Part shown: piece by piece, positions 1 to 64,000 of the stretch | Position numbering within the stretch: the first letter of the stretch is position 1 | Layout: every line of letters begins with the position of its first letter | Origin: Novosphingobium organovorum | GTDB lineage: Bacteria; Pseudomonadota; Alphaproteobacteria; Sphingomonadales; Sphingomonadaceae | Assembly (NCBI RefSeq): GCF_022832435.1 | Contig: NZ_JALHLF010000005.1 | Coordinates: 1-64,000 of the forward strand | DNA: 64,000 bases | Direction of reading: 5' to 3' | Made by a program: the position numbers and the translations under genes | Notes under the pieces: generated by a model | Told to the model about the DNA's origin: nothing | Seen by the model: the letters and a program-made list of their open reading frames with translations, nothing else | Databases searched by the model: none

Positions 1-1
1 G

Positions 2-391
2 GCCGCGAGCGCGGCGCCCGGCCCCGAGGCCGCCGCCAGCAACCCCGTGGCGCCCGATACCGAACTGGCCGATACCCATTCGATCCCGCCGTTGCTGCGC
101 GGACGCTGGGGGCTGGTCGCGGCCGACTGCACCAGCCAGCGCGGCGATGCCAAGGGCCTGATGACGGTGGGGCCCTCGCGGCTGCAATTCTACGAATCGG
201 TGGCCGACCTTGGCCGCATCGAGAGTATTGCGGCCGATGCCGTGACCGCCGCCTTCGCGTTCGAGGGTGAAGGGCAGAACTGGACGCTCGACGTGACCCT
301 CGCCACCAGGGACGCAGGCAAGACGCTCGTGCGCACCGATCGCGGCGCCGACGCGGCGCCCGGCCCGCTGACCTACACCAAATGCCCGTGA
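2..391 (+). CDS. C-terminal part of an unidentified, probably exported protein (5' end off window)
   Basis: The reading frame is open to the left edge, so the start lies outside the window; the first internal start-type codon is GTG at 47. The visible part begins with an Ala/Pro-rich stretch resembling the linker after a signal peptide or lipobox, followed by a compact domain of about 100 residues (RGRWGLVAADC..., ending TYTKCP). Two cysteines, one near the start of the domain and one four residues from the end (the last in TKCP), could form a disulfide, which would fit a periplasmic or surface location. I do not recognise the family. The next gene starts 34 bp downstream on the same strand, but nothing ties this protein to valine catabolism. 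Confidence 0.7.
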   Translation, partial: AASAAPGPEAAASNPVAPDTELADTHSIPPLLRGRWGLVAADCTSQRGDAKGLMTVGPSRLQFYESVADLGRIESIAADAVTAAFAFEGEGQNWTLDVTLATRDAGKTLVRTDRGADAAPGPLTYTKCP

Positions 392-424
392 CGGGCGCGC
401 GACGATGAAGGACCCCACGAAGCG

Positions 425-1576
425 ATGACCGCGACGACCCACCCCTTTGCCCTGAGCGACGATCAGCTGGCGATCCGCGCCATGGCCGAACGTTTCACCG
501 CCGATCGCATTACCCCCTTCGCGGGCCAGTGGGACGACACCGGGCACTACCCCGTCGACGTCTGGAAGGCGGCGGGTGAACTGGGCTTCGGGGGGATCTA
601 CGTGTCCGAGGAGGGCGGCGGGATCGGGCTTGGCCGGCTCGATGCCGCGCTCATCATGGAGGCGATGGCCTACGGTTGCCCGGCGACGAGCGCCTATATC
701 TCGATCCACAACATGGTCGCCTGGATGATCGACCGCTTCGGCGGGGACGAGCTCAAGGCGCGCTATCTGCCCGATCTTGTCGCCATGGAGACGATCGGTT
801 CGTACTGCCTGACCGAACCGTCCTCGGGCTCGGACGCGGCGGCGCTGCGCACCAGCGCGCGGCGCCACGGCGAGGATTACGTGCTGACCGGAACCAAGCA
901 GTTCATCTCGGGCGGCGGGGTCAACGACATCTACCTCGTCATGGCGCGCACGGGCGAGCACAAGACGCGCGGCATTTCGTGCTTCGTGCTGGAGAAGGGC
1001 ATGGCAGGGCTCTCCTTTGGCGCGCCCGAGCGCAAGCTGGGCTGGAACGCCTCGCCCACCGCGCAGGTCATTCTGGAGGAGTGCCGGGTTCCGGCGAGCA
1101 ATCTGCTAGGTGGCGAGGGCGAGGGCTTCAAGTTCGCGATGGCCGGGCTCGACGGTGGGCGGCTCAACATCGGCGCCTGTTCGCTGGGCGGCGCGCAGCG
1201 CTGTCTCGACGAGGCGATTGCCTACGTGAAGGAGCGCCGCCAGTTCGGGCAGCCGCTGGCCGATTTCCAGAACACCCAGTTCCGCCTCGCCGATATGGCG
1301 GCCGAACTCGAAGCCGCACGCGCGCTGCTCTATCTTGCCGCCGCCAAGGTCACGGCGGGCGCGCCCGACAAGACGCGCTTTGCCGCGATGGCCAAGATGA
1401 TTGCCTCGGACACGGGTTCGTCGGTGGTCGACCGGGCGCTCCAGCTGTTCGGGGGCTACGGCTACTTGCGCGATTATCCGATCGAGCGTTTCTGGCGCGA
1501 CTTGCGTGTCCATCGCATCCTCGAAGGCACCAACGAGGTCATGCGCATGATTATCGGTCGCGACCTGCTCCAGTAG
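425..1576 (+). CDS. acyl-CoA dehydrogenase, probably isobutyryl-CoA dehydrogenase
   Basis: FAD enzyme of 383 residues, the usual acyl-CoA dehydrogenase length, that would oxidise isobutyryl-CoA to methacrylyl-CoA in valine breakdown. The FAD/substrate motif CLTEPSSGSDAA lies near residue 125. The C-terminal signature ILEGTNEVMR carries the candidate catalytic base Glu367. The flavin-domain segment GGYGYLRDYPIERFWRD is typical of the short-chain subgroup. ATG at 425 follows an AAGGA element somewhat upstream. It heads a tightly spaced run with 3-hydroxyisobutyryl-CoA hydrolase, enoyl-CoA hydratase and 3-hydroxyisobutyrate dehydrogenase. Substrate preference is inferred from these neighbours; a 2-methylbutyryl or short straight-chain substrate cannot be excluded. 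Confidence 0.93.
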   Translation: MTATTHPFALSDDQLAIRAMAERFTADRITPFAGQWDDTGHYPVDVWKAAGELGFGGIYVSEEGGGIGLGRLDAALIMEAMAYGCPATSAYISIHNMVAWMIDRFGGDELKARYLPDLVAMETIGSYCLTEPSSGSDAAALRTSARRHGEDYVLTGTKQFISGGGVNDIYLVMARTGEHKTRGISCFVLEKGMAGLSFGAPERKLGWNASPTAQVILEECRVPASNLLGGEGEGFKFAMAGLDGGRLNIGACSLGGAQRCLDEAIAYVKERRQFGQPLADFQNTQFRLADMAAELEAARALLYLAAAKVTAGAPDKTRFAAMAKMIASDTGSSVVDRALQLFGGYGYLRDYPIERFWRDLRVHRILEGTNEVMRMIIGRDLLQ

Positions 1577-1592
1577 GCGCTAGGACGGTTCC

Positions 1593-2636
1593 ATGACCGA
1601 TGAAGTGCTGACCCGGCGCGAGGGTGTCGCCGCCATTATCTCGCTCAACCGCCCCAAGGCGATCCACGCGCTGACGACGGCGATGTGCGAGGGCATGATT
1701 GCCGCGCTGCAGGCCTGGGCCGAGGATGACAGCGTGGGCGTGGTCATCATCGAACACGCCGAAGGGCGCGGATTTTGCGCGGGCGGGGACATCGCCATGC
1801 TGCGCCGCTCCGCGCTCGAGGATGGAGGGCTTTCGGGCCGCCGCTTCTTCCTCAACGAATACCGCCTCAACCATCTTTTGTTCACGTATCGCAAGCCGGT
1901 GGTTGCGTTCATGGACGGCATCACGATGGGCGGCGGGGTTGGCATATCGCAGCCCGCGCGCTTTCGCGTTGCGACCGAACACACCCGGTTTGCCATGCCC
2001 GAAAGCGGTATCGGGCTGTTTCCCGATGTTGGCGGGGGCTGGTATCTCTCGCGCCTGCCCGGACGCGTGGGGTACTTCCTGGCGCTGACCGGCGCGCGGC
2101 TCGATGGGGCGGAGTGCCTGTGGGCCGGGCTCGCCACGCACTACCTCGCCTCTGGCGATCTGGACGAGGCCAAGCGGCGCATCGCGGCGGGGCACGAGAT
2201 CGAGGGCGTGCTTGCCGCGCTGGCTTCGAGCGCGCCCGAGGCGAAGATCGCCGCGCACGACGGCGCGATCCGCAAGCACTTCCGGTTTGCCACGCTCGAA
2301 GAGGTGATCGCCTCGCTCGACGGGGACAAGAGCGAATGGGCAATGAAGGAGCTTGCCACGCTGCGCTCCAAGAGCCCGCAGGCGTGCAAGGTGGCGCTGC
2401 GCGAGCTTGACACCTCGCTGACGCTTACGAGTTTCGCCGAGGAAATGGCGATGGAATACCGCATCGCCAGCCGGGTGCTCGTCCTGCCCGATTTTTCCGA
2501 AGGCGTGCGCGCGGTCATTGTCGACAAGGACAACGCGCCTAAATGGAACCCGGACACGCCCGAGGGTGTGCGCGAGGAAACGCTCGAGGCGATCTTCGCG
2601 CGCTTGCCCGCAACCGAGGAATGGAAACCGCTATGA
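1593..2636 (+). CDS. 3-hydroxyisobutyryl-CoA hydrolase (crotonase superfamily)
   Basis: Would hydrolyse 3-hydroxyisobutyryl-CoA to 3-hydroxyisobutyrate in the valine pathway. At 347 residues it is longer than plain enoyl-CoA hydratases and matches the HIBCH branch. The oxyanion-hole segments FCAGGD (61-66) and MGGGVG (112-117) are present. The hydrolase signature [12 protein letters not shown] places Glu137 and Asp145 where HIBCH enzymes have their catalytic acids. The C-terminal extension ([15 protein letters not shown], then [14 protein letters not shown]) is also typical of the subfamily. ATG at 1593 lies 16 bp after the dehydrogenase. The stop overlaps the next start (ATGA), which implies translational coupling. 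Confidence 0.92.
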
Positions 2637-3427
2637 CCAAGGCCGCCACCTACGAAACGCTGCTTGTCGAAACGAAGGGCGCGGTCACCGTCATCACGCT
2701 CAACCGGCCCAAGGCGCTGAACGCCCTGAATTCGACCGTGATGGCTGAGATGGTCGCGGCGATGGCCGCGTTCGAGGCCGATGCCAGCCAGGGCTGCGCG
2801 ATCGTGACCGGTTCGGGCGAAAAGGCCTTTGCCGCGGGCGCGGACATCAAGGAAATGGCCGAGATGCCCTCGGCGCAGTTCTTCGCGCAGGATTTCTTCG
2901 CCGACTGGACCTCCAAGGTCGTCAAGGCGACGCGCAAGCCGTGGATCGCGGCGGTGAACGGCTTTGCGCTGGGCGGCGGCTGCGAAGTGGCGATGATGGC
3001 CGACTTCATCATCGCTTCGGAGACGGCCAGATTCGGCCAGCCCGAGGTGACCCTGGGTGTCCTGCCGGGCATGGGCGGCTCGCAGCGCCTGACCCGCGCG
3101 GTGGGCAAGGCCAAGGCGATGGACCTGTGCCTGACGGGGCGCATGATGGGCGCCGAGGAAGCCGAACGCGCCGGGCTCGTCGCCCGCGTGGTCCCGGCGG
3201 CCGCGCTGATGGACGAGGCGATGAAGGCGGCCGAGAAGATCGCCTCGCTCCCTCCGCTCGCGATCAAGGCGAACAAGGAAGCGGTGAACCTGGCGTTCGA
3301 GACCACGCTCGACACCGGGCTGGTGATGGAGCGGCGCCTGTTCCAGGTGCTCACCGCGACCAGGGACAAGGAAGAAGGCATGGCTGCCTTCGTCGAAAAG
3401 CGCGCAGGGGTCTGGAAGGGCGAATAG
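2633..3427 (+). CDS. enoyl-CoA hydratase
   Basis: Crotonase-fold enzyme of 264 residues that adds water across a 2-enoyl-CoA; here it probably hydrates methacrylyl-CoA to 3-hydroxyisobutyryl-CoA. The two catalytic glutamates are visible 20 residues apart, as in classical crotonases: Glu118 in GGGCEVA and Glu138 in FGQPEV. Oxyanion-hole residues lie in [11 protein letters not shown] chose the ATG at 2633 because it overlaps the previous stop as ATGA and gives a family-length protein; an upstream in-frame start would run through the preceding gene. Together with the neighbouring genes it makes a nearly complete isobutyryl-CoA to methylmalonate-semialdehyde route. The last enzyme (mmsA) is not visible here. 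Confidence 0.93.
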
Positions 3428-3533
3428 TCGCTTGGCGTGCGCCCGGTTCCAAGGCGGGGCGCGCGCTCGGGCCTGAGCCGAAACGAAGGCGGGACGGGTC
3501 AGAACCTGCCGGCCAAGAGCGGGAGAGTACGCC

Positions 3534-4403
3534 ATGAAGATCGCCTTTATCGGGCTTGGCAACATGGGGGGCGGCATGGCTGCGAACCTTGTGAAAGCCG
3601 GGCATGAGGTCGCCGCGTTCGACGTGTCCGAGGCCGCGCGGGCACGCGCGGCCGAGCAGGGCTGCACGCCGTTTCCCACCATCGGTGCGGCGCTGGCGGG
3701 GGCCGAGGCGGTCATCACCATGCTGCCCAACGGCGCGATCGTGCGGACGGTCTACACCGATGATGTGCTGCGCGTCGTCGCGCCGGGGACGGTGCTGATA
3801 GACAGTTCGACGATCGATCTCGATACCGCGCGCAGCGTCATCCAAATGGCCGCAGAGGCGGGCTGCGTCATGGTCGACGCACCGGTTTCGGGCGGGGTCG
3901 CAGCAGCAGCAGCGGGCACGCTGACCTTCATGGTCGGCGGGACGGACGCGGGGTTCGCGCGCGCGGCCCCGGTGCTTGAACCGATGGCTAAGGCGGTGAT
4001 CCGCGCGGGCGAGAGCGGCGCAGGGCAGATCGCCAAGATGTGCAACAACATGCTTCTGGCGATCCACATGATCGGCACCTGCGAGGCGCTCAAACTGGCC
4101 GAGCGCGCCGGGCTCGATCCGCAGACGTTCTACGAGATTTCGTCGAGGTCGACCGGCTCGTGCTGGTCGCTCGATGCGTATACCCCGATGCCGGGGGTGG
4201 GCGCGGCGAGCCCGGCGGACAACGGCTATGCGGGCGGTTTTGCCTCGGCGCTGATGCTCAAGGACTTGCGGCTCGCGATGGCGGGCGCGGCGGGCGCGGG
4301 CGCGAACGTGGCGCTGGGCGAACACGCCACCGCCCTCTATGAAGCGTTCGTCGAGCAAGGGGGCGGCGCAAAGGATTTTGGCGCGATCTTCACCACCTTG
4401 TGA
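3534..4403 (+). CDS. mmsB: 3-hydroxyisobutyrate dehydrogenase
   Basis: NAD-dependent oxidation of 3-hydroxyisobutyrate to methylmalonate semialdehyde, 289 residues. The N-terminus carries the Rossmann motif GLGNMG (7-12). The family signature DAPVSGG is at 115-121, and the catalytic lysine is expected at Lys168 in GQIAKMCNNMLL. All are in register with the beta-hydroxyacid dehydrogenase family. ATG at 3534 is preceded by GGGAGAG with good spacing. It lies 106 bp after the hydratase on the same strand and completes the local valine pathway. Related reductases (tartronate semialdehyde, glyoxylate/succinic semialdehyde) share the fold, but the operon context favours MmsB. Confidence 0.94.
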   Translation: MKIAFIGLGNMGGGMAANLVKAGHEVAAFDVSEAARARAAEQGCTPFPTIGAALAGAEAVITMLPNGAIVRTVYTDDVLRVVAPGTVLIDSSTIDLDTARSVIQMAAEAGCVMVDAPVSGGVAAAAAGTLTFMVGGTDAGFARAAPVLEPMAKAVIRAGESGAGQIAKMCNNMLLAIHMIGTCEALKLAERAGLDPQTFYEISSRSTGSCWSLDAYTPMPGVGAASPADNGYAGGFASALMLKDLRLAMAGAAGAGANVALGEHATALYEAFVEQGGGAKDFGAIFTTL

Positions 4404-4437
4404 AGCCTTGGCTGTTTGAAAGGAGCATTGCGTAGGG

Positions 4438-4890
4438 GTGACGATTGTGCGTGACGATCCGGCCGCGCCGCATCTGGCCGCGCTGCTGGCGTTGCATGTC
4501 GGCGAAGTGCAGGCCGCGCTCGGCGAATTTGCTTACGCGCTCGACGCTTCGGGCCTGTCCTCTCCCGAGGTGACCTTCTGGAGCGCGTGGGACGGCGAGG
4601 AGCTGGCCGGGTTCGCGGGCCTGAAGCGCATCGATGCCCGCGCGTGCGAGGTCAAGTCGATGCGCGCCGCGCCATCGATGCGGGGCAAGGGCGTGGGCCG
4701 CGCGCTGATGGACCACCTGATCGCGGCGGCGCGCGAAGGCGGCTATGAAACCCTCTTCCTTGAAACGGCGGTAACGCCGATGCACGTGCCTGCGGTGGCG
4801 CTCTACCGCAGCGCGGGCTTCGTCGAATGTCCGGTGTTTGGCGACTATCGTCCGGGGCCGCACAGCCTGTTCATGCAGCTGGCGCTTTAG
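4438..4890 (+). CDS. GNAT-family N-acetyltransferase
   Basis: A 150-residue single-domain GNAT protein that would transfer an acetyl group from acetyl-CoA to an unidentified amine. The acetyl-CoA pyrophosphate loop is clear as RGKGVG (82-87), following the strand VKSMRAAPSM. The C-terminal part ALYRSAGFVECPVFGDY is the usual GNAT beta6-beta7 region. The start is taken as GTG 4438, about 12 bp after AGGAG; a second GTG at 4447 is possible. It follows mmsB by 34 bp, so it may be read through from that operon, but no functional link is evident. Confidence 0.85.
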   Translation: MTIVRDDPAAPHLAALLALHVGEVQAALGEFAYALDASGLSSPEVTFWSAWDGEELAGFAGLKRIDARACEVKSMRAAPSMRGKGVGRALMDHLIAAAREGGYETLFLETAVTPMHVPAVALYRSAGFVECPVFGDYRPGPHSLFMQLAL

Positions 4891-5039
4891 CGCCCCCTTG
4901 GCACCCATCTGTGAGCCCCGCCTGTCCCTCGCGGCTGTGGCCAGGAGAGGCGCGCTCTACAGTTCTGGGAGCCCGAGGGCGATGGCCCTCGGAAAACCGG
5001 TGTTGATCTGTTTGTCCCTTTGTTCAGGCTCACCCCCGG

Positions 5040-5061
5040 CCCCTCCCGCAAGCGGGAGGGG
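5040..5061. repeat. intergenic palindrome, CCTCCCGC/GCGGGAGG family
   Basis: Perfect 10-bp inverted repeat CCCCTCCCGC - AA - GCGGGAGGGG between the convergent acetyltransferase and small zinc-ribbon-like genes. The same core (CCTCCCGC ... GCGGGAGG) recurs at 23456-23473. It could act as a hairpin at the 3' end of either gene but has no T-run, so a dispersed intergenic repeat is the better description. Confidence 0.6.
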
Positions 5062-5075
5062 AGGAGTACGCGTTT

Positions 5076-5276
5076 CTAACCGTTCTTCGTGCGTCGGCGG
5101 GCGAGTTCGAAGGCGGGCAGTTTCATGCCCTTGGTGCGCGAGGTGAGATGGAACGCGCCGCACAGGCCGCAGCGGTAAGGGCGCAAGTGGAAGGGGGCCT
5201 TTTCGGCCACCGCCAGCGCCTCGGCCTCGCTCGCGAAGCGCTTCTTGCGCTGGCAGATACCGGGGCGGGTGCGCAT
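5076..5276 (-). CDS. small conserved-type protein with a CxxC motif
   Basis: A 66-residue basic protein. The centre reads RPYRCGLCGAFHLTS, a CxxC followed by a histidine, which looks like half of a zinc ribbon or a small nucleic-acid-binding fold. The N-terminal part (ICQRKKRFASEAEALAVA) is typical of short proteins that recognise nucleic acids, though I cannot name a family. The start is ATG 5276, 5 bp after the upstream gene's stop; a TTG at 5294 would overlap that gene. It is probably co-transcribed with the small membrane protein upstream. Function unknown. Confidence 0.7.
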   Translation of the reverse strand: MRTRPGICQRKKRFASEAEALAVAEKAPFHLRPYRCGLCGAFHLTSRTKGMKLPAFELARRRTKNG

Positions 5277-5281
5277 GGCTC

Positions 5282-5554
5282 TTACCCGAGCCAATCGAGC
5301 AGCAGGATAGCGGTCCCGAGGGTGATTTGACCCACCCCTAGAAATCGCATGCGTCGGTCCGAGCGCGGGGGCGGATAGGCGTCGAGCGTGCGGCGTTCCT
5401 CGAAGTAGGTTTCAGGGGCTCCTGCGTCGATCGCAGCCATGCGTTCCGCGCGATCATGTAGGGCTTTTTCCCGGCGGCGGTGTGGCCAGACGGTCGGGGC
5501 AATGCCCGAAGCGATGGAACTTACTCCGATGAAGACGAAGAACACGTTTGCCAT
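5282..5554 (-). CDS. small membrane protein, unknown function
   Basis: A 90-residue protein with two predicted membrane segments. The N-terminal one is FFVFIGVSSIASGIAPTVW and the C-terminal one FLGVGQITLGTAILLLDWL. A charged cytoplasmic or periplasmic loop rich in Arg and Glu (RRREKALHDRAERMAA) separates them. The ATG at 5554 sits 13 bp from the end of the Nudix gene, so all the leftward genes from lemA to here may form one transcript. No family recognised. Confidence 0.65.
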   Translation of the reverse strand: MANVFFVFIGVSSIASGIAPTVWPHRRREKALHDRAERMAAIDAGAPETYFEERRTLDAYPPPRSDRRMRFLGVGQITLGTAILLLDWLG

Positions 5555-5567
5555 CGTGCGCGCGGCT

Positions 5568-6119
5568 TCAGACCCCCGCGGCCAGCAGCCCCGGCCCCAG
5601 CAGCGTGAGCAGTTTCACGTCCATCGCGTAGCCCTCGGCGCGAAAGTGGGCGATGGCCTCGGCGATACCCGAAAGCGGGATGCGGTGGACCAGGATGTCC
5701 TCGTCGTCCACCCCGCCGCCTTCGCCCACTTTGACGAGGTCGCGCGCGCGAAACAGCGTGAAGCTCTCGCTCACCATGCCGGGCGAGGAGAAGAACGTGC
5801 CGATCTTCTCCATCGTCCCGGCGCGGTAGCCGGTTTCCTCTTCCAGTTCGCGCGCGGCGGCGATCGCGGGGTCCTCGCCCGCGTTGGAGGTTTCATCGCC
5901 CACCAGTCCGGCGGGCAGTTCGAGACAGCGCGTTCCCAGCGGCACGCGGTACTGGTCGACGAGGATGACGTGATCCTCGGCGTCGACGGCGAGGATCACG
6001 GCGGCGTGGATGCCGCGCGCGCGGCCCACGAATTCCCAGCGGCCACGGGTCTTGGCGGTGATGAACCGGCCCTCCCACATGATCTGTTCGGGGGCATCAT
6101 GGTCGGGGGGGAGTTTCAT
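5568..6119 (-). CDS. Nudix hydrolase, ADP-ribose pyrophosphatase type
   Basis: A 183-residue Nudix protein, probably hydrolysing ADP-ribose or a related nucleotide sugar. The Nudix box is recognisable: Glu82, seven residues, then RELEEETGY (90-98) with the metal-binding glutamates. The loop before Glu82 is two residues longer than the classical G-x5-E spacing (Gly74 to Glu82). The segment LELPAGLVGDE is typical of the ADP-ribose subgroup, as is the N-terminal domain with VDQYRVP. The start ATG overlaps the upstream TPM-gene stop by 4 bp (ATGA), so translation is likely coupled. Confidence 0.9.
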   Translation of the reverse strand: MKLPPDHDAPEQIMWEGRFITAKTRGRWEFVGRARGIHAAVILAVDAEDHVILVDQYRVPLGTRCLELPAGLVGDETSNAGEDPAIAAARELEEETGYRAGTMEKIGTFFSSPGMVSESFTLFRARDLVKVGEGGGVDDEDILVHRIPLSGIAEAIAHFRAEGYAMDVKLLTLLGPGLLAAGV

Positions 6120-6802
6120 ACTTCGATCAGCCTGTTGGGGAGTTCGTTGATTTCATCGTCGGCGCGCGGGAAGTGGGGGCGCACGATGTCGCCCACCTGT
6201 TCGACCGCGGCGCACAGGCCATCGGCGATGCGCCCTTCGCGCACGTGGGCGAGCATGGCCTGCATGGCATCGCCCCAGACCTGCGGGTCGACCTTGGTGG
6301 CGATGGCCTCGTCGGCGACGATTTCGGCGCGGTGTTCGCGCATCGAAAGGTAGATGAGCACCCCTGTGCGCCCGGTGGTGCGCCCTTGCGCGCCGATGCG
6401 AAAGGCGCGCACGGCGCGTTCGTGGACGCGCGCGGATTTGACGGGGCCAGGGATCAGCGCGAACTTGAGCGGGGGCCACAGCTGGATGAGCGCCATGCCC
6501 GCGAACTTGAGCGTGGCGATCGCGGCGGCGAGCGAAATGATCGCGCGCGGCGTCCATTCGTGCCCCCAGTCGGCCAGCAAGGCGTCGTAAGTGCCCATGA
6601 ACGGCGCGGGGAAGGAAGCCATGACGCCGAGCGCGACGAGCGCGACGGCCGCGCTCCAGCTGAGCGCAATGTCGGTGTACCCGTCGGAGCGGTCGGCGAG
6701 GATTGTCACGATTTCGCCCGCGCTTTGCAGCTCGGCGCGGGTCACGGCTGCGCTGATCTTCTCGTGATCGGCCGGGGAAAGGGTGACGTGGGGCTGTTTC
6801 AT
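6116..6802 (-). CDS. TPM-domain membrane protein (COG3762-like)
   Basis: A 228-residue protein with an N-terminal region (ADHEKISAAVTRAELQSAGEIVTILADRSDGY) matching the start of the TPM domain, found in plant TLP18.3 and bacterial YgcG-like proteins. Two hydrophobic stretches follow around residues 48-70 and 88-112 (WSAAVALVALGVMASF; IISLAAAIATLKFAGMALI). The second half, with FRIGAQGRTTGRTGVLIYLSMREH, completes the TPM fold. This family usually sits beside a secreted TPM protein and LemA, as here. Function is not firmly established; acid phosphatase activity is known only for the plant relative. The 12-bp gap to the upstream gene suggests an operon. Confidence 0.82.
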   Translation of the reverse strand: MKQPHVTLSPADHEKISAAVTRAELQSAGEIVTILADRSDGYTDIALSWSAAVALVALGVMASFPAPFMGTYDALLADWGHEWTPRAIISLAAAIATLKFAGMALIQLWPPLKFALIPGPVKSARVHERAVRAFRIGAQGRTTGRTGVLIYLSMREHRAEIVADEAIATKVDPQVWGDAMQAMLAHVREGRIADGLCAAVEQVGDIVRPHFPRADDEINELPNRLIEV

Positions 6803-6814
6803 GATCGTCCTTTC

Positions 6815-7639
6815 CTACCAGCTGCCGCTCGAGCCGCCACCGCCAAAGCTGCCGCCGCCACCGGAAAAGCCTCCACCGCCGCCGCCAAAGCCGCCACCGC
6901 CGCCCCAGCCACCGCCACCACCCCAGTGGTCGTCGTCATCGCCCCAGCCGCCGCCAGGCAGCCAGATGAAGCCCGGACCGCTCGACCGGCGCCGGCCGCG
7001 TCCGCCGCGCGCCTCGTTGATCATCGGGGCCACGACGAAGAAGACGATGAGCAGGATGAAGAAAATGGTGCCTGGCGAAATGCCGCCGCCGCTTTCGCTG
7101 CGCTTCTGATCGGCCTCCTTGGCCAGTTCCTTCGCCTGATCGGGCGGAAGCGTGAGCAGTTTGGCGATCGCCTGTACCCCGGCCGCGATGCCGCCGGGGT
7201 AGTCGTTTTCCTTGAAACGGGGCAGGATGGCACCGTTGATGATCTCATAACTCATGCCATCGGTGAGGATAGGCTCAAGCCCGTAGCCAACCTCGATGCG
7301 CACTTTGCGCTCATTCGGCGCGACGATCAGCAGGGCACCGTTGTTGGTGTCCTTCTGGCCGATGCCCCAGGCGCGACCAAGCTGATAGCCGTAGTCCGAA
7401 ATCTCATAGCCATCGAGGCTGGGCAGCGTGACCACCACGACCTGCCGCCCCGACTGCTGTTCGAGCGCGGCAAGTTGCTGGGTGAGCTGGGCTTCCTCGG
7501 CCGGAGGGATGATGTTCGCATCATCGACCACCCGCCCGGTCAGCTTGGGAAACTGCGGTGCCGCTTGTGCGCCCTGCGGCAGGAGCAGGGCGCAGGCAAG
7601 CAGCGCAAAGAGGCCGAATAGCGCCTTGAAGCGGTTCAC
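6815..7639 (-). CDS. secreted TPM-domain protein with Gly-rich tail (YgcG-like)
   Basis: A 274-residue protein with a signal peptide (hydrophobic core LFGLFALLACALLL, cleavage near AQA/APQ). The TPM domain reads LTGRVVDDANIIPPAEEAQL and later EVGYGLEPILTDGMSYEII. One membrane helix (GTIFFILLIVFFVVAPMI) follows, then a low-complexity Gly/Ser tail ending SSGSW. This domain order is the standard form of LemA-associated TPM proteins. I start at GTG 7639, 4 bp after the lemA stop, because it puts the signal peptide at the N-terminus; the frame runs open further upstream into lemA. It is thought to act in the envelope, but its biochemical role is unknown. Confidence 0.87.
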   Translation of the reverse strand: MNRFKALFGLFALLACALLLPQGAQAAPQFPKLTGRVVDDANIIPPAEEAQLTQQLAALEQQSGRQVVVVTLPSLDGYEISDYGYQLGRAWGIGQKDTNNGALLIVAPNERKVRIEVGYGLEPILTDGMSYEIINGAILPRFKENDYPGGIAAGVQAIAKLLTLPPDQAKELAKEADQKRSESGGGISPGTIFFILLIVFFVVAPMINEARGGRGRRRSSGPGFIWLPGGGWGDDDDHWGGGGGWGGGGGFGGGGGGFSGGGGSFGGGGSSGSW

Positions 7640-7643
7640 CGGA

Positions 7644-8249
7644 TCACAGCTTGCCTTCGAGGGAAGGGGCCACTTCGGCGTTGGGGGTGGCCGCCTTGTA
7701 GGGCACCATCGGGCTCGCCCCGCGCAGTTGCGCACCGATCATCGTGGGGAAGGTGCGCACGGTGGTGTTGTAGTCCTGAACCGAGGCGTTGTAGTCGCGG
7801 ATCGCGATGCGGATGCGGTTTTCCTGCCCTTCGAGCTGGCTTTGCAGCATCCGGTAGTTCTCGTTCGACTTGATATCGGGGTAGGCTTCCATGCTCACCA
7901 GCAGGCGCGAGAGGCCCGAGCCCAGCTCGCTCTGCGCGGCCGAGAACTGTTCCATCTTCTGCGGATCGTTGAGGTCATCGCCGGTGATCTGGATCGAGGT
8001 GGCCTTGGCGCGCGCTTCGACCACACCGGTCAGGATGCCCTTTTCCTGCTCGGCCGCGCCCTTGGCGACAGCGGCGAGGTTGGGGACCAGATTGGCGCGT
8101 TCCTGAAAGGCGGCCTCGACGTCGGCCCACTTGGCCTTGGCGGCTTCCTGCTTGGTCGGCACCGAGTTGAAGCCGCAAGCCGCCAGTGAAAGAGCGGCGA
8201 GCACGACGAAAAAGGCGCGTCCCTTGCGGGCTGCGTTCGACAGGGTCAT
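7644..8249 (-). CDS. lemA: LemA family lipoprotein-like protein
   Basis: A LemA-family protein of about 201 residues. The N-terminus has a lipobox (LSLAACGF), so it is probably a lipoprotein. The LemA core is visible as WADVEAAFQERANLVPNL, and later EAYPDIKSNENYRMLQSQLE and ENRIRIAIRDYNASVQDYN. These helices form the four-helix bundle of the family. ATG 8249 leaves 12 bp to a GGAGG element; ATG 8261 would abut it, so the later start is preferred. It is the first gene of a leftward lemA-TPM-TPM-Nudix run, a common arrangement. Role unknown. Confidence 0.9.
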   Translation of the reverse strand: MTLSNAARKGRAFFVVLAALSLAACGFNSVPTKQEAAKAKWADVEAAFQERANLVPNLAAVAKGAAEQEKGILTGVVEARAKATSIQITGDDLNDPQKMEQFSAAQSELGSGLSRLLVSMEAYPDIKSNENYRMLQSQLEGQENRIRIAIRDYNASVQDYNTTVRTFPTMIGAQLRGASPMVPYKAATPNAEVAPSLEGKL

Positions 8250-8497
8250 GGGAAAGTTCATCCTCCACTGTGGCGCGCCGGAAGTCCGGGGCCTTGCGTT
8301 GCCTTACAAGATAGCGAGCGGTCGGGCCTCTTCAACGGTAAACCGTACCGGCGCGTGGTGACAAAGTGTGGTCGGGCGCGTTGCACCGGCCGCTGACCGG
8401 GGATGGAGCGGCATCAACAGCCGCGCTTCAAGCAGGGTTTATTTGCGCTCGCGCTTCATGCAAAGCCGGTCGGGTGCTTTCAGGAAAGGGCAAAGGC

Positions 8498-8974
8498 ATG
8501 ACACTTTTGGACGAATTCAAGAAATTCATCGCCCGAGGCAACGTGCTCGATCTCGCCGTGGGCGTGATCATCGGCGCGGCCTTCGGCAAGATCGTGACCG
8601 CGCTCAACGAGAACGTCATCATGCCGGTGATCGGCTGGCTGATCGGCGATCTCGACTTCACGCAGTACTTCATCCGGCTGAGCGACATTCCGGCCGGCTA
8701 CACCGGCAGTCCTACCGATTACGTCGCGCTCAAGGCGGCGGGCGTGGCGATGATCGGCTATGGCATGTTTATCACCCAGATCATCAACTTCCTCATCATC
8801 GCCTTCATCCTGTTCATGCTCCTGCGCTCGGTGAACAAGGTCATCGACGAGATGGAAGCGAAGAAGAAGCAGGTCGAGGAAACCGCCGAGGCGCCCGCAG
8901 TGCCCACCGACCCGCAGCTCGACACGCTGCGCGAAATCCTCGCCGAACTGCGCAAGAACGAAGCCAGGTCCTGA
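8498..8974 (+). CDS. mscL: large-conductance mechanosensitive channel
   Basis: A 158-residue MscL, the emergency valve that opens under membrane tension during osmotic downshock. The N-terminus MTLLDEFKKFIARGN and first membrane helix (VLDLAVGVIIGAAFGKIV) are the family hallmark and line the pore. A periplasmic loop of about 40 residues follows, then TM2 (IINFLIIAFILFMLLRSVN). The C-terminal cytoplasmic helix starts with EMEAKKKQVEE. The ATG at 8498 is preceded by a purine-rich GGAAAGGG-type element; the open frame upstream lacks family similarity. It is divergent from lemA. Confidence 0.97.
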   Translation: MTLLDEFKKFIARGNVLDLAVGVIIGAAFGKIVTALNENVIMPVIGWLIGDLDFTQYFIRLSDIPAGYTGSPTDYVALKAAGVAMIGYGMFITQIINFLIIAFILFMLLRSVNKVIDEMEAKKKQVEETAEAPAVPTDPQLDTLREILAELRKNEARS

Positions 8975-9054
8975 TCCGTGCAAGCCCGATCGTGCGGGGG
9001 CGGCGGGTTGCGGCGCCCTTCCACGATTGCGCGTGGGAAGGCGCATGCAGCCAC

Positions 9055-9082
9055 TTCACATTCTGAATGAAAACCCTATATG
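9055..9082 (+). promoter_or_regulatory. candidate sigma-70 promoter of ssrA
   Basis: TTCACA at 9055-9060 and TATATG at 9077-9082 are separated by 16 bp, directly upstream of the acceptor half of the tmRNA. Transcription would begin near 9089. Assigned by position and consensus only. Confidence 0.5.
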
Positions 9083-9088
9083 GGCACT

Positions 9089-9450
9089 TGTCGGCTTCGG
9101 CCGACTATGACGATAAAGTGTGTCGTGCAATAGGCGCAGCGGACCCGGGGGCGGTACCCGGCGGCTCCACCACCACCCGTCCTGTCCCCTCGGCTGAGGG
9201 GCGGGGCAACCCAGTTGTCGCTGGGGTGATGACGGGGCCGAACTAGGATCGACGTGTGTTGAAAAGCGGTGCTTTCGTCCGGGCTGAGTAACCCGTTAAA
9301 GGCTCAAAACTCACAAGTGCCAACGACAACGAAGCACTCGCTCTCGCCGCGTAATTCTAGGGGCTAACGCCCTGAAGTTACAAAGCTAAAGCGCGGTTGG
9401 ACCCACCGGGCAACAGAAGCGGATTCCAGGGGCCCGGGGTGAGCCTGTCA
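9089..9450 (+). ncRNA. ssrA: tmRNA, two-piece circularly permuted form
   Basis: Rescues stalled ribosomes and tags their products for proteolysis. The acceptor half comes first and ends CGGCTCC-ACCA (about 9160-9171), with CCA encoded and a T-arm-like hairpin CCGGG/CCCGG just before. After a processed loop, the coding half begins GGGGCCGAACTAGGATCGAC at 9234. GGGGCCG pairs with CGGCTCC and includes a G3-U70 pair, the alanyl-tRNA synthetase identity signal. The tag frame begins at GCC 9319 and encodes ANDNEALALAA, stopping at TAA 9352-9354. Permuted two-piece tmRNA is known in Alphaproteobacteria. The outer ends and processing sites are approximate. Confidence 0.95.
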
Positions 9451-9649
9451 ACAGAATCACCCCACCTTCCTTTTTCGCGTTCGATCCCGGCATTCGGGTC
9501 TTGGCGCACATGCGTTGCCTGCGGCGTGCGACGCTGTTAGCCTCCCTCGAAATGATGCGGGCAACCAAAGTCCGCGCAGGGCCTTGTCAGGCTTCGCCTT
9601 ACGGTGCCGTCTATCGCCCGTGATCCGCTTCGTGCCGGAAGGATTTGCC

Positions 9650-10507
9650 GTGAGCCCGACTATTTTTGTCATCGTCCTGTGCGCCGCGCTGCTGCACGCA
9701 ACCTGGAACGCCATGGTGAAGGGGGCCGGGGACAAGTACGTGTCGACCGCGGCGGTGGTGATCGGTCAGGCGCTCTTCGCGCTGCCCACGCTGTTCTTCG
9801 TGCCCGCGCCCGATGCGGCGAGCTACCCGCTGATCCTGGCCGGGATCGCGTTGCATCTGGGCTACCAGTTCTTCCTGATGGCAGCGTATAAGGTGGGCGA
9901 TCTGACGCAGGTCTATCCGCTCGCACGCGGCAGCGCGCCGCTGATCGTGGCGCTGGTCTCGACCCTGTTCCTGGGTGTCGACCTCGCGCCCATGCAACTC
10001 GCCGCCATCGCGCTGATCGGGCTTGGCATCATGTCGATCACCTTCGTGCGCCGGGCCGATGGTATCCACAACCGCCGCGCGGCGCTGCTCGCGCTCGGAA
10101 CGGGGCTGTTCATCGCCTCCTACTCGCTCGTCGATGGCTATGGTGCGCGCCACGCCGGGACCGCGATCGGGTTCTACGGCTGGCTGACGATCGGCAACGC
10201 GATCGCTTTCGTCGCGATTTCGGCTCTGCGCCGCCGCGATGCGCTGGCGCGGGTGGGCACCCAAGGCCTGCCGGTGCTGGTGGTGGGCGGAGCGGCGTCT
10301 TACGGCGCCTATGCGCTGGTCATCTGGTCGTTCACCCAGGCTCCCATCGCGCTGGTGACGGCGCTGCGCGAAACCTCGATCGTCTTCGCGCTGTTCATCG
10401 GGGTGTTCGCGCTGGGGGAAAAGCTGAACCTCGCCAAGGTCGTCTCGACGATGGCGACGCTCGCCGGGGTCATCCTGCTGCGTTTCAGCGCCCGGCAGGG
10501 CGGGTGA
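9650..10507 (+). CDS. EamA/DMT-superfamily transporter
   Basis: A 285-residue integral membrane protein with about ten hydrophobic segments arranged as two EamA repeats, the drug/metabolite transporter layout. Repeat one begins IFVIVLCAALLHATWNAMVK; repeat two ends APIALVTALRETSIVFALFIGVFALGEKL, where ALRETSIVFA and GEKL are typical of the family. The GTG start at 9650 follows GGAAGGA by about 7 bp; the frame is open further upstream, but that part is polar and unlike the family. The substrate is unknown; relatives export amino acids and metabolites. It stands alone after ssrA. Confidence 0.88.
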   Translation: MSPTIFVIVLCAALLHATWNAMVKGAGDKYVSTAAVVIGQALFALPTLFFVPAPDAASYPLILAGIALHLGYQFFLMAAYKVGDLTQVYPLARGSAPLIVALVSTLFLGVDLAPMQLAAIALIGLGIMSITFVRRADGIHNRRAALLALGTGLFIASYSLVDGYGARHAGTAIGFYGWLTIGNAIAFVAISALRRRDALARVGTQGLPVLVVGGAASYGAYALVIWSFTQAPIALVTALRETSIVFALFIGVFALGEKLNLAKVVSTMATLAGVILLRFSARQGG

Positions 10508-10622
10508 CGCCGGAACGCGGGGCCAGGGGTATCTGCGCCTTGCTCCCGAAAGGGCGTGCTTCAGGCTGGCGTCGCGGTGGGGGCACTTCCCTTGCCCGTG
10601 CAGCACATCCGGTCTGCCCGCT

Positions 10623-10910
10623 TCAGGCGGCTTCCCGTCCGGTTTCGGCCATGGTCGGGGGCGGCGGGGACTGGGCATCGGCCCGTGCCAGCCTTTCGGC
10701 CTTTTCGTACTTGATGCAGTCGAGGATCTTGGCGCCGGCCATGAACACCGAGCCGGTGCAGGCGGCGAACAGCAGCTTGCCGCCAAAGCCGGGGAACTGC
10801 CCGAGGTAGACGCTGCCGCGCTCGATCGCGCCGGTCGCCAGGGCGTAGATGATCATGTACGCTTCCCAGTTGGTCTTGATTACAAACAGTCGGGCAACTT
10901 TGCGTAGCAT
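10623..10910 (-). CDS. small membrane protein, unknown function
   Basis: A 95-residue protein starting MLRKVARLFVIKT. Hydrophobic stretches occur near residues 14-34 (WEAYMIIYALATGAIERGSVY) and 45-60 (LLFAACTGSVFMAGAKIL), followed by a charged Pro-rich tail. ATG 10910 is placed 6 bp after GAGG; ATG 10916 would leave no spacing. The protein looks genuine, since its hydrophobic pattern and codon bias are coherent, but I cannot name its family. It is divergent from glcB across 284 bp. Confidence 0.7.
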   Translation of the reverse strand: MLRKVARLFVIKTNWEAYMIIYALATGAIERGSVYLGQFPGFGGKLLFAACTGSVFMAGAKILDCIKYEKAERLARADAQSPPPPTMAETGREAA

Positions 10911-11194
10911 TTTCATCCTCTTGTTCGAGACATGCCGCAGCAACGATCGTGCCAGTCGCGGGTTTGAGCCATTTGTAATGCCTAACAAACTCTTGTCTGT
11001 AAGCCATTCCGACTCATCGTGTAAGTGCAGGCTACACCATTCCGGTCGGATCCTTGCGCGAACCCGATCTGGCCTGTTGCTTTTGCCACCGCTTTGGGTC
11101 ATAGCGCCCCTAATCCTCCCCAGGGCATCTATGGTAATGTCTCAGGCGCTTCGCACGATTCGCGTTCGCAGCCTGCAAATTGGTGTGAGGATTT

Positions 11195-13315
11195 ATGACG
11201 AACAGGATCGAACGCTCCGGCCTGAAGGTCGATGCGGCACTGGCGCAGTTCATCGAGAAGGACGTTCTTCCCCCGATCGGTCAGGACGCCGAGGCGTTCT
11301 GGAACGCCTTCGCGATGCTCGCGGCCGAATTCGCCCCGCGCAACCGTGCGCTGCTCGCCCGGCGCGAGGATCTGCAGGCGCAGATCGACACCTGGCACAC
11401 TGCGCGTGCGGGCAAGCCGCTCGATCAGGGCGAATACCAGGCCTTCCTGCGCGCGATCGGCTATCTCGTTCCCGAGCCTGATGATTTCACCATCGGCACC
11501 GACAACGTCGATCCCGAGATCGCGACGATGGCCGGGCCGCAACTGGTCGTGCCGGTGCTCAACGCGCGCTTCCTGCTCAACGCGGCGAACGCGCGCTGGG
11601 GCTCGCTCTACGATGCTTATTACGGCACCGACGCGCTCGACGCCGCGCCCGCCAAGGGGCCGGGATACGATCCGGCGCGCGGGCAGGCGGTGATCGCGGC
11701 GGGCCGCGCGTTCCTCGACACCGCGATCCCGCTCAAGAGCGGCTCGTGGGCGGATCTCGACGATCCCGAGGTCATCGAACTGGCGAACGACCGGCAGTAC
11801 ATCGGCGAAACCGAAAAGGGCCTGATGTTCGCCAACAACGGCCTCTCGATCGAACTGGTCTTCGATCCGTCGAGCCCGGTCGGCCAGGCGGACCGCATGG
11901 GGCTTTCGGACATCGTGCTCGAAGCGGCGCTGACGACGATCGTCGACCTTGAAGACTCGGTCGCCGCGGTCGACGCCGAGGACAAGCTGGCCGCCTATGC
12001 CAACTGGCTGGGCGTCATTCGCGGGGACCTGGCCGACACCTTCGAGAAGGGCGGCAAGACAATGACCCGCCGCCTTAACGCCGACAAGGACCTCGTCACC
12101 GTCGCGGGCAAGCGCATGGCTCTGCCCGGCCGCTCGCTGCTGTTCGTGCGCAACGTCGGCCACCTGATGACCAATCCCGCGATCCTGCTGCCCGATGGCT
12201 CGGAAATTCCCGAGGGGATCATGGATGCGGTCATCACCAGCGCCATCTCGACACAGGACGTCCAGGGGCTGACCAAGTACGGCAACAGCCGCAGCGGGTC
12301 GATCTACATCGTCAAGCCCAAGATGCACGGGCCGGAGGAATGCGCCTTCACCAACGACCTGTTCAACGCGGTCGAATCGCTGCTCGGGCTCGACCGTTTC
12401 ACGATCAAGGTCGGCGTCATGGACGAGGAACGCCGCACGTCGGCGAACCTGGGCGCCTGCATCGAGGCGGTGAAGAACCGGATCGTGTTCATAAACACCG
12501 GCTTCCTCGATCGCACCGGGGACGAGATCCACACCTCGATGCGCGCGGGGCCGATGATCCGCAAGGCCGACATCAAGGGCTCGACCTGGATCGCGGCTTA
12601 TGAAAAGCGCAATGTCGCGATCGGACTGCGGCACGGGTTGTCGGGCAGCGCGCAGATCGGCAAGGGCATGTGGGCCGCGCCCGACCGGATGCGCGACATG
12701 CTCGAGCAGAAGATCGGGCACCCGCGTACCGGGGCGAACACCGCCTGGGTGCCTTCGCCCACCGCTGCGACGCTCCATGCGATGCATTACCATCAGGTCG
12801 ACGTGTTCGACCTGCGCGAAAGCATCGCGGCCGAGGATATTCCGGGCCTTGATCAGCTCCTTGCGGTTCCGCTGGCGCAGGGGGGCAACTGGTCCGAGGG
12901 CGAAGTGCGCGAGGAACTCGATAACAACGCGCAAGGCCTGCTCGGCTACGTCGTTCGCTGGATCGACCAGGGCGTGGGCTGTTCGAAGGTCCCCGACATC
13001 AACGATGTGGGCCTGATGGAAGACCGCGCGACCTTGCGCATTTCGAGCCAGCACATGGCCAACTGGCTGCTGCACGGGGTTTGCACGCAAGAGCAGGTCA
13101 TGGATTCGCTGCACCGGATGGCCGCCAAGGTCGACGCGCAGAATGCCGGTGATCCGCTCTACGAACCGATGGCCGGAAACTGGGACACAAGCCTAGCCTT
13201 CAAGGCGGCCTGCGATCTGGTGTTCAAGGGCGTCGAGCAGCCGAGCGGCTATACCGAGCCCTTGCTGCACGCGTGGCGCCTGAAGAAGAAAGCGCTCGTT
13301 CCGGCGGTCTGCTGA
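11195..13315 (+). CDS. glcB: malate synthase G
   Basis: Condenses glyoxylate and acetyl-CoA to malate, completing the glyoxylate shunt or glycolate use. The length of 706 residues matches the G isoform rather than the roughly 530-residue A isoform. Recognisable blocks include [35 protein letters not shown], the acidic segment [17 protein letters not shown] that precedes the active site, and [14 protein letters not shown] near the glyoxylate/Mg site. The start ATG 11195 follows GTGAGGA. It is a single-gene unit: a 284-bp upstream region separates it from a divergent gene, and a strong hairpin (13341-13364) lies just downstream. Confidence 0.97.
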
Positions 13316-13340
13316 GGACCGCTCTACGAGGCTTCCCTGA

Positions 13341-13364
13341 GGTCCGGCGCCCCTTGGCCGGACC
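13341..13364 (+). terminator. stem-loop after glcB, possible terminator
   Basis: Perfect 8-bp stem GGTCCGGC/GCCGGACC with an 8-nt loop, 26 bp after the glcB stop. There is no T-run, so it may stabilise the 3' end or assist factor-dependent termination rather than terminate intrinsically. Confidence 0.35.
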
Positions 13365-13591
13365 GCAAGCAACGGGCTTCCCTCTGTCCAGGTGGGAGGC
13401 CCGTTCGCGGTTGAGCGCCTGCGAATGGCGTCCAGGCAAGGAGCCTGGTCATGCCGGGCGCGAGGGTTTGCGGGTCCCGTGCGTTGGCCTTGGAACAGGC
13501 CGTTACGCGAAATTAACTGTCTCCTAAGGGAATTTACCGAAGAATAGGGCTCGTTTCGAAGCGAATCGCGACAGTCGGGGGGGACACGGCG

Positions 13592-14101
13592 ATGATGTTT
13601 CACAAGCAGCGCCTCGAAGCGCGTACGGTCCTTGCAGTGCAGGGCACGATGCGTTTCGGCGGGATCAGTCACGAAGTCACCTTGGGCAACGCCTCCTCAC
13701 GCGGGGTGCTGGCGCTCATTGATACGCCGCCGCCGCGCGGCACGCCGGTGCAGGTCCAGATCGGGGATGTCGTGCTTGACGGGCAGGTGCGCTGGCGCGG
13801 GCCAGGGCGCTGCGGGATTTCGTTGAGCGAGCCGATCGACGTCAATCGGCTTCTTTCGGGGCGCATCGTTCCGCTCGCCTTCGTGCCGGCGCATCAGTTC
13901 GACAGTTATCGTGGTCCTCAAGGGATCTTTCGTACGATCGTCAACGAGGGGCCGCTGGCCAATCGGGCCTTCAACGCGGTTCTGCTCGTTGCCGCCGTTG
14001 CCAGCGCGGCGTTCGCGCTGGCGCGGCTTGGCACCTCGCTCGATACCGCGCTGTCGATCTCGACGCACGACCTGCAAAGCTCGTTCACGCAGGCGCCCTG
14101 A
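13592..14101 (+). CDS. PilZ-domain protein with C-terminal membrane anchor
   Basis: A 169-residue protein. The PilZ c-di-GMP-binding signature is complete: RLEAR (7-11, RxxxR) and NASSRG (33-38, NxSxxG), followed by strands VVLDGQVRWRG and RCGISLSEPI. A single hydrophobic helix spans about 127-145 (FNAVLLVAAVASAAFALAR), leaving a short tail of some 24 residues. The domain would therefore sit at the inner face of the membrane as a c-di-GMP effector. The start ATG 13592 follows GGGGGG-rich sequence; a second ATG at 13595 is equivalent. No neighbouring gene indicates the output. The GGDEF-EAL protein at 37-39 kb could supply or remove its ligand. Confidence 0.78.
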   Translation: MMFHKQRLEARTVLAVQGTMRFGGISHEVTLGNASSRGVLALIDTPPPRGTPVQVQIGDVVLDGQVRWRGPGRCGISLSEPIDVNRLLSGRIVPLAFVPAHQFDSYRGPQGIFRTIVNEGPLANRAFNAVLLVAAVASAAFALARLGTSLDTALSISTHDLQSSFTQAP

Positions 14102-14121
14102 ACAGCGTGCCAGCGAGGCGG

Positions 14122-14829
14122 TCAGCCGGTCGCATCGCCAGATCGGCCTTGCTCGGCCAGGTGCCGATCCCATTGGGCGATAAGGCGTGCGCGCGGTGTA
14201 GGGTAGCGCTCTGCCTGCAAGGTCATGCGCCGTAGCCGGTCGGCGCGAAAATGCCGAAAGGCGCAGCGTTTCTCGCACCAGCCCACGACAATGCGCACGT
14301 CTTCCATATAAGCTAGGAAAATCGGCCAGATCACGCGCTCGCTTTGCCGCTCTTGCGCATCGACATAGCTTATGGCCAGCTTGCGGCGGTCGCGGATGGC
14401 CTGGCGCAGCGTGCCAAGGTCGATCGTCTCGACCGGCGGGGGGACGAAGCTCACCGGCCTCAAGGTCGCGTCGAGGACGATCGGGCGCAGCGTTTCGGGG
14501 ACGATTGCGGTGAGTTTGGCGATGAGATCGCGCGCGCCCTGCGCCAGTTGCGCATCGCCGCGCGCGGCAACCCAGGCCGCGCCGAGGACGGCGGCTTCCA
14601 GCTCGTCGGCGGTGAGCATCAGCGGCGGCAGGTCATAGCCCTTGTCAAGGACGTAGCCGGTTCCCGCCTCGCCGCGCACGGGCACGCCCTGGGCGAGCAG
14701 TTCGGCCATGTCGCGGTAGAGACTGCGCAAGGAAATCTCGAGTGTTTCTGCGAGCGAGGCCCCGGTGACCGGGCGCTGCGCGGCGCGCAGGATCTGGATG
14801 ATCCGGAACAGCCGTTCGGTTCTACGCAT
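14122..14829 (-). CDS. YafY-type HTH/WYL transcriptional regulator
   Basis: A 235-residue regulator. Residues 1-60 form a winged HTH (RRTERLFRIIQILRAAQRPV, then LAETLEISLRSLYRDMAEL). The rest is a WYL domain, with the core DRRKLAISYVDAQERQSERVIWP and the C-terminal RADRLRRM. WYL domains sense ligands that are often unknown. It is divergently transcribed from the GFA-type enzyme. A long inverted repeat (14849-14872) lies in the intergenic space, where an autoregulator would bind. Similar YafY regulators are often paired with small enzymes of this kind. Confidence 0.9.
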   Translation of the reverse strand: MRRTERLFRIIQILRAAQRPVTGASLAETLEISLRSLYRDMAELLAQGVPVRGEAGTGYVLDKGYDLPPLMLTADELEAAVLGAAWVAARGDAQLAQGARDLIAKLTAIVPETLRPIVLDATLRPVSFVPPPVETIDLGTLRQAIRDRRKLAISYVDAQERQSERVIWPIFLAYMEDVRIVVGWCEKRCAFRHFRADRLRRMTLQAERYPTPRARLIAQWDRHLAEQGRSGDATG

Positions 14830-14848
14830 TGTCTACCCTCCTGACACA

Positions 14849-14872
14849 CTGCTGCCATAACGGTGGCAGCAG
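14849..14872. promoter_or_regulatory. inverted-repeat operator candidate for the WYL regulator
   Basis: CTGCTGCCA (14849-14857) and TGGCAGCAG (14864-14872) are perfect 9-bp inverted halves around a 6-bp spacer, centred between the divergent WYL-regulator and GFA-enzyme starts. Its size and position suit a dimeric HTH protein controlling both genes. Binding is inference. Confidence 0.6.
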
Positions 14873-14929
14873 GCCTGTGGCAAGCCGGGCTTCCCGAACG
14901 TTTCGGTTCGATCACCAAAGGAGATTTCC

Positions 14930-15352
14930 ATGCACCGCGAAGGAGGATGCGCCTGTGGCGCCATCCGTTTCACCACCCAGGTCGCGCCGGTCGGCACGGG
15001 CGCGTGCCACTGCACTCATTGCCAGAAGCTGGCGGGCGGCGGACCCAACTATGTCGCGTTGTTCGCCAAGGGCGCGGTGGCGGTGACGAAGGGGCTGCCG
15101 GGGGTGTACCATGATAGTGGCGACAGCGGCGGGGCTGTCGAGCGGGCGTTCTGCACCACGTGTGGCACGCCGCTGTGGAGCGTGCCCGAACACGCGCCGT
15201 TCATGACCGTCAAGGTCGGTGCGTTTGACGAAATCGGCGATCTGGGGCCGGCGATGCACATCTACACCGCATCGGCGCCAGGCTGGCATCCGATTCCTGA
15301 CGACAGGCCGACCTTCGAACAGATGCCGCCGCGCGAAGCGGCGCCGATCTGA
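14930..15352 (+). CDS. GFA-family zinc protein (glutathione-dependent formaldehyde-activating-like)
   Basis: A 140-residue protein of the GFA/CENP-V fold. Zinc ligands are visible as CAC (7-9), CHCTHC (26-31) and CTTC (75-78), the normal cysteine pattern of the family. The segment QKLAGGGPNYVALFAKGAV is typical. Members bind zinc and sometimes glutathione adducts; true formaldehyde activation is proven for few, so the reaction here is unknown. ATG 14930 follows AAGGAGA with good spacing. It is the likely target of the adjacent WYL regulator. Confidence 0.88.
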   Translation: MHREGGCACGAIRFTTQVAPVGTGACHCTHCQKLAGGGPNYVALFAKGAVAVTKGLPGVYHDSGDSGGAVERAFCTTCGTPLWSVPEHAPFMTVKVGAFDEIGDLGPAMHIYTASAPGWHPIPDDRPTFEQMPPREAAPI

Positions 15353-15406
15353 GGACAGGACTTGATCTGGGCGGTCGTCCGAGGGGCCATCCGGACCGCG
15401 CGCGCC

Positions 15407-16225
15407 TTAGCTGAGGGCGCGCGCGATGGTCACGAATTCGGCTACCGAAAGCGTCTCGGCGCGGCGTTGCGGGTCGATCCCCAGCGATTCGAGCGCCTCG
15501 AGCGCGCCGGGCACGCCCTTCAGGCTCTGGCGCAGCATCTTGCGGCGCTGGCCGAAAGCCGCTTCGGTGATCCGTTCGAGCTTGCGCATCGAGACGCCTT
15601 CGGGCGCATCGCCGGGGACCACGTGGACGATGGCGGACATGACTTTGGGCGGCGGGGTGAACGCGCTGCGGTGCACTTTCATCGCCAGCTTCGCCTTCGC
15701 GCGCCACTGCGCGAGGACGGCGAGGCGACCATAAGCCGAGGTGTCTTCTTCCGCGACGATACGGCGCGCCACTTCCTCCTGGAACATGAGCGTGAGCGAG
15801 CGCCACTGCGGCGGCCATTCCTCGCCCGAAAGCCAGCCGGTGAACAGCGCCGTGCCCACGTTGTAGGGCAGGTTGGCAACGATGTGGTAGGGGCCGTCGA
15901 ACAAGCTGGCGGGAGCGATCTTCATCGCGTCGCCCTCGATCACGGTGAGCTGGCCGGGGAAGGCTGCCTCGACTTCGGCAAGTGCGGGCAGGCAGCGCCG
16001 GTCCATCTCGATCGCGGTGACCTTGGCGCCCGCGCGCAACAACGCGCGGGTCAGGCCACCGGGGCCGGGGCCGACTTCGAGCACGCTTTCGCCCTTGAGC
16101 GAGCCGGGAATCGCCGCGATCCGGTCGAGCAGCTGTTCGTCGAACAGGAAATTCTGGCCGAGTGCCTTCGAGGCCGAGAGGCCGTGGCGTGCGATGACCT
16201 CGCGCAGCGGGGGAAGCGCGCTCAC
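15407..16225 (-). CDS. rsmA: 16S rRNA (adenine1518/1519-N6) dimethyltransferase
   Basis: Dimethylates two adjacent adenines in the 3' terminal hairpin of 16S rRNA, a late step in 30S maturation. The protein has 272 residues. The SAM-binding motif LEVGPGPGG lies at 50-58, the catalytic NLPYN at 118-122, and the N-terminal [12 protein letters not shown] is diagnostic. The start is GTG 16225, which overlaps the pdxA stop as GTGA; the frame is open upstream but runs inside pdxA. It is the last gene of the lptD-surA-pdxA-rsmA series, an order also known from enterobacteria. Confidence 0.96.
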
Positions 16226-17256
16226 GCGGGGGCTCCCTGGGCGCGGGCCACGGCGCATTCGCCCGCCATGCGCAGCGCGGCGATCATCGCGCCCGCGCTG
16301 GCCTTGCCTTGCCCGGCAATGCCGAAGGCGGTGCCATGGTCGGGTGAGGTGCGTACCAGCGGCAGGCCCAGGGTCACGTTCACGCCTTCCTCGAAATCGA
16401 GCGTCTTGATCGGGATCAGCGCCTGATCGTGGTACATGCACAGGGCAACATCGAAGCGCTCACGCTCGTGCGCGGCGAACAGCGCGTCGGCCGGGTGTGG
16501 GCCGGTGACGGCAAGCCCTTCGGCCTGGAGGCGGGCGATGGCGGGTGCAATGACCTCGATTTCCTCGCGGCCCATGCGTCCGTCCTCACCCGCGTGCGGG
16601 TTGAGCCCGGTCACCGCGATGCGCGCTGCGGGCAGGCCGTAGTCGCGCGCAAGAGCGCGTGCGACGATACGCGCCTTGGCGCATATCAGCTCGGCGGTGA
16701 TGAGGCCGGGGACGGCGCTGAGCGGCTCGTGCACGGTCAGCGGCACAGTGCGCAGGCTGGGTCCGGCAAGCATCATGACCGCCGCCTCGTGCGCCATCGC
16801 GCAGGCATCGGCGAGAAATTCGGTCTGGCCGGGCTGGGTGAAACCGATCGCGGCGAGCCGGATCTTGGCGATCGGGCCGGTGACGATGGCGCTGGCCGCG
16901 CCGGTGCGGGCAAGCTGGGTTGCCTCGGTCAGCGAATGGAGCGCCAGACGCGCGCCCGAATCGTCGGGCGCGCCGAAGCTGGGCGCACAGTCGGCTTCGC
17001 CAAGCACCGGCAGCGCTTCGTCGAACACCGAAAAGGCGTCCGCAGGGCGTTCGATCTGGCGCACGGGAAGGGTGAGGCCGCGCGTTGCGGCGGCCATGCC
17101 CAGCGCGAGCGCGCCGCCGACCACGAAGAAAGGAGCGATCCCTGCCTCGCGCCGGCGCATCCACGCCTCGGCAATCAGCTCGGGCGCCACGCCCGCAGGA
17201 TCGCCCAGCGACACCGCGATCGGAGCCGGTGGGCGCGCGGCCATTTCCTGCATCAT
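16222..17256 (-). CDS. pdxA: 4-hydroxythreonine-4-phosphate dehydrogenase
   Basis: NAD-dependent enzyme of the deoxyxylulose-5-phosphate-dependent pyridoxal phosphate pathway. About 344 residues from ATG 17256; ATG 17244 (340 residues) is also possible. Typical blocks are [20 protein letters not shown], the metal-ligand region [15 protein letters not shown], and [20 protein letters not shown], then [14 protein letters not shown]. The start lies 22 bp after the surA stop. The 3' end overlaps rsmA by 4 bp (GTGA). Confidence 0.95.
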
Positions 17257-17278
17257 GCGCGCAGCGCTTTCGGCGGCG

Positions 17279-18637
17279 TCAGTTGTATTCGATGACGGCA
17301 TCGCGGCGCAGGTCGCGCAGGTAGATCTGCGCGCGCTTGTTGATGCGCTCGTCTTCCATCTGCGCCATGAGCTGATCGAAATTCGGGCCATCGTCGGCCT
17401 GCGGATCGTCGCGGCCGCACAGCATGAGGATGCGCACGCCGTCCTTGACCGAACCGAACGGCGGCAGCGTTTCACCCGGCGAGAGTTCGAGCAGCGGGCT
17501 CTGGATCGCGGCGGGCAGGTCGCGCGCCTTGACCTGGTCGTTGGTGACGACTTCGGCGCCGATGCCCTTGGCCACCGCGTCGACCGTGCCGCAGCCCTTG
17601 GCGGCCTTGATCGCGGTGGCGAACTCCTCGGCCTTCTTGGCCGCCTGCGCGTCGGTGGTGCCGGCGGGGAAGTTGATCGAGATCTGCTTGAGCGCGAGCA
17701 CCGCGTCACGCGGATCGGCGGTGAGCACCTGACGCTTGTCGATCAGGTAGAGGATGTCGAAACCGCCGGGAACCTCGATCGGGCCGACCAGCTGGCCGGG
17801 CTGCATGGTCTTGGCAACGCTCGAGAGCTGCTCGGGCAGCTGGGCGAGGCGAATCCAGCCAAGGTCGCCGCCGACCGCCGCGGTCGAAGCCTGCGAATAC
17901 TGGCGGGCGTAGGCGACGAAGCTGCCGCCTTCCTTGATCTGCTGCACGATCTGCGAGGCGTTGGTGTAGACCTGCTCGCGCGAGTCCGCGGGCGCGGCGA
18001 GGTAGATTTCGCCGATGCGGTATTCCTCGGTGCCCTTGGAGGCCTGGAGGCGCTGGATGGTCTCGTTCACTTCGTCTTCCGAGACGTTGATGAACGGTGC
18101 GATATTGCGCTGGAGCAGGCGCTGCCAGGACATTTCGCCGAGAATCTGGCGCTTGAGCGATTCGGGCGAGGAGCCGATGCGCTTGAGGTAGGCGTCCATC
18201 GCGCTGGTGTTCTGGCCGAAGTTGCGCGAGGCGACGCGGGCGTAGGATTCATCCACCTCGGCCTGCGAGACTTCGACGTCGTTGGCCTTGGCTTCCTGGA
18301 TTTCGAGCGATTCGTCGATCAGGTTGCGCAGGACCTGAAGGCGCAGGCGCTTCTGCTCCTCGTCGCTCAGCTTGTTCTGGTTTGCCGCCAGGACGAGCGC
18401 GAGGCGCTGGTCGACGTCGGTTCCGGTGATGACGTCCCCGTTTACCACGGCGGTGGCCTTGCGCACGTTGGGATTGTCGTTGCCGAAGATCTTGACGTTG
18501 TCGGGGATCACGATCTCGCCCTGGGGTGCCGATTGCGCCCTGGCCACGCCCGTGCCGAGCAGGCCGGCGATCACCGCCAGTGAGGCGAAGCCGGTCAGCG
18601 TGCGCTTCACGAACCTGTTGCGATTGACTGCTACCAC
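17279..18637 (-). CDS. surA: SurA-type periplasmic peptidyl-prolyl isomerase/chaperone
   Basis: Periplasmic chaperone for outer-membrane proteins. About 452 residues from GTG 18637; GTG 18610, closer to the signal core, is an alternative. The signal peptide ends ...LLGTGVARA/QSAP. The SurA N-terminal helical domain follows, with DQRLALVLAANQNKLSDEE. A single parvulin domain begins YRIGEIYLAAPA and contains GGDLGWIRLAQLPEQL and PGGFDILYLID. Only one convincing parvulin repeat is seen, against two in E. coli SurA. It follows lptD, a main SurA client, in the same direction. The intergenic region holds the 26-bp triplet repeat. Confidence 0.92.
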   Translation of the reverse strand: MVAVNRNRFVKRTLTGFASLAVIAGLLGTGVARAQSAPQGEIVIPDNVKIFGNDNPNVRKATAVVNGDVITGTDVDQRLALVLAANQNKLSDEEQKRLRLQVLRNLIDESLEIQEAKANDVEVSQAEVDESYARVASRNFGQNTSAMDAYLKRIGSSPESLKRQILGEMSWQRLLQRNIAPFINVSEDEVNETIQRLQASKGTEEYRIGEIYLAAPADSREQVYTNASQIVQQIKEGGSFVAYARQYSQASTAAVGGDLGWIRLAQLPEQLSSVAKTMQPGQLVGPIEVPGGFDILYLIDKRQVLTADPRDAVLALKQISINFPAGTTDAQAAKKAEEFATAIKAAKGCGTVDAVAKGIGAEVVTNDQVKARDLPAAIQSPLLELSPGETLPPFGSVKDGVRILMLCGRDDPQADDGPNFDQLMAQMEDERINKRAQIYLRDLRRDAVIEYN

Positions 18638-18726
18638 CGTGATTTCAATCCCGTATTCTGCCGGCCTCGACCGGTCCCGCAAGAGCGGGAGAAATGTTGT
18701 GCGCAAGGTACGCGCATCGGACCCTC

Positions 18727-18804
18727 GCGTTTGCCGCAGGGCGGCTGAACCCAAATTCGCCGCAGAACGGCTTAACCTAAATTTGCCGCGGGGCGGCTTA
18801 ACCC
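18727..18804. repeat. three tandem copies of a 26-bp palindromic unit
   Basis: Three contiguous imperfect copies with exact 26-bp spacing; the GCCGC of each copy starts at 18733, 18759 and 18785. The consensus is about AAATTTGCCGCGGGGCGGCT followed by TAACCC. The first and third copies can form a hairpin GCCGC-3 nt-GCGGC; the middle copy forms a 4-bp version. The array lies in the surA leader, 90-170 bp upstream of its start. It has no spacers and is too short and contiguous for CRISPR. Function unknown. Confidence 0.8.
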
Positions 18805-18897
18805 AAAATGAGTGCACCCGATAGCGGCTTTGTGCCCCCCTGCCAACGTTCGCGCTGCCCGCTGCGAGGGCGGGCGCGCCAGGCCAGGCGGGCGCGA

Positions 18898-21258
18898 TCA
18901 ATGCATGCCGATGTTCTTGAGGCGGAAGCGAATCAGGAACGAGTCTCCGCTTTTCGCGTCGCCGTTGGTGACGTAGTTGCGCTTCCAGGTGAGCGAAATC
19001 TGCAGGCAGTCGTCCTCATAGGCAGCACCAAGGCGCGTGCGCAGCGGCTGGAAGCCGTCCGAGCCCGAGGTCGGGTCCTCTGTGCTGTCGGTCAGGTTGA
19101 TGACCGCCGAGCCGAACAGCGAATAGTGGCTGGCGAAGGCGATGCGTCCCGCAGCGCGCACTTCCTCGCGGTCGCGAAGGTCCTCGGCTTCGGTGTCGTC
19201 GGTCGTGGTGGTGTCGCTCGAGGTATCGCTGGCGGAGTAGATGTTGCGATTGAGCTTGGTGTAGCCCATCTCGAGGTAGGTGCGGTTGTTGCCCAGGACC
19301 GCGTCGAATTCGTTGCGCCGAATCGCGAAGCTGTCCTTGTCGAGCCGGAAGCGGTGGATGACGTGGACAAAATCGCGGTAGCGCACTTCGGTGCGGCCCA
19401 CGATGTCGGAGACCTTGCCGCTCAGGCCCGTGCCATCAAGGGCGATGGTGTCGCTTCCGGCGAGGTAGCGGCTCTGCCCGATCTGTGCGGTGACGCGCCA
19501 GCGCGGCCGTTCGAAGCGCCAGTCGAGCCCATAGGTCACGCGGGTGCCGTCCTCGATCCGGTCGTAGCCGGGGAAGCGATTGAGCGCGAAGAGATTGCTC
19601 GTTTCCAGTTCGACTGCGCGCGAATCCTCATCGGGGATGGAGAAATTGCGCACGTGCGGGGCGGCCACCACCTGCACGCGCGGGGTGAGCACTTGCGTGC
19701 CGCCTGCAAATTCGCCCACCAGTGGCCATTCGACGTCGACCGCGGCCAGCGCGATGGCGCGCGTCTGCCAGCCCGGATCGCCGCGATAGGATGTGGTTTC
19801 GGTCTCCAGATTCTCGTCGGAGTGATAGACGTCGCCGCGCAGCAGGCCGGTCACCGTGATGACCTGGCCCATGTCGGTCACTTCGCGCTTGGACCATTGC
19901 GCGCTGGCAAAGGCGCGCTGGGTGTCCTGCCCGTCGGTCCGGGTCAGCGCCAGGGCGTTGAGCTGGGTCTCGATCTTGCCGCCGAGCAGCGGGTCCTTGA
20001 ACAGGTGGCGGTAGTCGACCGCGGGCAGGGCGATCGGCAACTGCCCCTGGTCGCGGGTCGATTGCATGGTCTGCGTGGCGTAGCCTGCGATCGACAGGTA
20101 GCTGTCCTCGTCGATCCGCTCGACATCGATCATCGAGCGCAGGCGGTCGTCGCTGCTGATGTCGTAGCGGCGCAGGAACGTGCGGTCGGTCGCGCGGCGG
20201 ATCGAGGTCGTCACGCTCCACTTCTCGTCGAGCTGAAACGTGCCGTTGGCGAAGATGTAGCCGCGAAAGGCGTTGTTGCCCTGCGCATCGGTCGTGTCGC
20301 CGTAGATCGGGATGCGCTTGCTCGAGGTGGCGTAGCCGGTGATCTGGTAGGCGCCTTTCGAGGTCAGCGCGCGGTACTGAATCTCTCCCATCGGGGCCGC
20401 TTCGGTATAGACGTTGAGCGTGCCGGTGAGGTCGCGGTTCTTGTCGATCTTCCAGTAGAACGGCTGGGCGATCGAGATGCCGTTCGAGGCGGACGACTGG
20501 ATGTCGGGGATCAGCAGGCCTGAAACCGCATCGCCGTTGGTGCTCACCGTAAGGCCGAACAGCGGAACCTTGACTGCGCCGAACACCTCGAGCCGGGCGT
20601 CGTTGAAGCGCACGCGCTGCTGCTGGTCCGAATAGATCACCGTCTTGGCAACGACTTTCCAGGTCGGCTCCTTGGGGCAGCCGTCGCCGTTTTCGACCGC
20701 GCAGCCGGTGTAGGCGGCATGGTCGAGGATGACGTCGCCGTTGGCCAGGCGCTTGCCGTCCTTGGCCGCGAGGCGTCCGCCCTCGCGCAGGACGAGCAGC
20801 AGGTTGTCCATCATCCCGCTCTTGAGCTCGTCGGTCAGCTCGACCTTGTCGGTGAACAGCTGGTTGCCGTTCTCGTCGACCATGCGGACATTGCCGGTGG
20901 CCTCGATCTTGCCGGTCTGGCGGTTCCAGGTGACCGAATCGGCGCGCACCGACTGGCCTTCCTTGCGCAGCACCACGTTGCCGGTGGCGGTGACCTGCTC
21001 GTTGTTCTGCGCGTATTCGACGACATCGGCCTCGAACGCGATCGGCACGGCGTCGGCGCTGGCGGCGGGCGGTTCGGCCGGAGCATCCTGGATCGGCGTT
21101 GATTCGCTGGGATGGGTACCAAGATCCTGCGCGCCGGCAGTCGAGGGTGCGAACGCCGCGACGGCGGCGCTGCCCAGCAGAAGGGCGAGCGTTGCGAGCG
21201 AAACAGGGTGCAAGCGACGGATCGGGGCGTGCAGATGGGACGATGCGGCTGGGAGCAT
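18898..21258 (-). CDS. lptD: LPS-assembly outer-membrane protein LptD
   Basis: Beta-barrel that inserts lipopolysaccharide into the outer leaflet, 786 residues. It has a signal peptide (LATLALLLGSAAVAAF... to AGAQ). The N-terminal OstA/LptA-like jellyroll domain reads VPIAFEADVVEYAQNNEQVT and GNVVLRKEGQSVRADSV. The C-terminal barrel has many alternating strands and ends RFRLKNIGMH. The block YSDQQQRVRFNDARLEVFG, then VPLF, is typical. It is divergent from pepA across about 126 bp and is the first gene before surA. The partner lipoprotein LptE is not in this window. Confidence 0.95.
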   Translation of the reverse strand: MLPAASSHLHAPIRRLHPVSLATLALLLGSAAVAAFAPSTAGAQDLGTHPSESTPIQDAPAEPPAASADAVPIAFEADVVEYAQNNEQVTATGNVVLRKEGQSVRADSVTWNRQTGKIEATGNVRMVDENGNQLFTDKVELTDELKSGMMDNLLLVLREGGRLAAKDGKRLANGDVILDHAAYTGCAVENGDGCPKEPTWKVVAKTVIYSDQQQRVRFNDARLEVFGAVKVPLFGLTVSTNGDAVSGLLIPDIQSSASNGISIAQPFYWKIDKNRDLTGTLNVYTEAAPMGEIQYRALTSKGAYQITGYATSSKRIPIYGDTTDAQGNNAFRGYIFANGTFQLDEKWSVTTSIRRATDRTFLRRYDISSDDRLRSMIDVERIDEDSYLSIAGYATQTMQSTRDQGQLPIALPAVDYRHLFKDPLLGGKIETQLNALALTRTDGQDTQRAFASAQWSKREVTDMGQVITVTGLLRGDVYHSDENLETETTSYRGDPGWQTRAIALAAVDVEWPLVGEFAGGTQVLTPRVQVVAAPHVRNFSIPDEDSRAVELETSNLFALNRFPGYDRIEDGTRVTYGLDWRFERPRWRVTAQIGQSRYLAGSDTIALDGTGLSGKVSDIVGRTEVRYRDFVHVIHRFRLDKDSFAIRRNEFDAVLGNNRTYLEMGYTKLNRNIYSASDTSSDTTTTDDTEAEDLRDREEVRAAGRIAFASHYSLFGSAVINLTDSTEDPTSGSDGFQPLRTRLGAAYEDDCLQISLTWKRNYVTNGDAKSGDSFLIRFRLKNIGMH

Positions 21259-21384
21259 GGCTTGCCTATCGCACTGCCTGTGCCTAACTGCAATCCATGC
21301 GTGCGGTAAAGCGAACAGCTGCCTGCGCCCGGCCGGGGCGGGCGGCGCTTGCGGACCGCATTTTGCGAGAATTCAGGAGAATCC

Positions 21385-22848
21385 ATGAATATCCAGTTCC
21401 TTGACGCGGCAACGGCATCCAGCGCGCGTCTCGTCGTGCGTTTCGTCGATCAGGACGCGCTGCCCGGCACGCTCGAAACCGTGCTGGGCGAAGGCGCGGC
21501 GATGGCGCGCTTCACCGGCAAGACGGGCCAGCTGTTCGAAGGCTTCGTTGAGCGCGGCGGGCGCGTGGTGCGCGCGGTGCTGGCCGGGATCGGCAAGGCG
21601 GACGCCGAGGATCGCGCCGCATCGATCGAGCGCGCGGCGGCTGCGGTCGTGGGCAAGTACCTGACCTCGGGCGAGACGGCAGCCGCTTTCGACCTTTGCG
21701 AGGCTGGCTTTTCGGCCGAGGAAACCGTCCGCGCGCTGATCGGGGGCTGGCTGCGGTCGTGGCGCTGGGACGCCTACCGCACCACGCTCAAGGACGAGCA
21801 GAAGCCGAGCCTCGCCACCGTCGAGGTCATCGGCGCGCCCGCAGGTGCCCAGGCGCTTTGGGAGATCGAGGTGGGCGTCGCCGAAGGTGTCGCGCTGACC
21901 CGTGAACTGGTGACCGAACCGGCCAACACGATCTACCCTGAAAGCTTCGTCGAACGCTGCAAGGCGCGCATGGAAGGCACCGGCCTCACGCTGCGCGTGC
22001 TCGACGACAAGGAGATGGCCGAGCTCGGCATGGGCGCGCTGCTCGGCGTCGCGCAGGGCTCGGTGCGCCCCGCACGCCTCTTCGTGATGGAGTGGATGGG
22101 CGGTGAGCCCGGCGCCAGGCCGATCGCCTTCGTGGGCAAGGGCGTCACCTTCGACACCGGCGGCATCAGCCTCAAGCAGCCCGGCGGCATGGAAGACATG
22201 AAGTGGGACATGGGCGGCGCCGGTGCGGTTGCGGGCACCATGTTCGCGCTGGCAAAGCGCAAGGCCAAGGCCAACGTGGTGGGCCTGTGCGGCCTCGTCG
22301 AAAACATGCCTGACGGTAACGCGCAGCGTCCCGGTGACGTCGTCACCACCATGTCGGGCCAGACCGTCGAGGTCATCAACACCGACGCCGAAGGGCGCCT
22401 CGTGATGTGCGACGTGCTGACTTACGCGCAGAAGACCTATGCTCCGGTGCGGATCATGGATCTCGCCACGCTGACCGGTGCGATCATGATCTCGCTCGGC
22501 CAGGAACACGCCGGCCTGTTCTCGAACGACGATGCGCTCGCCGCCGATCTTGCCGCAGCCGGTCTTGCCACCGGCGAGAAGCTGTGGCGCATGCCGATGG
22601 GCCCGGCTTACGACAAGCTCATCGACAGCGCGATCGCGGACATGAAGAACGTCGGCCCGCGCTTTGGCGGTTCGATCACCGCGGCCCAGTTCCTCGAGCG
22701 GTTCATTGAGGACGGCCTGCCCTGGGCGCACCTCGACATCGCGGGCATGGTCTGGGCCGACAAGCCCGGCGCGACCTGGGACAAGGGGGCGACCGGCTTC
22801 GGCGTGCGCCTGCTCGACCGCTTCATTCGCGACACCGCGGAAGGCTGA
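21385..22848 (+). CDS. pepA: leucyl aminopeptidase (M17)
   Basis: Di-metal aminopeptidase of 487 residues that removes N-terminal residues from peptides. The metal-binding blocks are VGKGVTFDTGGISLKQPGG (about residues 251-269) and NTDAEGRL (332-339), which also carries the catalytic arginine region; MKWDMGGAGAVAG lies between them. ATG 21385 follows AGGAGA with ideal spacing. In some bacteria PepA also binds DNA, but nothing here speaks for or against that. holC follows 30 bp downstream, a pairing common in proteobacteria. Confidence 0.96.
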   Translation: MNIQFLDAATASSARLVVRFVDQDALPGTLETVLGEGAAMARFTGKTGQLFEGFVERGGRVVRAVLAGIGKADAEDRAASIERAAAAVVGKYLTSGETAAAFDLCEAGFSAEETVRALIGGWLRSWRWDAYRTTLKDEQKPSLATVEVIGAPAGAQALWEIEVGVAEGVALTRELVTEPANTIYPESFVERCKARMEGTGLTLRVLDDKEMAELGMGALLGVAQGSVRPARLFVMEWMGGEPGARPIAFVGKGVTFDTGGISLKQPGGMEDMKWDMGGAGAVAGTMFALAKRKAKANVVGLCGLVENMPDGNAQRPGDVVTTMSGQTVEVINTDAEGRLVMCDVLTYAQKTYAPVRIMDLATLTGAIMISLGQEHAGLFSNDDALAADLAAAGLATGEKLWRMPMGPAYDKLIDSAIADMKNVGPRFGGSITAAQFLERFIEDGLPWAHLDIAGMVWADKPGATWDKGATGFGVRLLDRFIRDTAEG

Positions 22849-22878
22849 AAGGGCTAGGGTGGGAAAGGGAACACGGCT

Positions 22879-23322
22879 GTGCGCGTGATGTTCTACCAGC
22901 TCAGCCGTGACCCTGCCCATGGCGTTGTCCCGCTTCTGGCGCGAAAGTCGCTGGAAGCGGGCGAGCGCGTGCTCGTCGTGGCCGAGACCGAGCCGCAGCG
23001 CGCGGCGATCGCGCGCGGGCTCTGGACCCAGGGCGCGACCAGCTTTCTGGCCAACGGCGAGGCGAGCGACCCGCACCCCGATCGCCAGCCGATCCTGCTA
23101 TCCGACAGGCCCGAGCCTGCCAACGGAGCGAAGTTCCTGTTCCTCGCCGATGGCCACTGGCGCGAAGGCGAGACCGCGTTCGAGCGCGTGTTCTATCTCT
23201 TTGACAGCGAGACGCTGGCCGAGGCGCGCCAGGTCTGGAAGGATCTGCGCGGGCGCGAGGGCGTGACCAAGGAATACTGGGCGCAGGAAGACGGGCGCTG
23301 GATGCGCAAGGCCTCGGAATAG
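22879..23322 (+). CDS. holC: DNA polymerase III chi subunit
   Basis: A 147-residue HolC-like protein. Chi links the clamp loader to single-stranded-DNA-binding protein during replication. The N-terminus VMFYQLSRDPAHGVVPLLAR, the ARGLWTQGATSFLANG segment and the C-terminal YWAQEDGRWMRKA match the chi fold. The start is GTG 22879, with GGGAAAGGG upstream. It is probably translated from the pepA transcript. Confidence 0.9.
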   Translation: MRVMFYQLSRDPAHGVVPLLARKSLEAGERVLVVAETEPQRAAIARGLWTQGATSFLANGEASDPHPDRQPILLSDRPEPANGAKFLFLADGHWREGETAFERVFYLFDSETLAEARQVWKDLRGREGVTKEYWAQEDGRWMRKASE

Positions 23323-23659
23323 GGCCTGGGCCACGGGGGCAAACTTGGTGGGACGCGGACGGTGTGACCCGCCCATCCCGCTGCGACTAGGTTCGCCTGC
23401 GGCTCTCCAAGTCTCGCTGCCCCTCCCGCACCTGCGAGGGGAGATCACGCATTGTCCTCCCGCTGGCGGGAGGGCCGGAAGGCTTGGGACCGAAGGGGCC
23501 TGGCCGGACGGGGTGGGCTCACCACTACGAGCGCAACGGAATGAAACCGGACGTTCGAACTTGTCCACGCCGCCTATGAAAAACTACGTGCGTTGACAGG
23601 CGCGCGCCATCTTGGTCTAACCCCGGCCAGAGAACATAGAGTGGCGAGAGGATGATGGC
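23323..23659. other. intergenic region with GC-rich palindromes
   Basis: 337 bp without a supported gene. It contains an imperfect hairpin around 23420-23441 (CCCCTCCCGCA ... TGCGAGGGG) and the perfect palindrome at 23456-23473. A short AT-richer stretch follows before the small gene at 23660. It resembles a dispersed intergenic repeat cluster rather than decayed coding sequence. Confidence 0.5.
23456..23473. repeat. intergenic palindrome, second copy of the CCTCCCGC/GCGGGAGG family
   Basis: Perfect 8-bp inverted repeat CCTCCCGC-TG-GCGGGAGG, sharing its core with the palindrome at 5040-5061. An imperfect relative precedes it by about 20 bp. Confidence 0.55.
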
Positions 23660-23821
23660 ATGGCGGGAGCTACCCGATTTACCGTGTGCATTGTGGCTGG
23701 ACTTGTCCTGGGCGTGGCCTTCGGCAATCTGGCCATGGGACTGCTGGCCGGCGTGGTTGCCGCAGTTGGATTTGCCAACGTGAGCCTGAAGAACCTGCGA
23801 TCCGATGAGGATGCGGGCTGA
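23660..23821 (+). CDS. 53-residue glycine-rich small membrane protein
   Basis: The short frame begins MAGATRFTVCIVAG and is almost wholly hydrophobic, with regularly spaced Gly and Ala (VLGVAFGNLAMGLLAGVVAA) and a charged end (SLKNLRSDEDAG). It could make one long or two short membrane helices with glycine-zipper packing. GAGAGG lies about 9 bp before ATG 23660. I infer it is real from the ribosome-binding site, coherent composition and hydrophobic pattern. Function unknown. Confidence 0.55.
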   Translation: MAGATRFTVCIVAGLVLGVAFGNLAMGLLAGVVAAVGFANVSLKNLRSDEDAG

Positions 23822-23936
23822 GGCCGGGGACGAGGCCGTTTGCGTGCATTGACAAGGCCGGGTGCGCCCCGCACAGGCTGGCGGCCCGGCACAGGCCACG
23901 ACGGCCATTGCCGCCTTGCCGGAAGGGCCACTTTGC

Positions 23937-24221
23937 ATGACTCCCCAGGAACAGCTTTCCCTGTTTGCCCGCGCGGTCGATGCGCTGGGCGGCGCAAGCG
24001 GCGTCGCGCGCACGCTGAGCTGCACGGAAAGCGCGGTGGGCGAAGTGCTCTCGGGTCAGGAAGCGCTTCACGAAGGCTGGCTGCGCGCGATTTCGAGCGC
24101 CCTGCTCGAACACGCCAACTTGTGCCGCAAGCTCGAACGCTCTCTCTCGCCTGATTTTCCCTCGAACCTGCTTGAAGGTCAGGCCCGCAGCGCGGTCCTG
24201 CGCGGGGGGCATTCGGGCTGA
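23937..24221 (+). CDS. small HTH-like protein, unknown function
   Basis: 94 residues starting MTPQEQLSLFARAVDALGGA. The stretch ALGGASGVARTLSCTESAVGEVLSG is compatible with a helix-turn-helix of the Cro/YdaS kind. The remaining helices (WLRAISSALLEHANLCRKLE) are amphipathic. ATG 23937 lacks a strong ribosome-binding site, but the frame further upstream has no protein-like character. A DNA-binding role is only suggested. It lies ahead of ndk on the same strand, separated by 184 bp. Confidence 0.6.
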   Translation: MTPQEQLSLFARAVDALGGASGVARTLSCTESAVGEVLSGQEALHEGWLRAISSALLEHANLCRKLERSLSPDFPSNLLEGQARSAVLRGGHSG

Positions 24222-24405
24222 GGGGCGCGCCAACGCACCGCGGTTTCGGGCGGATCGGGGGCGGCAGGGGCAATGCAGGGGCCGCAGCGATGCACCTGCC
24301 GTGCGATCGGCGTGGGTTTGGATACAGCCGGTTCTTGCGGGAAGAGGCGATCCCGGCTAGGGGCGCGCGCAACAGTTCACCGTCCCACGTACAAGGATAG
24401 ATCCC

Positions 24406-24828
24406 ATGGCGGTTACCCGCACGTTCTCGATCATCAAGCCCGACGCCACCCGTCGCAACCTGACCGGCGCCATCACCAAGATGCTGGAAGAGGCTGGCCT
24501 TCGCGTCGTCGCTTCCAAGCGCATCCAGATGACCCAGGAGCAGGCCGAAGGCTTCTACGCGGTCCACAAGGAACGCCCCTTCTTCAACGACCTCGTCTCG
24601 TTCATGATCTCGGGCCCGGTGGTCGTGCAGGTCCTCGAGGGCGAAGACGCCGTCAAGGCCAACCGTGACGTGATGGGCGCCACCAACCCGGCCGATGCGG
24701 CCGAGGGCACCATCCGCAAGACTTTCGCCGAATCGATCGAAGCCAACTCGGCGCACGGTTCGGACTCGGAAGAGAACGCGGCGATCGAGATCGCCTACTT
24801 CTTCAAGCCCGAAGAAATCGTCGGCTGA
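24406..24828 (+). CDS. ndk: nucleoside diphosphate kinase
   Basis: Balances nucleoside triphosphate pools by phosphate transfer through a phosphohistidine. At 140 residues it is the standard length. The nucleophile is His117 in NSAHGSDS; the N-terminal [13 protein letters not shown] and [15 protein letters not shown] are diagnostic. ATG 24406 is preceded by AAGGA. A strong intrinsic terminator follows at 24892-24925, so it ends a transcription unit. Confidence 0.98.
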
Positions 24829-24891
24829 ACGCCATGATCGACCGCTGCCGCGCCGGACTTCGGGTTCGGCGCGGCGGGGCGACGACAAAAG

Positions 24892-24925
24892 AGGGAGCGG
24901 CCCGTCCGGGTGGCTCCCTTTTTTT
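24892..24925 (+). terminator. intrinsic terminator after ndk
   Basis: Stem AGGGAGC/GCTCCCT, with an inner CCCG/CGGG extension, followed by seven T residues, 64 bp after the ndk stop. This is the clearest rho-independent terminator for a + strand gene in the central part of the window. Confidence 0.88.
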
Positions 24926-25111
24926 GCGCCTGGCGCAGGTGGACATGGCGAAAGGGGTGAAAATCCCGAAAGGTTAACGCCAATTCACTTATTGAATCGA
25001 TTGAAGCATGGAAGAGTGTATCCAATCGGCCCGTGTGGTGGGGGATGGGCTGGTGGCCTTGGCGCTTTGGGGGCGCATAAGGAATACAATCGAGGCGGGG
25101 GCTGATTGTCT

Positions 25112-25279
25112 ATGCATATCAAAATGTTCTTGTGTGTTTCTACGGTGTCCTTCCTGGCGTCGGTTGCGGTGTCGCACGTCTCGGGCATGGGGGAAGGTGA
25201 GGGTGATCGCGCGCGCCACGCGCAGGCCAGCGCTTTGCCTCTGGCCCGTGCACCGCACCTGGCGAGTGCGGCGCGCTAG
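25112..25279 (+). CDS. possible 55-residue secreted peptide
   Basis: Begins MHIKMFLCVSTVSFLASVAV, a credible signal peptide, and continues with a short polar part rich in Arg, His and Ala. The upstream sequence (24960-25010) is AT-richer than its surroundings and could hold a promoter. The ribosome-binding site is weak. It is isolated between the ndk terminator and the convergent purN. It may be a real small exported protein or a chance frame. Confidence 0.35.
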   Translation: MHIKMFLCVSTVSFLASVAVSHVSGMGEGEGDRARHAQASALPLARAPHLASAAR

Positions 25280-25601
25280 GGCTTTTGGGGCGCTTCTCGG
25301 TCGGTTCGCATCCGAGCGATCGTTCCGGATCGTCCCCTTGCGCCTTTTCCGAACTGTCGGGCGTCTCCATCTGGCTGGAAAGCCGGGGCAATACGAATCG
25401 CGGGCGACCGGCCAGTTTCGATTGGCCCGAGGTGATGGGATCAGGTGTGATCCACCGGGTCTGAGGACGGTTCGGGATGAACGGCATCCGCAGGCCTCCG
25501 GCGGCAGCCTTTTGGCCGCGCCGGGGCGTCTTCTCTCGAGGGGGCGTATCCGCCGCCCCGGGGGATGCCTTGTGTCTTTCGGCGTGGGTGCGGGGCCGCG
25601 T
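25280..25601. other. non-coding stretch between small ORF and purN
   Basis: 322 bp in which I find no supported gene on either strand. The open frames present lack start signals and protein-like composition. No clear T-run terminator for purN is visible. Confidence 0.45.
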
Positions 25602-26570
25602 TCAGAACGCGTCGGCGGCATCCATCAGCCGGGTCAGCCGCTTGGGGGCGGTGCTGCGCCAGCTGCGTTCGAGCCATTCGCGCACCCCGTTCCAGTCCAC
25701 GCCTTCGCGGTTGAGGATCATGCCGACCCAGCCTGATGCGCCATAATAGGCGGGCTTGAAGTATGTATCCGGGTCCATGTCGACGAGGCCGTCGATCTCG
25801 TCGAGGCCATCGGTGCGCACCAGCAGGGCAATGTGCGCGGTGCCGTGGTGCTGGTCGTTGAAATGGGCAAAGTACTTGCCCCCCACGCGCCAGCCCGGCG
25901 ATCCGTGCGAGGGGCGTTCCTCGACTTCGGGCAGGGCCATGGCCAGTTCGTGGACACGCGCGAGCAGCCAGTCGGGATCGCGCTCCTGCGTGACGAGGCG
26001 GGCAAGGCAGCGCGAATAGAGCTGGTGTTCGGCGATAAGCACGCGGCTGGCAAGGGCGTCTGGGGTGTCGCCGGGCAGGATGGCGACCGGGGTCTGGCCA
26101 AGGACCGGTCCGTCGTCGAGTTCGGCGGTGACGAGGTGGACGGTGACGCCGCCATGGCTGTCGCCGGCCGCAATCGCGCGCTCATGGGTGTGGAGCCCGG
26201 TATACTTGGGCAGGAGCGAGGGGTGGATGTTGACCATCCGGCCAGCCCATCCGGCCACGAAGCCGGGGGTGAGGATACGCATGTAGCCTGCCAGCGCGAC
26301 CCATTGCGCCCCGCTCTGGCGGATCGCGGCGTCCATCAGCGCGTCGTGTTCGGCGCGCTTCATGCCCTTGTGCGAATGGGCGAACGTTGCCACGCCTTCG
26401 GCCGCGGCGAGTTTCAGGCCTTTCGCCTCGGGATCGTTCGAGGCGACGAGGACGATCTCGTAAGGGCATTCGGGCGCGCGGCTGGCGTAGAGCAGGGCGG
26501 CCATGTTGGTGCCGCTGCCCGAGATGAGCACGGCGACCCTGGCCTTGATCCGCTCTGCGCCCCTGGCCAC
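25602..26570 (-). CDS. purN: phosphoribosylglycinamide formyltransferase fused to a YjbR/MmcQ-like domain
   Basis: Formylates GAR in purine synthesis using 10-formyl-tetrahydrofolate. About 322 residues, some 110 more than an ordinary PurN. The formyltransferase part has ISGSGTNMAALL near residue 16, NIHPSLLP (114-121) with the catalytic Asn/His, and ELDDGP (about 151-155) with the catalytic Asp. From about residue 215 a second region reads PEVEERPSHGSPGWRVGGKYF and YYGASGWVGMILN, typical of the YjbR/MmcQ domain. No stop or frame change separates the two. The start is uncertain: GTG 26570 is used; TTG 26603 would overlap the purM stop. It lies directly after purM. Confidence 0.88.
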   Translation of the reverse strand: MARGAERIKARVAVLISGSGTNMAALLYASRAPECPYEIVLVASNDPEAKGLKLAAAEGVATFAHSHKGMKRAEHDALMDAAIRQSGAQWVALAGYMRILTPGFVAGWAGRMVNIHPSLLPKYTGLHTHERAIAAGDSHGGVTVHLVTAELDDGPVLGQTPVAILPGDTPDALASRVLIAEHQLYSRCLARLVTQERDPDWLLARVHELAMALPEVEERPSHGSPGWRVGGKYFAHFNDQHHGTAHIALLVRTDGLDEIDGLVDMDPDTYFKPAYYGASGWVGMILNREGVDWNGVREWLERSWRSTAPKRLTRLMDAADAF

Positions 26571-26595
26571 GTCAGCCCGCGCGTCCGAAGCCGTT

Positions 26596-27714
26596 TCAGC
26601 CAATGTGGACGGCCTGCCAGGTCTCGCGCGCCGACCAGGTGTCGGCCGAGCCCTGCACGGTGCAGCCCTTTTCGCCCGCCTCGATCGCGCCGATGACGTG
26701 GACGGTCTCCCCGGCGGCTTCGAGTTCGGCCTTGATCGCGGCGACATCGTCGGCGGCCACCGCGAGCACCATGCCGATGCCGCAGTTGAAGGTGCGCGCC
26801 ATTTCGGCAGGCTCGATGTTGCCCTGCGCCTGGAGGAAGGCCATCAGGCGCGGCTGCGCCCAGGCGTCGGCGTCGATGCGCGCGTGCAGGCCCTTGGGCA
26901 GGACGCGCGGAATGTTTTCAAGCAGGCCGCCGCCGGTGATGTGGGCGAGCGCGTGGATGCGTGCGGGCTTGGCGTCCTGCGGGCGCACGAAGGGCAGCAG
27001 GCTCTTTACGTAGATGCGCGTGGGCGCGATCAGCGCGTCGATCAGCAGCGTTTCCTGGTCGAACAGCGCCGGGCGATCGAGCTTCCAGCTTTTGTCGGCG
27101 GCCAGGCGGCGCACCAGCGAATAGCCGTTGGAGTGGACGCCCGAGGACGCCAGGCCCAGCAGCACGTCGCCTTCCTGGACCGCTTCGCCGGTAAGCTGTT
27201 CGCCGCGTTCGACCGCACCGACGCAGAAACCCGCAAGGTCATAGTCACCCGCCGCGTACATGCCCGGCATTTCGGCGGTCTCGCCCCCGATCAGCGCGCA
27301 ACCGGCGATCTTGCAGCCCTCGGCAATGCCCGCGATCACGCGCTCGGCAACGCCGTTCTCCAGCTTGCCGGTGGCGAAGTAGTCGAGGAACAGGAGCGGC
27401 TCGGCGCCCTGCACGATGAGATCGTTGACGCACATCGCGACCAGATCGATGCCGATCTGGTCGTGGCGGTCGTGGTCGATCGCCAGTTTGACCTTGGTTC
27501 CCACACCATCGTTGGCGGCGACCAGCAGCGGATCGGTGTAGCCCGCCGCCCTGGGATCGAAGAAACCGCCGAAGCCGCCAAGGTCGGCGTCGGCACCGGG
27601 GCGGGCCGTGGCGCGCGCCAGCGGGGCGATGGCTTTGACGAGCGCGTTACCAGCGGCAATCGACACGCCGGCCTGCTCGTAGGAGTAGCTCTGCTGAGAG
27701 TTATCGTCGGACAT
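26596..27714 (-). CDS. purM: phosphoribosylformylglycinamidine cyclo-ligase
   Basis: AIR synthetase: ATP-dependent ring closure of FGAM to AIR. 372 residues from ATG 27714. Family blocks include [68 protein letters not shown] and the C-terminal [11 protein letters not shown]. It is followed at once by purN, the commonest arrangement for these genes. It is divergent from the DUF2066-like gene, with only 69 bp between starts, so a compact bidirectional promoter region is implied. Confidence 0.97.
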
Positions 27715-27783
27715 TGCGGCCGCATAATGCTTTGTGACTTGGATTTCCATTCCCGTTTGGGCAAAAGGCCCACGGTTTTGAAC

Positions 27784-29091
27784 ATGACTTTATCGATCCT
27801 CACTTCATCACCGCGGCCAGGCCGCGTGCGCGGCGGCTCTCAGAAGGGCCGAATTTCGCGCAAGACACTGGCCTTGAGCCTCGCAGGCGCGGCCGTTCTG
27901 GCGCTCACAATCGCTGGATTTACGCGGCTTCCCGCGCAAGTCGACGGCGATCGCGGCATCGCGCCGCTGGCCAATTCGTCCGACATCCAGGTGGACGGCA
28001 TCCATGTCGACGAGACCGCGGCGACCGGCGCGGACGCGCGGCTCAAAGGCTGGAAGGATGCCGAAGTCCAGGCGTGGAAAAAGGCCGGTGGCCCCGACAT
28101 GCCCGCCGAATCGATCGATGCGATGGTCTCCTCGATCGTGATCGAGAAGGAACAGGTTGGTCCGCATCGCTACATTGCGACTCTCGGCGTGATCTTCGAC
28201 AAGGCCAAGGCCAGCCAGTTCGTCGGCGGTGCGGGCGCGATGCCGCGTTCGGCGCCGATGCTGGTGATCCCGGTGCTCATCCAGGGCGGTGTGCAGCAGG
28301 TTTTCGAGATGCGCGGCCCCTGGCAGAAGGCCTGGGCCGAATTCCAGGCCTCGGCCAGCCCGGTGGATTACGTGCGGCCGTCGGGCGCGGGCGGCGAATC
28401 GCTGATTCTCACCGCCGGTCAGCCCAGCCGCCGCAGCCGCCTGTGGTGGCGCACGGTGCTGGGGCAGTTCCACGCCTCGGACGTGCTGATCCCCGAAGCC
28501 CGGCTCGAACGCCAGTGGCCCGGTGGCCCGATCAAGGGCACGTTCACCGCGCGCTATGGCCCCGACAACACCTTCCTGGGCACCTTCTCGCTTCAGGCCT
28601 CGTCCGAACAGGCGCTCGATGCGATGATGGCGACGGCGGTCGAACGGACCGATGCGCTCTATCGCGACGCGCTCGCGCAAGGTCTGCTCAAGCCTGACGC
28701 TACGCTGAGCGCGGGCAACACCGCGCTCGAGGCCGCGTTCGCGCAGCTTCGCGCCAAGCTGCTGCCGGGTGGCAGCGCACCGGCGGTATCGGATGCGTCC
28801 GATGTGCCGATCCCGCCGCCCACGATCATGACCGAGGACGTCAGCGGCGTTCCGGCCGAGACGATCAACGTCCAGTTCGTCACCCCCGATGCGGCTGCGG
28901 TCGATGCCGCGCTTTCGGCGGTGCGCGGTGTTTCGGGCGTCGACGGGGCGGCGACGGTCAGCCTCGCGATCGGGGGAACTTCGGTCATGCGGGTCACCGT
29001 CAAGGGCGGCTCGGAGCGTCTGGCCTCGGCCTTGCGCGGGCAGGGCTGGCAGGTGTCGGGTTCCGGCAGCACGATCCGGATCAGCCGGTAA
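27784..29091 (+). CDS. DUF2066-like exported protein
   Basis: 435 residues with an uncleaved or cleaved N-terminal hydrophobic segment ([19 protein letters not shown]). The central region is rich in Val/Ile strands ([39 protein letters not shown]). The C-terminal 80 residues ([40 protein letters not shown]) resemble a ferredoxin-like beta-alpha-beta fold, without metal-binding cysteines. Position between purM and hdaA, and the general strand pattern, match DUF2066 proteins, which sit beside purM and hda in other proteobacteria. The assignment rests partly on that context. Function unknown. Confidence 0.65.
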
Positions 29092-29101
29092 GGACGCTGG
29101 G

Positions 29102-29728
29102 GTGCCAAGGCAGATTGCTCTTCCCCTGTCGGCTTCGAACGACAGTCCGCCGCGCATCGTCGTGGGCGAGGCCAACGCGCCGGCGATCGACGCGCTGACC
29201 GATCCCGAACGCTGGCCTTTCCACACCGCGATTCTTTACGGCCCGCCGCGTTCGGGCAAGACGCTGCTGGGCCACTGGTTCGCCGATGGCGGTGCGGGCG
29301 AGGTGATCGACAACGCCGAGACGGTGGACGAGGACGTGCTGTTCCACGCCTGGAACCGGGCGCAGGAAACCGGCCGGGCGCTGTTGCTCATCACCAACCG
29401 CAAGCGGGGCAAGGGCAAGGGCAAATGGCAGGTGCGCCTGCCCGATCTTGCCTCCCGGCTGGGCGCTGCGCTTGATCTGGAAATCGAAGAGCCTGACGAT
29501 GAGATGCTCGCCGAGCTGATCGACGTTCACGCGCAGATGCGCCACCTCGTGCTCGATCCTTCGGCGAGCGCCTATCTTGCAGCGCGCGCGGTGCGTAGCC
29601 ATCTGGGCGCTGAAAGACTGGTCGCCGCGATCGACCGGCTGAGCCTGGAACGCAAGCAACCGCCCAACATGGCGATCTGGCGCGAGGCTCTGGCCGAATT
29701 CGGAAACGGGGCCCAGACGCCCGATTGA
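29102..29728 (+). CDS. hdaA: DnaA regulatory protein HdaA (regulatory inactivation of DnaA)
   Basis: 208-residue DnaA-related AAA+ protein lacking the DnaA DNA-binding domain. The N-terminus carries a sliding-clamp-binding motif (RQIALPLS), as in Hda. Walker A is GPPRSGKT (47-54), in YGPPRSGKTLLGHWFAD. The rest is the AAA+ lid region (MRHLVLDPSASAYLAARAVR). The start is GTG 29102, shortly after the upstream stop and an AAGGA. It would stimulate ATP hydrolysis on DnaA at the replication clamp and so limit re-initiation. Its place next to the DUF2066-like gene and purM is a recurrent arrangement. Confidence 0.88.
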   Translation: MPRQIALPLSASNDSPPRIVVGEANAPAIDALTDPERWPFHTAILYGPPRSGKTLLGHWFADGGAGEVIDNAETVDEDVLFHAWNRAQETGRALLLITNRKRGKGKGKWQVRLPDLASRLGAALDLEIEEPDDEMLAELIDVHAQMRHLVLDPSASAYLAARAVRSHLGAERLVAAIDRLSLERKQPPNMAIWREALAEFGNGAQTPD

Positions 29729-29797
29729 GCCTCGGGCCTTGCGGCCAGAGCGCGCAAAAGCTTGCAACGCGCGCCGATTGATGGGAGATTCGCTGCC

Positions 29798-30526
29798 ATG
29801 TTTGGAAAGCTCGTCCGTTACCTGGATTCCATCGTCGCGCGCGACCCGGCCCCGCGTTCGCGCTGGGAAGTGCTGCTCTATCCGGGCGTATGGGCCTTGT
29901 TCTTCCATCGCATTTCGCACCGCCTGTTCAACGCCCGGCTGTTCTTCCTGGCGCGCGCGGTGAACCATTTCGCGCGTTTCACCACCGCGATCGACATTCA
30001 TCCCGGCGCGACCATCGGCAAGAATTTCTTCATCGACCACGGCTTTACCGTGATCGGTGAGACCGCGCACATCGGTGACAACGTGACGATCTACCAGTGC
30101 GTGACGCTGGGCGGTTCGAACCCCACCAACGGCGTTGGCGGCAAGCGCCACCCGACGCTTGAGGACAACGTGATCGTGGGTTCGGGCGCGCAGATTATCG
30201 GCCCTGTGACGATCGGCAAGCGCGCGCGCATCGGGGCGAGCGCGGTGGTCACCGAAAGCGTGCCCGAAGGCGCGACGATGATCGGCGTCAAGGCCCGTTC
30301 GACGCTGGTCACGGCCGAGACCTACGCCAAGAAGTTCATTCCCTACGGCACGCCCTGCCGCGAGCCATGCGAACCGGCGCCCAACCAGCGGGTCGACGAG
30401 CTCGAAGAGCAGATCGAGGCGCTGCGCAAGGAAGTGGTGGCGATGACCCAGGCGCTCGGCGCCGCGCACGAGGCGCTCGAACGCGCCGCGCGCGCGCCCG
30501 AAGAGCCGGCCTGCAAGGGCGTTTGA
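29798..30526 (+). CDS. cysE: serine O-acetyltransferase (EpsC-type CysE) with C-terminal coiled coil
   Basis: Acetylates serine to O-acetylserine, the first step to cysteine. 242 residues. It lacks the long N-terminal helical domain of E. coli CysE, as in the shorter EpsC-type enzymes. Hexapeptide-repeat helix: IDIHPGATIGKNFFIDHG, HIGDNVTIYQCVTLGGSN, PTLEDNVIVGSGAQI and GKRARIGASAVV. The C-terminal part (199-232) is a predicted coiled coil (RVDELEEQIEALRKEVVAM), not needed for catalysis in the family. ATG 29798 follows GGGAGA. A DUF2794 gene follows with almost no gap. Confidence 0.92.
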   Translation: MFGKLVRYLDSIVARDPAPRSRWEVLLYPGVWALFFHRISHRLFNARLFFLARAVNHFARFTTAIDIHPGATIGKNFFIDHGFTVIGETAHIGDNVTIYQCVTLGGSNPTNGVGGKRHPTLEDNVIVGSGAQIIGPVTIGKRARIGASAVVTESVPEGATMIGVKARSTLVTAETYAKKFIPYGTPCREPCEPAPNQRVDELEEQIEALRKEVVAMTQALGAAHEALERAARAPEEPACKGV

Positions 30527-30534
30527 GCGCCCGC

Positions 30535-30915
30535 GTGTCGGGACCTGTCGGACCGCTCGGCGCGCCGGATACGGGGGTAGGGGGCGGCATCGTCGCCTTT
30601 CCGGGGCGAAAGCCGCTGCAGATCGCCTTTGAGCGCGGTGAGCTGCAGAAGATCCTCAACCTCTACGGCCGCATGGTCGCCGCCGGGTTCTGGCGCGACT
30701 ACGCGATGAATTTCGAAAAGGACGCGGCGCACTTCTCCGCCTTTCGCCGCGCGGCGGAGCGCCCGCAGGCGCGGATCGAAAAGCGCCCCGCTCTGCGCGC
30801 GCGGCAGGGCATGTGGACGCTGTTCGGCGAAGCGGGGCAGGTGCTCAAGCGCGGGCACGACCTCTCGGGCGTACTGAGCCCACTTGAGCGCAAGCTGCTC
30901 AAAGTCGTCGACTGA
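30535..30915 (+). CDS. DUF2794-family protein
   Basis: 126 residues. The core IAFERGELQKILNLYGRMVA, followed by EKDAAHFSAFRRAAERP, fits the short alphaproteobacterial DUF2794 family, whose function is unknown. Start GTG 30535 is used; TTG 30523 would overlap the cysE stop and give translational coupling. Pro- and Gly-rich N-terminus, no signal peptide or membrane segment. Confidence 0.8.
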   Translation: MSGPVGPLGAPDTGVGGGIVAFPGRKPLQIAFERGELQKILNLYGRMVAAGFWRDYAMNFEKDAAHFSAFRRAAERPQARIEKRPALRARQGMWTLFGEAGQVLKRGHDLSGVLSPLERKLLKVVD

Positions 30916-30934
30916 GCCGCTTTGAGCAAGAGGG

Positions 30935-31387
30935 CTATTTGCGCTTCCTGCGCACGCGTTTCCCGTTGAGATAGTGCCATACGAACGCTCCGGGCAGGGC
31001 CAGGCCAAGCACCCAGTGGGTCAGGCTGGACCCTGCGCGCAGCGTCTCTCCCCCGGCGTAGTAGAGCAGGTAGCCGCTGCTGACGAGTACGGTGAGAACG
31101 AGGCTCAACACGATCCCGGCAAGGCGCTGGGCGGTGTGGTTCCAGCCCTTGGGGACGTGCGCGACGAACAGCCCGCCAAGGCCGAGCAGCGCCGGGATCA
31201 GGCACAGCCCGTGCAGCTTCATCATCCACGGTTCGAGCGGGTTCACTTCAGGGCCGAACTCGCCTTCGACCTGCCCGTAATAATGGAGCAGCAGCCATCC
31301 CGCGCCGCTCAGCCACAGTCCGGTGCCGGACAGGCAAAGCAGCCAGATCTGCCAGGAAGCGAGCCGGGCGGTGCGGCGGTGGGGCAT
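30935..31387 (-). CDS. four-helix membrane protein with paired histidines, possible b-type cytochrome
   Basis: 150 residues with four predicted membrane helices (IWLLCLSGTGLWLSGAGWLL; LHGLCLIPALLGLGGLFVAH; AGIVLSLVLTVLVSSGYLLY; THWVLGLALPGAFVWHYL). Histidines sit near both ends of helix 2 (18 residues apart) and helix 4 (14 residues apart), the sort of placement used for bis-His heme b. The tail is basic (GKRVRRKRK). It is the last gene of a leftward cluster with ApbE and an FMN-binding protein, which fits a membrane electron carrier. Heme binding is inference; the family is not certain. Confidence 0.7.
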   Translation of the reverse strand: MPHRRTARLASWQIWLLCLSGTGLWLSGAGWLLLHYYGQVEGEFGPEVNPLEPWMMKLHGLCLIPALLGLGGLFVAHVPKGWNHTAQRLAGIVLSLVLTVLVSSGYLLYYAGGETLRAGSSLTHWVLGLALPGAFVWHYLNGKRVRRKRK

Positions 31388-31416
31388 CGTTCGAACGTCT
31401 CCGGAAACAAAAGTCT

Positions 31417-32250
31417 TCAGTCGGCCAGAACCTGGCCGCCGTGCGGGGCAAGCAGACGCCCGGCCAGCGCGCGATCGGCCATGGCGATCTTGGTCATGGC
31501 ATCGGCGATCACGCAGCGCGGTGCGATGACCGACACCCGCTCCTTGCAAAGAATGGGCTTGCGGCCAAAGCCGATGTGCGGGGTGACGCGCCGTCCCCAG
31601 CGGCGGTGGCGATTACCAAGGTTGGCCGAGGAGGCAATCGCGCAGTCGGCCAGTTCGATCGTGGTGCGCACGCGCCCATCGGCATCGCGCAGGCCCACCG
31701 GCCACCGACGCGGCCCGAACAGGCGCATGTCGCCGCCCGCGTTGACGAGCCCTTCGCAGGCACCCGCCGCGCGCAGCGCCGCAATCGCCTGGTCGACCGC
31801 ATAACCCTTGGCGATGCCGCCCAGATCGATCAGCACCGGCCGGGTGCAGCGGACCCGGTTTCCCTCGAGCAGTTCGATGTCGGCCATGGTGGCACCGCGC
31901 TCCCCCCGAAATGGCCAGCCAAATGGCCCGCGAAATGGTCCGCGCGCGGGGCGCGGAAGAAAGCCGCCACGGACCAGTTCGCGGCCCACCGTCACATCGA
32001 ACAGGCCGTTGCTGGCCCGGTGAAGTTCGCTCGCGATGCGCAGGACTTCGCAGGTTTCAGGCGCGATTTCGATGCATTCGCCGGGCTGCGCCACGCGGAT
32101 GCGGGCAAGATCGCTGTCGGCGGCGTGAAACGACATCAGCGCCTGCACGCGCGCGATCGCGCCGAAAGCCGCATCGATCGCCGATGCGGCCTCGGGCGCG
32201 ACCGTGATCTCGACGAAAGTGCCGAGAAGCGGGCGGCAGCGGGTCGGCAA
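31417..32250 (-). CDS. apbE: FAD:protein FMN transferase
   Basis: Attaches FMN through a phosphoester bond to a threonine of partner flavoproteins. 277 residues. Family blocks: RPLLGTFVEITVAP, GLFDVTVGREL, LIDLGGIAKGYAVDQAI, NAGGDMRLFG, and the C-terminal metal-binding region IADAMTKIAMADR. A three-fold 12-bp repeat inserts a PFRG/PFGW stretch after the VRGGFLPRPA segment. There is no obvious signal peptide, unlike many ApbE lipoproteins, so flavinylation may occur before export. The adjacent FMN-binding protein is its evident substrate; the intergenic gap is 10 bp. Confidence 0.92.
   Translation of the reverse strand: MPTRCRPLLGTFVEITVAPEAASAIDAAFGAIARVQALMSFHAADSDLARIRVAQPGECIEIAPETCEVLRIASELHRASNGLFDVTVGRELVRGGFLPRPARGPFRGPFGWPFRGERGATMADIELLEGNRVRCTRPVLIDLGGIAKGYAVDQAIAALRAAGACEGLVNAGGDMRLFGPRRWPVGLRDADGRVRTTIELADCAIASSANLGNRHRRWGRRVTPHIGFGRKPILCKERVSVIAPRCVIADAMTKIAMADRALAGRLLAPHGGQVLAD
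31907..31942 (-). repeat. three in-frame 12-bp repeats inside apbE
   Basis: Units at 31907-31918, 31919-31930 and 31931-31942 (about CGAAATGGCCCG on the + strand) encode a PF-containing tetrapeptide on the minus strand. Multiples of 12 bp keep the frame, so copy number could vary without breaking the gene. Confidence 0.75.
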
Positions 32251-32260
32251 GCCGGTCCGA

Positions 32261-32809
32261 TCAGGCCTTGGCGAGCGCGACCTGGTGCAGCGCGAGCAGG
32301 CGCTTCACCCCGTCGGTCAGGTTGCGGCACGAAAGCGTCGCCCCCGAGATATTGGGGATGTCCTGGTTGAGCTTGAAGGCATCGCGCACCGTCTTGCCGC
32401 GAAACAGGCCGCGCCACTTGGGGTTGCGAACCTGATCGCCCTTGCTTTCGCGGTAGGACATGATCTCGACGCCAAGAACATGGCCGTCCATCGCGATGCC
32501 CGTCGCGTAGGTGATCATCTCGTGCTTGCCGATCACTTCGTCGACGATCACCCAGCCGGTCTGCCTTCCCCCCGCCATGGCTTTCCACACGCGCGGCTTG
32601 GTGGCGCGCTGGGGGACGTGGGCGATGGCCTTGATCTGCTTGAGCTGATCGGGGGTCAGCGTCACGGCGAAGGCGGCGAAGCTGCTTGCACCGGGGACCA
32701 CGGCGCGCTGCGCCTGGTCAAGGTCGAGATAGTCGACCGCCTGCGCGGGCGCCGCCGCCGAGGTGAGCGCGGGCAGGCCGAGCAGCGCGGTCCAGAGGGA
32801 ACGATTCAT
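32261..32809 (-). CDS. exported FMN-binding protein (covalent flavin carrier)
   Basis: 182 residues with a signal peptide (cleavage near AQA/V25). The FMN-binding domain ends in NISGATLS, where Thr158 of SGAT is the expected phosphoester attachment site used by ApbE. Upstream strands (WVIVDEVIGKHEMITYATGI; VLGVEIMSYRESKGDQV) match the domain. The protein would hold FMN covalently in the periplasm or on the membrane outer face and pass electrons. ApbE follows 10 bp downstream, and an outer-membrane-type protein precedes it by 15 bp. Confidence 0.88.
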   Translation of the reverse strand: MNRSLWTALLGLPALTSAAAPAQAVDYLDLDQAQRAVVPGASSFAAFAVTLTPDQLKQIKAIAHVPQRATKPRVWKAMAGGRQTGWVIVDEVIGKHEMITYATGIAMDGHVLGVEIMSYRESKGDQVRNPKWRGLFRGKTVRDAFKLNQDIPNISGATLSCRNLTDGVKRLLALHQVALAKA

Positions 32810-32824
32810 GAAACCCAGGCCTCC

Positions 32825-33715
32825 TTAGAAGTTGTAACCGAGCTTGAGCCGGAACTCGTCCTTGGTCTTTTCGATGAGGTGCAAGTGCTCGGTCTGGCCT
32901 TCGTAGGTTTCGCCGCCACCGGTGATCTGGCGAAACCAGGTCAGCGTCGCCCAGACTTTCTGGCCGCCGTAGTGGATGGTCGGGCCGGTGAACAGCGACC
33001 AGCGCTCGTTGCCGACTTCGGTTTCGTATTCCGACGTCCACTGTGTCTCCCCGCCGATGAACCAGTTGGGAGCGACGCGGTAGGACAGGCCGGTGCCCGC
33101 CGAAAGCTCGATCTCCATCTCGGGCGTGGTCGGCCAGTCGAAATCCTCGGGCAGATCGGCGATGGCGGAGCGGTCTTCGTACCCGGCCTTGAGGCCCAGG
33201 TTGCCGACCCAGATCAGCTGGCCTTGCATGAAGTACTTTTGTGCCGCGATCAGGGTATGGGCTTCGTACTCGATCTTCTTCTGCCCGCTGTGCGGGTCGA
33301 GCCGGTTGAATTCGGCCGAGGTGATGATCGCAAGGCCGAAATTGTCGAGCGCGGGGCTCAGCACGTTGAACTTGGCGGTAGCCTCGAAGCCCGAGAAGCG
33401 CGGTCCCTTGTCGATCGCCTTGGGCAGATAGCCGTCGATGGTCAGCCCGGCGGTGTCGATCGAGAGGATATTGGCGGCGAGCGAGAGCTGGATGCGATCG
33501 GTCACGCCGTATTCGCCCTCGATCTGCGTGTCGACGGCGCGGTAGTGCCCCTGTCCCTTGTCCGAGCGCACGGTGTTGAAGACATAGATCTCGCCCGAGC
33601 CCTTGGGCAGGACTTCGGCGCCGGTGTTGTAGCCGAACAGGTTCTCATCGGCGTGCCCTGCGACAGGCGCGACGAGGCAGGCGGCCGCAGCCGCCCAGGC
33701 GAATTGAATTTTCAT
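32825..33715 (-). CDS. outer-membrane beta-barrel-type protein, possibly DUF6662
   Basis: 296 residues with a signal peptide (WAAAAACLVAPVAGHA). The mature part alternates hydrophobic and polar residues across many strands rich in Tyr, Trp and Gly (GSGEIYVFNTVRSDKG; FIGGETQWTSEYETE) and ends in an aromatic, LKLGYNF, the usual barrel-insertion signal. I believe the family is that now called DUF6662, with limited certainty. It is the first gene of the flavin cluster, and its start is preceded by about 250 bp of free sequence. A role as a porin or conduit for the module is inference. Confidence 0.7.
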   Translation of the reverse strand: MKIQFAWAAAAACLVAPVAGHADENLFGYNTGAEVLPKGSGEIYVFNTVRSDKGQGHYRAVDTQIEGEYGVTDRIQLSLAANILSIDTAGLTIDGYLPKAIDKGPRFSGFEATAKFNVLSPALDNFGLAIITSAEFNRLDPHSGQKKIEYEAHTLIAAQKYFMQGQLIWVGNLGLKAGYEDRSAIADLPEDFDWPTTPEMEIELSAGTGLSYRVAPNWFIGGETQWTSEYETEVGNERWSLFTGPTIHYGGQKVWATLTWFRQITGGGETYEGQTEHLHLIEKTKDEFRLKLGYNF

Positions 33716-33960
33716 AAACCCCCACTTTGTAATCCCGCCTTGCGAGCTACATTTGCTGCGAATGCGTCGCAACAGCTTTTTTTACAATCGATACACATCG
33801 GGGAAACAGAATGGCAAGAATGCCACAGGGGGCTCGGAAGGGACGGGGAACCTGGAGGCGCAACGACGCGCCCGCCGTCCCCTCGCGACAACGCTGGGGT
33901 GGTTGTGGGGTGCCGATCGAAAGAGCGGGCAGGGCGCGGGCAGCCCGACCGAAAGGCGCA

Positions 33961-33970
33961 AAAAAAAAAG
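33961..33970 (-). terminator. T-run after the SDR gene, weak terminator candidate
   Basis: On the minus strand a run of about ten T residues begins 2-3 bp after the SDR stop. The preceding stem (GCCT/AGGC across the stop codon) is short, so intrinsic termination is uncertain. Confidence 0.35.
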
Positions 33971-33971
33971 C

Positions 33972-34859
33972 CTACTTCTTCAGGCGGGAAAGCGCGCGGT
34001 GCGATTGCTCCATGCCGTTTTCGAACACGCGCAAGGGCGCGCGCGCGTCGATCCGGTCCCAGGCCCGGGCGATGGCCTCAGGGGTCTGCTCGGACGGGGG
34101 GAGGAGCACGCCTTCGTTCATGGTGACATAGGCGCTCTGGTAAAGCCCCCCGCTCGCGCCGAGCACGGCATCGCTCGGCGCGTCGGGGCCGACGAGGAAC
34201 AGCGCGGCGGGGACAACCGCCTCGGGGCTGAACACGGCGTAGGCTTCGTCGGGGAAGATGTCGGCGGTCATGCGCGTGCCGGCGGTCGGCGCGATGCAGT
34301 TGACGCGGATGCCGTACTTGGCGCCCTCGAGCCGCAGCGTGCGGGCAAGCCCGAGGATGCCCGCCTTGGCCGCGGCGTAGTTGGCTTGTCCAAAATTGCC
34401 GCCCAGCCCGCTCGATGAGGTGGTCATCAGCACGCGGCCGTAGCCTTGCGCGCGCATGGTGTCCCACACCGCCTTGGTGGCAAAGGCGCTGCCCATCAGG
34501 TTGACGCGCACCACCGCCTCGAAATCGGCCATGTCCATCTTGGCGAAGGTGCGGTCGCGCAGGATGCCCGCGTTGTTGATGAGGATGTGGATCGCGCCCC
34601 AGCGCTCGAGCGCGCGGCGGGCCATGGCCTGCATCTGTGCAAGGTCGCTGACGTCGCCGCCGTCGGCCATCGCCTCGCCGCCCGCCGCGCGGATTTCCCC
34701 GGCCACCTGCTCGGCCGGGGCCAATTCGGCCGGGTTCGAGGCGAGGTCGTTGACCACCACGCGCGCGCCGCGCCGCGCCAGTTCGAGCGCGTAGGCCCGC
34801 CCAAGGCCGGTGCCTGCGCCCGTGACGATGGCAACCTGATCGGCGAGGGACTGGGTCAT
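33972..34859 (-). CDS. short-chain dehydrogenase/reductase
   Basis: 295-residue NAD(P)-dependent oxidoreductase. Cofactor motif TGAGTGLG near residue 13, NNAG near 95, active-site TSSSGL with YAAAK (YxxxK). The sequence around VNDLASNPAE and LINNAGILRDRTFAKM resembles the hydroxyacyl-CoA dehydrogenase (HSD17B4-like) branch, in which an acyl-CoA is oxidised at C3. The length is slightly longer than a minimal SDR because of a C-terminal extension. ATG 34859 is chosen because the upstream frame has no SDR features. The substrate is unknown. Confidence 0.88.
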   Translation of the reverse strand: MTQSLADQVAIVTGAGTGLGRAYALELARRGARVVVNDLASNPAELAPAEQVAGEIRAAGGEAMADGGDVSDLAQMQAMARRALERWGAIHILINNAGILRDRTFAKMDMADFEAVVRVNLMGSAFATKAVWDTMRAQGYGRVLMTTSSSGLGGNFGQANYAAAKAGILGLARTLRLEGAKYGIRVNCIAPTAGTRMTADIFPDEAYAVFSPEAVVPAALFLVGPDAPSDAVLGASGGLYQSAYVTMNEGVLLPPSEQTPEAIARAWDRIDARAPLRVFENGMEQSHRALSRLKK

Positions 34860-35042
34860 GGGAAGCGTCTCCGGCAGGGCATGGCCTTCGCGATGGCACC
34901 AAGCGGGGCGGCATTCAACGCCCAAAGCCGCTTGCCGGGGGTAAAACGGGCCTTGCGCGCCCTGCCACCACTTGCCCCGGCGGCCTTGCAAGGCCATAGG
35001 CCCATTTTACCGAATCTGCCTGCTCATGCGAAAGGCCCCGAG

Positions 35043-35279
35043 ATGAAAGTCCGCGTCCACGTCAGCCTCAAGCCCGGTGTCCTCGATCCGCAGGGCCGTG
35101 CGATCCACCACTCGCTCGAAGGTCTGGGCTTTGCGGGCGTCAACGACGTGCGCGCCGGCCGCCTGTTCGAACTCGACGTCGAGGACAGCGTGAGCGACGA
35201 AGCGCTCAGCGACATGTGCGAGAAGCTGCTGGCGAACATGGTGATCGAGAATTACCGCATCGAGAAGGTCGCCTCCTGA
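35043..35279 (+). CDS. purS: phosphoribosylformylglycinamidine synthase subunit PurS
   Basis: 78-residue small subunit that bridges PurL and PurQ in the three-part FGAM synthase. The sequence [20 protein letters not shown], followed by [17 protein letters not shown], is diagnostic. The stop overlaps the purQ start (TGATG). purL is not in this window. Preceded by a 184-bp divergent region that contains a perfect palindrome GGCCTTGCAAGGCC. Confidence 0.94.
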
Positions 35280-35956
35280 TGGCTTTCCGGTCCGCCGTCA
35301 TCACGTTCCCGGGTTCCAACTGCGACCGCGACATGGCGGTGGCGCTGGAAAAGGTCTCGGGTCAGCCCTGCACGCGCGTCTGGCACGGCGACAGCGATCT
35401 GCCCGAGGGGCTGGATTTCATCGCGCTGCCGGGCGGGTTCTCTTATGGCGATTACCTGCGCTGCGGGGCGATCGCTTCACGCTCGCCGGTCATGCAGGCG
35501 GTGATCGCCGCGGCCGAGCGCGGCGTGCCGGTGCTCGGCGTGTGCAACGGCTTCCAGGTGCTGACCGAAAGCGGCCTGCTGCCCGGCGCGCTGCTGCGCA
35601 ACGCAACGATCCGCTTCGTGTGCCGCGACGTGACGCTTACCGTCGAGAACGCGACCTCGCTGTTCACCTCGGGATATGAGGCCGGGCAGGAGATCACGAT
35701 CCCTGTCGCGCATCACGATGGCAACTACTTCGCCGACGCGGCGACGCTCGATCGTCTCGAGGGTGAGGGCCAGGTGGCGTTCCGCTACAAGGAAGACATC
35801 AACGGTTCGGCGCGTTCGATCGCGGGCGTGCTCAACGCCAGGGGCAACGTGCTGGGCATGATGCCGCACCCCGAACGCGCGATCGAAGCCACCCATGGCG
35901 GCACCGACGGTCGTGCGCTGTTCGAAAGCGCGATCAAGGCGCTGGTCGGGGCCTGA
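35279..35956 (+). CDS. purQ: phosphoribosylformylglycinamidine synthase subunit PurQ
   Basis: 225-residue class I glutamine amidotransferase that supplies ammonia to PurL. The nucleophile is Cys89 in LGVCNGFQ; the remaining triad His and Glu lie in [10 protein letters not shown] near the C-terminus. The N-terminal [16 protein letters not shown] and [13 protein letters not shown] match PurQ closely. The start codon overlaps the purS stop by one base, so translation is coupled. Confidence 0.96.
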
Positions 35957-36083
35957 CAGCAGGACCCGACACGGGGACCTGATCCCGTCGTTGCCCATCG
36001 GCGCGTCACGCCGCTGGGCCGATACGGCTCTTCCGGTGATCTTTGGACGCCTCAGGCGAACGGGTCACCGGGATAACCTCTTG

Positions 36084-36188
36084 AAATCTCCGCACCTGTG
36101 CACAGCTTGGTAGCGCAGACGAAATGCGCTCGGGCCGGTGCCCTGACCTCGGCTTTGCCGAGCGCATCGCAGGCGGAGATTTTCCTCG
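36084..36188 (+). promoter_or_regulatory. structured leader sequestering the aldo/keto reductase ribosome-binding site
   Basis: AAATCTCCGC (36084-36093) is perfectly complementary to GCGGAGATTT (36173-36182), which contains the GGAGA ribosome-binding site of the gene starting at 36189. Inside it, ATGCGCTCGG (36124-36133) pairs with CCGAGCGCAT (36158-36167). Two alternative hairpins compete with that inner stem: AGCGCA/TGCGCT (36112-36130) and CTCGGC-TTT-GCCGAG (36148-36162). Mutually exclusive pairings around a hidden ribosome-binding site are characteristic of riboswitch-like control. I do not recognise the class; a ligand, sRNA or thermosensor role is inference. Confidence 0.65.
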
Positions 36189-37028
36189 ATGACCACCCAG
36201 CTTGAACTCGCCCCGACGGTGCAGTTGTCCGGCGGCGCGGCGATGCCGTGCCTCGGCCTTGGCACCTGGCCGCTCAAGGGGCAGGCCGCGGCCGATGCTG
36301 TCGCCAGCGCGATCGGCCTTGGCTATCGCCACATCGACACGGCCGAGAACTACCGCAACGAAGAGGCCGTGGGCGAGGGGGTACGTGCCTCGGGCCTGGC
36401 CCGCGAGGACCTTTGGCTGACGACCAAGTTCAACCGCGAGCATCACAGCGTCGCGGGCGTGCGCGAGGCGTGCGAAGCCAGCCTGAAGCGGCTGGGCACC
36501 GATTACATCGATCTTCTGCTGATCCATTGGCCCAACCCGGATCAGGACCGCTTCGTCGCGGCGTTCGAAGGGCTCGTCCAGCTGCGCGAAGCGGGGCTGG
36601 TGCGCGCGATCGGCACGTCCAATTTCAAGCCTGCCCATCTGGACAAGCTGTTCGCCGCGGGGCTCGTTCCCGAGGTCAACCAGATCCAGCTCGATCCCTA
36701 CCACCGCCGCGACGACAATCTGGCGCTCCACGCGCAAAAGGGCATCGTGACCGAGGCGTGGAGCCCGATCGGGCAGGGCAGCGCGCTGCTTGATGATCCG
36801 GTGATCGGCGAAATTGCCGCTGCGCACGGGCGCACGGCGGCGCAGGTCGTGCTGCGCTGGCACGTTCAGCAGGGGCAGGTGGCGATCCCCAAGTCGGCCA
36901 ATCCACAGCGTCAGGCGCAGAACCTGGCGGTGTTCGATTTCACGCTGAGCGATGCGCAGATGGTGCGGCTCGATGGTCTGGGGCGTCCCGACCCCGACAT
37001 GCTCGACGCGGATCGCTTCGGGCACTGA
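36189..37028 (+). CDS. aldo/keto reductase
   Basis: 279-residue NADPH-dependent carbonyl reductase. The catalytic tetrad is present: Asp50, Tyr55 (DTAENYRN), Lys80 (TTKF) and His113 (LLIHWPNP). The C-terminal cofactor region IPKSANPQRQAQNL is typical. The set of motifs resembles the 2,5-diketo-D-gluconate reductase / DkgA-B type. ATG 36189 lies 9 bp after GGAGA, which is buried in the structured leader. Physiological substrate unknown; toxic aldehydes such as methylglyoxal are common substrates in the family. Confidence 0.92.
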   Translation: MTTQLELAPTVQLSGGAAMPCLGLGTWPLKGQAAADAVASAIGLGYRHIDTAENYRNEEAVGEGVRASGLAREDLWLTTKFNREHHSVAGVREACEASLKRLGTDYIDLLLIHWPNPDQDRFVAAFEGLVQLREAGLVRAIGTSNFKPAHLDKLFAAGLVPEVNQIQLDPYHRRDDNLALHAQKGIVTEAWSPIGQGSALLDDPVIGEIAAAHGRTAAQVVLRWHVQQGQVAIPKSANPQRQAQNLAVFDFTLSDAQMVRLDGLGRPDPDMLDADRFGH

Positions 37029-37059
37029 GCCGAGTCCGGTTGCCCGGCTGGCGGTTGCG

Positions 37060-39432
37060 TCAGGCGACGCGCTGGCGGTCGAGGTAGTGGCGGCTCTTGA
37101 AGATTTCGCGGGCGTCCATCGCGCCCATCGGACGGCCGAAGAAATAGCCCTGGATCTTGCGGCAGCCCAGCTTGCGGATGATCTCGACCTCGCGGTCGGT
37201 TTCGGCCCCCTCGGCGGTGGTCGACATGTCGAGGCTTTCGGCCATGGCGACCACGGCGCGGATGATCGCGATGCTTTCCGCATTGCCCGAGGCCGCGCCC
37301 TGGACGAACGAGCGGTCGATCTTGATCGTCGAGAAGCGCAGCTTGCGCAGATAGCCGAGCGAGGAATAGCCGGTCCCGAAATCGTCGAGCGCGACCCCGC
37401 AGCCCAGCGACATGATCCGCTCGAGCACCTGGTTGGCCATCGTCCCGTCGCGCAGGAAGATGCTTTCGGTTACCTCGACCTCGAGCCGGTGTGGCGGCAA
37501 CCCGCTTTCGGCCAGCGCGCTGACGACGCTCGCGGCGAAGTTGTGATCGAGCAGCTGCTCGCCCGAGACGTTGACCGCGACGCGCACGTGCGAAGGCCAG
37601 TTCATCGCTTCGTGGCAGGCTTCGCGCAGCACCCATTCGCCGATCGGGACGATCAGGCGGGTATCCTCGGCCAGCGGGATGAACTTGGCCGGGCTGACGA
37701 AGCCGTGTTCGGCGCTGTTCCAGCGCACCAGCGCTTCGAAACTGACCACGCTTTCGGTATCGGCATCGACCACCGGCTGGAAGGCGACCGACAGTTCGCG
37801 TCGCTCGAGCGCGTGGCGCAGCGAAAATTCGAGCTTGCGGCGTTCTTCGGCGCTGGCGTGCAGCGCGGGCTCGTAGCGGTGGTGGGCGTTGCCCCCGCCA
37901 TCCTTGGCGCGGTAGAGCGCCAGGTCGGCGTTGCGCATCAGCGTTTCGACGTTGGCGCCGTCGTGCGGGCCGACCGCCGAGCCGATCGAGGCGCCGACGT
38001 AGAGCGTGTGGTGGTCAACCTCGTAGGGCTGGGCCAGCCGCTCGATCACCCGCACGGCCAGCGCCTCGACATAGCGCGCGTCGCTCGCATCGCGCACGAC
38101 GATGGCGAATTCGTCGCCGCCCAGGCGCGCGCAGATATCGTGCTCGCCCATCTGTTCGCGCAGGCGTTCGGACACACGCGCGAGCAGCTGGTCGCCGACA
38201 AGGTGGCCCAGCGTGTCGTTGACCGCCTTGAAGCGGTCGAGGTCGATCATCAGGAAGGCGCAGCGCGTGCGCCAGGTCTCGGCATAGTCGAGCGCATCAC
38301 CCAGTGCCTCGGTCAGCATCATCCGGTTGGGCAGGCCGGTCAGCGTGTCGTAACGGGCAAGATAGGCGATCTTGTCTGAACTCTCGCGCGCTTCGGTCTC
38401 GTCCGAGCCGACACCGCGGAAGCCGATGAAGGCGCCGTTCTCGTCGAGCTTGGGCGTGCCCGAAAGCTCCCACCAGCGCGTCTGGCCGCCGATCACCACC
38501 CGCACGAGGAGATTGGAAAAGCTTTCGCGCCGCTTGATCCGCTCGGCCAGTTCGCGCAGGCCCGCGTGAAAGTCACCGGTTTCCCAGCACGCGCCCGCGA
38601 TCAGTTCGATGAAGGGCTTGCCTTCCAGCTCGCCCGCCTCGCGGCCGAGCGCGTAGGCAAAGCGCGGCGAGACCGAGCGCACGCGGCGCGCGGTGTCGGT
38701 CTGCCACAACCAGTCGGCCTCGCCTTCCTCGTATTCGCGCAGCAGCATCGAGACGACCTCGTCCTTTTCCGAGATGCCCGCTTCGGCGATCTTGGCGTGG
38801 AGGAAACGTTGCGCGCACTTGGCCGCGCCCCAGATCACGATGCCCGCGAGGACAAGGCTGATCGCGGCCATGTCGTAAGCGTGGGCGAAGAGGAAGAACA
38901 GCGCGCTCGATCCGCCGACCAGCACCCCGAAGAACAGCGCGGCCATCGGCACGGCGGGCATCAGCACGGCGGAGGCGGTCATCAGGACGGCGAGAATGGC
39001 CCAGATGCGCATCTGCAGCGCCGGGTCGATAAACGGGCCGAAAAGCGGCAGCGGCATCGCCCAGGCGAGCGCGTTGACCGCGCAGCCGGTGAGCAGCCGG
39101 TCGACTTCGCGCCGGTTTATGCCGCGGCGGTCGACCCCGGCGAGATTGCGCGTGATGCGATAGCTGCGCCACAGCACCGTGCCGGTGACCAGAAACCAGC
39201 CCGCCAGGACGAACGGCTCGACATGGCCGAAACACAGCGCGAAAACGGCAAGCATCGCGATGATCTGCGTGACGCGGCGCACCGCCGAGGCCTGGGGCAG
39301 GGCCGAAAACTGCATCCCCCGAAGCCGCACCCAGTCGCCGTCGTCGGGGTCGGTCAGGCCCATGATGGCGAGCGAGGGCAACTGCGTTGGCAGCGCCTTG
39401 GACGATCTGGAGGGCTTCGCGTTCGTGTTCAC
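37060..39432 (-). CDS. membrane-bound PAS-GGDEF-EAL c-di-GMP protein
   Basis: 790 residues from GTG 39432. An N-terminal membrane region (about 55-205) has several hydrophobic helices. A PAS-like domain follows (about 240-346, DWLWQTDTARRVRSVSPRFA). GGDEF is intact at 438-442 (RLGGDEFAIVV) and EAL at about 566-568 (SFEALVRWN), with the DDFGTGYSSLGYL loop. Both domains keep catalytic residues, so the protein may make, degrade or switch c-di-GMP. The inhibitory RxxD site before GGDEF is absent (GEHD in that place). A longer N-terminus is possible. It stands alone, convergent with the aldo/keto reductase. Confidence 0.9.
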   Translation of the reverse strand: MNTNAKPSRSSKALPTQLPSLAIMGLTDPDDGDWVRLRGMQFSALPQASAVRRVTQIIAMLAVFALCFGHVEPFVLAGWFLVTGTVLWRSYRITRNLAGVDRRGINRREVDRLLTGCAVNALAWAMPLPLFGPFIDPALQMRIWAILAVLMTASAVLMPAVPMAALFFGVLVGGSSALFFLFAHAYDMAAISLVLAGIVIWGAAKCAQRFLHAKIAEAGISEKDEVVSMLLREYEEGEADWLWQTDTARRVRSVSPRFAYALGREAGELEGKPFIELIAGACWETGDFHAGLRELAERIKRRESFSNLLVRVVIGGQTRWWELSGTPKLDENGAFIGFRGVGSDETEARESSDKIAYLARYDTLTGLPNRMMLTEALGDALDYAETWRTRCAFLMIDLDRFKAVNDTLGHLVGDQLLARVSERLREQMGEHDICARLGGDEFAIVVRDASDARYVEALAVRVIERLAQPYEVDHHTLYVGASIGSAVGPHDGANVETLMRNADLALYRAKDGGGNAHHRYEPALHASAEERRKLEFSLRHALERRELSVAFQPVVDADTESVVSFEALVRWNSAEHGFVSPAKFIPLAEDTRLIVPIGEWVLREACHEAMNWPSHVRVAVNVSGEQLLDHNFAASVVSALAESGLPPHRLEVEVTESIFLRDGTMANQVLERIMSLGCGVALDDFGTGYSSLGYLRKLRFSTIKIDRSFVQGAASGNAESIAIIRAVVAMAESLDMSTTAEGAETDREVEIIRKLGCRKIQGYFFGRPMGAMDAREIFKSRHYLDRQRVA

Positions 39433-39534
39433 GGGGCCTGGCAATAAGGCCAACCCGTTAGCGCTCCGTAAAAAGACGTATATTTCCCTGCCGCCAAGGG
39501 CCCGCCGGGTGTATCCCCGCCGGGCCCGTTGCAA

Positions 39535-41358
<1,824 letters not shown>

Positions 41359-41493
41359 GGTGCGCGCATTCGTCCTGTTGGCCGGGGATCACCCGGCGCT
41401 GTTGCTGTGCTCGTCCAGCGTTAGTCGCAGCGCGCCGCCGCGACCAGCCCGGAATTTGTTCGAAGGGGGCGCCGTTCCGCCGCGGGAGCGGGC

Positions 41494-41838
41494 TCAGCGC
41501 GGGTCGGCATCCTGCACCCGGCGGGTGAGCGAAACCTTGATCCGGTCGGGCGTGGTGTCGCGCAGGGCGATCTCGCGCGCCTGCTGGCGACGGCGCTGGC
41601 GGTGATGCAGGCTGCTGATCACGAGCGCGAGGATCAGGCAGGTCACCCCGATCAGCGTGACGCAGTTGGCGAATTCGGCAATGGCGCGCGGGCCACAGGT
41701 CAGTGCCTCAACCGGCTGGCCTTCGATGCAGGGCTGGCCATAGGCGAACTTGAGGTAGCGATTGAGCGCGTAGCACAGGGCAAAGCCCAGCCAGCAGCCC
41801 CAGCGAATCGCCCGGCCAAGTCCTTGCGTCCAGTCCAT
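41494..41838 (-). CDS. small membrane protein, unknown function
   Basis: 114 residues with two hydrophobic helices (IRWGCWLGFALCYALNRYLK; FANCVTLIGVTCLILALVI) and a strongly basic C-terminal tail (HHRQRRRQQAREIALRD). Two cysteines between the helices (QPCIEGQPVEALTCGP) could form a periplasmic disulfide. GAGG precedes ATG 41838 at good spacing. No family recognised. It lies between glmS and the AIM24-family gene on the same strand. Confidence 0.65.
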   Translation of the reverse strand: MDWTQGLGRAIRWGCWLGFALCYALNRYLKFAYGQPCIEGQPVEALTCGPRAIAEFANCVTLIGVTCLILALVISSLHHRQRRRQQAREIALRDTTPDRIKVSLTRRVQDADPR

Positions 41839-41944
41839 GACCGCCTCGTGCCCGCCTCGGTGTTAATGATATGTGAAGGTTCATTTCATTGCGGCCGTTT
41901 GCGGGCATTGTTGCAGCGTCGCGCAAGGGGAGAGGGGGCGCGGC

Positions 41945-42775
41945 TCAGTCGCCGTCGATGAGATCGCCCAGGCCGCCCAGGATCGAGCCTTCGCCGCGGT
42001 TCTGCCCGCCGCGCGATCCGGCTGCGGCGAGCATGCGGCCCGCCAGGCGTGAGAAGGGCAGCGACTGGATCCACACTTTGCCCGGTCCGCGCAGGCGCGC
42101 GAAGAAGATGCCCTCGCCGCCGAAGAACATCGACTTGACCGACCCTGCGCGCACCAGGTCGAAATCCACGCCCTGGGTGAAGGCGGCGACGCAGCCGGTG
42201 TCGATATGCAGTTCCTCGCCCGGCTCCAGTTCACGCTCAACCACGGTGCCGCCCATCTGCACGAAGACCCAGCCATCGCCGTCGAGCCGCTGCATGATGA
42301 AGCCTTCGCCGCCGAACAGGCCGGTCATGATCTTCTGCTGGAAGTGAACCCCGATCGAGACCCCGCGCGCGGCGCACAGGAAGGCATCCTTCTGGCAGAT
42401 CAGCCGCCCGCCGACATCGTCGAGCTTGATCGGCAGAATGGCGCCGGGAACCGGGGCGGCAAAGGCGACGCGCGCCTTGCCCTGGCCATGGTGGGTGAAG
42501 ACCGTGGTGAACAGGCTCTCGCCCGTCACCAGCCGCTTGCCCGCGCCGAGCAGTTTGCCCATGAACCCGCCGTCCTGTCCGCCCGAACCGTCGCCGAACA
42601 CGGTCGACATCCCGACGCTGGCGTCCTTCCAGACCATTGCGCCCGCTTCGGCGACCGCGCTTTCCCCCGGATCGAGTTCGATCTCGACGAATTGCAGTTC
42701 CTGACCCTTGATTTCGAAATCGACATCGTCGGCAACCGTCGATGTTCGGGTATGACTCCAAGGATTGTTGGACAT
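41945..42775 (-). CDS. AIM24/TIGR00266-family protein
   Basis: 276 residues with the repeated beta-strand pattern of the AIM24 family: LQFVEIELDPGESAVAEAGA, GGEGFIMQRLDGDGWVFVQM and ELEPGEELHIDTGCVAAF. A Gly-rich loop (GDGSGGQDGGFMGKLLGAGK) and a Gly-rich end follow. Members of this family are widespread and cytosolic, with no established biochemical role; a distant mitochondrial relative (Aim24) affects respiratory-chain assembly. GGGAGCG precedes ATG 42775. Divergent from the TPR gene across 190 bp. Confidence 0.85.
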   Translation of the reverse strand: MSNNPWSHTRTSTVADDVDFEIKGQELQFVEIELDPGESAVAEAGAMVWKDASVGMSTVFGDGSGGQDGGFMGKLLGAGKRLVTGESLFTTVFTHHGQGKARVAFAAPVPGAILPIKLDDVGGRLICQKDAFLCAARGVSIGVHFQQKIMTGLFGGEGFIMQRLDGDGWVFVQMGGTVVERELEPGEELHIDTGCVAAFTQGVDFDLVRAGSVKSMFFGGEGIFFARLRGPGKVWIQSLPFSRLAGRMLAAAGSRGGQNRGEGSILGGLGDLIDGD

Positions 42776-42965
42776 GGTCGCTCCCATTCTTCGCCGAACA
42801 GACAAGAGTTTGCGTACAGGTACGATGTGTGCTGGCAATGTTTGCTTGTCAAACCGCGCTCATCGGATATTCTGGGCGCTTAAACGAACGAACGTCCAAC
42901 GCACCAAAGACAGGCGCGCGAACAGCGCCGGGCAGGGCGTTCGTTCCGGGAGAAGGATAGCTGCC

Positions 42966-43763
42966 TTGGACGCCACGAATCCGATTTCAGGCCCGAATTC
43001 CCTTCAGCCGGTGCGCCGGGTGGGGCTGGCTGCGCTTGGTCTGGCGCTGGGGCTTGGCGTGTTCTCCCTGCCGGCCGCCGCGCGCGATGCGGCGCTGATC
43101 GAGCCGGGCGCCCGCGCGGCGCACCCTACCGCGCTGATCCATACGCCGTTGGCCTCTCCCGACCTCAAGGCCGATCTCGACAAGGGGTTCGCACGCCTGC
43201 GCAAGGGGGACAGCGAGAAAGCGGTGTCCTATTTCGACCGGGTCATCGCGGCGGCCGACAGCTATCTCGCCAACGATCCGCGCCCGCGCCGCTGCATCGC
43301 GACCGCGCGGCGCGACGGTGAGGCCGCGCGCGTGGCGCAGGCCGGTGAAGTCGTCGCGATCGACGATGCGCTGTGCGATGCGCATTTCGGGCGTGGCTTC
43401 GCGCTGATCGACCTTGGCCGTGGTGACCTTGCCGAAGCGGACTTGCGCGCGGCGACCGAAATGGCGCCGAGCGATGCGCATTTCGCCAACGAATACGCCG
43501 AACTCTACAAGTCGCGCCGTGATTGGCCGCAGGCCTATGCGCTGTTCGAACGCGCCTGGAAGATGTCCGACCAGACCATGGGCGGCCCCAACGCCGACAT
43601 GGCGGCTCGCGCGCTGCGCGGCATGGGCTATGCGGCGGAAAAGATGGGCCACCTCGACGAAGCGCGCACTCTGCTGCAAAAGTCGCTGGCGTTCGAACCC
43701 GATAGCGAAGCGGGCCGGGTCCAGCTCTCGCATGTCGAGCGTATGCAGGCCATCGGCTCCTGA
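42966..43763 (+). CDS. exported TPR-repeat protein
   Basis: 265 residues from TTG 42966, which follows GAGAAGG. An N-terminal hydrophobic segment (VGLAALGLALGLGVFSLPAA) acts as a signal peptide, cleaved near AAA/RDAAL. TPR helices follow: KADLDKGFARLRKGDSEKAV, then DAHFGRGFALIDLGRGDLAE, DAHFANEYAELYKSRRDWPQ and LRGMGYAAEKMGHLDEARTL. TPRs mediate protein contacts, here probably in the periplasm. A shorter paralogue with the same C-terminal pattern follows directly downstream, so the pair looks like a tandem duplication. Confidence 0.8.
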   Translation: MDATNPISGPNSLQPVRRVGLAALGLALGLGVFSLPAAARDAALIEPGARAAHPTALIHTPLASPDLKADLDKGFARLRKGDSEKAVSYFDRVIAAADSYLANDPRPRRCIATARRDGEAARVAQAGEVVAIDDALCDAHFGRGFALIDLGRGDLAEADLRAATEMAPSDAHFANEYAELYKSRRDWPQAYALFERAWKMSDQTMGGPNADMAARALRGMGYAAEKMGHLDEARTLLQKSLAFEPDSEAGRVQLSHVERMQAIGS

Positions 43764-44255
43764 CGCCAGCCCGCGGTGGGAGCGGGGATAGGGCCGGGGG
43801 GCCGATCACCGCCATTTGCTCGGGGGCTCTTGCGCTGGTGGGGGTGTTGACGGCAACGCCTGGCAGAGCCGAAGCGCAGGACCCGCGTCTGGTCGAGATC
43901 GTCGAATTGCTGCACCGGAACGAAGCGTTCGAGGCCCTGGCACAAGCCGTTGCGATGGACCCGACCAACGCGTTTTTCCTCAGCGAGCTGGGACTGGCCC
44001 AGGCCCTTGCCGGGCAACCGGGGAAGGCCTTGGACAATTACCGGCGCGCCCATCGGCTTGGCGCCGTACAAGCCGACGACCCATCGATGCGTGCGATCGA
44101 TGCGCGCGCGCTGCGCGGCATGGGCAAGGCCGCGCGCGCAGGGCGATCTTGACGGGGCACAGGATTTCTTCGCGCAAGCGTTTGCGCTGGAAGGCGACGA
44201 TACCCAAACGCGTGCCGCGCTCGCCGAAGTCGTGCGCGAACAGGCGGGAAAATGA
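43760..44255 (+). pseudogene. frame-disrupted TPR paralogue of the upstream gene
   Basis: The frame used from about 43760 to 44152 encodes a signal-peptide-like stretch (ITAICSGALALVGVLTATPG) and TPR helices (NAFFLSELGLAQALAGQPGK). It breaks after LRGMGKAARA. The remaining homology (GDLDGAQDFFAQAFALEGDD) continues in another frame to 44255. Aligned with the intact paralogue (LRGMGYAAEKMGHLDEA), the break is explained by loss of one CG from the CG run at 44131-44138. No ATG, GTG or TTG starts the signal-peptide region; only CTG 43760 (overlapping the upstream stop) or internal GTG 43838 is available. It may be a decaying duplicate or a sequencing slip in the CG run. Confidence 0.65.
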
Positions 44256-44277
44256 GCCCTCGCGGTTTTGCCGCAGG

Positions 44278-44472
44278 TCAGGACTTCTCGATCGAATAGC
44301 CCGCGCCTTTGAGCGCCATGGCCACGGCAAGCGCCTGATAGTGGGCGGCGTGTTCGGGCTCGAACAGGTGCCCACTTTCCTTGCCCGTCCTGGCGATTGC
44401 CTCGCGGATCACGCGGTAGACATCCTGTGGTACGCTGCCCATGCGGGTCAGATCCTCAAGCGTGCGGTTCAT
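44278..44472 (-). CDS. small unknown protein
   Basis: 64 residues beginning MNRTLEDLTRMGSVPQDVYR and containing EPEHAAHYQALAVAMALKGA. ATG 44472 has GGAGG at ideal spacing, better than the in-frame ATG 44484. Amphipathic helices, no membrane segment, no cysteine motif. No family recognised. It precedes glmU's 3' end and points the same way as glmU. Confidence 0.6.
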   Translation of the reverse strand: MNRTLEDLTRMGSVPQDVYRVIREAIARTGKESGHLFEPEHAAHYQALAVAMALKGAGYSIEKS

Positions 44473-44573
44473 GGGACCTCCCATCGTTGCGATGGAAAGA
44501 ATGTAGGCACGCGTGGGGAAATGTCACCAGCAGGAGCAGGGTCTTCGCGCCGAACGGGCGCATTGGGCCGGGA

Positions 44574-45941
44574 TCAGCTGGTCTTTTCGGCCTTTTTCTT
44601 CTTCATCGCGTCGTGGAAGCGGTCAGCCCAGCCCGGTTTCACCAGCTGTTCGCCGCGAACGAGGCGCAGTTCGCCATCGGCGACGTCGCGCGTGACGGTG
44701 CTTCCCGCCGCGACGATGGCATCGGCGCCAATCTTGACGGGCGCGACGAGCGCCGAATTCGAGCCGATGAAGGCGCGCGCGCCGATCACCGTGCGGTGCT
44801 TGAAGTAGCCGTCGTAGTTGCAGGTGATGGTGCCGGCACCGATGTTCGCGCCCGCGCCCACGCTCGCATCGCCCAGATAGGTGAGATGGTTGGCCTTGGC
44901 GCCTTCGCCCAGCTCGGCGTTCTTGATCTCGACGAAATTGCCGACCTTGGAGCCTTTGCGCAGCGCCGCGCCCGGCCGCAACCGTGCGTAGGGGCCGATC
45001 GCGACGCCGCTTTCGAGGACTGCGCCTTCAAGGTGCGAAAAGGCGTGAATCACCACCTCGCTCGCGACCGTGACACCCGGCCCGAAGACCACGTTGGGCT
45101 CGATCGTGACGTCCTGGCCAAGCTGCGTGTCCCAGGCGAAGAACACCGTTTCGGGGGCGATCAGGGTCACGCCCTCGGCCATGGCCTCCTCACGTCGACG
45201 GGCCTGCCAGCGCGCTTCGGCGGCGGCCAGTTCGGCCCGGCTGTTGATGCCGCCCACTTCGTCCGGATCGTCGGTCACGATGACCGCGCAGGAGCGCCCT
45301 TCCAGCGCGGCGACATTGACGATGTCGGTCAGGTAGTATTCGCCCGCAGCGTTGTCGTTTCCGACTTTCGCGAGCAGCGCGAACAGGTCGGCGGATTTCA
45401 CCGCCATGAGCCCCGAATTGCACAAGGTGCAGGCGCGCTGTTCCTCGCTGGCGTCCTTGTATTCGACCATCATTGCGATGCGGCCGTCATCATGCGCGAG
45501 GATGCGGCCGTAGCGCAGCGGGTCCTCGGGCTCGAAGCCGAGCACCACCACGGCGGGGGCATCCTCGGCGTGGAGCCGCGCGATCATGGCGCGCATGGTT
45601 TCGGGGCGCACGAAGGGAACATCGCCGTAGAGGATCAGCACGTCGCCGGTGAAACCCTCCAGCGCGGCCTCGGCTTGCTGCACCGCGTGGCCGGTGCCCA
45701 GTTGCGGGTCCTGCACCGCGATCGCGGCGCGCTCTTTCAGGCGTGCCTCGAGCTGCTCGCGCCCGTGCCCGGCGACCACGACGCTGCGCGCGGGGGCAAG
45801 CGTGTCGGCGCTGGCGAGCAGGTGCTCGATCATGGGACGCCCCGCGATCGGGTGGAGCACTTTGTGGAGCGAGCTTTTCATGCGCGTGCCCTTGCCCGCG
45901 GCAAGAACGACGATAGCGAGCGGCGATGCGGTGTCAGTCAT
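44574..45941 (-). CDS. glmU: bifunctional UDP-N-acetylglucosamine pyrophosphorylase/glucosamine-1-phosphate acetyltransferase
   Basis: Acetylates glucosamine-1-phosphate and then couples it to UTP, giving UDP-GlcNAc. 455 residues. The N-terminal nucleotidyltransferase carries LAAGKGTRMKSSLHKVLH with the conserved Arg and Lys. The C-terminal left-handed beta-helix hexapeptides (VVFGPGVTVASEVVIHAF; GPYARLRPGAALRKGSKVGN; SVGAGANIGAGTITCNYDG) form the acetyltransferase. ATG 45941 is preferred to the upstream TTG at 45962. It is divergent from gph and lies in the same direction as glmS. Confidence 0.97.
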   Translation of the reverse strand: MTDTASPLAIVVLAAGKGTRMKSSLHKVLHPIAGRPMIEHLLASADTLAPARSVVVAGHGREQLEARLKERAAIAVQDPQLGTGHAVQQAEAALEGFTGDVLILYGDVPFVRPETMRAMIARLHAEDAPAVVVLGFEPEDPLRYGRILAHDDGRIAMMVEYKDASEEQRACTLCNSGLMAVKSADLFALLAKVGNDNAAGEYYLTDIVNVAALEGRSCAVIVTDDPDEVGGINSRAELAAAEARWQARRREEAMAEGVTLIAPETVFFAWDTQLGQDVTIEPNVVFGPGVTVASEVVIHAFSHLEGAVLESGVAIGPYARLRPGAALRKGSKVGNFVEIKNAELGEGAKANHLTYLGDASVGAGANIGAGTITCNYDGYFKHRTVIGARAFIGSNSALVAPVKIGADAIVAAGSTVTRDVADGELRLVRGEQLVKPGWADRFHDAMKKKKAEKTS

Positions 45942-46002
45942 ACCATCGCCATCTGCCAGCAATTTGTTGCAGTTTCCACTTCGACTTGTCAGGGATGCCC
46001 AA

Positions 46003-46692
46003 ATGACCGAATTTCCTTACGACATTGTCGGCTTCGACCTCGACGGAACGCTTTTCGACACGCTTGGCGACCTGGGTAACGCGCTCAACCACGCGCTGGC
46101 GCTGGAGGGGCGCGCGCCGCTCGCGCGCCCGGTCGTGCGCACGCTCGTGGGCGGGGGCGTGCGCAAGCTGCTCCACCGTGGGCTCGAGATTTCGGGCGGG
46201 CTTCCCGAGGCGGGGCGGATCGAGGACCTTCAGGCCGCGCTCCTGGCCTTCTACGAAGCCAACATCGCACGGGAGACCGGGTTCTATCCTGGCGGCGAGG
46301 CGATGCTCGATGCGCTGGCCGCGCGCGGGGTCAAGGTGGCGCTCGTCACCAACAAGCTCGAACGCCTTGCGGTGCAACTGCTGCGCGAACTGGGGTTGAG
46401 CGAGCGGTTCTACACGGTGATCGGCGGCGATACGCTGGGGCCGGGCAAGGCCAAACCGCAGCCTGATCTGCTCGACCTCATGCTCGACCGGGCAGGCGGC
46501 GGCCGCGCGGTCTATGTGGGGGACACCAGTTTCGATACCGGCGCGGCGCGTGCGGCCGGCATCCCGTGCGTGGTGGTGAGCTTCGGCTTCAACGATGCGC
46601 TGCCCAGCGAACTGGACGGTGCGGCGGTGATCGATCATTTCGATGAACTGGTGCCGACGCTGGAAAGGATCGGGGCGCGGGCCGGGGTCTAG
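46003..46692 (+). CDS. gph: HAD-family phosphatase, phosphoglycolate phosphatase type
   Basis: 229-residue HAD phosphatase. The nucleophile motif is FDLDGTLFDT (Asp12, Asp14), motif II is LVTNK, the motif III lysine lies around GKAKPQPD, and motif IV is YVGDTSFDTGAA. The cap helices fall between residues 20 and 90, subclass I as in Gph. Phosphoglycolate arises from DNA repair and oxygenase side reactions. Other small phosphoesters are possible substrates. ATG 46003 has a moderate AGGG upstream. Divergent from glmU across 61 bp. Confidence 0.87.
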   Translation: MTEFPYDIVGFDLDGTLFDTLGDLGNALNHALALEGRAPLARPVVRTLVGGGVRKLLHRGLEISGGLPEAGRIEDLQAALLAFYEANIARETGFYPGGEAMLDALAARGVKVALVTNKLERLAVQLLRELGLSERFYTVIGGDTLGPGKAKPQPDLLDLMLDRAGGGRAVYVGDTSFDTGAARAAGIPCVVVSFGFNDALPSELDGAAVIDHFDELVPTLERIGARAGV

Positions 46693-46956
46693 ACGGCGGG
46701 GCACATTCAAACGACCGGTTTCGCCCCATGGCAGACGAAGAAGGAAGGGATTGAAGCAGGGGGCCATTGCCTCCTGCACCCCCGAAAATGGGCAGCGGTG
46801 CGCTCCACGTGCGCGTCGAGCCAGGGTTCGTCGGGAGACTTTTTAGAGCCTGCGGCGCCAGTCGTGCCGGACGGATGGGTCGTGCCCAATTCCGTCCTTC
46901 CGATTACCGCCAAATCGGACCACGCGGCCTGGCGGCTTTAAGCCAATGCTTTAAGC

Positions 46957-49821
46957 CTAATTGTTGACGCCCTCTGGAAGAACCCGAATTTCCAGCGCGG
47001 TGTCGGGATCGAGATAGCGCTGCGCCATGGCCTGCACATCGGCGGCGCTCAACGCTTCGAGGCGTTCGCGTCCCTTGAGGAAGCGGGTGATGCGCTCGGG
47101 TTCGCTCTGCGCGTTGTCGACCAGCGACATCCAGCCGCCGTTGGTCTTGAGCGCGTTGTCGAAGGCTTCGAGCATGGGCTGGCGCGCGCGCAGGAGCGTG
47201 TCGGCGCTGACCGGTGCGGCGCGCAGTGCAGCGATCACCCGGCGCATCGCGGTGCGCGTGGCGGCAAGCTCGCGGATGTCCACCGAAGCCGTGATCGCGA
47301 AGGTGCCGTAGCCTTTCCAGGCGTGCGACAGCGCGCTCGTGGCGCCGGGCGAGTAGGTCTTGCCCAGCGCTTCGCGCAGTTCGTCGGTCAGCGCGATGCG
47401 GGTCACCCGTTCGAGCAGTTCGAGGCGCAGCGTGTCGATCGGATCGGCGTCGTCGCGGGTGGGCCAGGTGAGGCGGAGCAGGGCCTGATCGCGCGGGCCA
47501 GTGTGGTGCAGCACGCGGGGCTGGCGGTCGCTGGTAAAGCGGCGCGGGGGCTGGTCGTTGTTGTCGTGGAAAGCGCTTTCGCGGGGAGGGAGAGCCCCGA
47601 AGGTGCGGGCGACCTCGGCGATCGCGGCGTCTTCGTCGATATCGCCGACCAGCGCGATCTCGATCGCGCCGTGGTCCAGCCGATCGCCGATGGCCTGCTT
47701 GAGCCCGGCGTAGCTCAGCGCATCGTACGTGGCGAGTGGTTGCAGGCTGAAGCGCGGGTCCTGGTCCGACAGGATCGCGCCGAGCCCGGCCTGCAGCGCC
47801 GAACCTGGAGTGCCGTCCCTTTGCGCGAAATACTGGCTGATCGCCTGATGGTACTGGACTTCGCCTTCGCGCCGATAGCCCGGATCGGTGACCAGCGCGG
47901 CGATCAGGTCGAGCTGGGTGGGCAGGTCCTGTGCGGTCGTCGTTGCCTTGGAAACGAAGCGGGTGGTCTGGCTGGCGAAATCGAAATCGAGCGTGTGCCC
48001 GGCGAAGATGGTGTCGAGATCGTCGCGGCTGTTCTTGCCCAGCCCGCCCTGGGGTAGATAGGCGGCCATTTCGGTGGCGGTCGGATTATCGAGGGTGTCG
48101 AGCCGGTCGCCCCCGTCGATCGCGACGCGCACGCGTACCTTGTCCTTTTCGAGCGCCGAGCGGTGCAGGTTAAGCATGACGCCGTTGGCGAAGCGGATCT
48201 CGCGGATACCCAGTTGCGGCTCGCGCCGTTCGCTGACGACAGTGCCCGGAACGCCGAACCCGGTATAGGCGAAGGGCGCGCTGGCCTGGGCGGGATCGTG
48301 CACGATGGGCGCGGCCATGGCCTGGTTCCAGGCTTCGCGCAGCGCCGCCGCGCCGCCCGCCGGAGCCTGGCGCCCTTCGAAGCGGATCAGGGGATTGTCG
48401 AGCGCGAGCGCTTCGCGTCGCATGGCGGCCAAAACGCGTTCGGGCGTCACGTCGGGGGCGAAGCGGGTGAAGCGGTCGAGCGCGGAAGCGGGTGTGGAGG
48501 GAACGAGATCGTCGCTCAGCAGCTGGAGCGCGGCGGCGGTCAAGGCCGCGTTGCTGCGCGTCTCGGCCGAATTGGCGGCGACCGTGAGGCTGGCGCGGAT
48601 CGCGGCGAGCTGTTCGTCGACTTCGCCTTGGGTGAAACCCTGGGCCAGCGCACGGCGCACCTGGGCCAGCGCGGCGTCGAGCCCCTGCCGCCAGCCGCCA
48701 TCGGTGCTGTCGATGACCAGGCGCGTGGTGCGCGCAGCCTTGAACACGTCGCCCGTGCCGAAGCCCGCGCCACGAAACGGCGGGCTGGGCAGGCGCGAGA
48801 GCTTTTGCAGGCGGCGGTTGACGATGTTGTAGCCGATCAGGCGCAGCAGGTTCTCCTGCCGCTGGGCGATCGAATCGGGTTCATCGAGCCAGGGCCCCGA
48901 GCGGACCACCGTGAGCCGTTCGGACAGGAGCGGGTCGATGTAGAGGTCGGTGCGCCCGGCATCGTGCGGCGCGATCGGCCCGGCGTCCGGCTGCGGGATC
49001 GGGGCGGGCCCTTGCCAGTCCGCGAAATGGCGCGCGATCGCGGCTTCGACCGCCTGCGTATCGACATCGCCGACGATGATGAGGGTGACGTTCGCGGGCA
49101 CGTAGGTGCGTTCGTAGAGCCGCCGCAGGGCCTTGGCGCTGGCGCTCTTGACGGTGCTGGCTTTGCCGATCGCGAAGCGCTCGGCAAAGCGGGCGCGGGG
49201 GTAGAGGAAGCGGTAGGCTTCGCGCGTGTTGCGGAAGGAAAACGTGTTGCGATCGCGCATTTCGGAAAGGATCACGCCGCGCTCGCGGTCGATCGCGGCG
49301 GGGGCGAGGGTGAGGTTGCTCGCGGTTTCGCGCATAAGCATCAGCGCGGTGTCGAGCAGCGCCGGATCGCTGCGCGGCAGGTCGAGCTTGTAGGTGGTGT
49401 CCTCGAAGCCGGTCGAGGCGTTGGTATCGGCCCCGAAGGCGAGCCCCTCGCGTTCGAGCAGCGGCACCATCTGGCCTTCGGGCACGCGCTGCGAACCGTT
49501 GAAGGCCATGTGTTCGAGGAAGTGCGCCAGGCCGCGTTCCCGCGGCTTCTCGTCGAGCGAGCCGGTGTGGACGACCATGCGCACGAGCGCGGTGCCTGCC
49601 GGATAGGCGTTGTGGCGCACGATGTAGCGCAGCCCGTTGGGCAGCGTGCCGAAGTGGAACTGCGGGTCGAGCGCGATGTCGCTCTTCTCGAACGCCCAGG
49701 TCGGCGTCGGGGGGCTGGTGACGCGCGGCGCATCTGGCGCGGCGCCGTTCGCAAGAGCGGTATCGATCGGCGATACACAGAGCAGGAAAGGCAGGCAGGC
49801 CAGCAGGATAGGGTATCGCAT
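46957..49821 (-). CDS. periplasmic M16 zinc metallopeptidase (insulinase-like)
   Basis: 954 residues with a signal peptide (PILLACLPFLLCVSPIDTAL). The inverted zinc motif HFLEH (100-104: His100, Glu103, His104) lies in the first M16 half, with the distal Glu expected in the following helix. The second half (from about residue 520) is a non-catalytic M16-like repeat (FASQTTRFVSKATTTAQDLP). A full-length two-half enzyme of this kind (pitrilysin type) degrades short peptides. The N-terminal motif FGTLPNGLRYIVRHNAYPAG is diagnostic. It stands alone, convergent with gph. Substrate unknown. Confidence 0.93.
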   Translation of the reverse strand: MRYPILLACLPFLLCVSPIDTALANGAAPDAPRVTSPPTPTWAFEKSDIALDPQFHFGTLPNGLRYIVRHNAYPAGTALVRMVVHTGSLDEKPRERGLAHFLEHMAFNGSQRVPEGQMVPLLEREGLAFGADTNASTGFEDTTYKLDLPRSDPALLDTALMLMRETASNLTLAPAAIDRERGVILSEMRDRNTFSFRNTREAYRFLYPRARFAERFAIGKASTVKSASAKALRRLYERTYVPANVTLIIVGDVDTQAVEAAIARHFADWQGPAPIPQPDAGPIAPHDAGRTDLYIDPLLSERLTVVRSGPWLDEPDSIAQRQENLLRLIGYNIVNRRLQKLSRLPSPPFRGAGFGTGDVFKAARTTRLVIDSTDGGWRQGLDAALAQVRRALAQGFTQGEVDEQLAAIRASLTVAANSAETRSNAALTAAALQLLSDDLVPSTPASALDRFTRFAPDVTPERVLAAMRREALALDNPLIRFEGRQAPAGGAAALREAWNQAMAAPIVHDPAQASAPFAYTGFGVPGTVVSERREPQLGIREIRFANGVMLNLHRSALEKDKVRVRVAIDGGDRLDTLDNPTATEMAAYLPQGGLGKNSRDDLDTIFAGHTLDFDFASQTTRFVSKATTTAQDLPTQLDLIAALVTDPGYRREGEVQYHQAISQYFAQRDGTPGSALQAGLGAILSDQDPRFSLQPLATYDALSYAGLKQAIGDRLDHGAIEIALVGDIDEDAAIAEVARTFGALPPRESAFHDNNDQPPRRFTSDRQPRVLHHTGPRDQALLRLTWPTRDDADPIDTLRLELLERVTRIALTDELREALGKTYSPGATSALSHAWKGYGTFAITASVDIRELAATRTAMRRVIAALRAAPVSADTLLRARQPMLEAFDNALKTNGGWMSLVDNAQSEPERITRFLKGRERLEALSAADVQAMAQRYLDPDTALEIRVLPEGVNN

Positions 49822-49969
49822 GGACCTTGTAGTGCCCGAGCCACGCGCGCTTGCCAAGGGCGGCGCGCAACCGGCGGACCGATGCGAAAACCCCCTCGAC
49901 CGGACGCACCGGACGAGGGGGCAAAGCTTTGGTGCGCGCCTTCAGGCGTCGCGCGGCGTTGCGGTAAGC

Positions 49970-50752
49970 TTACTTGCCGCGCAGCTTGCGGTGCTGCGAG
50001 AGGTCGAGCACTTCGCTGGGCGAGCCATCGTCCTGCAGCAGGCCCAGACGGCGCGCCACTTCCTGATAGGCCTCTTCCTCACCGCCCAGGTCGCGGCGGA
50101 AGCGGTCCTTGTCGAGCTTTTCGCCCGAGGTCATGTCCCACAGGCGGCAGCCGTCCGGGCTGATCTCGTCGGCGAGGATCACGCGGCTGTAATCGCCATC
50201 CCAGATGCGGCCGAATTCCAGCTTGAAGTCGACCAGGCGGATGTTGATCGCGGCGAACATGCCGGCCATGAAGTCGTTGACGCGGATGGCCATCGCGGAG
50301 ATGTCCTGCATCTCTTCGTTGCTGGCCCAGCCAAAGCAGGCGATGTGCTCTTCGGCGATGAGCGGATCGCCCAGCGCATCGTCCTTGTAGCAGTATTCGA
50401 TCAGCGTGTGGGGCAGCATCTCGCCTTCGGGGATGCCCAGGCGCTTGGAGATCGAGCCGGCGGCGACGTTGCGCACGACGACCTCGATCGGGATGATCTC
50501 GACCTGGCGCACGAGCTGCTCGCGCATGTTGAGGCGGCGAATGAAGTGGTTGGGCACGCCGATGTGGTTGAGGCGCGTGAACACATACTCGCTGATGCGG
50601 TTGTTGATGACGCCCTTGCCCTGGATCGTGCCCTTTTTCTGGGCGTTGAAGGCCGTGGCATCGTCCTTGAAGTACTGGATCAGGGTGCCGGGCTCGGGGC
50701 CTTCGTACAGGATCTTTGCCTTGCCTTCGTAGATCTGGCGGCGACGGGTCAT
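49970..50752 (-). CDS. purC: phosphoribosylaminoimidazole-succinocarboxamide synthase
   Basis: SAICAR synthetase, 260 residues. Blocks typical of the family: [64 protein letters not shown] and [17 protein letters not shown] 50752 follows AAGGA. It is transcribed alone, unlike purS-purQ. The promoter and leader (50797-50881) hold a strong hairpin directly at the predicted transcript start. Confidence 0.96.
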
Positions 50753-50796
50753 TGAGGTGATCCTTGCATCGTGAAATTGCGCAACTGGAAAGAGCA

Positions 50797-50841
50797 AACC
50801 CCGGCTTTCGCGCCGCTTCGGCGACGGTTTGGGCCGGGGTT
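50797..50841 (-). promoter_or_regulatory. hairpin leader of purC
   Basis: Perfect 9-bp stem AACCCCGGC (50797-50805) / GCCGGGGTT (50833-50841), with an inner CGCCG-AAG-CGGCG hairpin. It lies in the 5' untranslated region, 45 bp before the purC start, and is followed on the transcript by TTTGCTCTTTCC. It could attenuate transcription or protect the 5' end. Its regulatory meaning is inference. Confidence 0.5.
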
Positions 50842-50853
50842 GTTCGCGGGCAG

Positions 50854-50881
50854 CATATAATGCAAGCGTCCGCAAAATCAA
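50854..50881 (-). promoter_or_regulatory. sigma-70-like promoter of purC
   Basis: Reading on the minus strand: TTGATT (50876-50881), 16-bp spacer, TATATG (50854-50859). Transcription would start near 50847, just at the leader hairpin. Confidence 0.5.
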
Positions 50882-50994
50882 ACTCTCGCGAGAAGGAGCA
50901 GGCGGGGCTTGGTCAACAGGCCTGAAAAGCCCGGATTTTCGTCTGGTTTGATGGGGTTTTCGGTGCGGCGTGCGCGGTTGGTAGGAGGATGGGG

Positions 50995-51582
50995 ATGGCG
51001 GTTATGGTGACGGTTTTACGCGAGCGGCAGATCGCGCCGGTGCTCGACGCGCTGGCGCAGCTGCGCCAGGTGGTCTTTGCGCAATGGCCCTACCTCTACG
51101 ACGGCGATGCTGCCTACGAGCGGGATTACGTGCGCGAATTCGCAGCCGAACCGGACAGCGTGCTGATCGCCGCGCGCGATGGCGCGCGGATCGTCGGCAT
51201 GGCGACGGCTTCGCCGATGGGCGCACAAAAGGAGGCCTTCCGCGCGCCGTTCGCGGCGCGCGGGATCGATACCGGGGCGCTGTTCTACTTCGGCGAGTCG
51301 GTCCTGCTTGCGCCCTACCGGGGGCAGGGTATCGGCCACGCCTTCTTCGACCAGCGCGAGGCCTGTGCCCTTGCGGTCGGGGCGCGGGCGGCGTGCTTTG
51401 CCGCGGTGGTGCGGCCCGAGGACCATCCCGATCGCCCTGCGGATTATCGTGCGCTCGACGGGTTCTGGCGCAAGCGCGGCTACGCTCCGGTCGAAGGTCT
51501 GGTCACGCCGTTCGCGTGGAAGGACCACCGCGACGAGCACGAAAGCGAAAAGCCCATGCAGTTCTGGCTACGCCATTTCTGA
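50995..51582 (+). CDS. GNAT-family N-acetyltransferase
   Basis: 195 residues. The acetyl-CoA loop reads [17 protein letters not shown] (R/Q-x-x-G-x-G/A). The preceding strands ([16 protein letters not shown]) and the C-terminal [20 protein letters not shown] are typical GNAT. The tail ends [16 protein letters not shown] 50995 lies 6 bp after AGGAGG; ATG 50989 would abut the element. Divergent from purC across about 240 bp. Substrate unknown. Confidence 0.85.
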
Positions 51583-51590
51583 CCCTCCGC

Positions 51591-52079
51591 TCAGGAGGCA
51601 AGAAACCGCGCGACGATCGTTTCGGCGGCGCGTGTTACCTGATCCCAGGTCACGGCGAACCCTTCGGCACCGCCGTAATAGGGATCGGCGACATCGCGGC
51701 CTTCAAGCCCTGTGACATGGTCGAGCAGGAGCGAGAGGCGCGCGTGCGAGGCGGCGGGTTCGATGCGGCGCAGGTCGGCGAGGTTCTGCTGGTCCATTGC
51801 GATGATCGCGTCGAAGCGGGTGAAGTCGGCCCGGCTGACCTGCCGGGCGCGGTAGTGGCCGATGTCGATCCCGTGGCGCAGCGCTTCGGCGCGTGAGCGT
51901 GGGTCGGGCGGATTGCCGACGTGCCAGTTTCCGGTTCCTGCCGAATCGACGGTCATCGCCATTCCGGCGCGCTCGGCCGCGTCGCGCAGCGCGGCTTCGG
52001 CGAGCGGTGAGCGGCAGATATTGCCAAGGCACACGAAGAGGACCGAAGGCGATCGAGCGGAAGGTGCGGCGTTGGTCAT
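51591..52079 (-). CDS. low-molecular-weight protein tyrosine phosphatase
   Basis: 162 residues. The P-loop CLGNICRS (C17-x5-R23) and the general-acid loop DPYYGG are both present. The surrounding VLFVCLGNICRSPLAEAALR is diagnostic. It would dephosphorylate protein tyrosines, in bacteria often on exopolysaccharide-regulating kinases, though the partner is unknown. The arsenate reductase branch lacks the DPYY tyrosines, so LMW-PTP is favoured. ATG 52079 is chosen over an upstream frame start. Convergent with the GNAT gene, 8 bp apart. Confidence 0.93.
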   Translation of the reverse strand: MTNAAPSARSPSVLFVCLGNICRSPLAEAALRDAAERAGMAMTVDSAGTGNWHVGNPPDPRSRAEALRHGIDIGHYRARQVSRADFTRFDAIIAMDQQNLADLRRIEPAASHARLSLLLDHVTGLEGRDVADPYYGGAEGFAVTWDQVTRAAETIVARFLAS

Positions 52080-52544
52080 GCCCGCTCCTCTACGCGATTG
52101 CAGCGGTGCGGTCATTCCCCGCCATGCCAGGTTGGCAGGACCTGTGTGGGTTCACTGGCGGCGCAGGGCGCGCGCGAGCTTTCCCAGCAATCCCGGCTCG
52201 TCCATCGGCCGGATCGGCCCGTAGAACAGGCGGCGTAACGAGGGATCGAGCGGCAGGCGCGGCGATGCGGCGCAGGCGCGCGTGAGCGGGGGGCGGGGGG
52301 ACTGCGAACACAGGCGCGGGTGCATGGCGGCTCTTTCTCGGACAGGCGGTGCACGGGGCGGCATCGCACCGCGCGCGTCCGTTGGGGCGGAGGCGGGGTG
52401 GATGGTGGTGCCGACGCCCCCGGTTCGAGGCGCCGACCCGCGCAGTGTGGCGCACCGCGGGTAACCTCCAGCCTTGCACGCGGATCACGAGATTGCCGGA
52501 GCCACGCGAAGACGCGTGTTAACCCTCGTTCCCCGCAAAAGCGC
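52080..52544. other. 465-bp gap with at most one doubtful small gene
   Basis: Apart from the uncertain frame at 52152-52325 I see no supported gene, RNA or terminator. The right-hand part (about 52320-52470) is GC-rich and without start signals on either strand. Confidence 0.45.
52152..52325 (-). CDS. doubtful 57-residue basic protein
   Basis: The frame begins MHPRLCSQSPRPPLTRACAA and ends LLGKLARALRRQ. It is Arg/Pro-rich, with a weak ribosome-binding site. The C-terminal GPIRPMDEPGLLGKLARAL looks protein-like, but composition bias could produce it by chance. Confidence 0.3.
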   Translation of the reverse strand: MHPRLCSQSPRPPLTRACAASPRLPLDPSLRRLFYGPIRPMDEPGLLGKLARALRRQ

Positions 52545-54479
52545 CTATCCGGCGGTATCGCGCATTTCGTGGGCCAGCCGGGCGATCATGGCGTGGATCT
52601 CGCTGCCCAGGAACGGCTTGGCGAGCATCGGGCGGTGGCTGTGCCCGGCGGGAAGATGGCGCCGGTCATACCCGCTGACGAAGGCGAAGGGGGTGGCCCT
52701 TTCAGCCAGCGCGTCGGCGACCGAATCGATCCTCTCGCCGTTGAGGTTGCCGTCGAGCAACGCCAGGTCGGGGGTCGCGCGGGTGATGATGTCGATCGCC
52801 TGTTCGCACGAGGCGGCCGGGCCCAGCGGGATGCCGCCGTTGTCTTCGATCTCCATGGCCAGTTCCATCGCCACGAGAGGTTCGTCCTCGACGATGAGGA
52901 TGCGCAAGTTCGCGAGTGAGGGGCCAGGCGCGCCCTCACTTTGCGTCGCCTCGCCCGCCTGGGCCGGAGCCTGTGCTGGTGCAGGTGCCGGGTCGCGAAG
53001 CGGTTCGGCCACCGCAGCGGACAGGGGCGCGGTTTGGCCCATGGCACAGCTGCAGGGCGGTTCGATCGGCGCGAGGCGTGGGGGCGATGTCCGATCGCGC
53101 TCGGACCCTGCGACGAGCGGAACGTCGAGATCCCAGACTACCCCGAAGGGCGCAAAATTGGCGGCGATGCGGGCGCCATCGGAAGCGAGACTGCCTTCGA
53201 TCAGGCTCGATCCGAAACCGCGCCGCTCGGGCTGGATGACGGCTGGGCCGCCGCGTTCCTGCCAGCGCAGGCGCAGCCAGTCCCCTTCGCGCGTCCAGCT
53301 CAGCGAGACGGTGCCCATCTCGTTCGACAAGGCGCCGTACTTGTGCGCGTTGGTGGCCAGTTCGTGGAGGATGAGCGAAAAACGCAAAGCCAGTTCGGGG
53401 GGCAGATCGACATCGGGGCCCGAAAGCACCAGACGGTCTTCGCCCAGTGTGCCGATGGCGACCTGGTCCGCGATCAGATGGCGCAGGCTCGCGCTGTCCC
53501 AGGTCGTCGCGCTGAGCAGCGAATGGGCGCGCGAAAGCGCCTGGATGCGGCCCGAGAAAGCCTCCTGGAACTCCTCGGGCGAGCGGGCGTGGCGAAACCC
53601 CTGCGAGGCGATCGCCTGGACCGTGGCGAGGGTGTTCTTGACCCGGTGGTTGAGCTCGCCGATCAGCAGCTGCTGGGTGCTTTCGGCGCGGCGGCGCTCG
53701 GTCACGTCGATCATGGTGAGCAGCACGCTGCCGGGCATCCGCCCGCTTCCGGCGAGTGCGGTGACGTACCATTCGCCTTCGCGGCGGGTGCCGTCGGCGC
53801 GGCGGAAGCGATGATCGTGGACGGCGCGTCCGTCGCGGCTCTCGATCATCGAACGGATCGCGGCGATCGCGCGCTCGCGTTCGTCTTCGAGCAGGAAGGG
53901 CACCTCGTCGAGATGGCGCCCGATCATGTCCTGCGCGCTGTAGCCCATCGCGCGTTCCGCGCCCTTGAACCAGTTGGTGATGCGCAAGTCACCGTCGATC
54001 TCGATCGTGGCGAGCAGCGAGTTGTCGCTGTAGGCCCGCAGCCGCCCCAGCGCGATGCCCAGTTCGTCGCGCTGGCGGGCGATCTCGCGGCGCTGGCGGG
54101 CCAGTTCGACGAAGACCGCCGCCTTGGAATTGAGGATCGTGATGTCGAGCGGCTTGAGCAGGTAATCCACCGCGCCCGCCTCGAAACCACGGAAACGGCG
54201 CCGCTCGTCGGTTGCCACGGCGGTCAGGAACATGATCGGCACGCCCTTGGTCCGCTCGGTCCCGCGCATCAGTTCGGCCAGTTCGAAGCCGTCCATCTCG
54301 GGCATCTGGACGTCGAGCAGGGCGAGCGCGAAATCGTCGCGCAGCAGGAGTTCGAGCGCTTCGAAACCACTCGAGGCCGTCACCAGTTCGACACCGGGCT
54401 GGTCGAGCGCGGCTTCGAGCGCGATGAGGTTTTCACGCACGTCGTCGACGGCGAGAATCTTGAGCGGCTCATTCAGCAT
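52545..54479 (-). CDS. receiver-PAS-HWE histidine kinase-receiver hybrid
   Basis: 644 residues. An N-terminal receiver has Asp56 in LALLDVQMPEMDG. A PAS domain follows (about 150-260, TIEIDGDLRITNWFKGAERA). The HWE/HisKA_2-type dimerisation helix carries His278 in ELNHRVKNTLATVQAIA, and the WQE of RLRWQERGG is the HWE signature. After a Pro/Ala-rich linker, a C-terminal receiver contains VEDEPLVAMELAMEIEDNGG and ALLDGNLNGERI. HWE kinases are prominent in alphaproteobacterial stress signalling. ATG 54479 overlaps the end of cheR by 11 bp. Last gene of a three-gene operon. Confidence 0.92.
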   Translation of the reverse strand: MLNEPLKILAVDDVRENLIALEAALDQPGVELVTASSGFEALELLLRDDFALALLDVQMPEMDGFELAELMRGTERTKGVPIMFLTAVATDERRRFRGFEAGAVDYLLKPLDITILNSKAAVFVELARQRREIARQRDELGIALGRLRAYSDNSLLATIEIDGDLRITNWFKGAERAMGYSAQDMIGRHLDEVPFLLEDERERAIAAIRSMIESRDGRAVHDHRFRRADGTRREGEWYVTALAGSGRMPGSVLLTMIDVTERRRAESTQQLLIGELNHRVKNTLATVQAIASQGFRHARSPEEFQEAFSGRIQALSRAHSLLSATTWDSASLRHLIADQVAIGTLGEDRLVLSGPDVDLPPELALRFSLILHELATNAHKYGALSNEMGTVSLSWTREGDWLRLRWQERGGPAVIQPERRGFGSSLIEGSLASDGARIAANFAPFGVVWDLDVPLVAGSERDRTSPPRLAPIEPPCSCAMGQTAPLSAAVAEPLRDPAPAPAQAPAQAGEATQSEGAPGPSLANLRILIVEDEPLVAMELAMEIEDNGGIPLGPAASCEQAIDIITRATPDLALLDGNLNGERIDSVADALAERATPFAFVSGYDRRHLPAGHSHRPMLAKPFLGSEIHAMIARLAHEMRDTAG

Positions 54480-55335
54480 AAGCGGCCTCCTGGGTTTCGT
54501 GGGCACGGCGTCGCCAGACTTTCTCGTCGGGGGCGAATTCGGTGAAGTTTTCGCGCTCGGGCGAAAAGTGGACGGTCTCCTTGGAGCCGAGCCCGAGGAA
54601 GCCGCCAGGTGGCAGCGAGCGCGAGAACAGGCCCAGCGCGCGGTCTTGCAGCGTGCGGTCGAAGTAGATCAGCACGTTGCGGCTGGAGACGAACTGGACC
54701 TCGGAAAACACCGCGTCGCTGGCCAGGTTGTGGTCGGCGAAGACCGCGCGCTGGCGCAGGCTCGGGTCGAACCGGGCGACGCCATAGTGCGCGGTGTAGT
54801 AATCCGACAAAGAGGCCTTGCCGCCCGCCTCGCGGTAATTGCGCGAGAAGCCCGAGAGTCGCTCGATCTCGAAGATGCCGGCCTTGGCGCGTTCGAGCGC
54901 GGCGGTGTTGATGTCGGTGCAGTAGAACAAGGTGCGCTCCTCGAGCCCTTCCTCGCGAAAGAGGATGGCCATCGAGTAGAATTCCTCGCCATTGGCGCAG
55001 CCCGCGATCCACACCTTGATCGAGGGCCAGGTGCGCAAGTGCGGGATCACCCGTTCGCGGATTGCGCGAAAATATTCCGGATCGCGGAACATGTCGCTGA
55101 CCTGGATGGTCATGAAGCCGATCAGTTCGGGCAGGCATTCGGGCTGGTGGAGCACGCGTTCGAGCAGGCCGGCAAGGTTGGCGTGGCCGAAGTGAACTTG
55201 CGCGCGCTGGAGGCGGCGCAGCACCGAAGTACGGGAATACTCGCGAAAATCGTACTGATAACGCCGCCAGATCGCCTCCACCAGCAGGTCGAGTTCGATC
55301 TCCTCCACGCTGTCGCCGCTGCGCATGACCATCAT
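54469..55335 (-). CDS. CheR-type protein-glutamate methyltransferase
   Basis: 288 residues. SAM-dependent methyltransferase of the CheR family: N-terminal helices (YDFREYSRTSVLRRLQRAQV), then IKVWIAGCANGEEFYSMAI with the SAM loop, and the C-terminal SRNVLIYFDRTLQDRALGLF. Partners normally are chemoreceptors, but no receptor or CheB lies nearby. The start ATG 55335 overlaps the upstream kinase stop as ATGA. Its 3' end overlaps the next gene, so all three are translationally coupled. The methylation target is unknown; a sensor part of the operon's own kinases is conceivable. Confidence 0.92.
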   Translation of the reverse strand: MMVMRSGDSVEEIELDLLVEAIWRRYQYDFREYSRTSVLRRLQRAQVHFGHANLAGLLERVLHQPECLPELIGFMTIQVSDMFRDPEYFRAIRERVIPHLRTWPSIKVWIAGCANGEEFYSMAILFREEGLEERTLFYCTDINTAALERAKAGIFEIERLSGFSRNYREAGGKASLSDYYTAHYGVARFDPSLRQRAVFADHNLASDAVFSEVQFVSSRNVLIYFDRTLQDRALGLFSRSLPPGGFLGLGSKETVHFSPERENFTEFAPDEKVWRRRAHETQEAAYAE

Positions 55336-58300
55336 GGGCGGGGCATCCACACGCGCACGAGGCTGAGCAGCTTGTCGACGTCGAGCGGCTTTGGCAGGTA
55401 ATCGTTGGCGCCCGCATCGAGGCATTCGCGGTGGTCGCGTTCCATCGCCTTGGCGGTCAGCGCGATGATCGGCAGCGATTGCCACTGCACGTCCTTGCGA
55501 ATTTCGCGCATGCAGGTGAGGCCGTCCATCTCGGGCATCATGATGTCCATCAGCACGAGGTCGACCGGGGCGCCGTCGCTGTCGGCCGAGCGGGCCAGCT
55601 CGCTCAGCGCTTCCAGGCCATTGCGCGCGATGCGCACGTTCACCCCGTGCGGTTCGAGTACCGAGGTGAGCGCGTAGACGTTGCGGATGTCGTCCTCGAC
55701 CACGAGGATCTGGCGCCCCTCGAGTGCGGCGTCGCGGCCGAGCGAACGCGCCAGCAGTTTCTGCTTGTCGTCGGGCAGTTCGGAAACGACCTGGTGGAGG
55801 AACAGCGTCACTTCGTCGAGCAGACGCTCCGGGCTCTTGGCGCCCTTGATGATGATCGACTTGGAATAGCGGCGCAGGCGCATTTCCTCTTCGAGCGAGA
55901 GGTCGCGCCCGGTGTAGACGATCACCGGGGGGAAGCTGACGGCTTCATCGGTCGAGAGGCGCTCGAGCAGGTCGAGCCCGGTCATGTCGGGCAGGTTGAG
56001 GTCGAGCACCATGCAGTCGAACGTGTCGCTGCCCAGCCGTTCGAGGCAATCGGCGGCGGTCTGCACCTCGAGCGTTTCGACATCGCGCGAGGCGAGCAGG
56101 TGGTGAAGCGATTCGGCCTGGGTGGCGTCGTCCTCGACGATCAGCACGCGGCGCAGGCGCTGCGCCATGCGCGCCTCGAGCCCTTCGAGCATCGTCACCA
56201 GCGTCTCACGCGCGACCGGCTTGAACAGGTAACCGACCGCGCCGCTCGCCAGCGCGTCGTGATCGTCGTGATCGGCCGAGACGATATGGACCGGGATGTG
56301 GCGCGTGCGCGTGTCGCGCTTGATGCGGTCAAGCACCGAGAGCCCGGTGTGATCGGGCAGGTGCATGTCGAGGATCACCGCCTGGGGGAGGTACTGGCGG
56401 GCGAGCAGCGCGCCTTCGTCCGCCGTGCCCGCGATCAGCACCTGGAAGCCCACCTCGTGGGCGATGTCGGCGAGGATGCCGGCGAAGGCGGGATCGTCCT
56501 CGACGACGAGGATCGTGCGCGAATCCCCGGTCAGCGCCTCACGGTCGTCGGGGATGATCGGGGGCGAGGGGGCGAACGGCGCGCGCGCGGCGGTGGCCGG
56601 AGCGCTTGCCGGGGGTGTTTCGCGCAGGCCGAGCGGGGGGCGCGTGCGCTCCGTGTTCGGCGCGGTGAAGTGGCGCGGCAGGGTGATGGTGAAGGCGCTT
56701 CCCTGGCCGGGTTCGCTTTCCAGCGTGATCGCACCGCCCAGCAGGCCGGCCAGCTCGCGCGAGATCGACAGGCCAAGTCCGGTGCCGCCGTACTTGCGCG
56801 CGATGCCGCCATCGGCCTGGCGGAAGGCTTCGAAGATGGTCTCGCGCTGGGCTTCGGGAATGCCGGTTCCGGTGTCGCGCACGGTGAAGGCGAGCCGCTG
56901 CGCGTCGGGTGCGGTGACCGCGATCGCGACCTCGCCCTCGGCGGTGAACTTGAGCGCGTTCGAGAGGAAATTGCGCAGCACCTGTTCGAGCCGCAGGAAG
57001 TCGGTCTCGATCGTCTCGGGCGCGTCGGGCGCGGTCTCGAAGCGCAGGGCCAGCCCCTTGCGCTCGGCCGAGGCGCCGAAGGCGTCGCCCAGCTTGCGCA
57101 GCAGGTCGGCGATGCGCACGTCGCTGGGGTCGAGATCGAGCCGGCCGGCCTCGATCTTGGAAATGTCGAGCACGTCGTTGATGAGCGTGAGCAGGTCGTT
57201 GCCCGAAGTCTCGATCGTGCGCGCGTAGCGCACCTGTTCCTCGCTGAGGTTGGCGCCGCGGTTGTCGGCGAGCAGGCGTGCCATGATGAGCAGCGAGTTG
57301 AGCGGGGTGCGCAGCTCGTGGCTCATGTTGGCGAGGAATTCGGACTTGTAGCGGCTGGCCTGTTCCAGCTCGTCGGTCTGGGTGCGCAACCGGGCCTGCG
57401 CGCGGGCGAGTTCGTCGCGCTGCGATTCGAGCGAAGCGGTCTGCTCCTCGAGTTGGGCGTTCGTGCGTTCGAGATCGGCCTGCTGGCTTTCGAGCTGCGA
57501 CTGCGAGGCCTGGAGGAGCTTGGCCTGGGCCTCCAGTTCGTCGTTGGTGGCGCGCAGTTCCTCGCTCTGGTTCTGCAGCTCCTCGGCTTGCTGCTGGGTT
57601 TCGGAAAGCAGCTGTTCGAGCCGCGCGCGGTACTTCGCGGCGCGCAGGGCGACACCCATGATGCCCGAGATGCGATCGAGGAATTCGGGGGCGAGATCGG
57701 CCTCGGCCTCCGGACTGTCGAGGAAGGCGATCTCGATCAGGCCGTTGGTGCGCGCGTCGATCGCGCTGGTGCCGATCACCAGCCGCTCGGGATGGCCGCG
57801 GCCCATGGCGCTGCCAAAGGTGATGTAGCCCTTCGGAACGCGGGTGATGGTCGCGCTGCGGCCATCGGCGATGGCCTCGCCGAGCAGGCCGTCGCCGCGC
57901 TCGATCGTCTCGGGCACGTCGGCGCCCGGCGGGATGGCGTAGCCCGCGATACGGCGGAAGACGCCATCGTCGTTGACGTAGAGCAGCGCGGCGCAGGCGC
58001 CGAAGCGGCGGGCGATGAAGGTCAGCGCCCGCTCGCCCAGGTCCTGCAGGCTGAGATTGCCCTGGAGCGCGCGGGCAATGTCGGTCTCGGCCTCGCGCAG
58101 GTGCTGCTCGCGTCGGCTGGCGTTGCGCATGGTGATGAACACCGTGCCGATGCCAGCCAGCATCATCGTCGTGGCGCAGGCCAGCGTGCGGTTGATGAAG
58201 GCGAAGTCGTCCGATGCGTTGGTCGGGGCGAGCATGAAGCCGGCGACGATCAGCAGGCACGCGCTGGCCCCGACGGTGACCGGGGCAAGCCGGTGGCGGG

Positions 58301-58451
58301 CGAGAAAGGCCAGCGTGGTGGGAATGAGGTAAAGAACCCAGATTCCCATGCCCAGGGGCGAGGTGGCATCGGCCGCGAAAGTGAGGCCCAGCAGGACGGC
58401 CAGCAGGGCGTAGAGCAGGGGGCGGGAGTCGAGTGCGCGTACGATCGTCAT
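55332..58451 (-). CDS. membrane hybrid histidine kinase with GAF domain and three receivers
   Basis: 1039 residues. An N-terminal membrane region (about 10-107) is followed by a GAF-like sensor (about 125-272). A long coiled coil (about 272-369) is rich in Gln, Glu and Ser. The HisKA box FLANMSHELRTPLNSLL carries His378. The ATPase domain (GGTGLGLSISRELAGLLGGA) comes next. Three receivers follow (VILDMHLPDHTG; MVLDLNLPDMTG; VLMDIMMPEMDG), each with the aspartate. Three receivers on one kinase suggest phosphorelay branching. ATG 58451 is the start. First gene of the operon with cheR and the HWE kinase. Confidence 0.94.
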   Translation of the reverse strand: MTIVRALDSRPLLYALLAVLLGLTFAADATSPLGMGIWVLYLIPTTLAFLARHRLAPVTVGASACLLIVAGFMLAPTNASDDFAFINRTLACATTMMLAGIGTVFITMRNASRREQHLREAETDIARALQGNLSLQDLGERALTFIARRFGACAALLYVNDDGVFRRIAGYAIPPGADVPETIERGDGLLGEAIADGRSATITRVPKGYITFGSAMGRGHPERLVIGTSAIDARTNGLIEIAFLDSPEAEADLAPEFLDRISGIMGVALRAAKYRARLEQLLSETQQQAEELQNQSEELRATNDELEAQAKLLQASQSQLESQQADLERTNAQLEEQTASLESQRDELARAQARLRTQTDELEQASRYKSEFLANMSHELRTPLNSLLIMARLLADNRGANLSEEQVRYARTIETSGNDLLTLINDVLDISKIEAGRLDLDPSDVRIADLLRKLGDAFGASAERKGLALRFETAPDAPETIETDFLRLEQVLRNFLSNALKFTAEGEVAIAVTAPDAQRLAFTVRDTGTGIPEAQRETIFEAFRQADGGIARKYGGTGLGLSISRELAGLLGGAITLESEPGQGSAFTITLPRHFTAPNTERTRPPLGLRETPPASAPATAARAPFAPSPPIIPDDREALTGDSRTILVVEDDPAFAGILADIAHEVGFQVLIAGTADEGALLARQYLPQAVILDMHLPDHTGLSVLDRIKRDTRTRHIPVHIVSADHDDHDALASGAVGYLFKPVARETLVTMLEGLEARMAQRLRRVLIVEDDATQAESLHHLLASRDVETLEVQTAADCLERLGSDTFDCMVLDLNLPDMTGLDLLERLSTDEAVSFPPVIVYTGRDLSLEEEMRLRRYSKSIIIKGAKSPERLLDEVTLFLHQVVSELPDDKQKLLARSLGRDAALEGRQILVVEDDIRNVYALTSVLEPHGVNVRIARNGLEALSELARSADSDGAPVDLVLMDIMMPEMDGLTCMREIRKDVQWQSLPIIALTAKAMERDHRECLDAGANDYLPKPLDVDKLLSLVRVWMPRP

Positions 58452-58687
58452 TCCAACTTCGACGCGCTGCCCGTTCGGCTGCGCGCCGTTAACCTCCTGA
58501 TGCAGCTGCCTGGATCGCTCAACGCGTTTTCTTCCAAATGGTTCCAGACTTTTTTGCGATGCTCTGCCGCGGGTTCGCACAAGGGGTGAAAACGGGGGCG
58601 TGCGGGGGCTCCAAATTATCCTTAACCTTTTGGCTCTAAACGGTGAGGGGTGCGGCGCACGAAGGAATGAGGCTGGGGCTGGGACGA

Positions 58688-60664
58688 ATGAAGTTGTCGG
58701 TTGTACGGGCGCTGGGCCGGATCATACGGGACAAGCGCGGCAATATCCTCCCCTTGGCCGCCATCGGCATGGTGCTGCTGACCGCGATGATCGGCGGCGG
58801 GGTCGATTTCAGCCGGGTCTACCGTGCGCGCAACCAGCTCCAGGCGGCTTGCGACGCGGGTGTGCTGGCCGGGCGTCATGCGGTGACGACCGACGGCTAC
58901 GACGCCGATGCCGAGGCCGAGGCGGACAAGTTCTTCGAGGTCAATTTCACCTTCGGCGACGGGGCGACCTTCACCAGTTCATCCGACGATGATGGCAACA
59001 ACGTCGAGGGCGTGGCGAGCTATACCGTCAACCTGCTGATCATGCGCCTGTTCGGGTTCAACAGCTTCGCCCTGACCACCAACTGCACCGCCTCGATGGG
59101 GGTGGGCAATGCCGACGTGATGATGGTGCTCGACACCACCGGCTCGATGACCACCGCGCTGGGGAGCACCACGCGCATCGCCGCGCTGCGCACCGCGATG
59201 AAGAATTTCTATTCCACGCTGTCGGGCTCGCTGGGCGATTCCAACGCGCGCGTGCGCTATGGCTTCGTGCCTTACAGTACGACGGTCAACGTCGGGCACC
59301 TGCTCTACAACCTCAACCCCGATTACATCGCCGACACCCACACCTACCAGTCGCGGGTGCCCTATTTCATCGACTATTCGACCGCGACCGAAACGGGCTC
59401 GAGCACGAGCACCGGGTCGAGCTCGCTGAGCAGCAGCGGCAGGTACTCCAACACCTCGTATTCCTCGCAGTCCAGTTGCGAGAGCGCGCTGCCGACGAGC
59501 GACACCTCCTATTCGGATTCGGGCAGCGCTTCGACCAGCACTTCGACCAGTTCGTCCTCGGATACCTCGGTCACGGTCACCCAGACCAGCTCGCAGCCCC
59601 AGACCATGACGACTTACGCCTGCGTCGCGTCCTCGAGTGGCGGTGGTGGTTACGGCCACGGCAGCAGCAGCACCAAGTACTATATTTATTATTACACCTA
59701 CACGCGCACGTCCAAAACGACGACGACGTATAGTGCCTCGTACACCAACACGCCGACCTCGAACTCGACGTTCGACCACTGGAAGTACATGGCGGTCGAC
59801 TACGATACGAGCACGTTCAAGACGTTCGCTTCGACGACCACCTACACCGGCTCGAGCGGCGCTTCGGTCAGTTCGACCTGGGACGGCTGCATCGAGGAAC
59901 GGGCGACCGAGGCGGCCGATGCGGACGACATCGACTGGTCGTCGAGCGATGGCTATTCGCCCAGCGGGATGCTCGACATGGACATCGACACCGCGCCCGA
60001 TGAAAGCGACGACAGCACCAAATGGGCGCCGCTGTGGTATCAGATCGTCTACACGCGTGCGGGAACGTCGACCAGCAACACCAACTCCTTCAGCCTCGCC
60101 ACCTCGACCACGGGGTCGTCGTCGACGGTATCCGAAACCTGTCCTTACGCGTCGCAGGGACTGGAAGAGATGTCGCAGTCCGACTTCGATGCCTACGCCG
60201 ATTCGCTGACGGCATCGGGTAATACCTATCTCGATGTGGGTATGGCCTGGGGCGGACGCCTCCTCTCGCCCGATGGTATTTTTTCCAGCACGGTCAACGA
60301 AGAGCCGAGCAATGGCGCGGAAGTGTCGCGGCATATCATCTTCATGACCGACGGCGAGATGCAGACGGCGCTCACCGTCAGCTCTGCGTGGGGGGTTGAG
60401 TGGTTCAACCGCCTGGTCACCGACAGCGGCGGCAGTGCCTCGCAGTCCGACGATCGCCACACCGCCCGCTTCCTCGCCGAATGCAAGGCGATCAAGGCCA
60501 AAGGTATCCGCATCTGGGTGATCGCGTTCACCTCGTCGCTGTCCGATGATCTGACGACCTGCGCCTCGGACGACAGTTCGTTCACCGCCAGCAGCAGCAG
60601 CGACCTCAACGACGCCTTTCAGGAAATCGCCAAGGAAGTCGGCGAGTTGCGGATCGTTTCGTGA
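58688..60664 (+). CDS. TadG-like pilus protein with von Willebrand A domain
   Basis: 658 residues. The N-terminal TadE/TadG-like helix is visible as GNILPLAAIGMVLLTAMIGG, followed by VDFSRVYRARNQLQAACDAG. The von Willebrand A core begins MMVLDTTGSMT (Asp149, MIDAS-like) and resumes near the C-terminus (RHIIFMTDGEMQT). Residues about 230-395 form a Ser/Thr/Tyr-rich low-complexity insertion (59375-59870). The protein is probably anchored in the membrane and exposed to the periplasm or surface. ATG 58688 is chosen over ATG 58667. The end overlaps the next gene as GTGA. Confidence 0.86.
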   Translation: MKLSVVRALGRIIRDKRGNILPLAAIGMVLLTAMIGGGVDFSRVYRARNQLQAACDAGVLAGRHAVTTDGYDADAEAEADKFFEVNFTFGDGATFTSSSDDDGNNVEGVASYTVNLLIMRLFGFNSFALTTNCTASMGVGNADVMMVLDTTGSMTTALGSTTRIAALRTAMKNFYSTLSGSLGDSNARVRYGFVPYSTTVNVGHLLYNLNPDYIADTHTYQSRVPYFIDYSTATETGSSTSTGSSSLSSSGRYSNTSYSSQSSCESALPTSDTSYSDSGSASTSTSTSSSSDTSVTVTQTSSQPQTMTTYACVASSSGGGGYGHGSSSTKYYIYYYTYTRTSKTTTTYSASYTNTPTSNSTFDHWKYMAVDYDTSTFKTFASTTTYTGSSGASVSSTWDGCIEERATEAADADDIDWSSSDGYSPSGMLDMDIDTAPDESDDSTKWAPLWYQIVYTRAGTSTSNTNSFSLATSTTGSSSTVSETCPYASQGLEEMSQSDFDAYADSLTASGNTYLDVGMAWGGRLLSPDGIFSSTVNEEPSNGAEVSRHIIFMTDGEMQTALTVSSAWGVEWFNRLVTDSGGSASQSDDRHTARFLAECKAIKAKGIRIWVIAFTSSLSDDLTTCASDDSSFTASSSSDLNDAFQEIAKEVGELRIVS

Positions 60665-61305
60665 GCAGGAGCGGCACCTTGCGCGCGCGGGGCCCGCGAA
60701 GGCGCCGGATCGCGCGGGCGATGGCGCTCGGGCGGGCCGGGCTGAGTGACGTTCGCGGGGTGACGGCTCTTGAATTCGCCGTGGCGGGGCCGATCCTGAT
60801 CCTGCTCCTGTTGGGCTGCCTTGACCTTGGGCAGATGCTCTATGCCTCGGCGCTGCTGCGCGGCGCGGTGCAGCAAGTGGCGCGTGACGCGACACTGGAA
60901 ACCGCCGACACGGATGATCTCGATACCTACCTGGAGAAGATCGTCGGCGATGTGGCACCGGGCGCCACCTTCACGATATCGCGTAAGAGCTATTACGATT
61001 TTTCCGACGTCGGACGCGCGGAATCGTGGGACGATTCCAACGACAACGACGTGTGCGATGACGGCGAGGCCTACGTCGATGAAAACGGCAACGGGCAATG
61101 GGACGAGGATATCGGGGTAAGCGGTAACGGGAGTGCGAGCGATTCGGTGCTTTACACGGTGACGATGACCTTCTCGCCGCTCTTCCCGGTTCCGTTTCTC
61201 TCCAGTTCCTCGAGCGAGCACACCCTGACCGCCAGCGCTTTCAAGAAGAACCAGCCCTATGCGTCGCAAGATGACTACGGCTCGTCGGCCGGGACGTGCG
61301 ACTGA
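60661..61305 (+). CDS. TadE-like minor pilin-type protein
   Basis: 214 residues. The TadE motif reads GVTALEFAVAGPILILLLLG, then CLDLGQMLYASALLRGAVQQ. The rest is an acidic Asp/Asn-rich domain (SNDNDVCDDGEAYVDENGNG) that could bind calcium, then a beta-rich end (LYTVTMTFSPLFPVPF). The GTG start overlaps the previous stop (GTGA), and the end overlaps the next start. The Tad secretion ATPase, prepilin and outer-membrane genes are not in this window, so the cluster may be accessory to a Tad locus elsewhere. Confidence 0.86.
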   Translation: MSRSGTLRARGPRRRRIARAMALGRAGLSDVRGVTALEFAVAGPILILLLLGCLDLGQMLYASALLRGAVQQVARDATLETADTDDLDTYLEKIVGDVAPGATFTISRKSYYDFSDVGRAESWDDSNDNDVCDDGEAYVDENGNGQWDEDIGVSGNGSASDSVLYTVTMTFSPLFPVPFLSSSSSEHTLTASAFKKNQPYASQDDYGSSAGTCD

Positions 61306-61973
61306 TGGCCCGTAGGTGGCTTCGCGCTTTGGCCCGGCGGCGTTCGGGCATGGTCCGGCGTGCCTTGGAAATCGGACGGGACACGCGCGGTGTGTCGCTG
61401 ATCGAACTGGCGATCGCCCTTCCGGTGTTGCTGACGCTTGGTCTCTACGGCGGCGAGATGGCCTACATGACGATGACCGACATGCAGGTAAGCATGTTGG
61501 CGACGTCCTTGGCCGACAACGCCTCGCGTCTTGGCCAGACCGACAACAGTTCGGTGACGCCGACCGTTACCGAGACGGAAATCAACTCGATCATGACCGG
61601 CGCACTGACCGAAGGTTCGCCGTTCTATTTCGAGAACCACGGCCGCATCATCCTTTCCAGTCTGGAATACGACAGCGATACCGGCGGGCAGTACATCCAC
61701 TGGCAGCGCTGCTCGGGCGAGCTTGACCGCTCCTCGGCCTACGGCGAGGAAGGCGATACCGTGACCAGCATGGGCGCCTCGGGGCACACGGTGACGGCCA
61801 GCAGCGGATCGGCGGTGATGTTCGTCGAGGTTTACTACAACTACCAGCCGCTGTTCGGGAACATCTTCGTCAAGGACACCACGTTCTACCACGAAGCGGC
61901 TTTCCTCATTCGTGACGATCGCAATCTGACCAGTGGCGTGACCGGTAGCGGCAGCACGTCCGACTGTTCCTGA
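61305..61973 (+). CDS. TadE-like minor pilin-type protein
   Basis: 222 residues. The TadE helix is GVSLIELAIALPVLLTLGLYGGEM, preceded by a basic N-terminus (RRWLRALARRRSG). The exported domain is Ser/Thr- and Tyr-rich (SGSAVMFVEVYYNYQPLFGN). Cys pairs (QRCSGE; TSDCS) might form a disulfide. ATG 61305 overlaps the upstream stop (TGATG). Third gene of the overlapping Tad-type run; no terminator is evident after it. Confidence 0.84.
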   Translation: MARRWLRALARRRSGMVRRALEIGRDTRGVSLIELAIALPVLLTLGLYGGEMAYMTMTDMQVSMLATSLADNASRLGQTDNSSVTPTVTETEINSIMTGALTEGSPFYFENHGRIILSSLEYDSDTGGQYIHWQRCSGELDRSSAYGEEGDTVTSMGASGHTVTASSGSAVMFVEVYYNYQPLFGNIFVKDTTFYHEAAFLIRDDRNLTSGVTGSGSTSDCS

Positions 61974-62086
61974 AGGCTCTCGGGCGGGCAGCTCCGCTTG
62001 CCTGTGGTGGTGCCTTTGCGGGTGCCCGTGCTGGTCTTTGCGACCGATCAAGGTTAGCCTTGCGCATCCAGGGTAGGGCAAGGGGC

Positions 62087-62698
62087 ATGAACCGGCCCCG
62101 ACCCTTTGCCAGCACCAGCGGGAGCATGACACTGGGCCAGCGTCAGCCCTTGACCGAACCGACCCGCGTGGGTGACGAACCGCTCGGGCGGGATGATGCG
62201 CTGCTGCGGGACAGGGCGGTGGTGCGCGCGCTGCGCGACATGGCGCTTTGTGCGGGCGGGACGGTGCTCGGCGCACGGCTCGACGGCCCGCTGGCTTTTC
62301 TGGCCATGCAGTCGATCTGCAGCGGCGACGGCTTCGATCCGATCGGCGCCATCGCGGTTCATGCCCGCGTGCTGCCGATGACGAGCGCGATCATGGCCGT
62401 CATCGCCCTCCTGTGCCAGTGGCCTGGGCCCATGCCTCGGGCAACGGCCTTGGCCATGACCGGGCGCGATCGCGCGCTGCGCTGGGTCGCGTTCGGGGTG
62501 CGCGCGATGATGCTGTTCGTTGCCATGATGCTGGTGATGAGCGTGATGCAGGCACCCTTCCGCCTGTTGGCCCCGGCGTCCGCGTCCGGCGCGGTGCTGG
62601 CGTCGGTCACGGGGATGTTGCTGCTCGCGGTGGTTACCGCCGTGGTGCGTCCGCTGGCGCTGCGCGTGCCGTTCCTCATTCCCTTCTGCTGCCGTTGA
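62087..62698 (+). CDS. membrane protein, unknown function
   Basis: About 203 residues from ATG 62087 (TTG 62060 and ATG 62126 are alternatives). Three or four hydrophobic stretches (SAIMAVIALLCQWPG; ALRWVAFGVRAMMLFVAMML; GAVLASVTGMLLLAVVTAVV) follow a charged N-terminal third. Methionine and alanine content is high. No recognisable family. It lies after the Tad-type genes with an 86-113 bp gap and may belong to the same transcript. Confidence 0.5.
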   Translation: MNRPRPFASTSGSMTLGQRQPLTEPTRVGDEPLGRDDALLRDRAVVRALRDMALCAGGTVLGARLDGPLAFLAMQSICSGDGFDPIGAIAVHARVLPMTSAIMAVIALLCQWPGPMPRATALAMTGRDRALRWVAFGVRAMMLFVAMMLVMSVMQAPFRLLAPASASGAVLASVTGMLLLAVVTAVVRPLALRVPFLIPFCCR

Positions 62699-62754
62699 TG
62701 GCCCCGATCCGCTCCGCGCTGGGTGATCCGGTTTTGCAGCTGTTAAATTGCGAA

Positions 62755-62783
62755 TTGATCGCAGTAATTGTGCGCCTTATGCT
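62755..62783 (+). promoter_or_regulatory. candidate sigma-70 promoter
   Basis: TTGATC (62755-62760), 17-bp spacer, TATGCT (62778-62783). If used, it would give a leader of about 330 nt before the PEP-CTERM gene, or a separate short RNA. Confidence 0.4.
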
Positions 62784-63009
62784 TTGTTTTACACATTGGG
62801 GCGGCGTGTGTTCTTGATGTTGCCGGCGCGGCGGTAACATTGTTGCGGAGAGGCGGCGGTCCTCGCTGTGAACAGGTCGTGTATAATCGCTTTATATCAG
62901 CCTGTTGTTTGGCGTCGCTTGGCACGCGAACGGAGCGGCTGGCACTTGCCTGCGAGGGTGGGTGAGGACGCGCGACCCGGCCATTTTCTGCGGTTTGTCG
63001 GTATATTTT

Positions 63010-63027
63010 ACAGATTTTCGGATCTGT
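63010..63027. promoter_or_regulatory. inverted repeat, operator candidate
   Basis: ACAGAT-TTTCGG-ATCTGT: perfect 6-bp halves with a 6-bp spacer, 97 bp before the PEP-CTERM start and just downstream of TATATT (63002-63007). Confidence 0.4.
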
Positions 63028-63123
63028 GCGTTTCTGTGGTTAACTAGCAGGCCTTATTTCGAGGCTGGTACGGCTCTTGCTTAATGGATCTTCGGCTGAT
63101 GTTAACCAAAGGAGGGGCGACCG

Positions 63124-63834
63124 GTGAAACGATTTTTGGGGATTTTGCTGGCAATGATCGGGGCGGCGCTGGCAACGCCGGCTCTGGCCGATGCCATTAC
63201 GCTCGATGCCTCGGATGTGGGCAATAGCTACACGCTGACGTACGATGGCTACAAGGACGGCACCACCGTTGATGGCCTGACCGGGACGATCACGCTGACC
63301 CTGGTGGCCGTGACCGATACCGCCTACACCTTCTCGTACACGGTGACGAACACCACATCCGATCCGGTGACCGGTTCACGCATTTCGAGCTTCTCGCTCA
63401 ACACCGATCCGACGATCGACACCGCGACGAGCACCGGCGCGTTCAGCTACACCACGCTCGATTCGACTTATCCCAACGGGATCGGCACTGTCGACGTGTG
63501 CTTCAAGGACGCGGCGACCGGATCGTGCGCGGGCGGCGGCAGTGGTGGTCTGACCCTTGGCGAAAGCGGATCGGGCACGTTCACGCTGACGTTTTCGCAA
63601 GCGGTCGATTCGATTACGCTGAGCGATTTTTATCTGCGCTATCAGTCGATCACCGGTGTCGACGGGGTCACTTCGGCCAGCGGTACGGGCACGCTTACCT
63701 CGACCAGCAGTGGCGGTACCGCGGTTCCCGAGCCGAGCATGCTCGTTCTGTTCGCCTTCGGCGTGCTGGCGATCCTGATCGGGCAGCGCAAGTCGTTTGC
63801 GCGGCGGCCGGCGCGGCGGATGGCTTTCGCCTGA
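63124..63834 (+). CDS. PEP-CTERM sorting-domain protein, cistern-like family
   Basis: 236 residues. Signal peptide: ILLAMIGAALATPALA, then DAITL. The mature part is Thr/Gly/Ser-rich and beta-stranded. The C-terminus has the sorting signal VPEPSMLVLFAFGVLAILIG followed by a basic cluster (QRKSFARRPARR), the substrate signal of an exosortase. Two cysteines in DVCFKDAATGSCAGGG and the SDFYLRYQSITG segment match what I recall of the cistern family of PEP-CTERM proteins. GTG 63124 follows AAGGAGG. No exosortase gene is in the window. Probably surface-exposed. Confidence 0.85.
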   Translation: MKRFLGILLAMIGAALATPALADAITLDASDVGNSYTLTYDGYKDGTTVDGLTGTITLTLVAVTDTAYTFSYTVTNTTSDPVTGSRISSFSLNTDPTIDTATSTGAFSYTTLDSTYPNGIGTVDVCFKDAATGSCAGGGSGGLTLGESGSGTFTLTFSQAVDSITLSDFYLRYQSITGVDGVTSASGTGTLTSTSSGGTAVPEPSMLVLFAFGVLAILIGQRKSFARRPARRMAFA

Positions 63835-63900
63835 CCGCGCTGTTTACGGCGCATCGCCTCTCGTGGGGGGAGGGGGCGCCGGACGCGGTCCAAAAGCAAA

Positions 63901-63928
63901 AGGGCCCTTGGCGACAAGGGCCCTTTTT
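63901..63928. terminator. bidirectional intrinsic terminator
   Basis: Perfect 9-bp stem AGGGCCCTT/AAGGGCCCT with loop GGCGAC, five T residues to the right and an A-rich flank on the left (AAAAGCAAA). It lies between the PEP-CTERM gene and the convergent gene entering from the right edge, and can serve both strands. Confidence 0.88.
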
Positions 63929-63951
63929 CGTGCGCGTGATCCTGGCTAGGG

Positions 63952-64000
63952 TCAGTCGTCGGTTGGTTTTGCCTGGGCTTCGACGGTGCGCAGGTGGCGC
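63952..64000 (-). CDS. C-terminal end of a leftward gene (5' end off window)
   Basis: The minus-strand frame ending TGA at 63952 is open to the right edge and reads RHLRTVEAQAKPTDD at its end. Convergent orientation and the shared terminator support a real gene, but 15 residues do not allow identification. Confidence 0.5.
   Translation of the reverse strand, partial: RHLRTVEAQAKPTDD

Follow-up and report, generated by a model that had tools for sequence, protein, structure and literature searches.

The aldo/keto reductase (AKR) gene of Novosphingobium organovorum that follows purQ is preceded by a leader predicted to bury its ribosome-binding site in a very stable fold. The preferred reading, held with a probability of roughly 45%, is that this fold is lineage-specific and damps AKR translation on RNA that reads through from purSQ. 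AKR occupies a site at which, in close relatives, purQ and a convergent gene are separated by no more than a short spacer, and would most likely be transcribed by read-through from purSQ. The spacer RNA is computed to fold very stably, with an outer stem of 10-11 bp covering the ribosome-binding site, and translation from the read-through transcript would be constitutively damped. If the masking is real, the locus would be a simple case of a gene in a foreign transcription unit that is kept quiet; as evidence for a new RNA switch it carries no weight.

Structure of the predicted leader

The features of the locus are given below by their positions in the window, i.e. the whole stretch of 64,000 nucleotides that was analysed.

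35279-35956, forward strand: purQ, the upstream gene (FGAM synthase subunit); NCBIfam PRK03619, 6.3e-100, above cut-off
35957-37058, forward strand: AKR gene with leader; four close relatives (L088-L091) have nothing corresponding to it between purQ and the GGDEF/EAL gene; blastn gap
35993-36073, forward strand: two more GC-rich hairpins 5' of the leader fold (about 35993-36019 and 36031-36073); predicted fold of 35957-36200
36083-36093, forward strand: 5' arm of the outer stem (anti-SD arm); sequence and predicted fold
36096-36105, forward strand: palindrome CTGTGCACAG; sequence
36096-36118, forward strand: first hairpin within the multiloop, CUGUGC/GCGCAG in the structure used for model R1; predicted fold
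36112-36130, forward strand: alternative hairpin AGCGCA/TGCGCT, 6 bp, mutually exclusive with the inner stem; sequence
36124-36167, forward strand: inner stem, 36124-36133 with 36158-36167; sequence and predicted fold
36148-36162, forward strand: alternative hairpin CTCGGC/GCCGAG, 6 bp, mutually exclusive with the inner stem; sequence
36173-36183, forward strand: 3' arm of the outer stem, holding the GGAGA ribosome-binding site (36175-36179); sequence and predicted fold
36189-37028, forward strand: AKR; Pfam PF00248, 1.4e-51; NCBIfam PRK11565, 255 bits against a cut-off of 425

The arms of the outer stem, AAATCTCCGC (36084-36093) and GCGGAGATTT (36173-36182), are exact reverse complements, and a G-U pair (36083/36183) lengthens the stem to ten perfect pairs and one G-U. 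Nine bases separate the GGAGA Shine-Dalgarno (SD) motif from the ATG at 36189. The inner stem is likewise exact, ATGCGCTCGG (36124-36133) being the reverse complement of CCGAGCGCAT (36158-36167). The palindrome occurs once in the window, with 0.06 copies expected. The initial annotation had read from the letters a perfect 10-bp pairing covering GGAGA, a nested perfect 10-bp stem, two hairpins incompatible with the latter and the palindrome, and each was found in its place, the hairpins being real ones of 6 bp.

In the folding model the SD is paired with a probability of 0.9995 in the closed form, which beats the best SD-open ensemble by ~10 kcal/mol in a 131-nt and a 274-nt context alike. Pairing of the SD is 0.999 at 42 °C and 0.984 at 70 °C; the melting of the SD helix in the physiological range that marks an RNA thermometer was not seen in the computation up to 70 °C. 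The alternative hairpins appear in the best fold only when the RNA is a 5' fragment that ends at 36147 or 36162, when the SD is forced open or when the RNA starts at 36112; in a fragment that extends to 36170 they have given way to the inner stem. Since the best folds of the two shorter fragments and of the SD-open form contain these hairpins, folding may pass through them. The leader region gave no Rfam match at gathering level, and a scan of 35900-36260 with E up to 10 gave 0 matches and thus no known aptamer family.

The stable SD pairing expected of an SD-sequestering leader was obtained in computation only for RNA that starts upstream of 36083. Without the outer 5' arm, opening the SD would cost 1.2-1.6 kcal/mol in the model. 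An RNA that began after 36093 would need only 1.6 kcal/mol for this, so that everything depends on where the 5' end lies.

Genetic context and transcription of the AKR gene

The profile search places purS before purQ, and the naming of the downstream gene as an aldo/keto reductase holds, as judged by its match to PF00248 (1.4e-51). Its nearest curated family is DkgA, with a score under the cut-off of that family. In the four close relatives, the aligned end of purQ is separated from the aligned end of the convergent GGDEF/EAL gene by ~83-85 bases (blastn), and a terminator-like hairpin is readable in this short spacer. The terminator scan flags a site after purQ in three of the four, and a similar hairpin is readable in the fourth, which is unflagged. 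The presence of AKR here versus the short spacer in these relatives may reflect a gain here or a loss elsewhere. Within the genus, AKR homologues with an E of at most 1e-80 are encoded by 4 of 195 genomes, its own included, and purQ is present in 184 of the 195; a class-wide draw of 385 genomes added one further AKR homologue at E 1e-110. With 67.5% G+C and a GC3 of 0.843, the base composition of AKR resembles that of the neighbouring genes, and its arrival is therefore not visibly recent.

In genome G157, an AKR homologue (65%) lies in the same conserved gene block (L182, 4501-5337), in a different place ~8 kb from purQ, in the opposite orientation and behind a different leader. Its position and orientation suggest local movement or repeated insertion. 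Elsewhere in the window, an alphaproteobacterial (permuted) tmRNA gene was observed at 9051-9427.

Simple consensus rules were used for the terminator and promoter scans. No terminator-like site was found in 35900-37120 (0.6 expected), and the strict sigma-70 scan gave no site in 35957-36188. A conserved T at -7 is missing from more than 80% of the sigma-70 promoters in Novosphingobium aromaticivorans, according to the excerpt of PMC8407463, and for this reason a relaxed scan of the spacer was also made; its best score, 6 of 11, was equalled or exceeded by 495 of 500 shuffles. Given that neither a terminator nor a clear promoter was found in the spacer, AKR would most likely be transcribed by read-through.

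Rarity of the predicted fold

The minimum free energy of 36080-36200 is -50.2 kcal/mol (z -2.9), a value as low being obtained for 2 of 200 shuffles, and the fold of 35957-36200 has a z of -3.5, with 1 of 200 shuffles as low. A perfect stem of at least 10 bp over the SD arose in 26 of 20,000 dinucleotide shuffles, and one of at least 10 bp in the inner 79 nt in 18 of 4,000. At the former rate, and assuming ~4,000 genes, chance alone would by estimate produce such an outer stem a few times in a genome.

The own-genome background was a 681-kb sample, for which a simple gene caller gave 522 genes (77% coding). A perfect stem of at least 10 bp over the SD is found in this sample in two of the 338 genes with an SD-like motif, one of them AKR. 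By long-range SD pairing, AKR ranks first among the 518 gene starts of the sample; this pairing exceeds 0.9 in 29 of the 518, and strong predicted masking of the SD is therefore not rare in the genome. By plain folding energy of the stretch from -105 to +12, AKR is only 72nd of 338 in the sample, so that the computed overall stability of the leader is not exceptional. Two nested perfect stems of at least 10 bp occur at three places in the 681 kb, i.e. in the leader and at two places holding copies of one dispersed repeat. The predicted architecture of the leader is thus unusual, yet the outer stem alone amounts, by the same estimate, to a few chance occurrences in a genome of this size.

A dispersed nested-palindrome element of ~80-90 bp was observed at L159 (11100-11180) and L129 (5398-5574) of the same genome. 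It gave 64 matches there, many of which are the two strands of one copy, and occupies ~40 places, whole or in part. It looks like a MITE or a REP-type repeat.

Search for related leaders

No convincing match to the leader was found in 60 relatives or in 396 other genomes of the family, two candidates being scored per genome in the latter search. In its own genome the leader has one match, with 12 of 53 and 2 of 75 candidates from the first look being scored; the several copies that a dispersed palindromic repeat of REP or MITE type would have were not among the scored candidates. At the DNA level, one weak match was obtained in the relatives (L002 of G003) and 18, besides the own genome, in the family genomes. 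The latter have 79-93% identity over 26 to ~57 bases; 6 align with the leader and 12 with the coding region of AKR, and for these 12 part of the alignments was examined. The 6 leader-part matches and L002 were rejected as homologous leaders and taken as chance, because all lie within long open frames, in differing frames and on differing strands. Among plasmids 46 records matched, and the 15 matches listed begin at about AKR codon 7 or beyond, none of these 15 reaching the leader; phages gave no match. A published description of such a leader was not found within the literature collection searched.

For the comparison of leaders of AKR homologues, the best 80 of 147 relatives were used; a script located the start and the SD, and assigned the SD a nominal position if none was visible. 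L149, a 61% homologue from the class-wide draw, had no usable start and was left out of leader folding. A perfect stem of at least 9 bp over the SD was found in none of 83 homologues (the best 80 of 147 relatives and three of the same genus). The longest such stem is 8 bp among the best 80 of 147, of which 5 have long-range SD pairing above 0.9, near the background rate. The three same-genus homologues (L084-L086) have a longest stem of 5 bp and long-range SD pairing of at most 0.06.

The covariance model R1, built from the one sequence, matched 10 of 194 other genomes at E of at most 0.05 versus 9.7 expected. The six best matches lie inside open frames of at least 150 codons, one of them (L175) ending in AUG; none of these six, for four of which the alignment was examined, resembles a gene leader. 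Across the collections searched, the fold thus appears to be lineage-specific and confined to this one genome.

Several likenesses within the genome were also considered. The stretch CAGCTTGGTAGCGCA (36103-36117 of the window) is one base off the D-arm of the genome's own tRNA-Pro(GGG), and at no more than one mismatch it occurs in that genome only in these two places. A tRNA origin of the leader was rejected, since ARAGORN finds no tRNA at the locus; the D-arm likeness is left unexplained or a coincidence. An origin as a coding remnant was likewise rejected, one frame, with its stops masked, having no Pfam match and the other frames being judged by inspection only. Elsewhere in the genome, the leader of a TonB-dependent receptor gene (L126, 6959-7058, reverse strand) is similarly laid out: a stem whose 3' arm carries the SD surrounds two hairpins and is followed by TTTT and ATGACCACCCA. 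A leader class common to both genes was rejected, as 49 of 112 alignment columns are identical, with gaps, and the start codons are out of register; the receptor leader itself matches 1 of 119 genomes, its own.

Alternative explanations

The main rival is that the fold is a chance product of the GC-rich spacer without a regulatory role, AKR being translated well enough or from another start. This is a serious contender, not much less likely than a damping leader. The shuffle rate of 26 in 20,000 implies several such stems per genome, and a scan of many genes would meet one; this expectation counts against masking as well, as do the lack of conservation in the searched genomes and AKR homologues, the 29 of 518 gene starts with pairing above 0.9 and the energy rank of 72nd of 338. 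Less easily reconciled with chance are the nesting of two perfect 10-bp stems, which is rarer (18 of 4,000 for the inner one, and only copies of one repeat at the other two places in 681 kb), and the first rank of AKR among 518 for SD pairing. That rank, together with the exact arms, the SD pairing of 0.9995 and the z values of -2.9 and -3.5, argues for the masking that a damping leader requires.

It is unlikely that transcription starts inside the leader, with ~36081-36118 serving as promoter and operator DNA, in which TTGAAA is followed by the palindrome CTGTGCACAG, and with the AKR mRNA lacking the 5' arm. TTGAAA at 36081-36086 has five of the six bases of the -35 consensus, the palindrome would lie in the promoter spacer and overlap the putative -10, and a start near 36115 would drop the 5' arm and leave an SD that opens for 1.2-1.6 kcal/mol; but the putative -10 (CAGCTT) is poor, the strict scan has no site here and shuffles do as well in the relaxed one. 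A still slimmer chance attaches to a true regulated switch, in which an sRNA, a protein or a metabolite would stabilise the alternative hairpins and so free the ribosome-binding site. The presence of these mutually exclusive hairpins in the best folds of the fragments ending at 36147 and 36162 and in the forced SD-open form would suit it, whereas the gap of ~10 kcal/mol, the lack of melting up to 70 °C, the absence of Rfam matches at E up to 10 and of homologues in the collections searched, and R1 matches at the expected number with the six best in long open frames, speak against it. Of the switch-like leader proposed in the initial annotation, the hidden ribosome-binding site therefore stands in the predicted fold, with the long-range pairing ranked first of 518, and the switching is not supported, given the energy gap; temperature control of translation is not supported by the model, which keeps the site 98% paired at 70 °C, and none of the findings backs a ligand, temperature or sRNA switch. 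Least probable is a start-site-gated translation of an inserted gene, in which 36081-36093 would be both promoter part and anti-SD arm, so that the purSQ read-through RNA would be silent and the internally started RNA translated.

Comparison with known systems

ROSE and fourU are RNA thermometers. The AKR leader resembles such elements in that the SD is masked by a stem, as in the excerpt of PMC2896394, but its stem remains paired in the model at up to 70 °C and has no Rfam match. In the transposase mRNA of ISPpu9 of Pseudomonas putida, weakening of the leader structure raised a reporter 26-fold, and an antisense sRNA was proposed to open the leader, according to the excerpt of PMC8450116. There, as here, a long leader is predicted to bury the ribosome-binding site; unlike the ISPpu9 gene described in that excerpt, AKR is no transposase and has no known sRNA.

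With riboswitches the AKR leader shares a structured leader with alternative pairings, but it has no known aptamer, found relatives or balance between states. IS10 and the phage T4 e gene have SD-sequestering leaders in the read-through RNAs of mobile or phage genes. Whereas an own promoter giving an unmasked transcript was not found for AKR, the likeness to these leaders would lie in a gene placed downstream of a foreign transcription unit, with its SD predicted to be masked in the putative read-through RNA.
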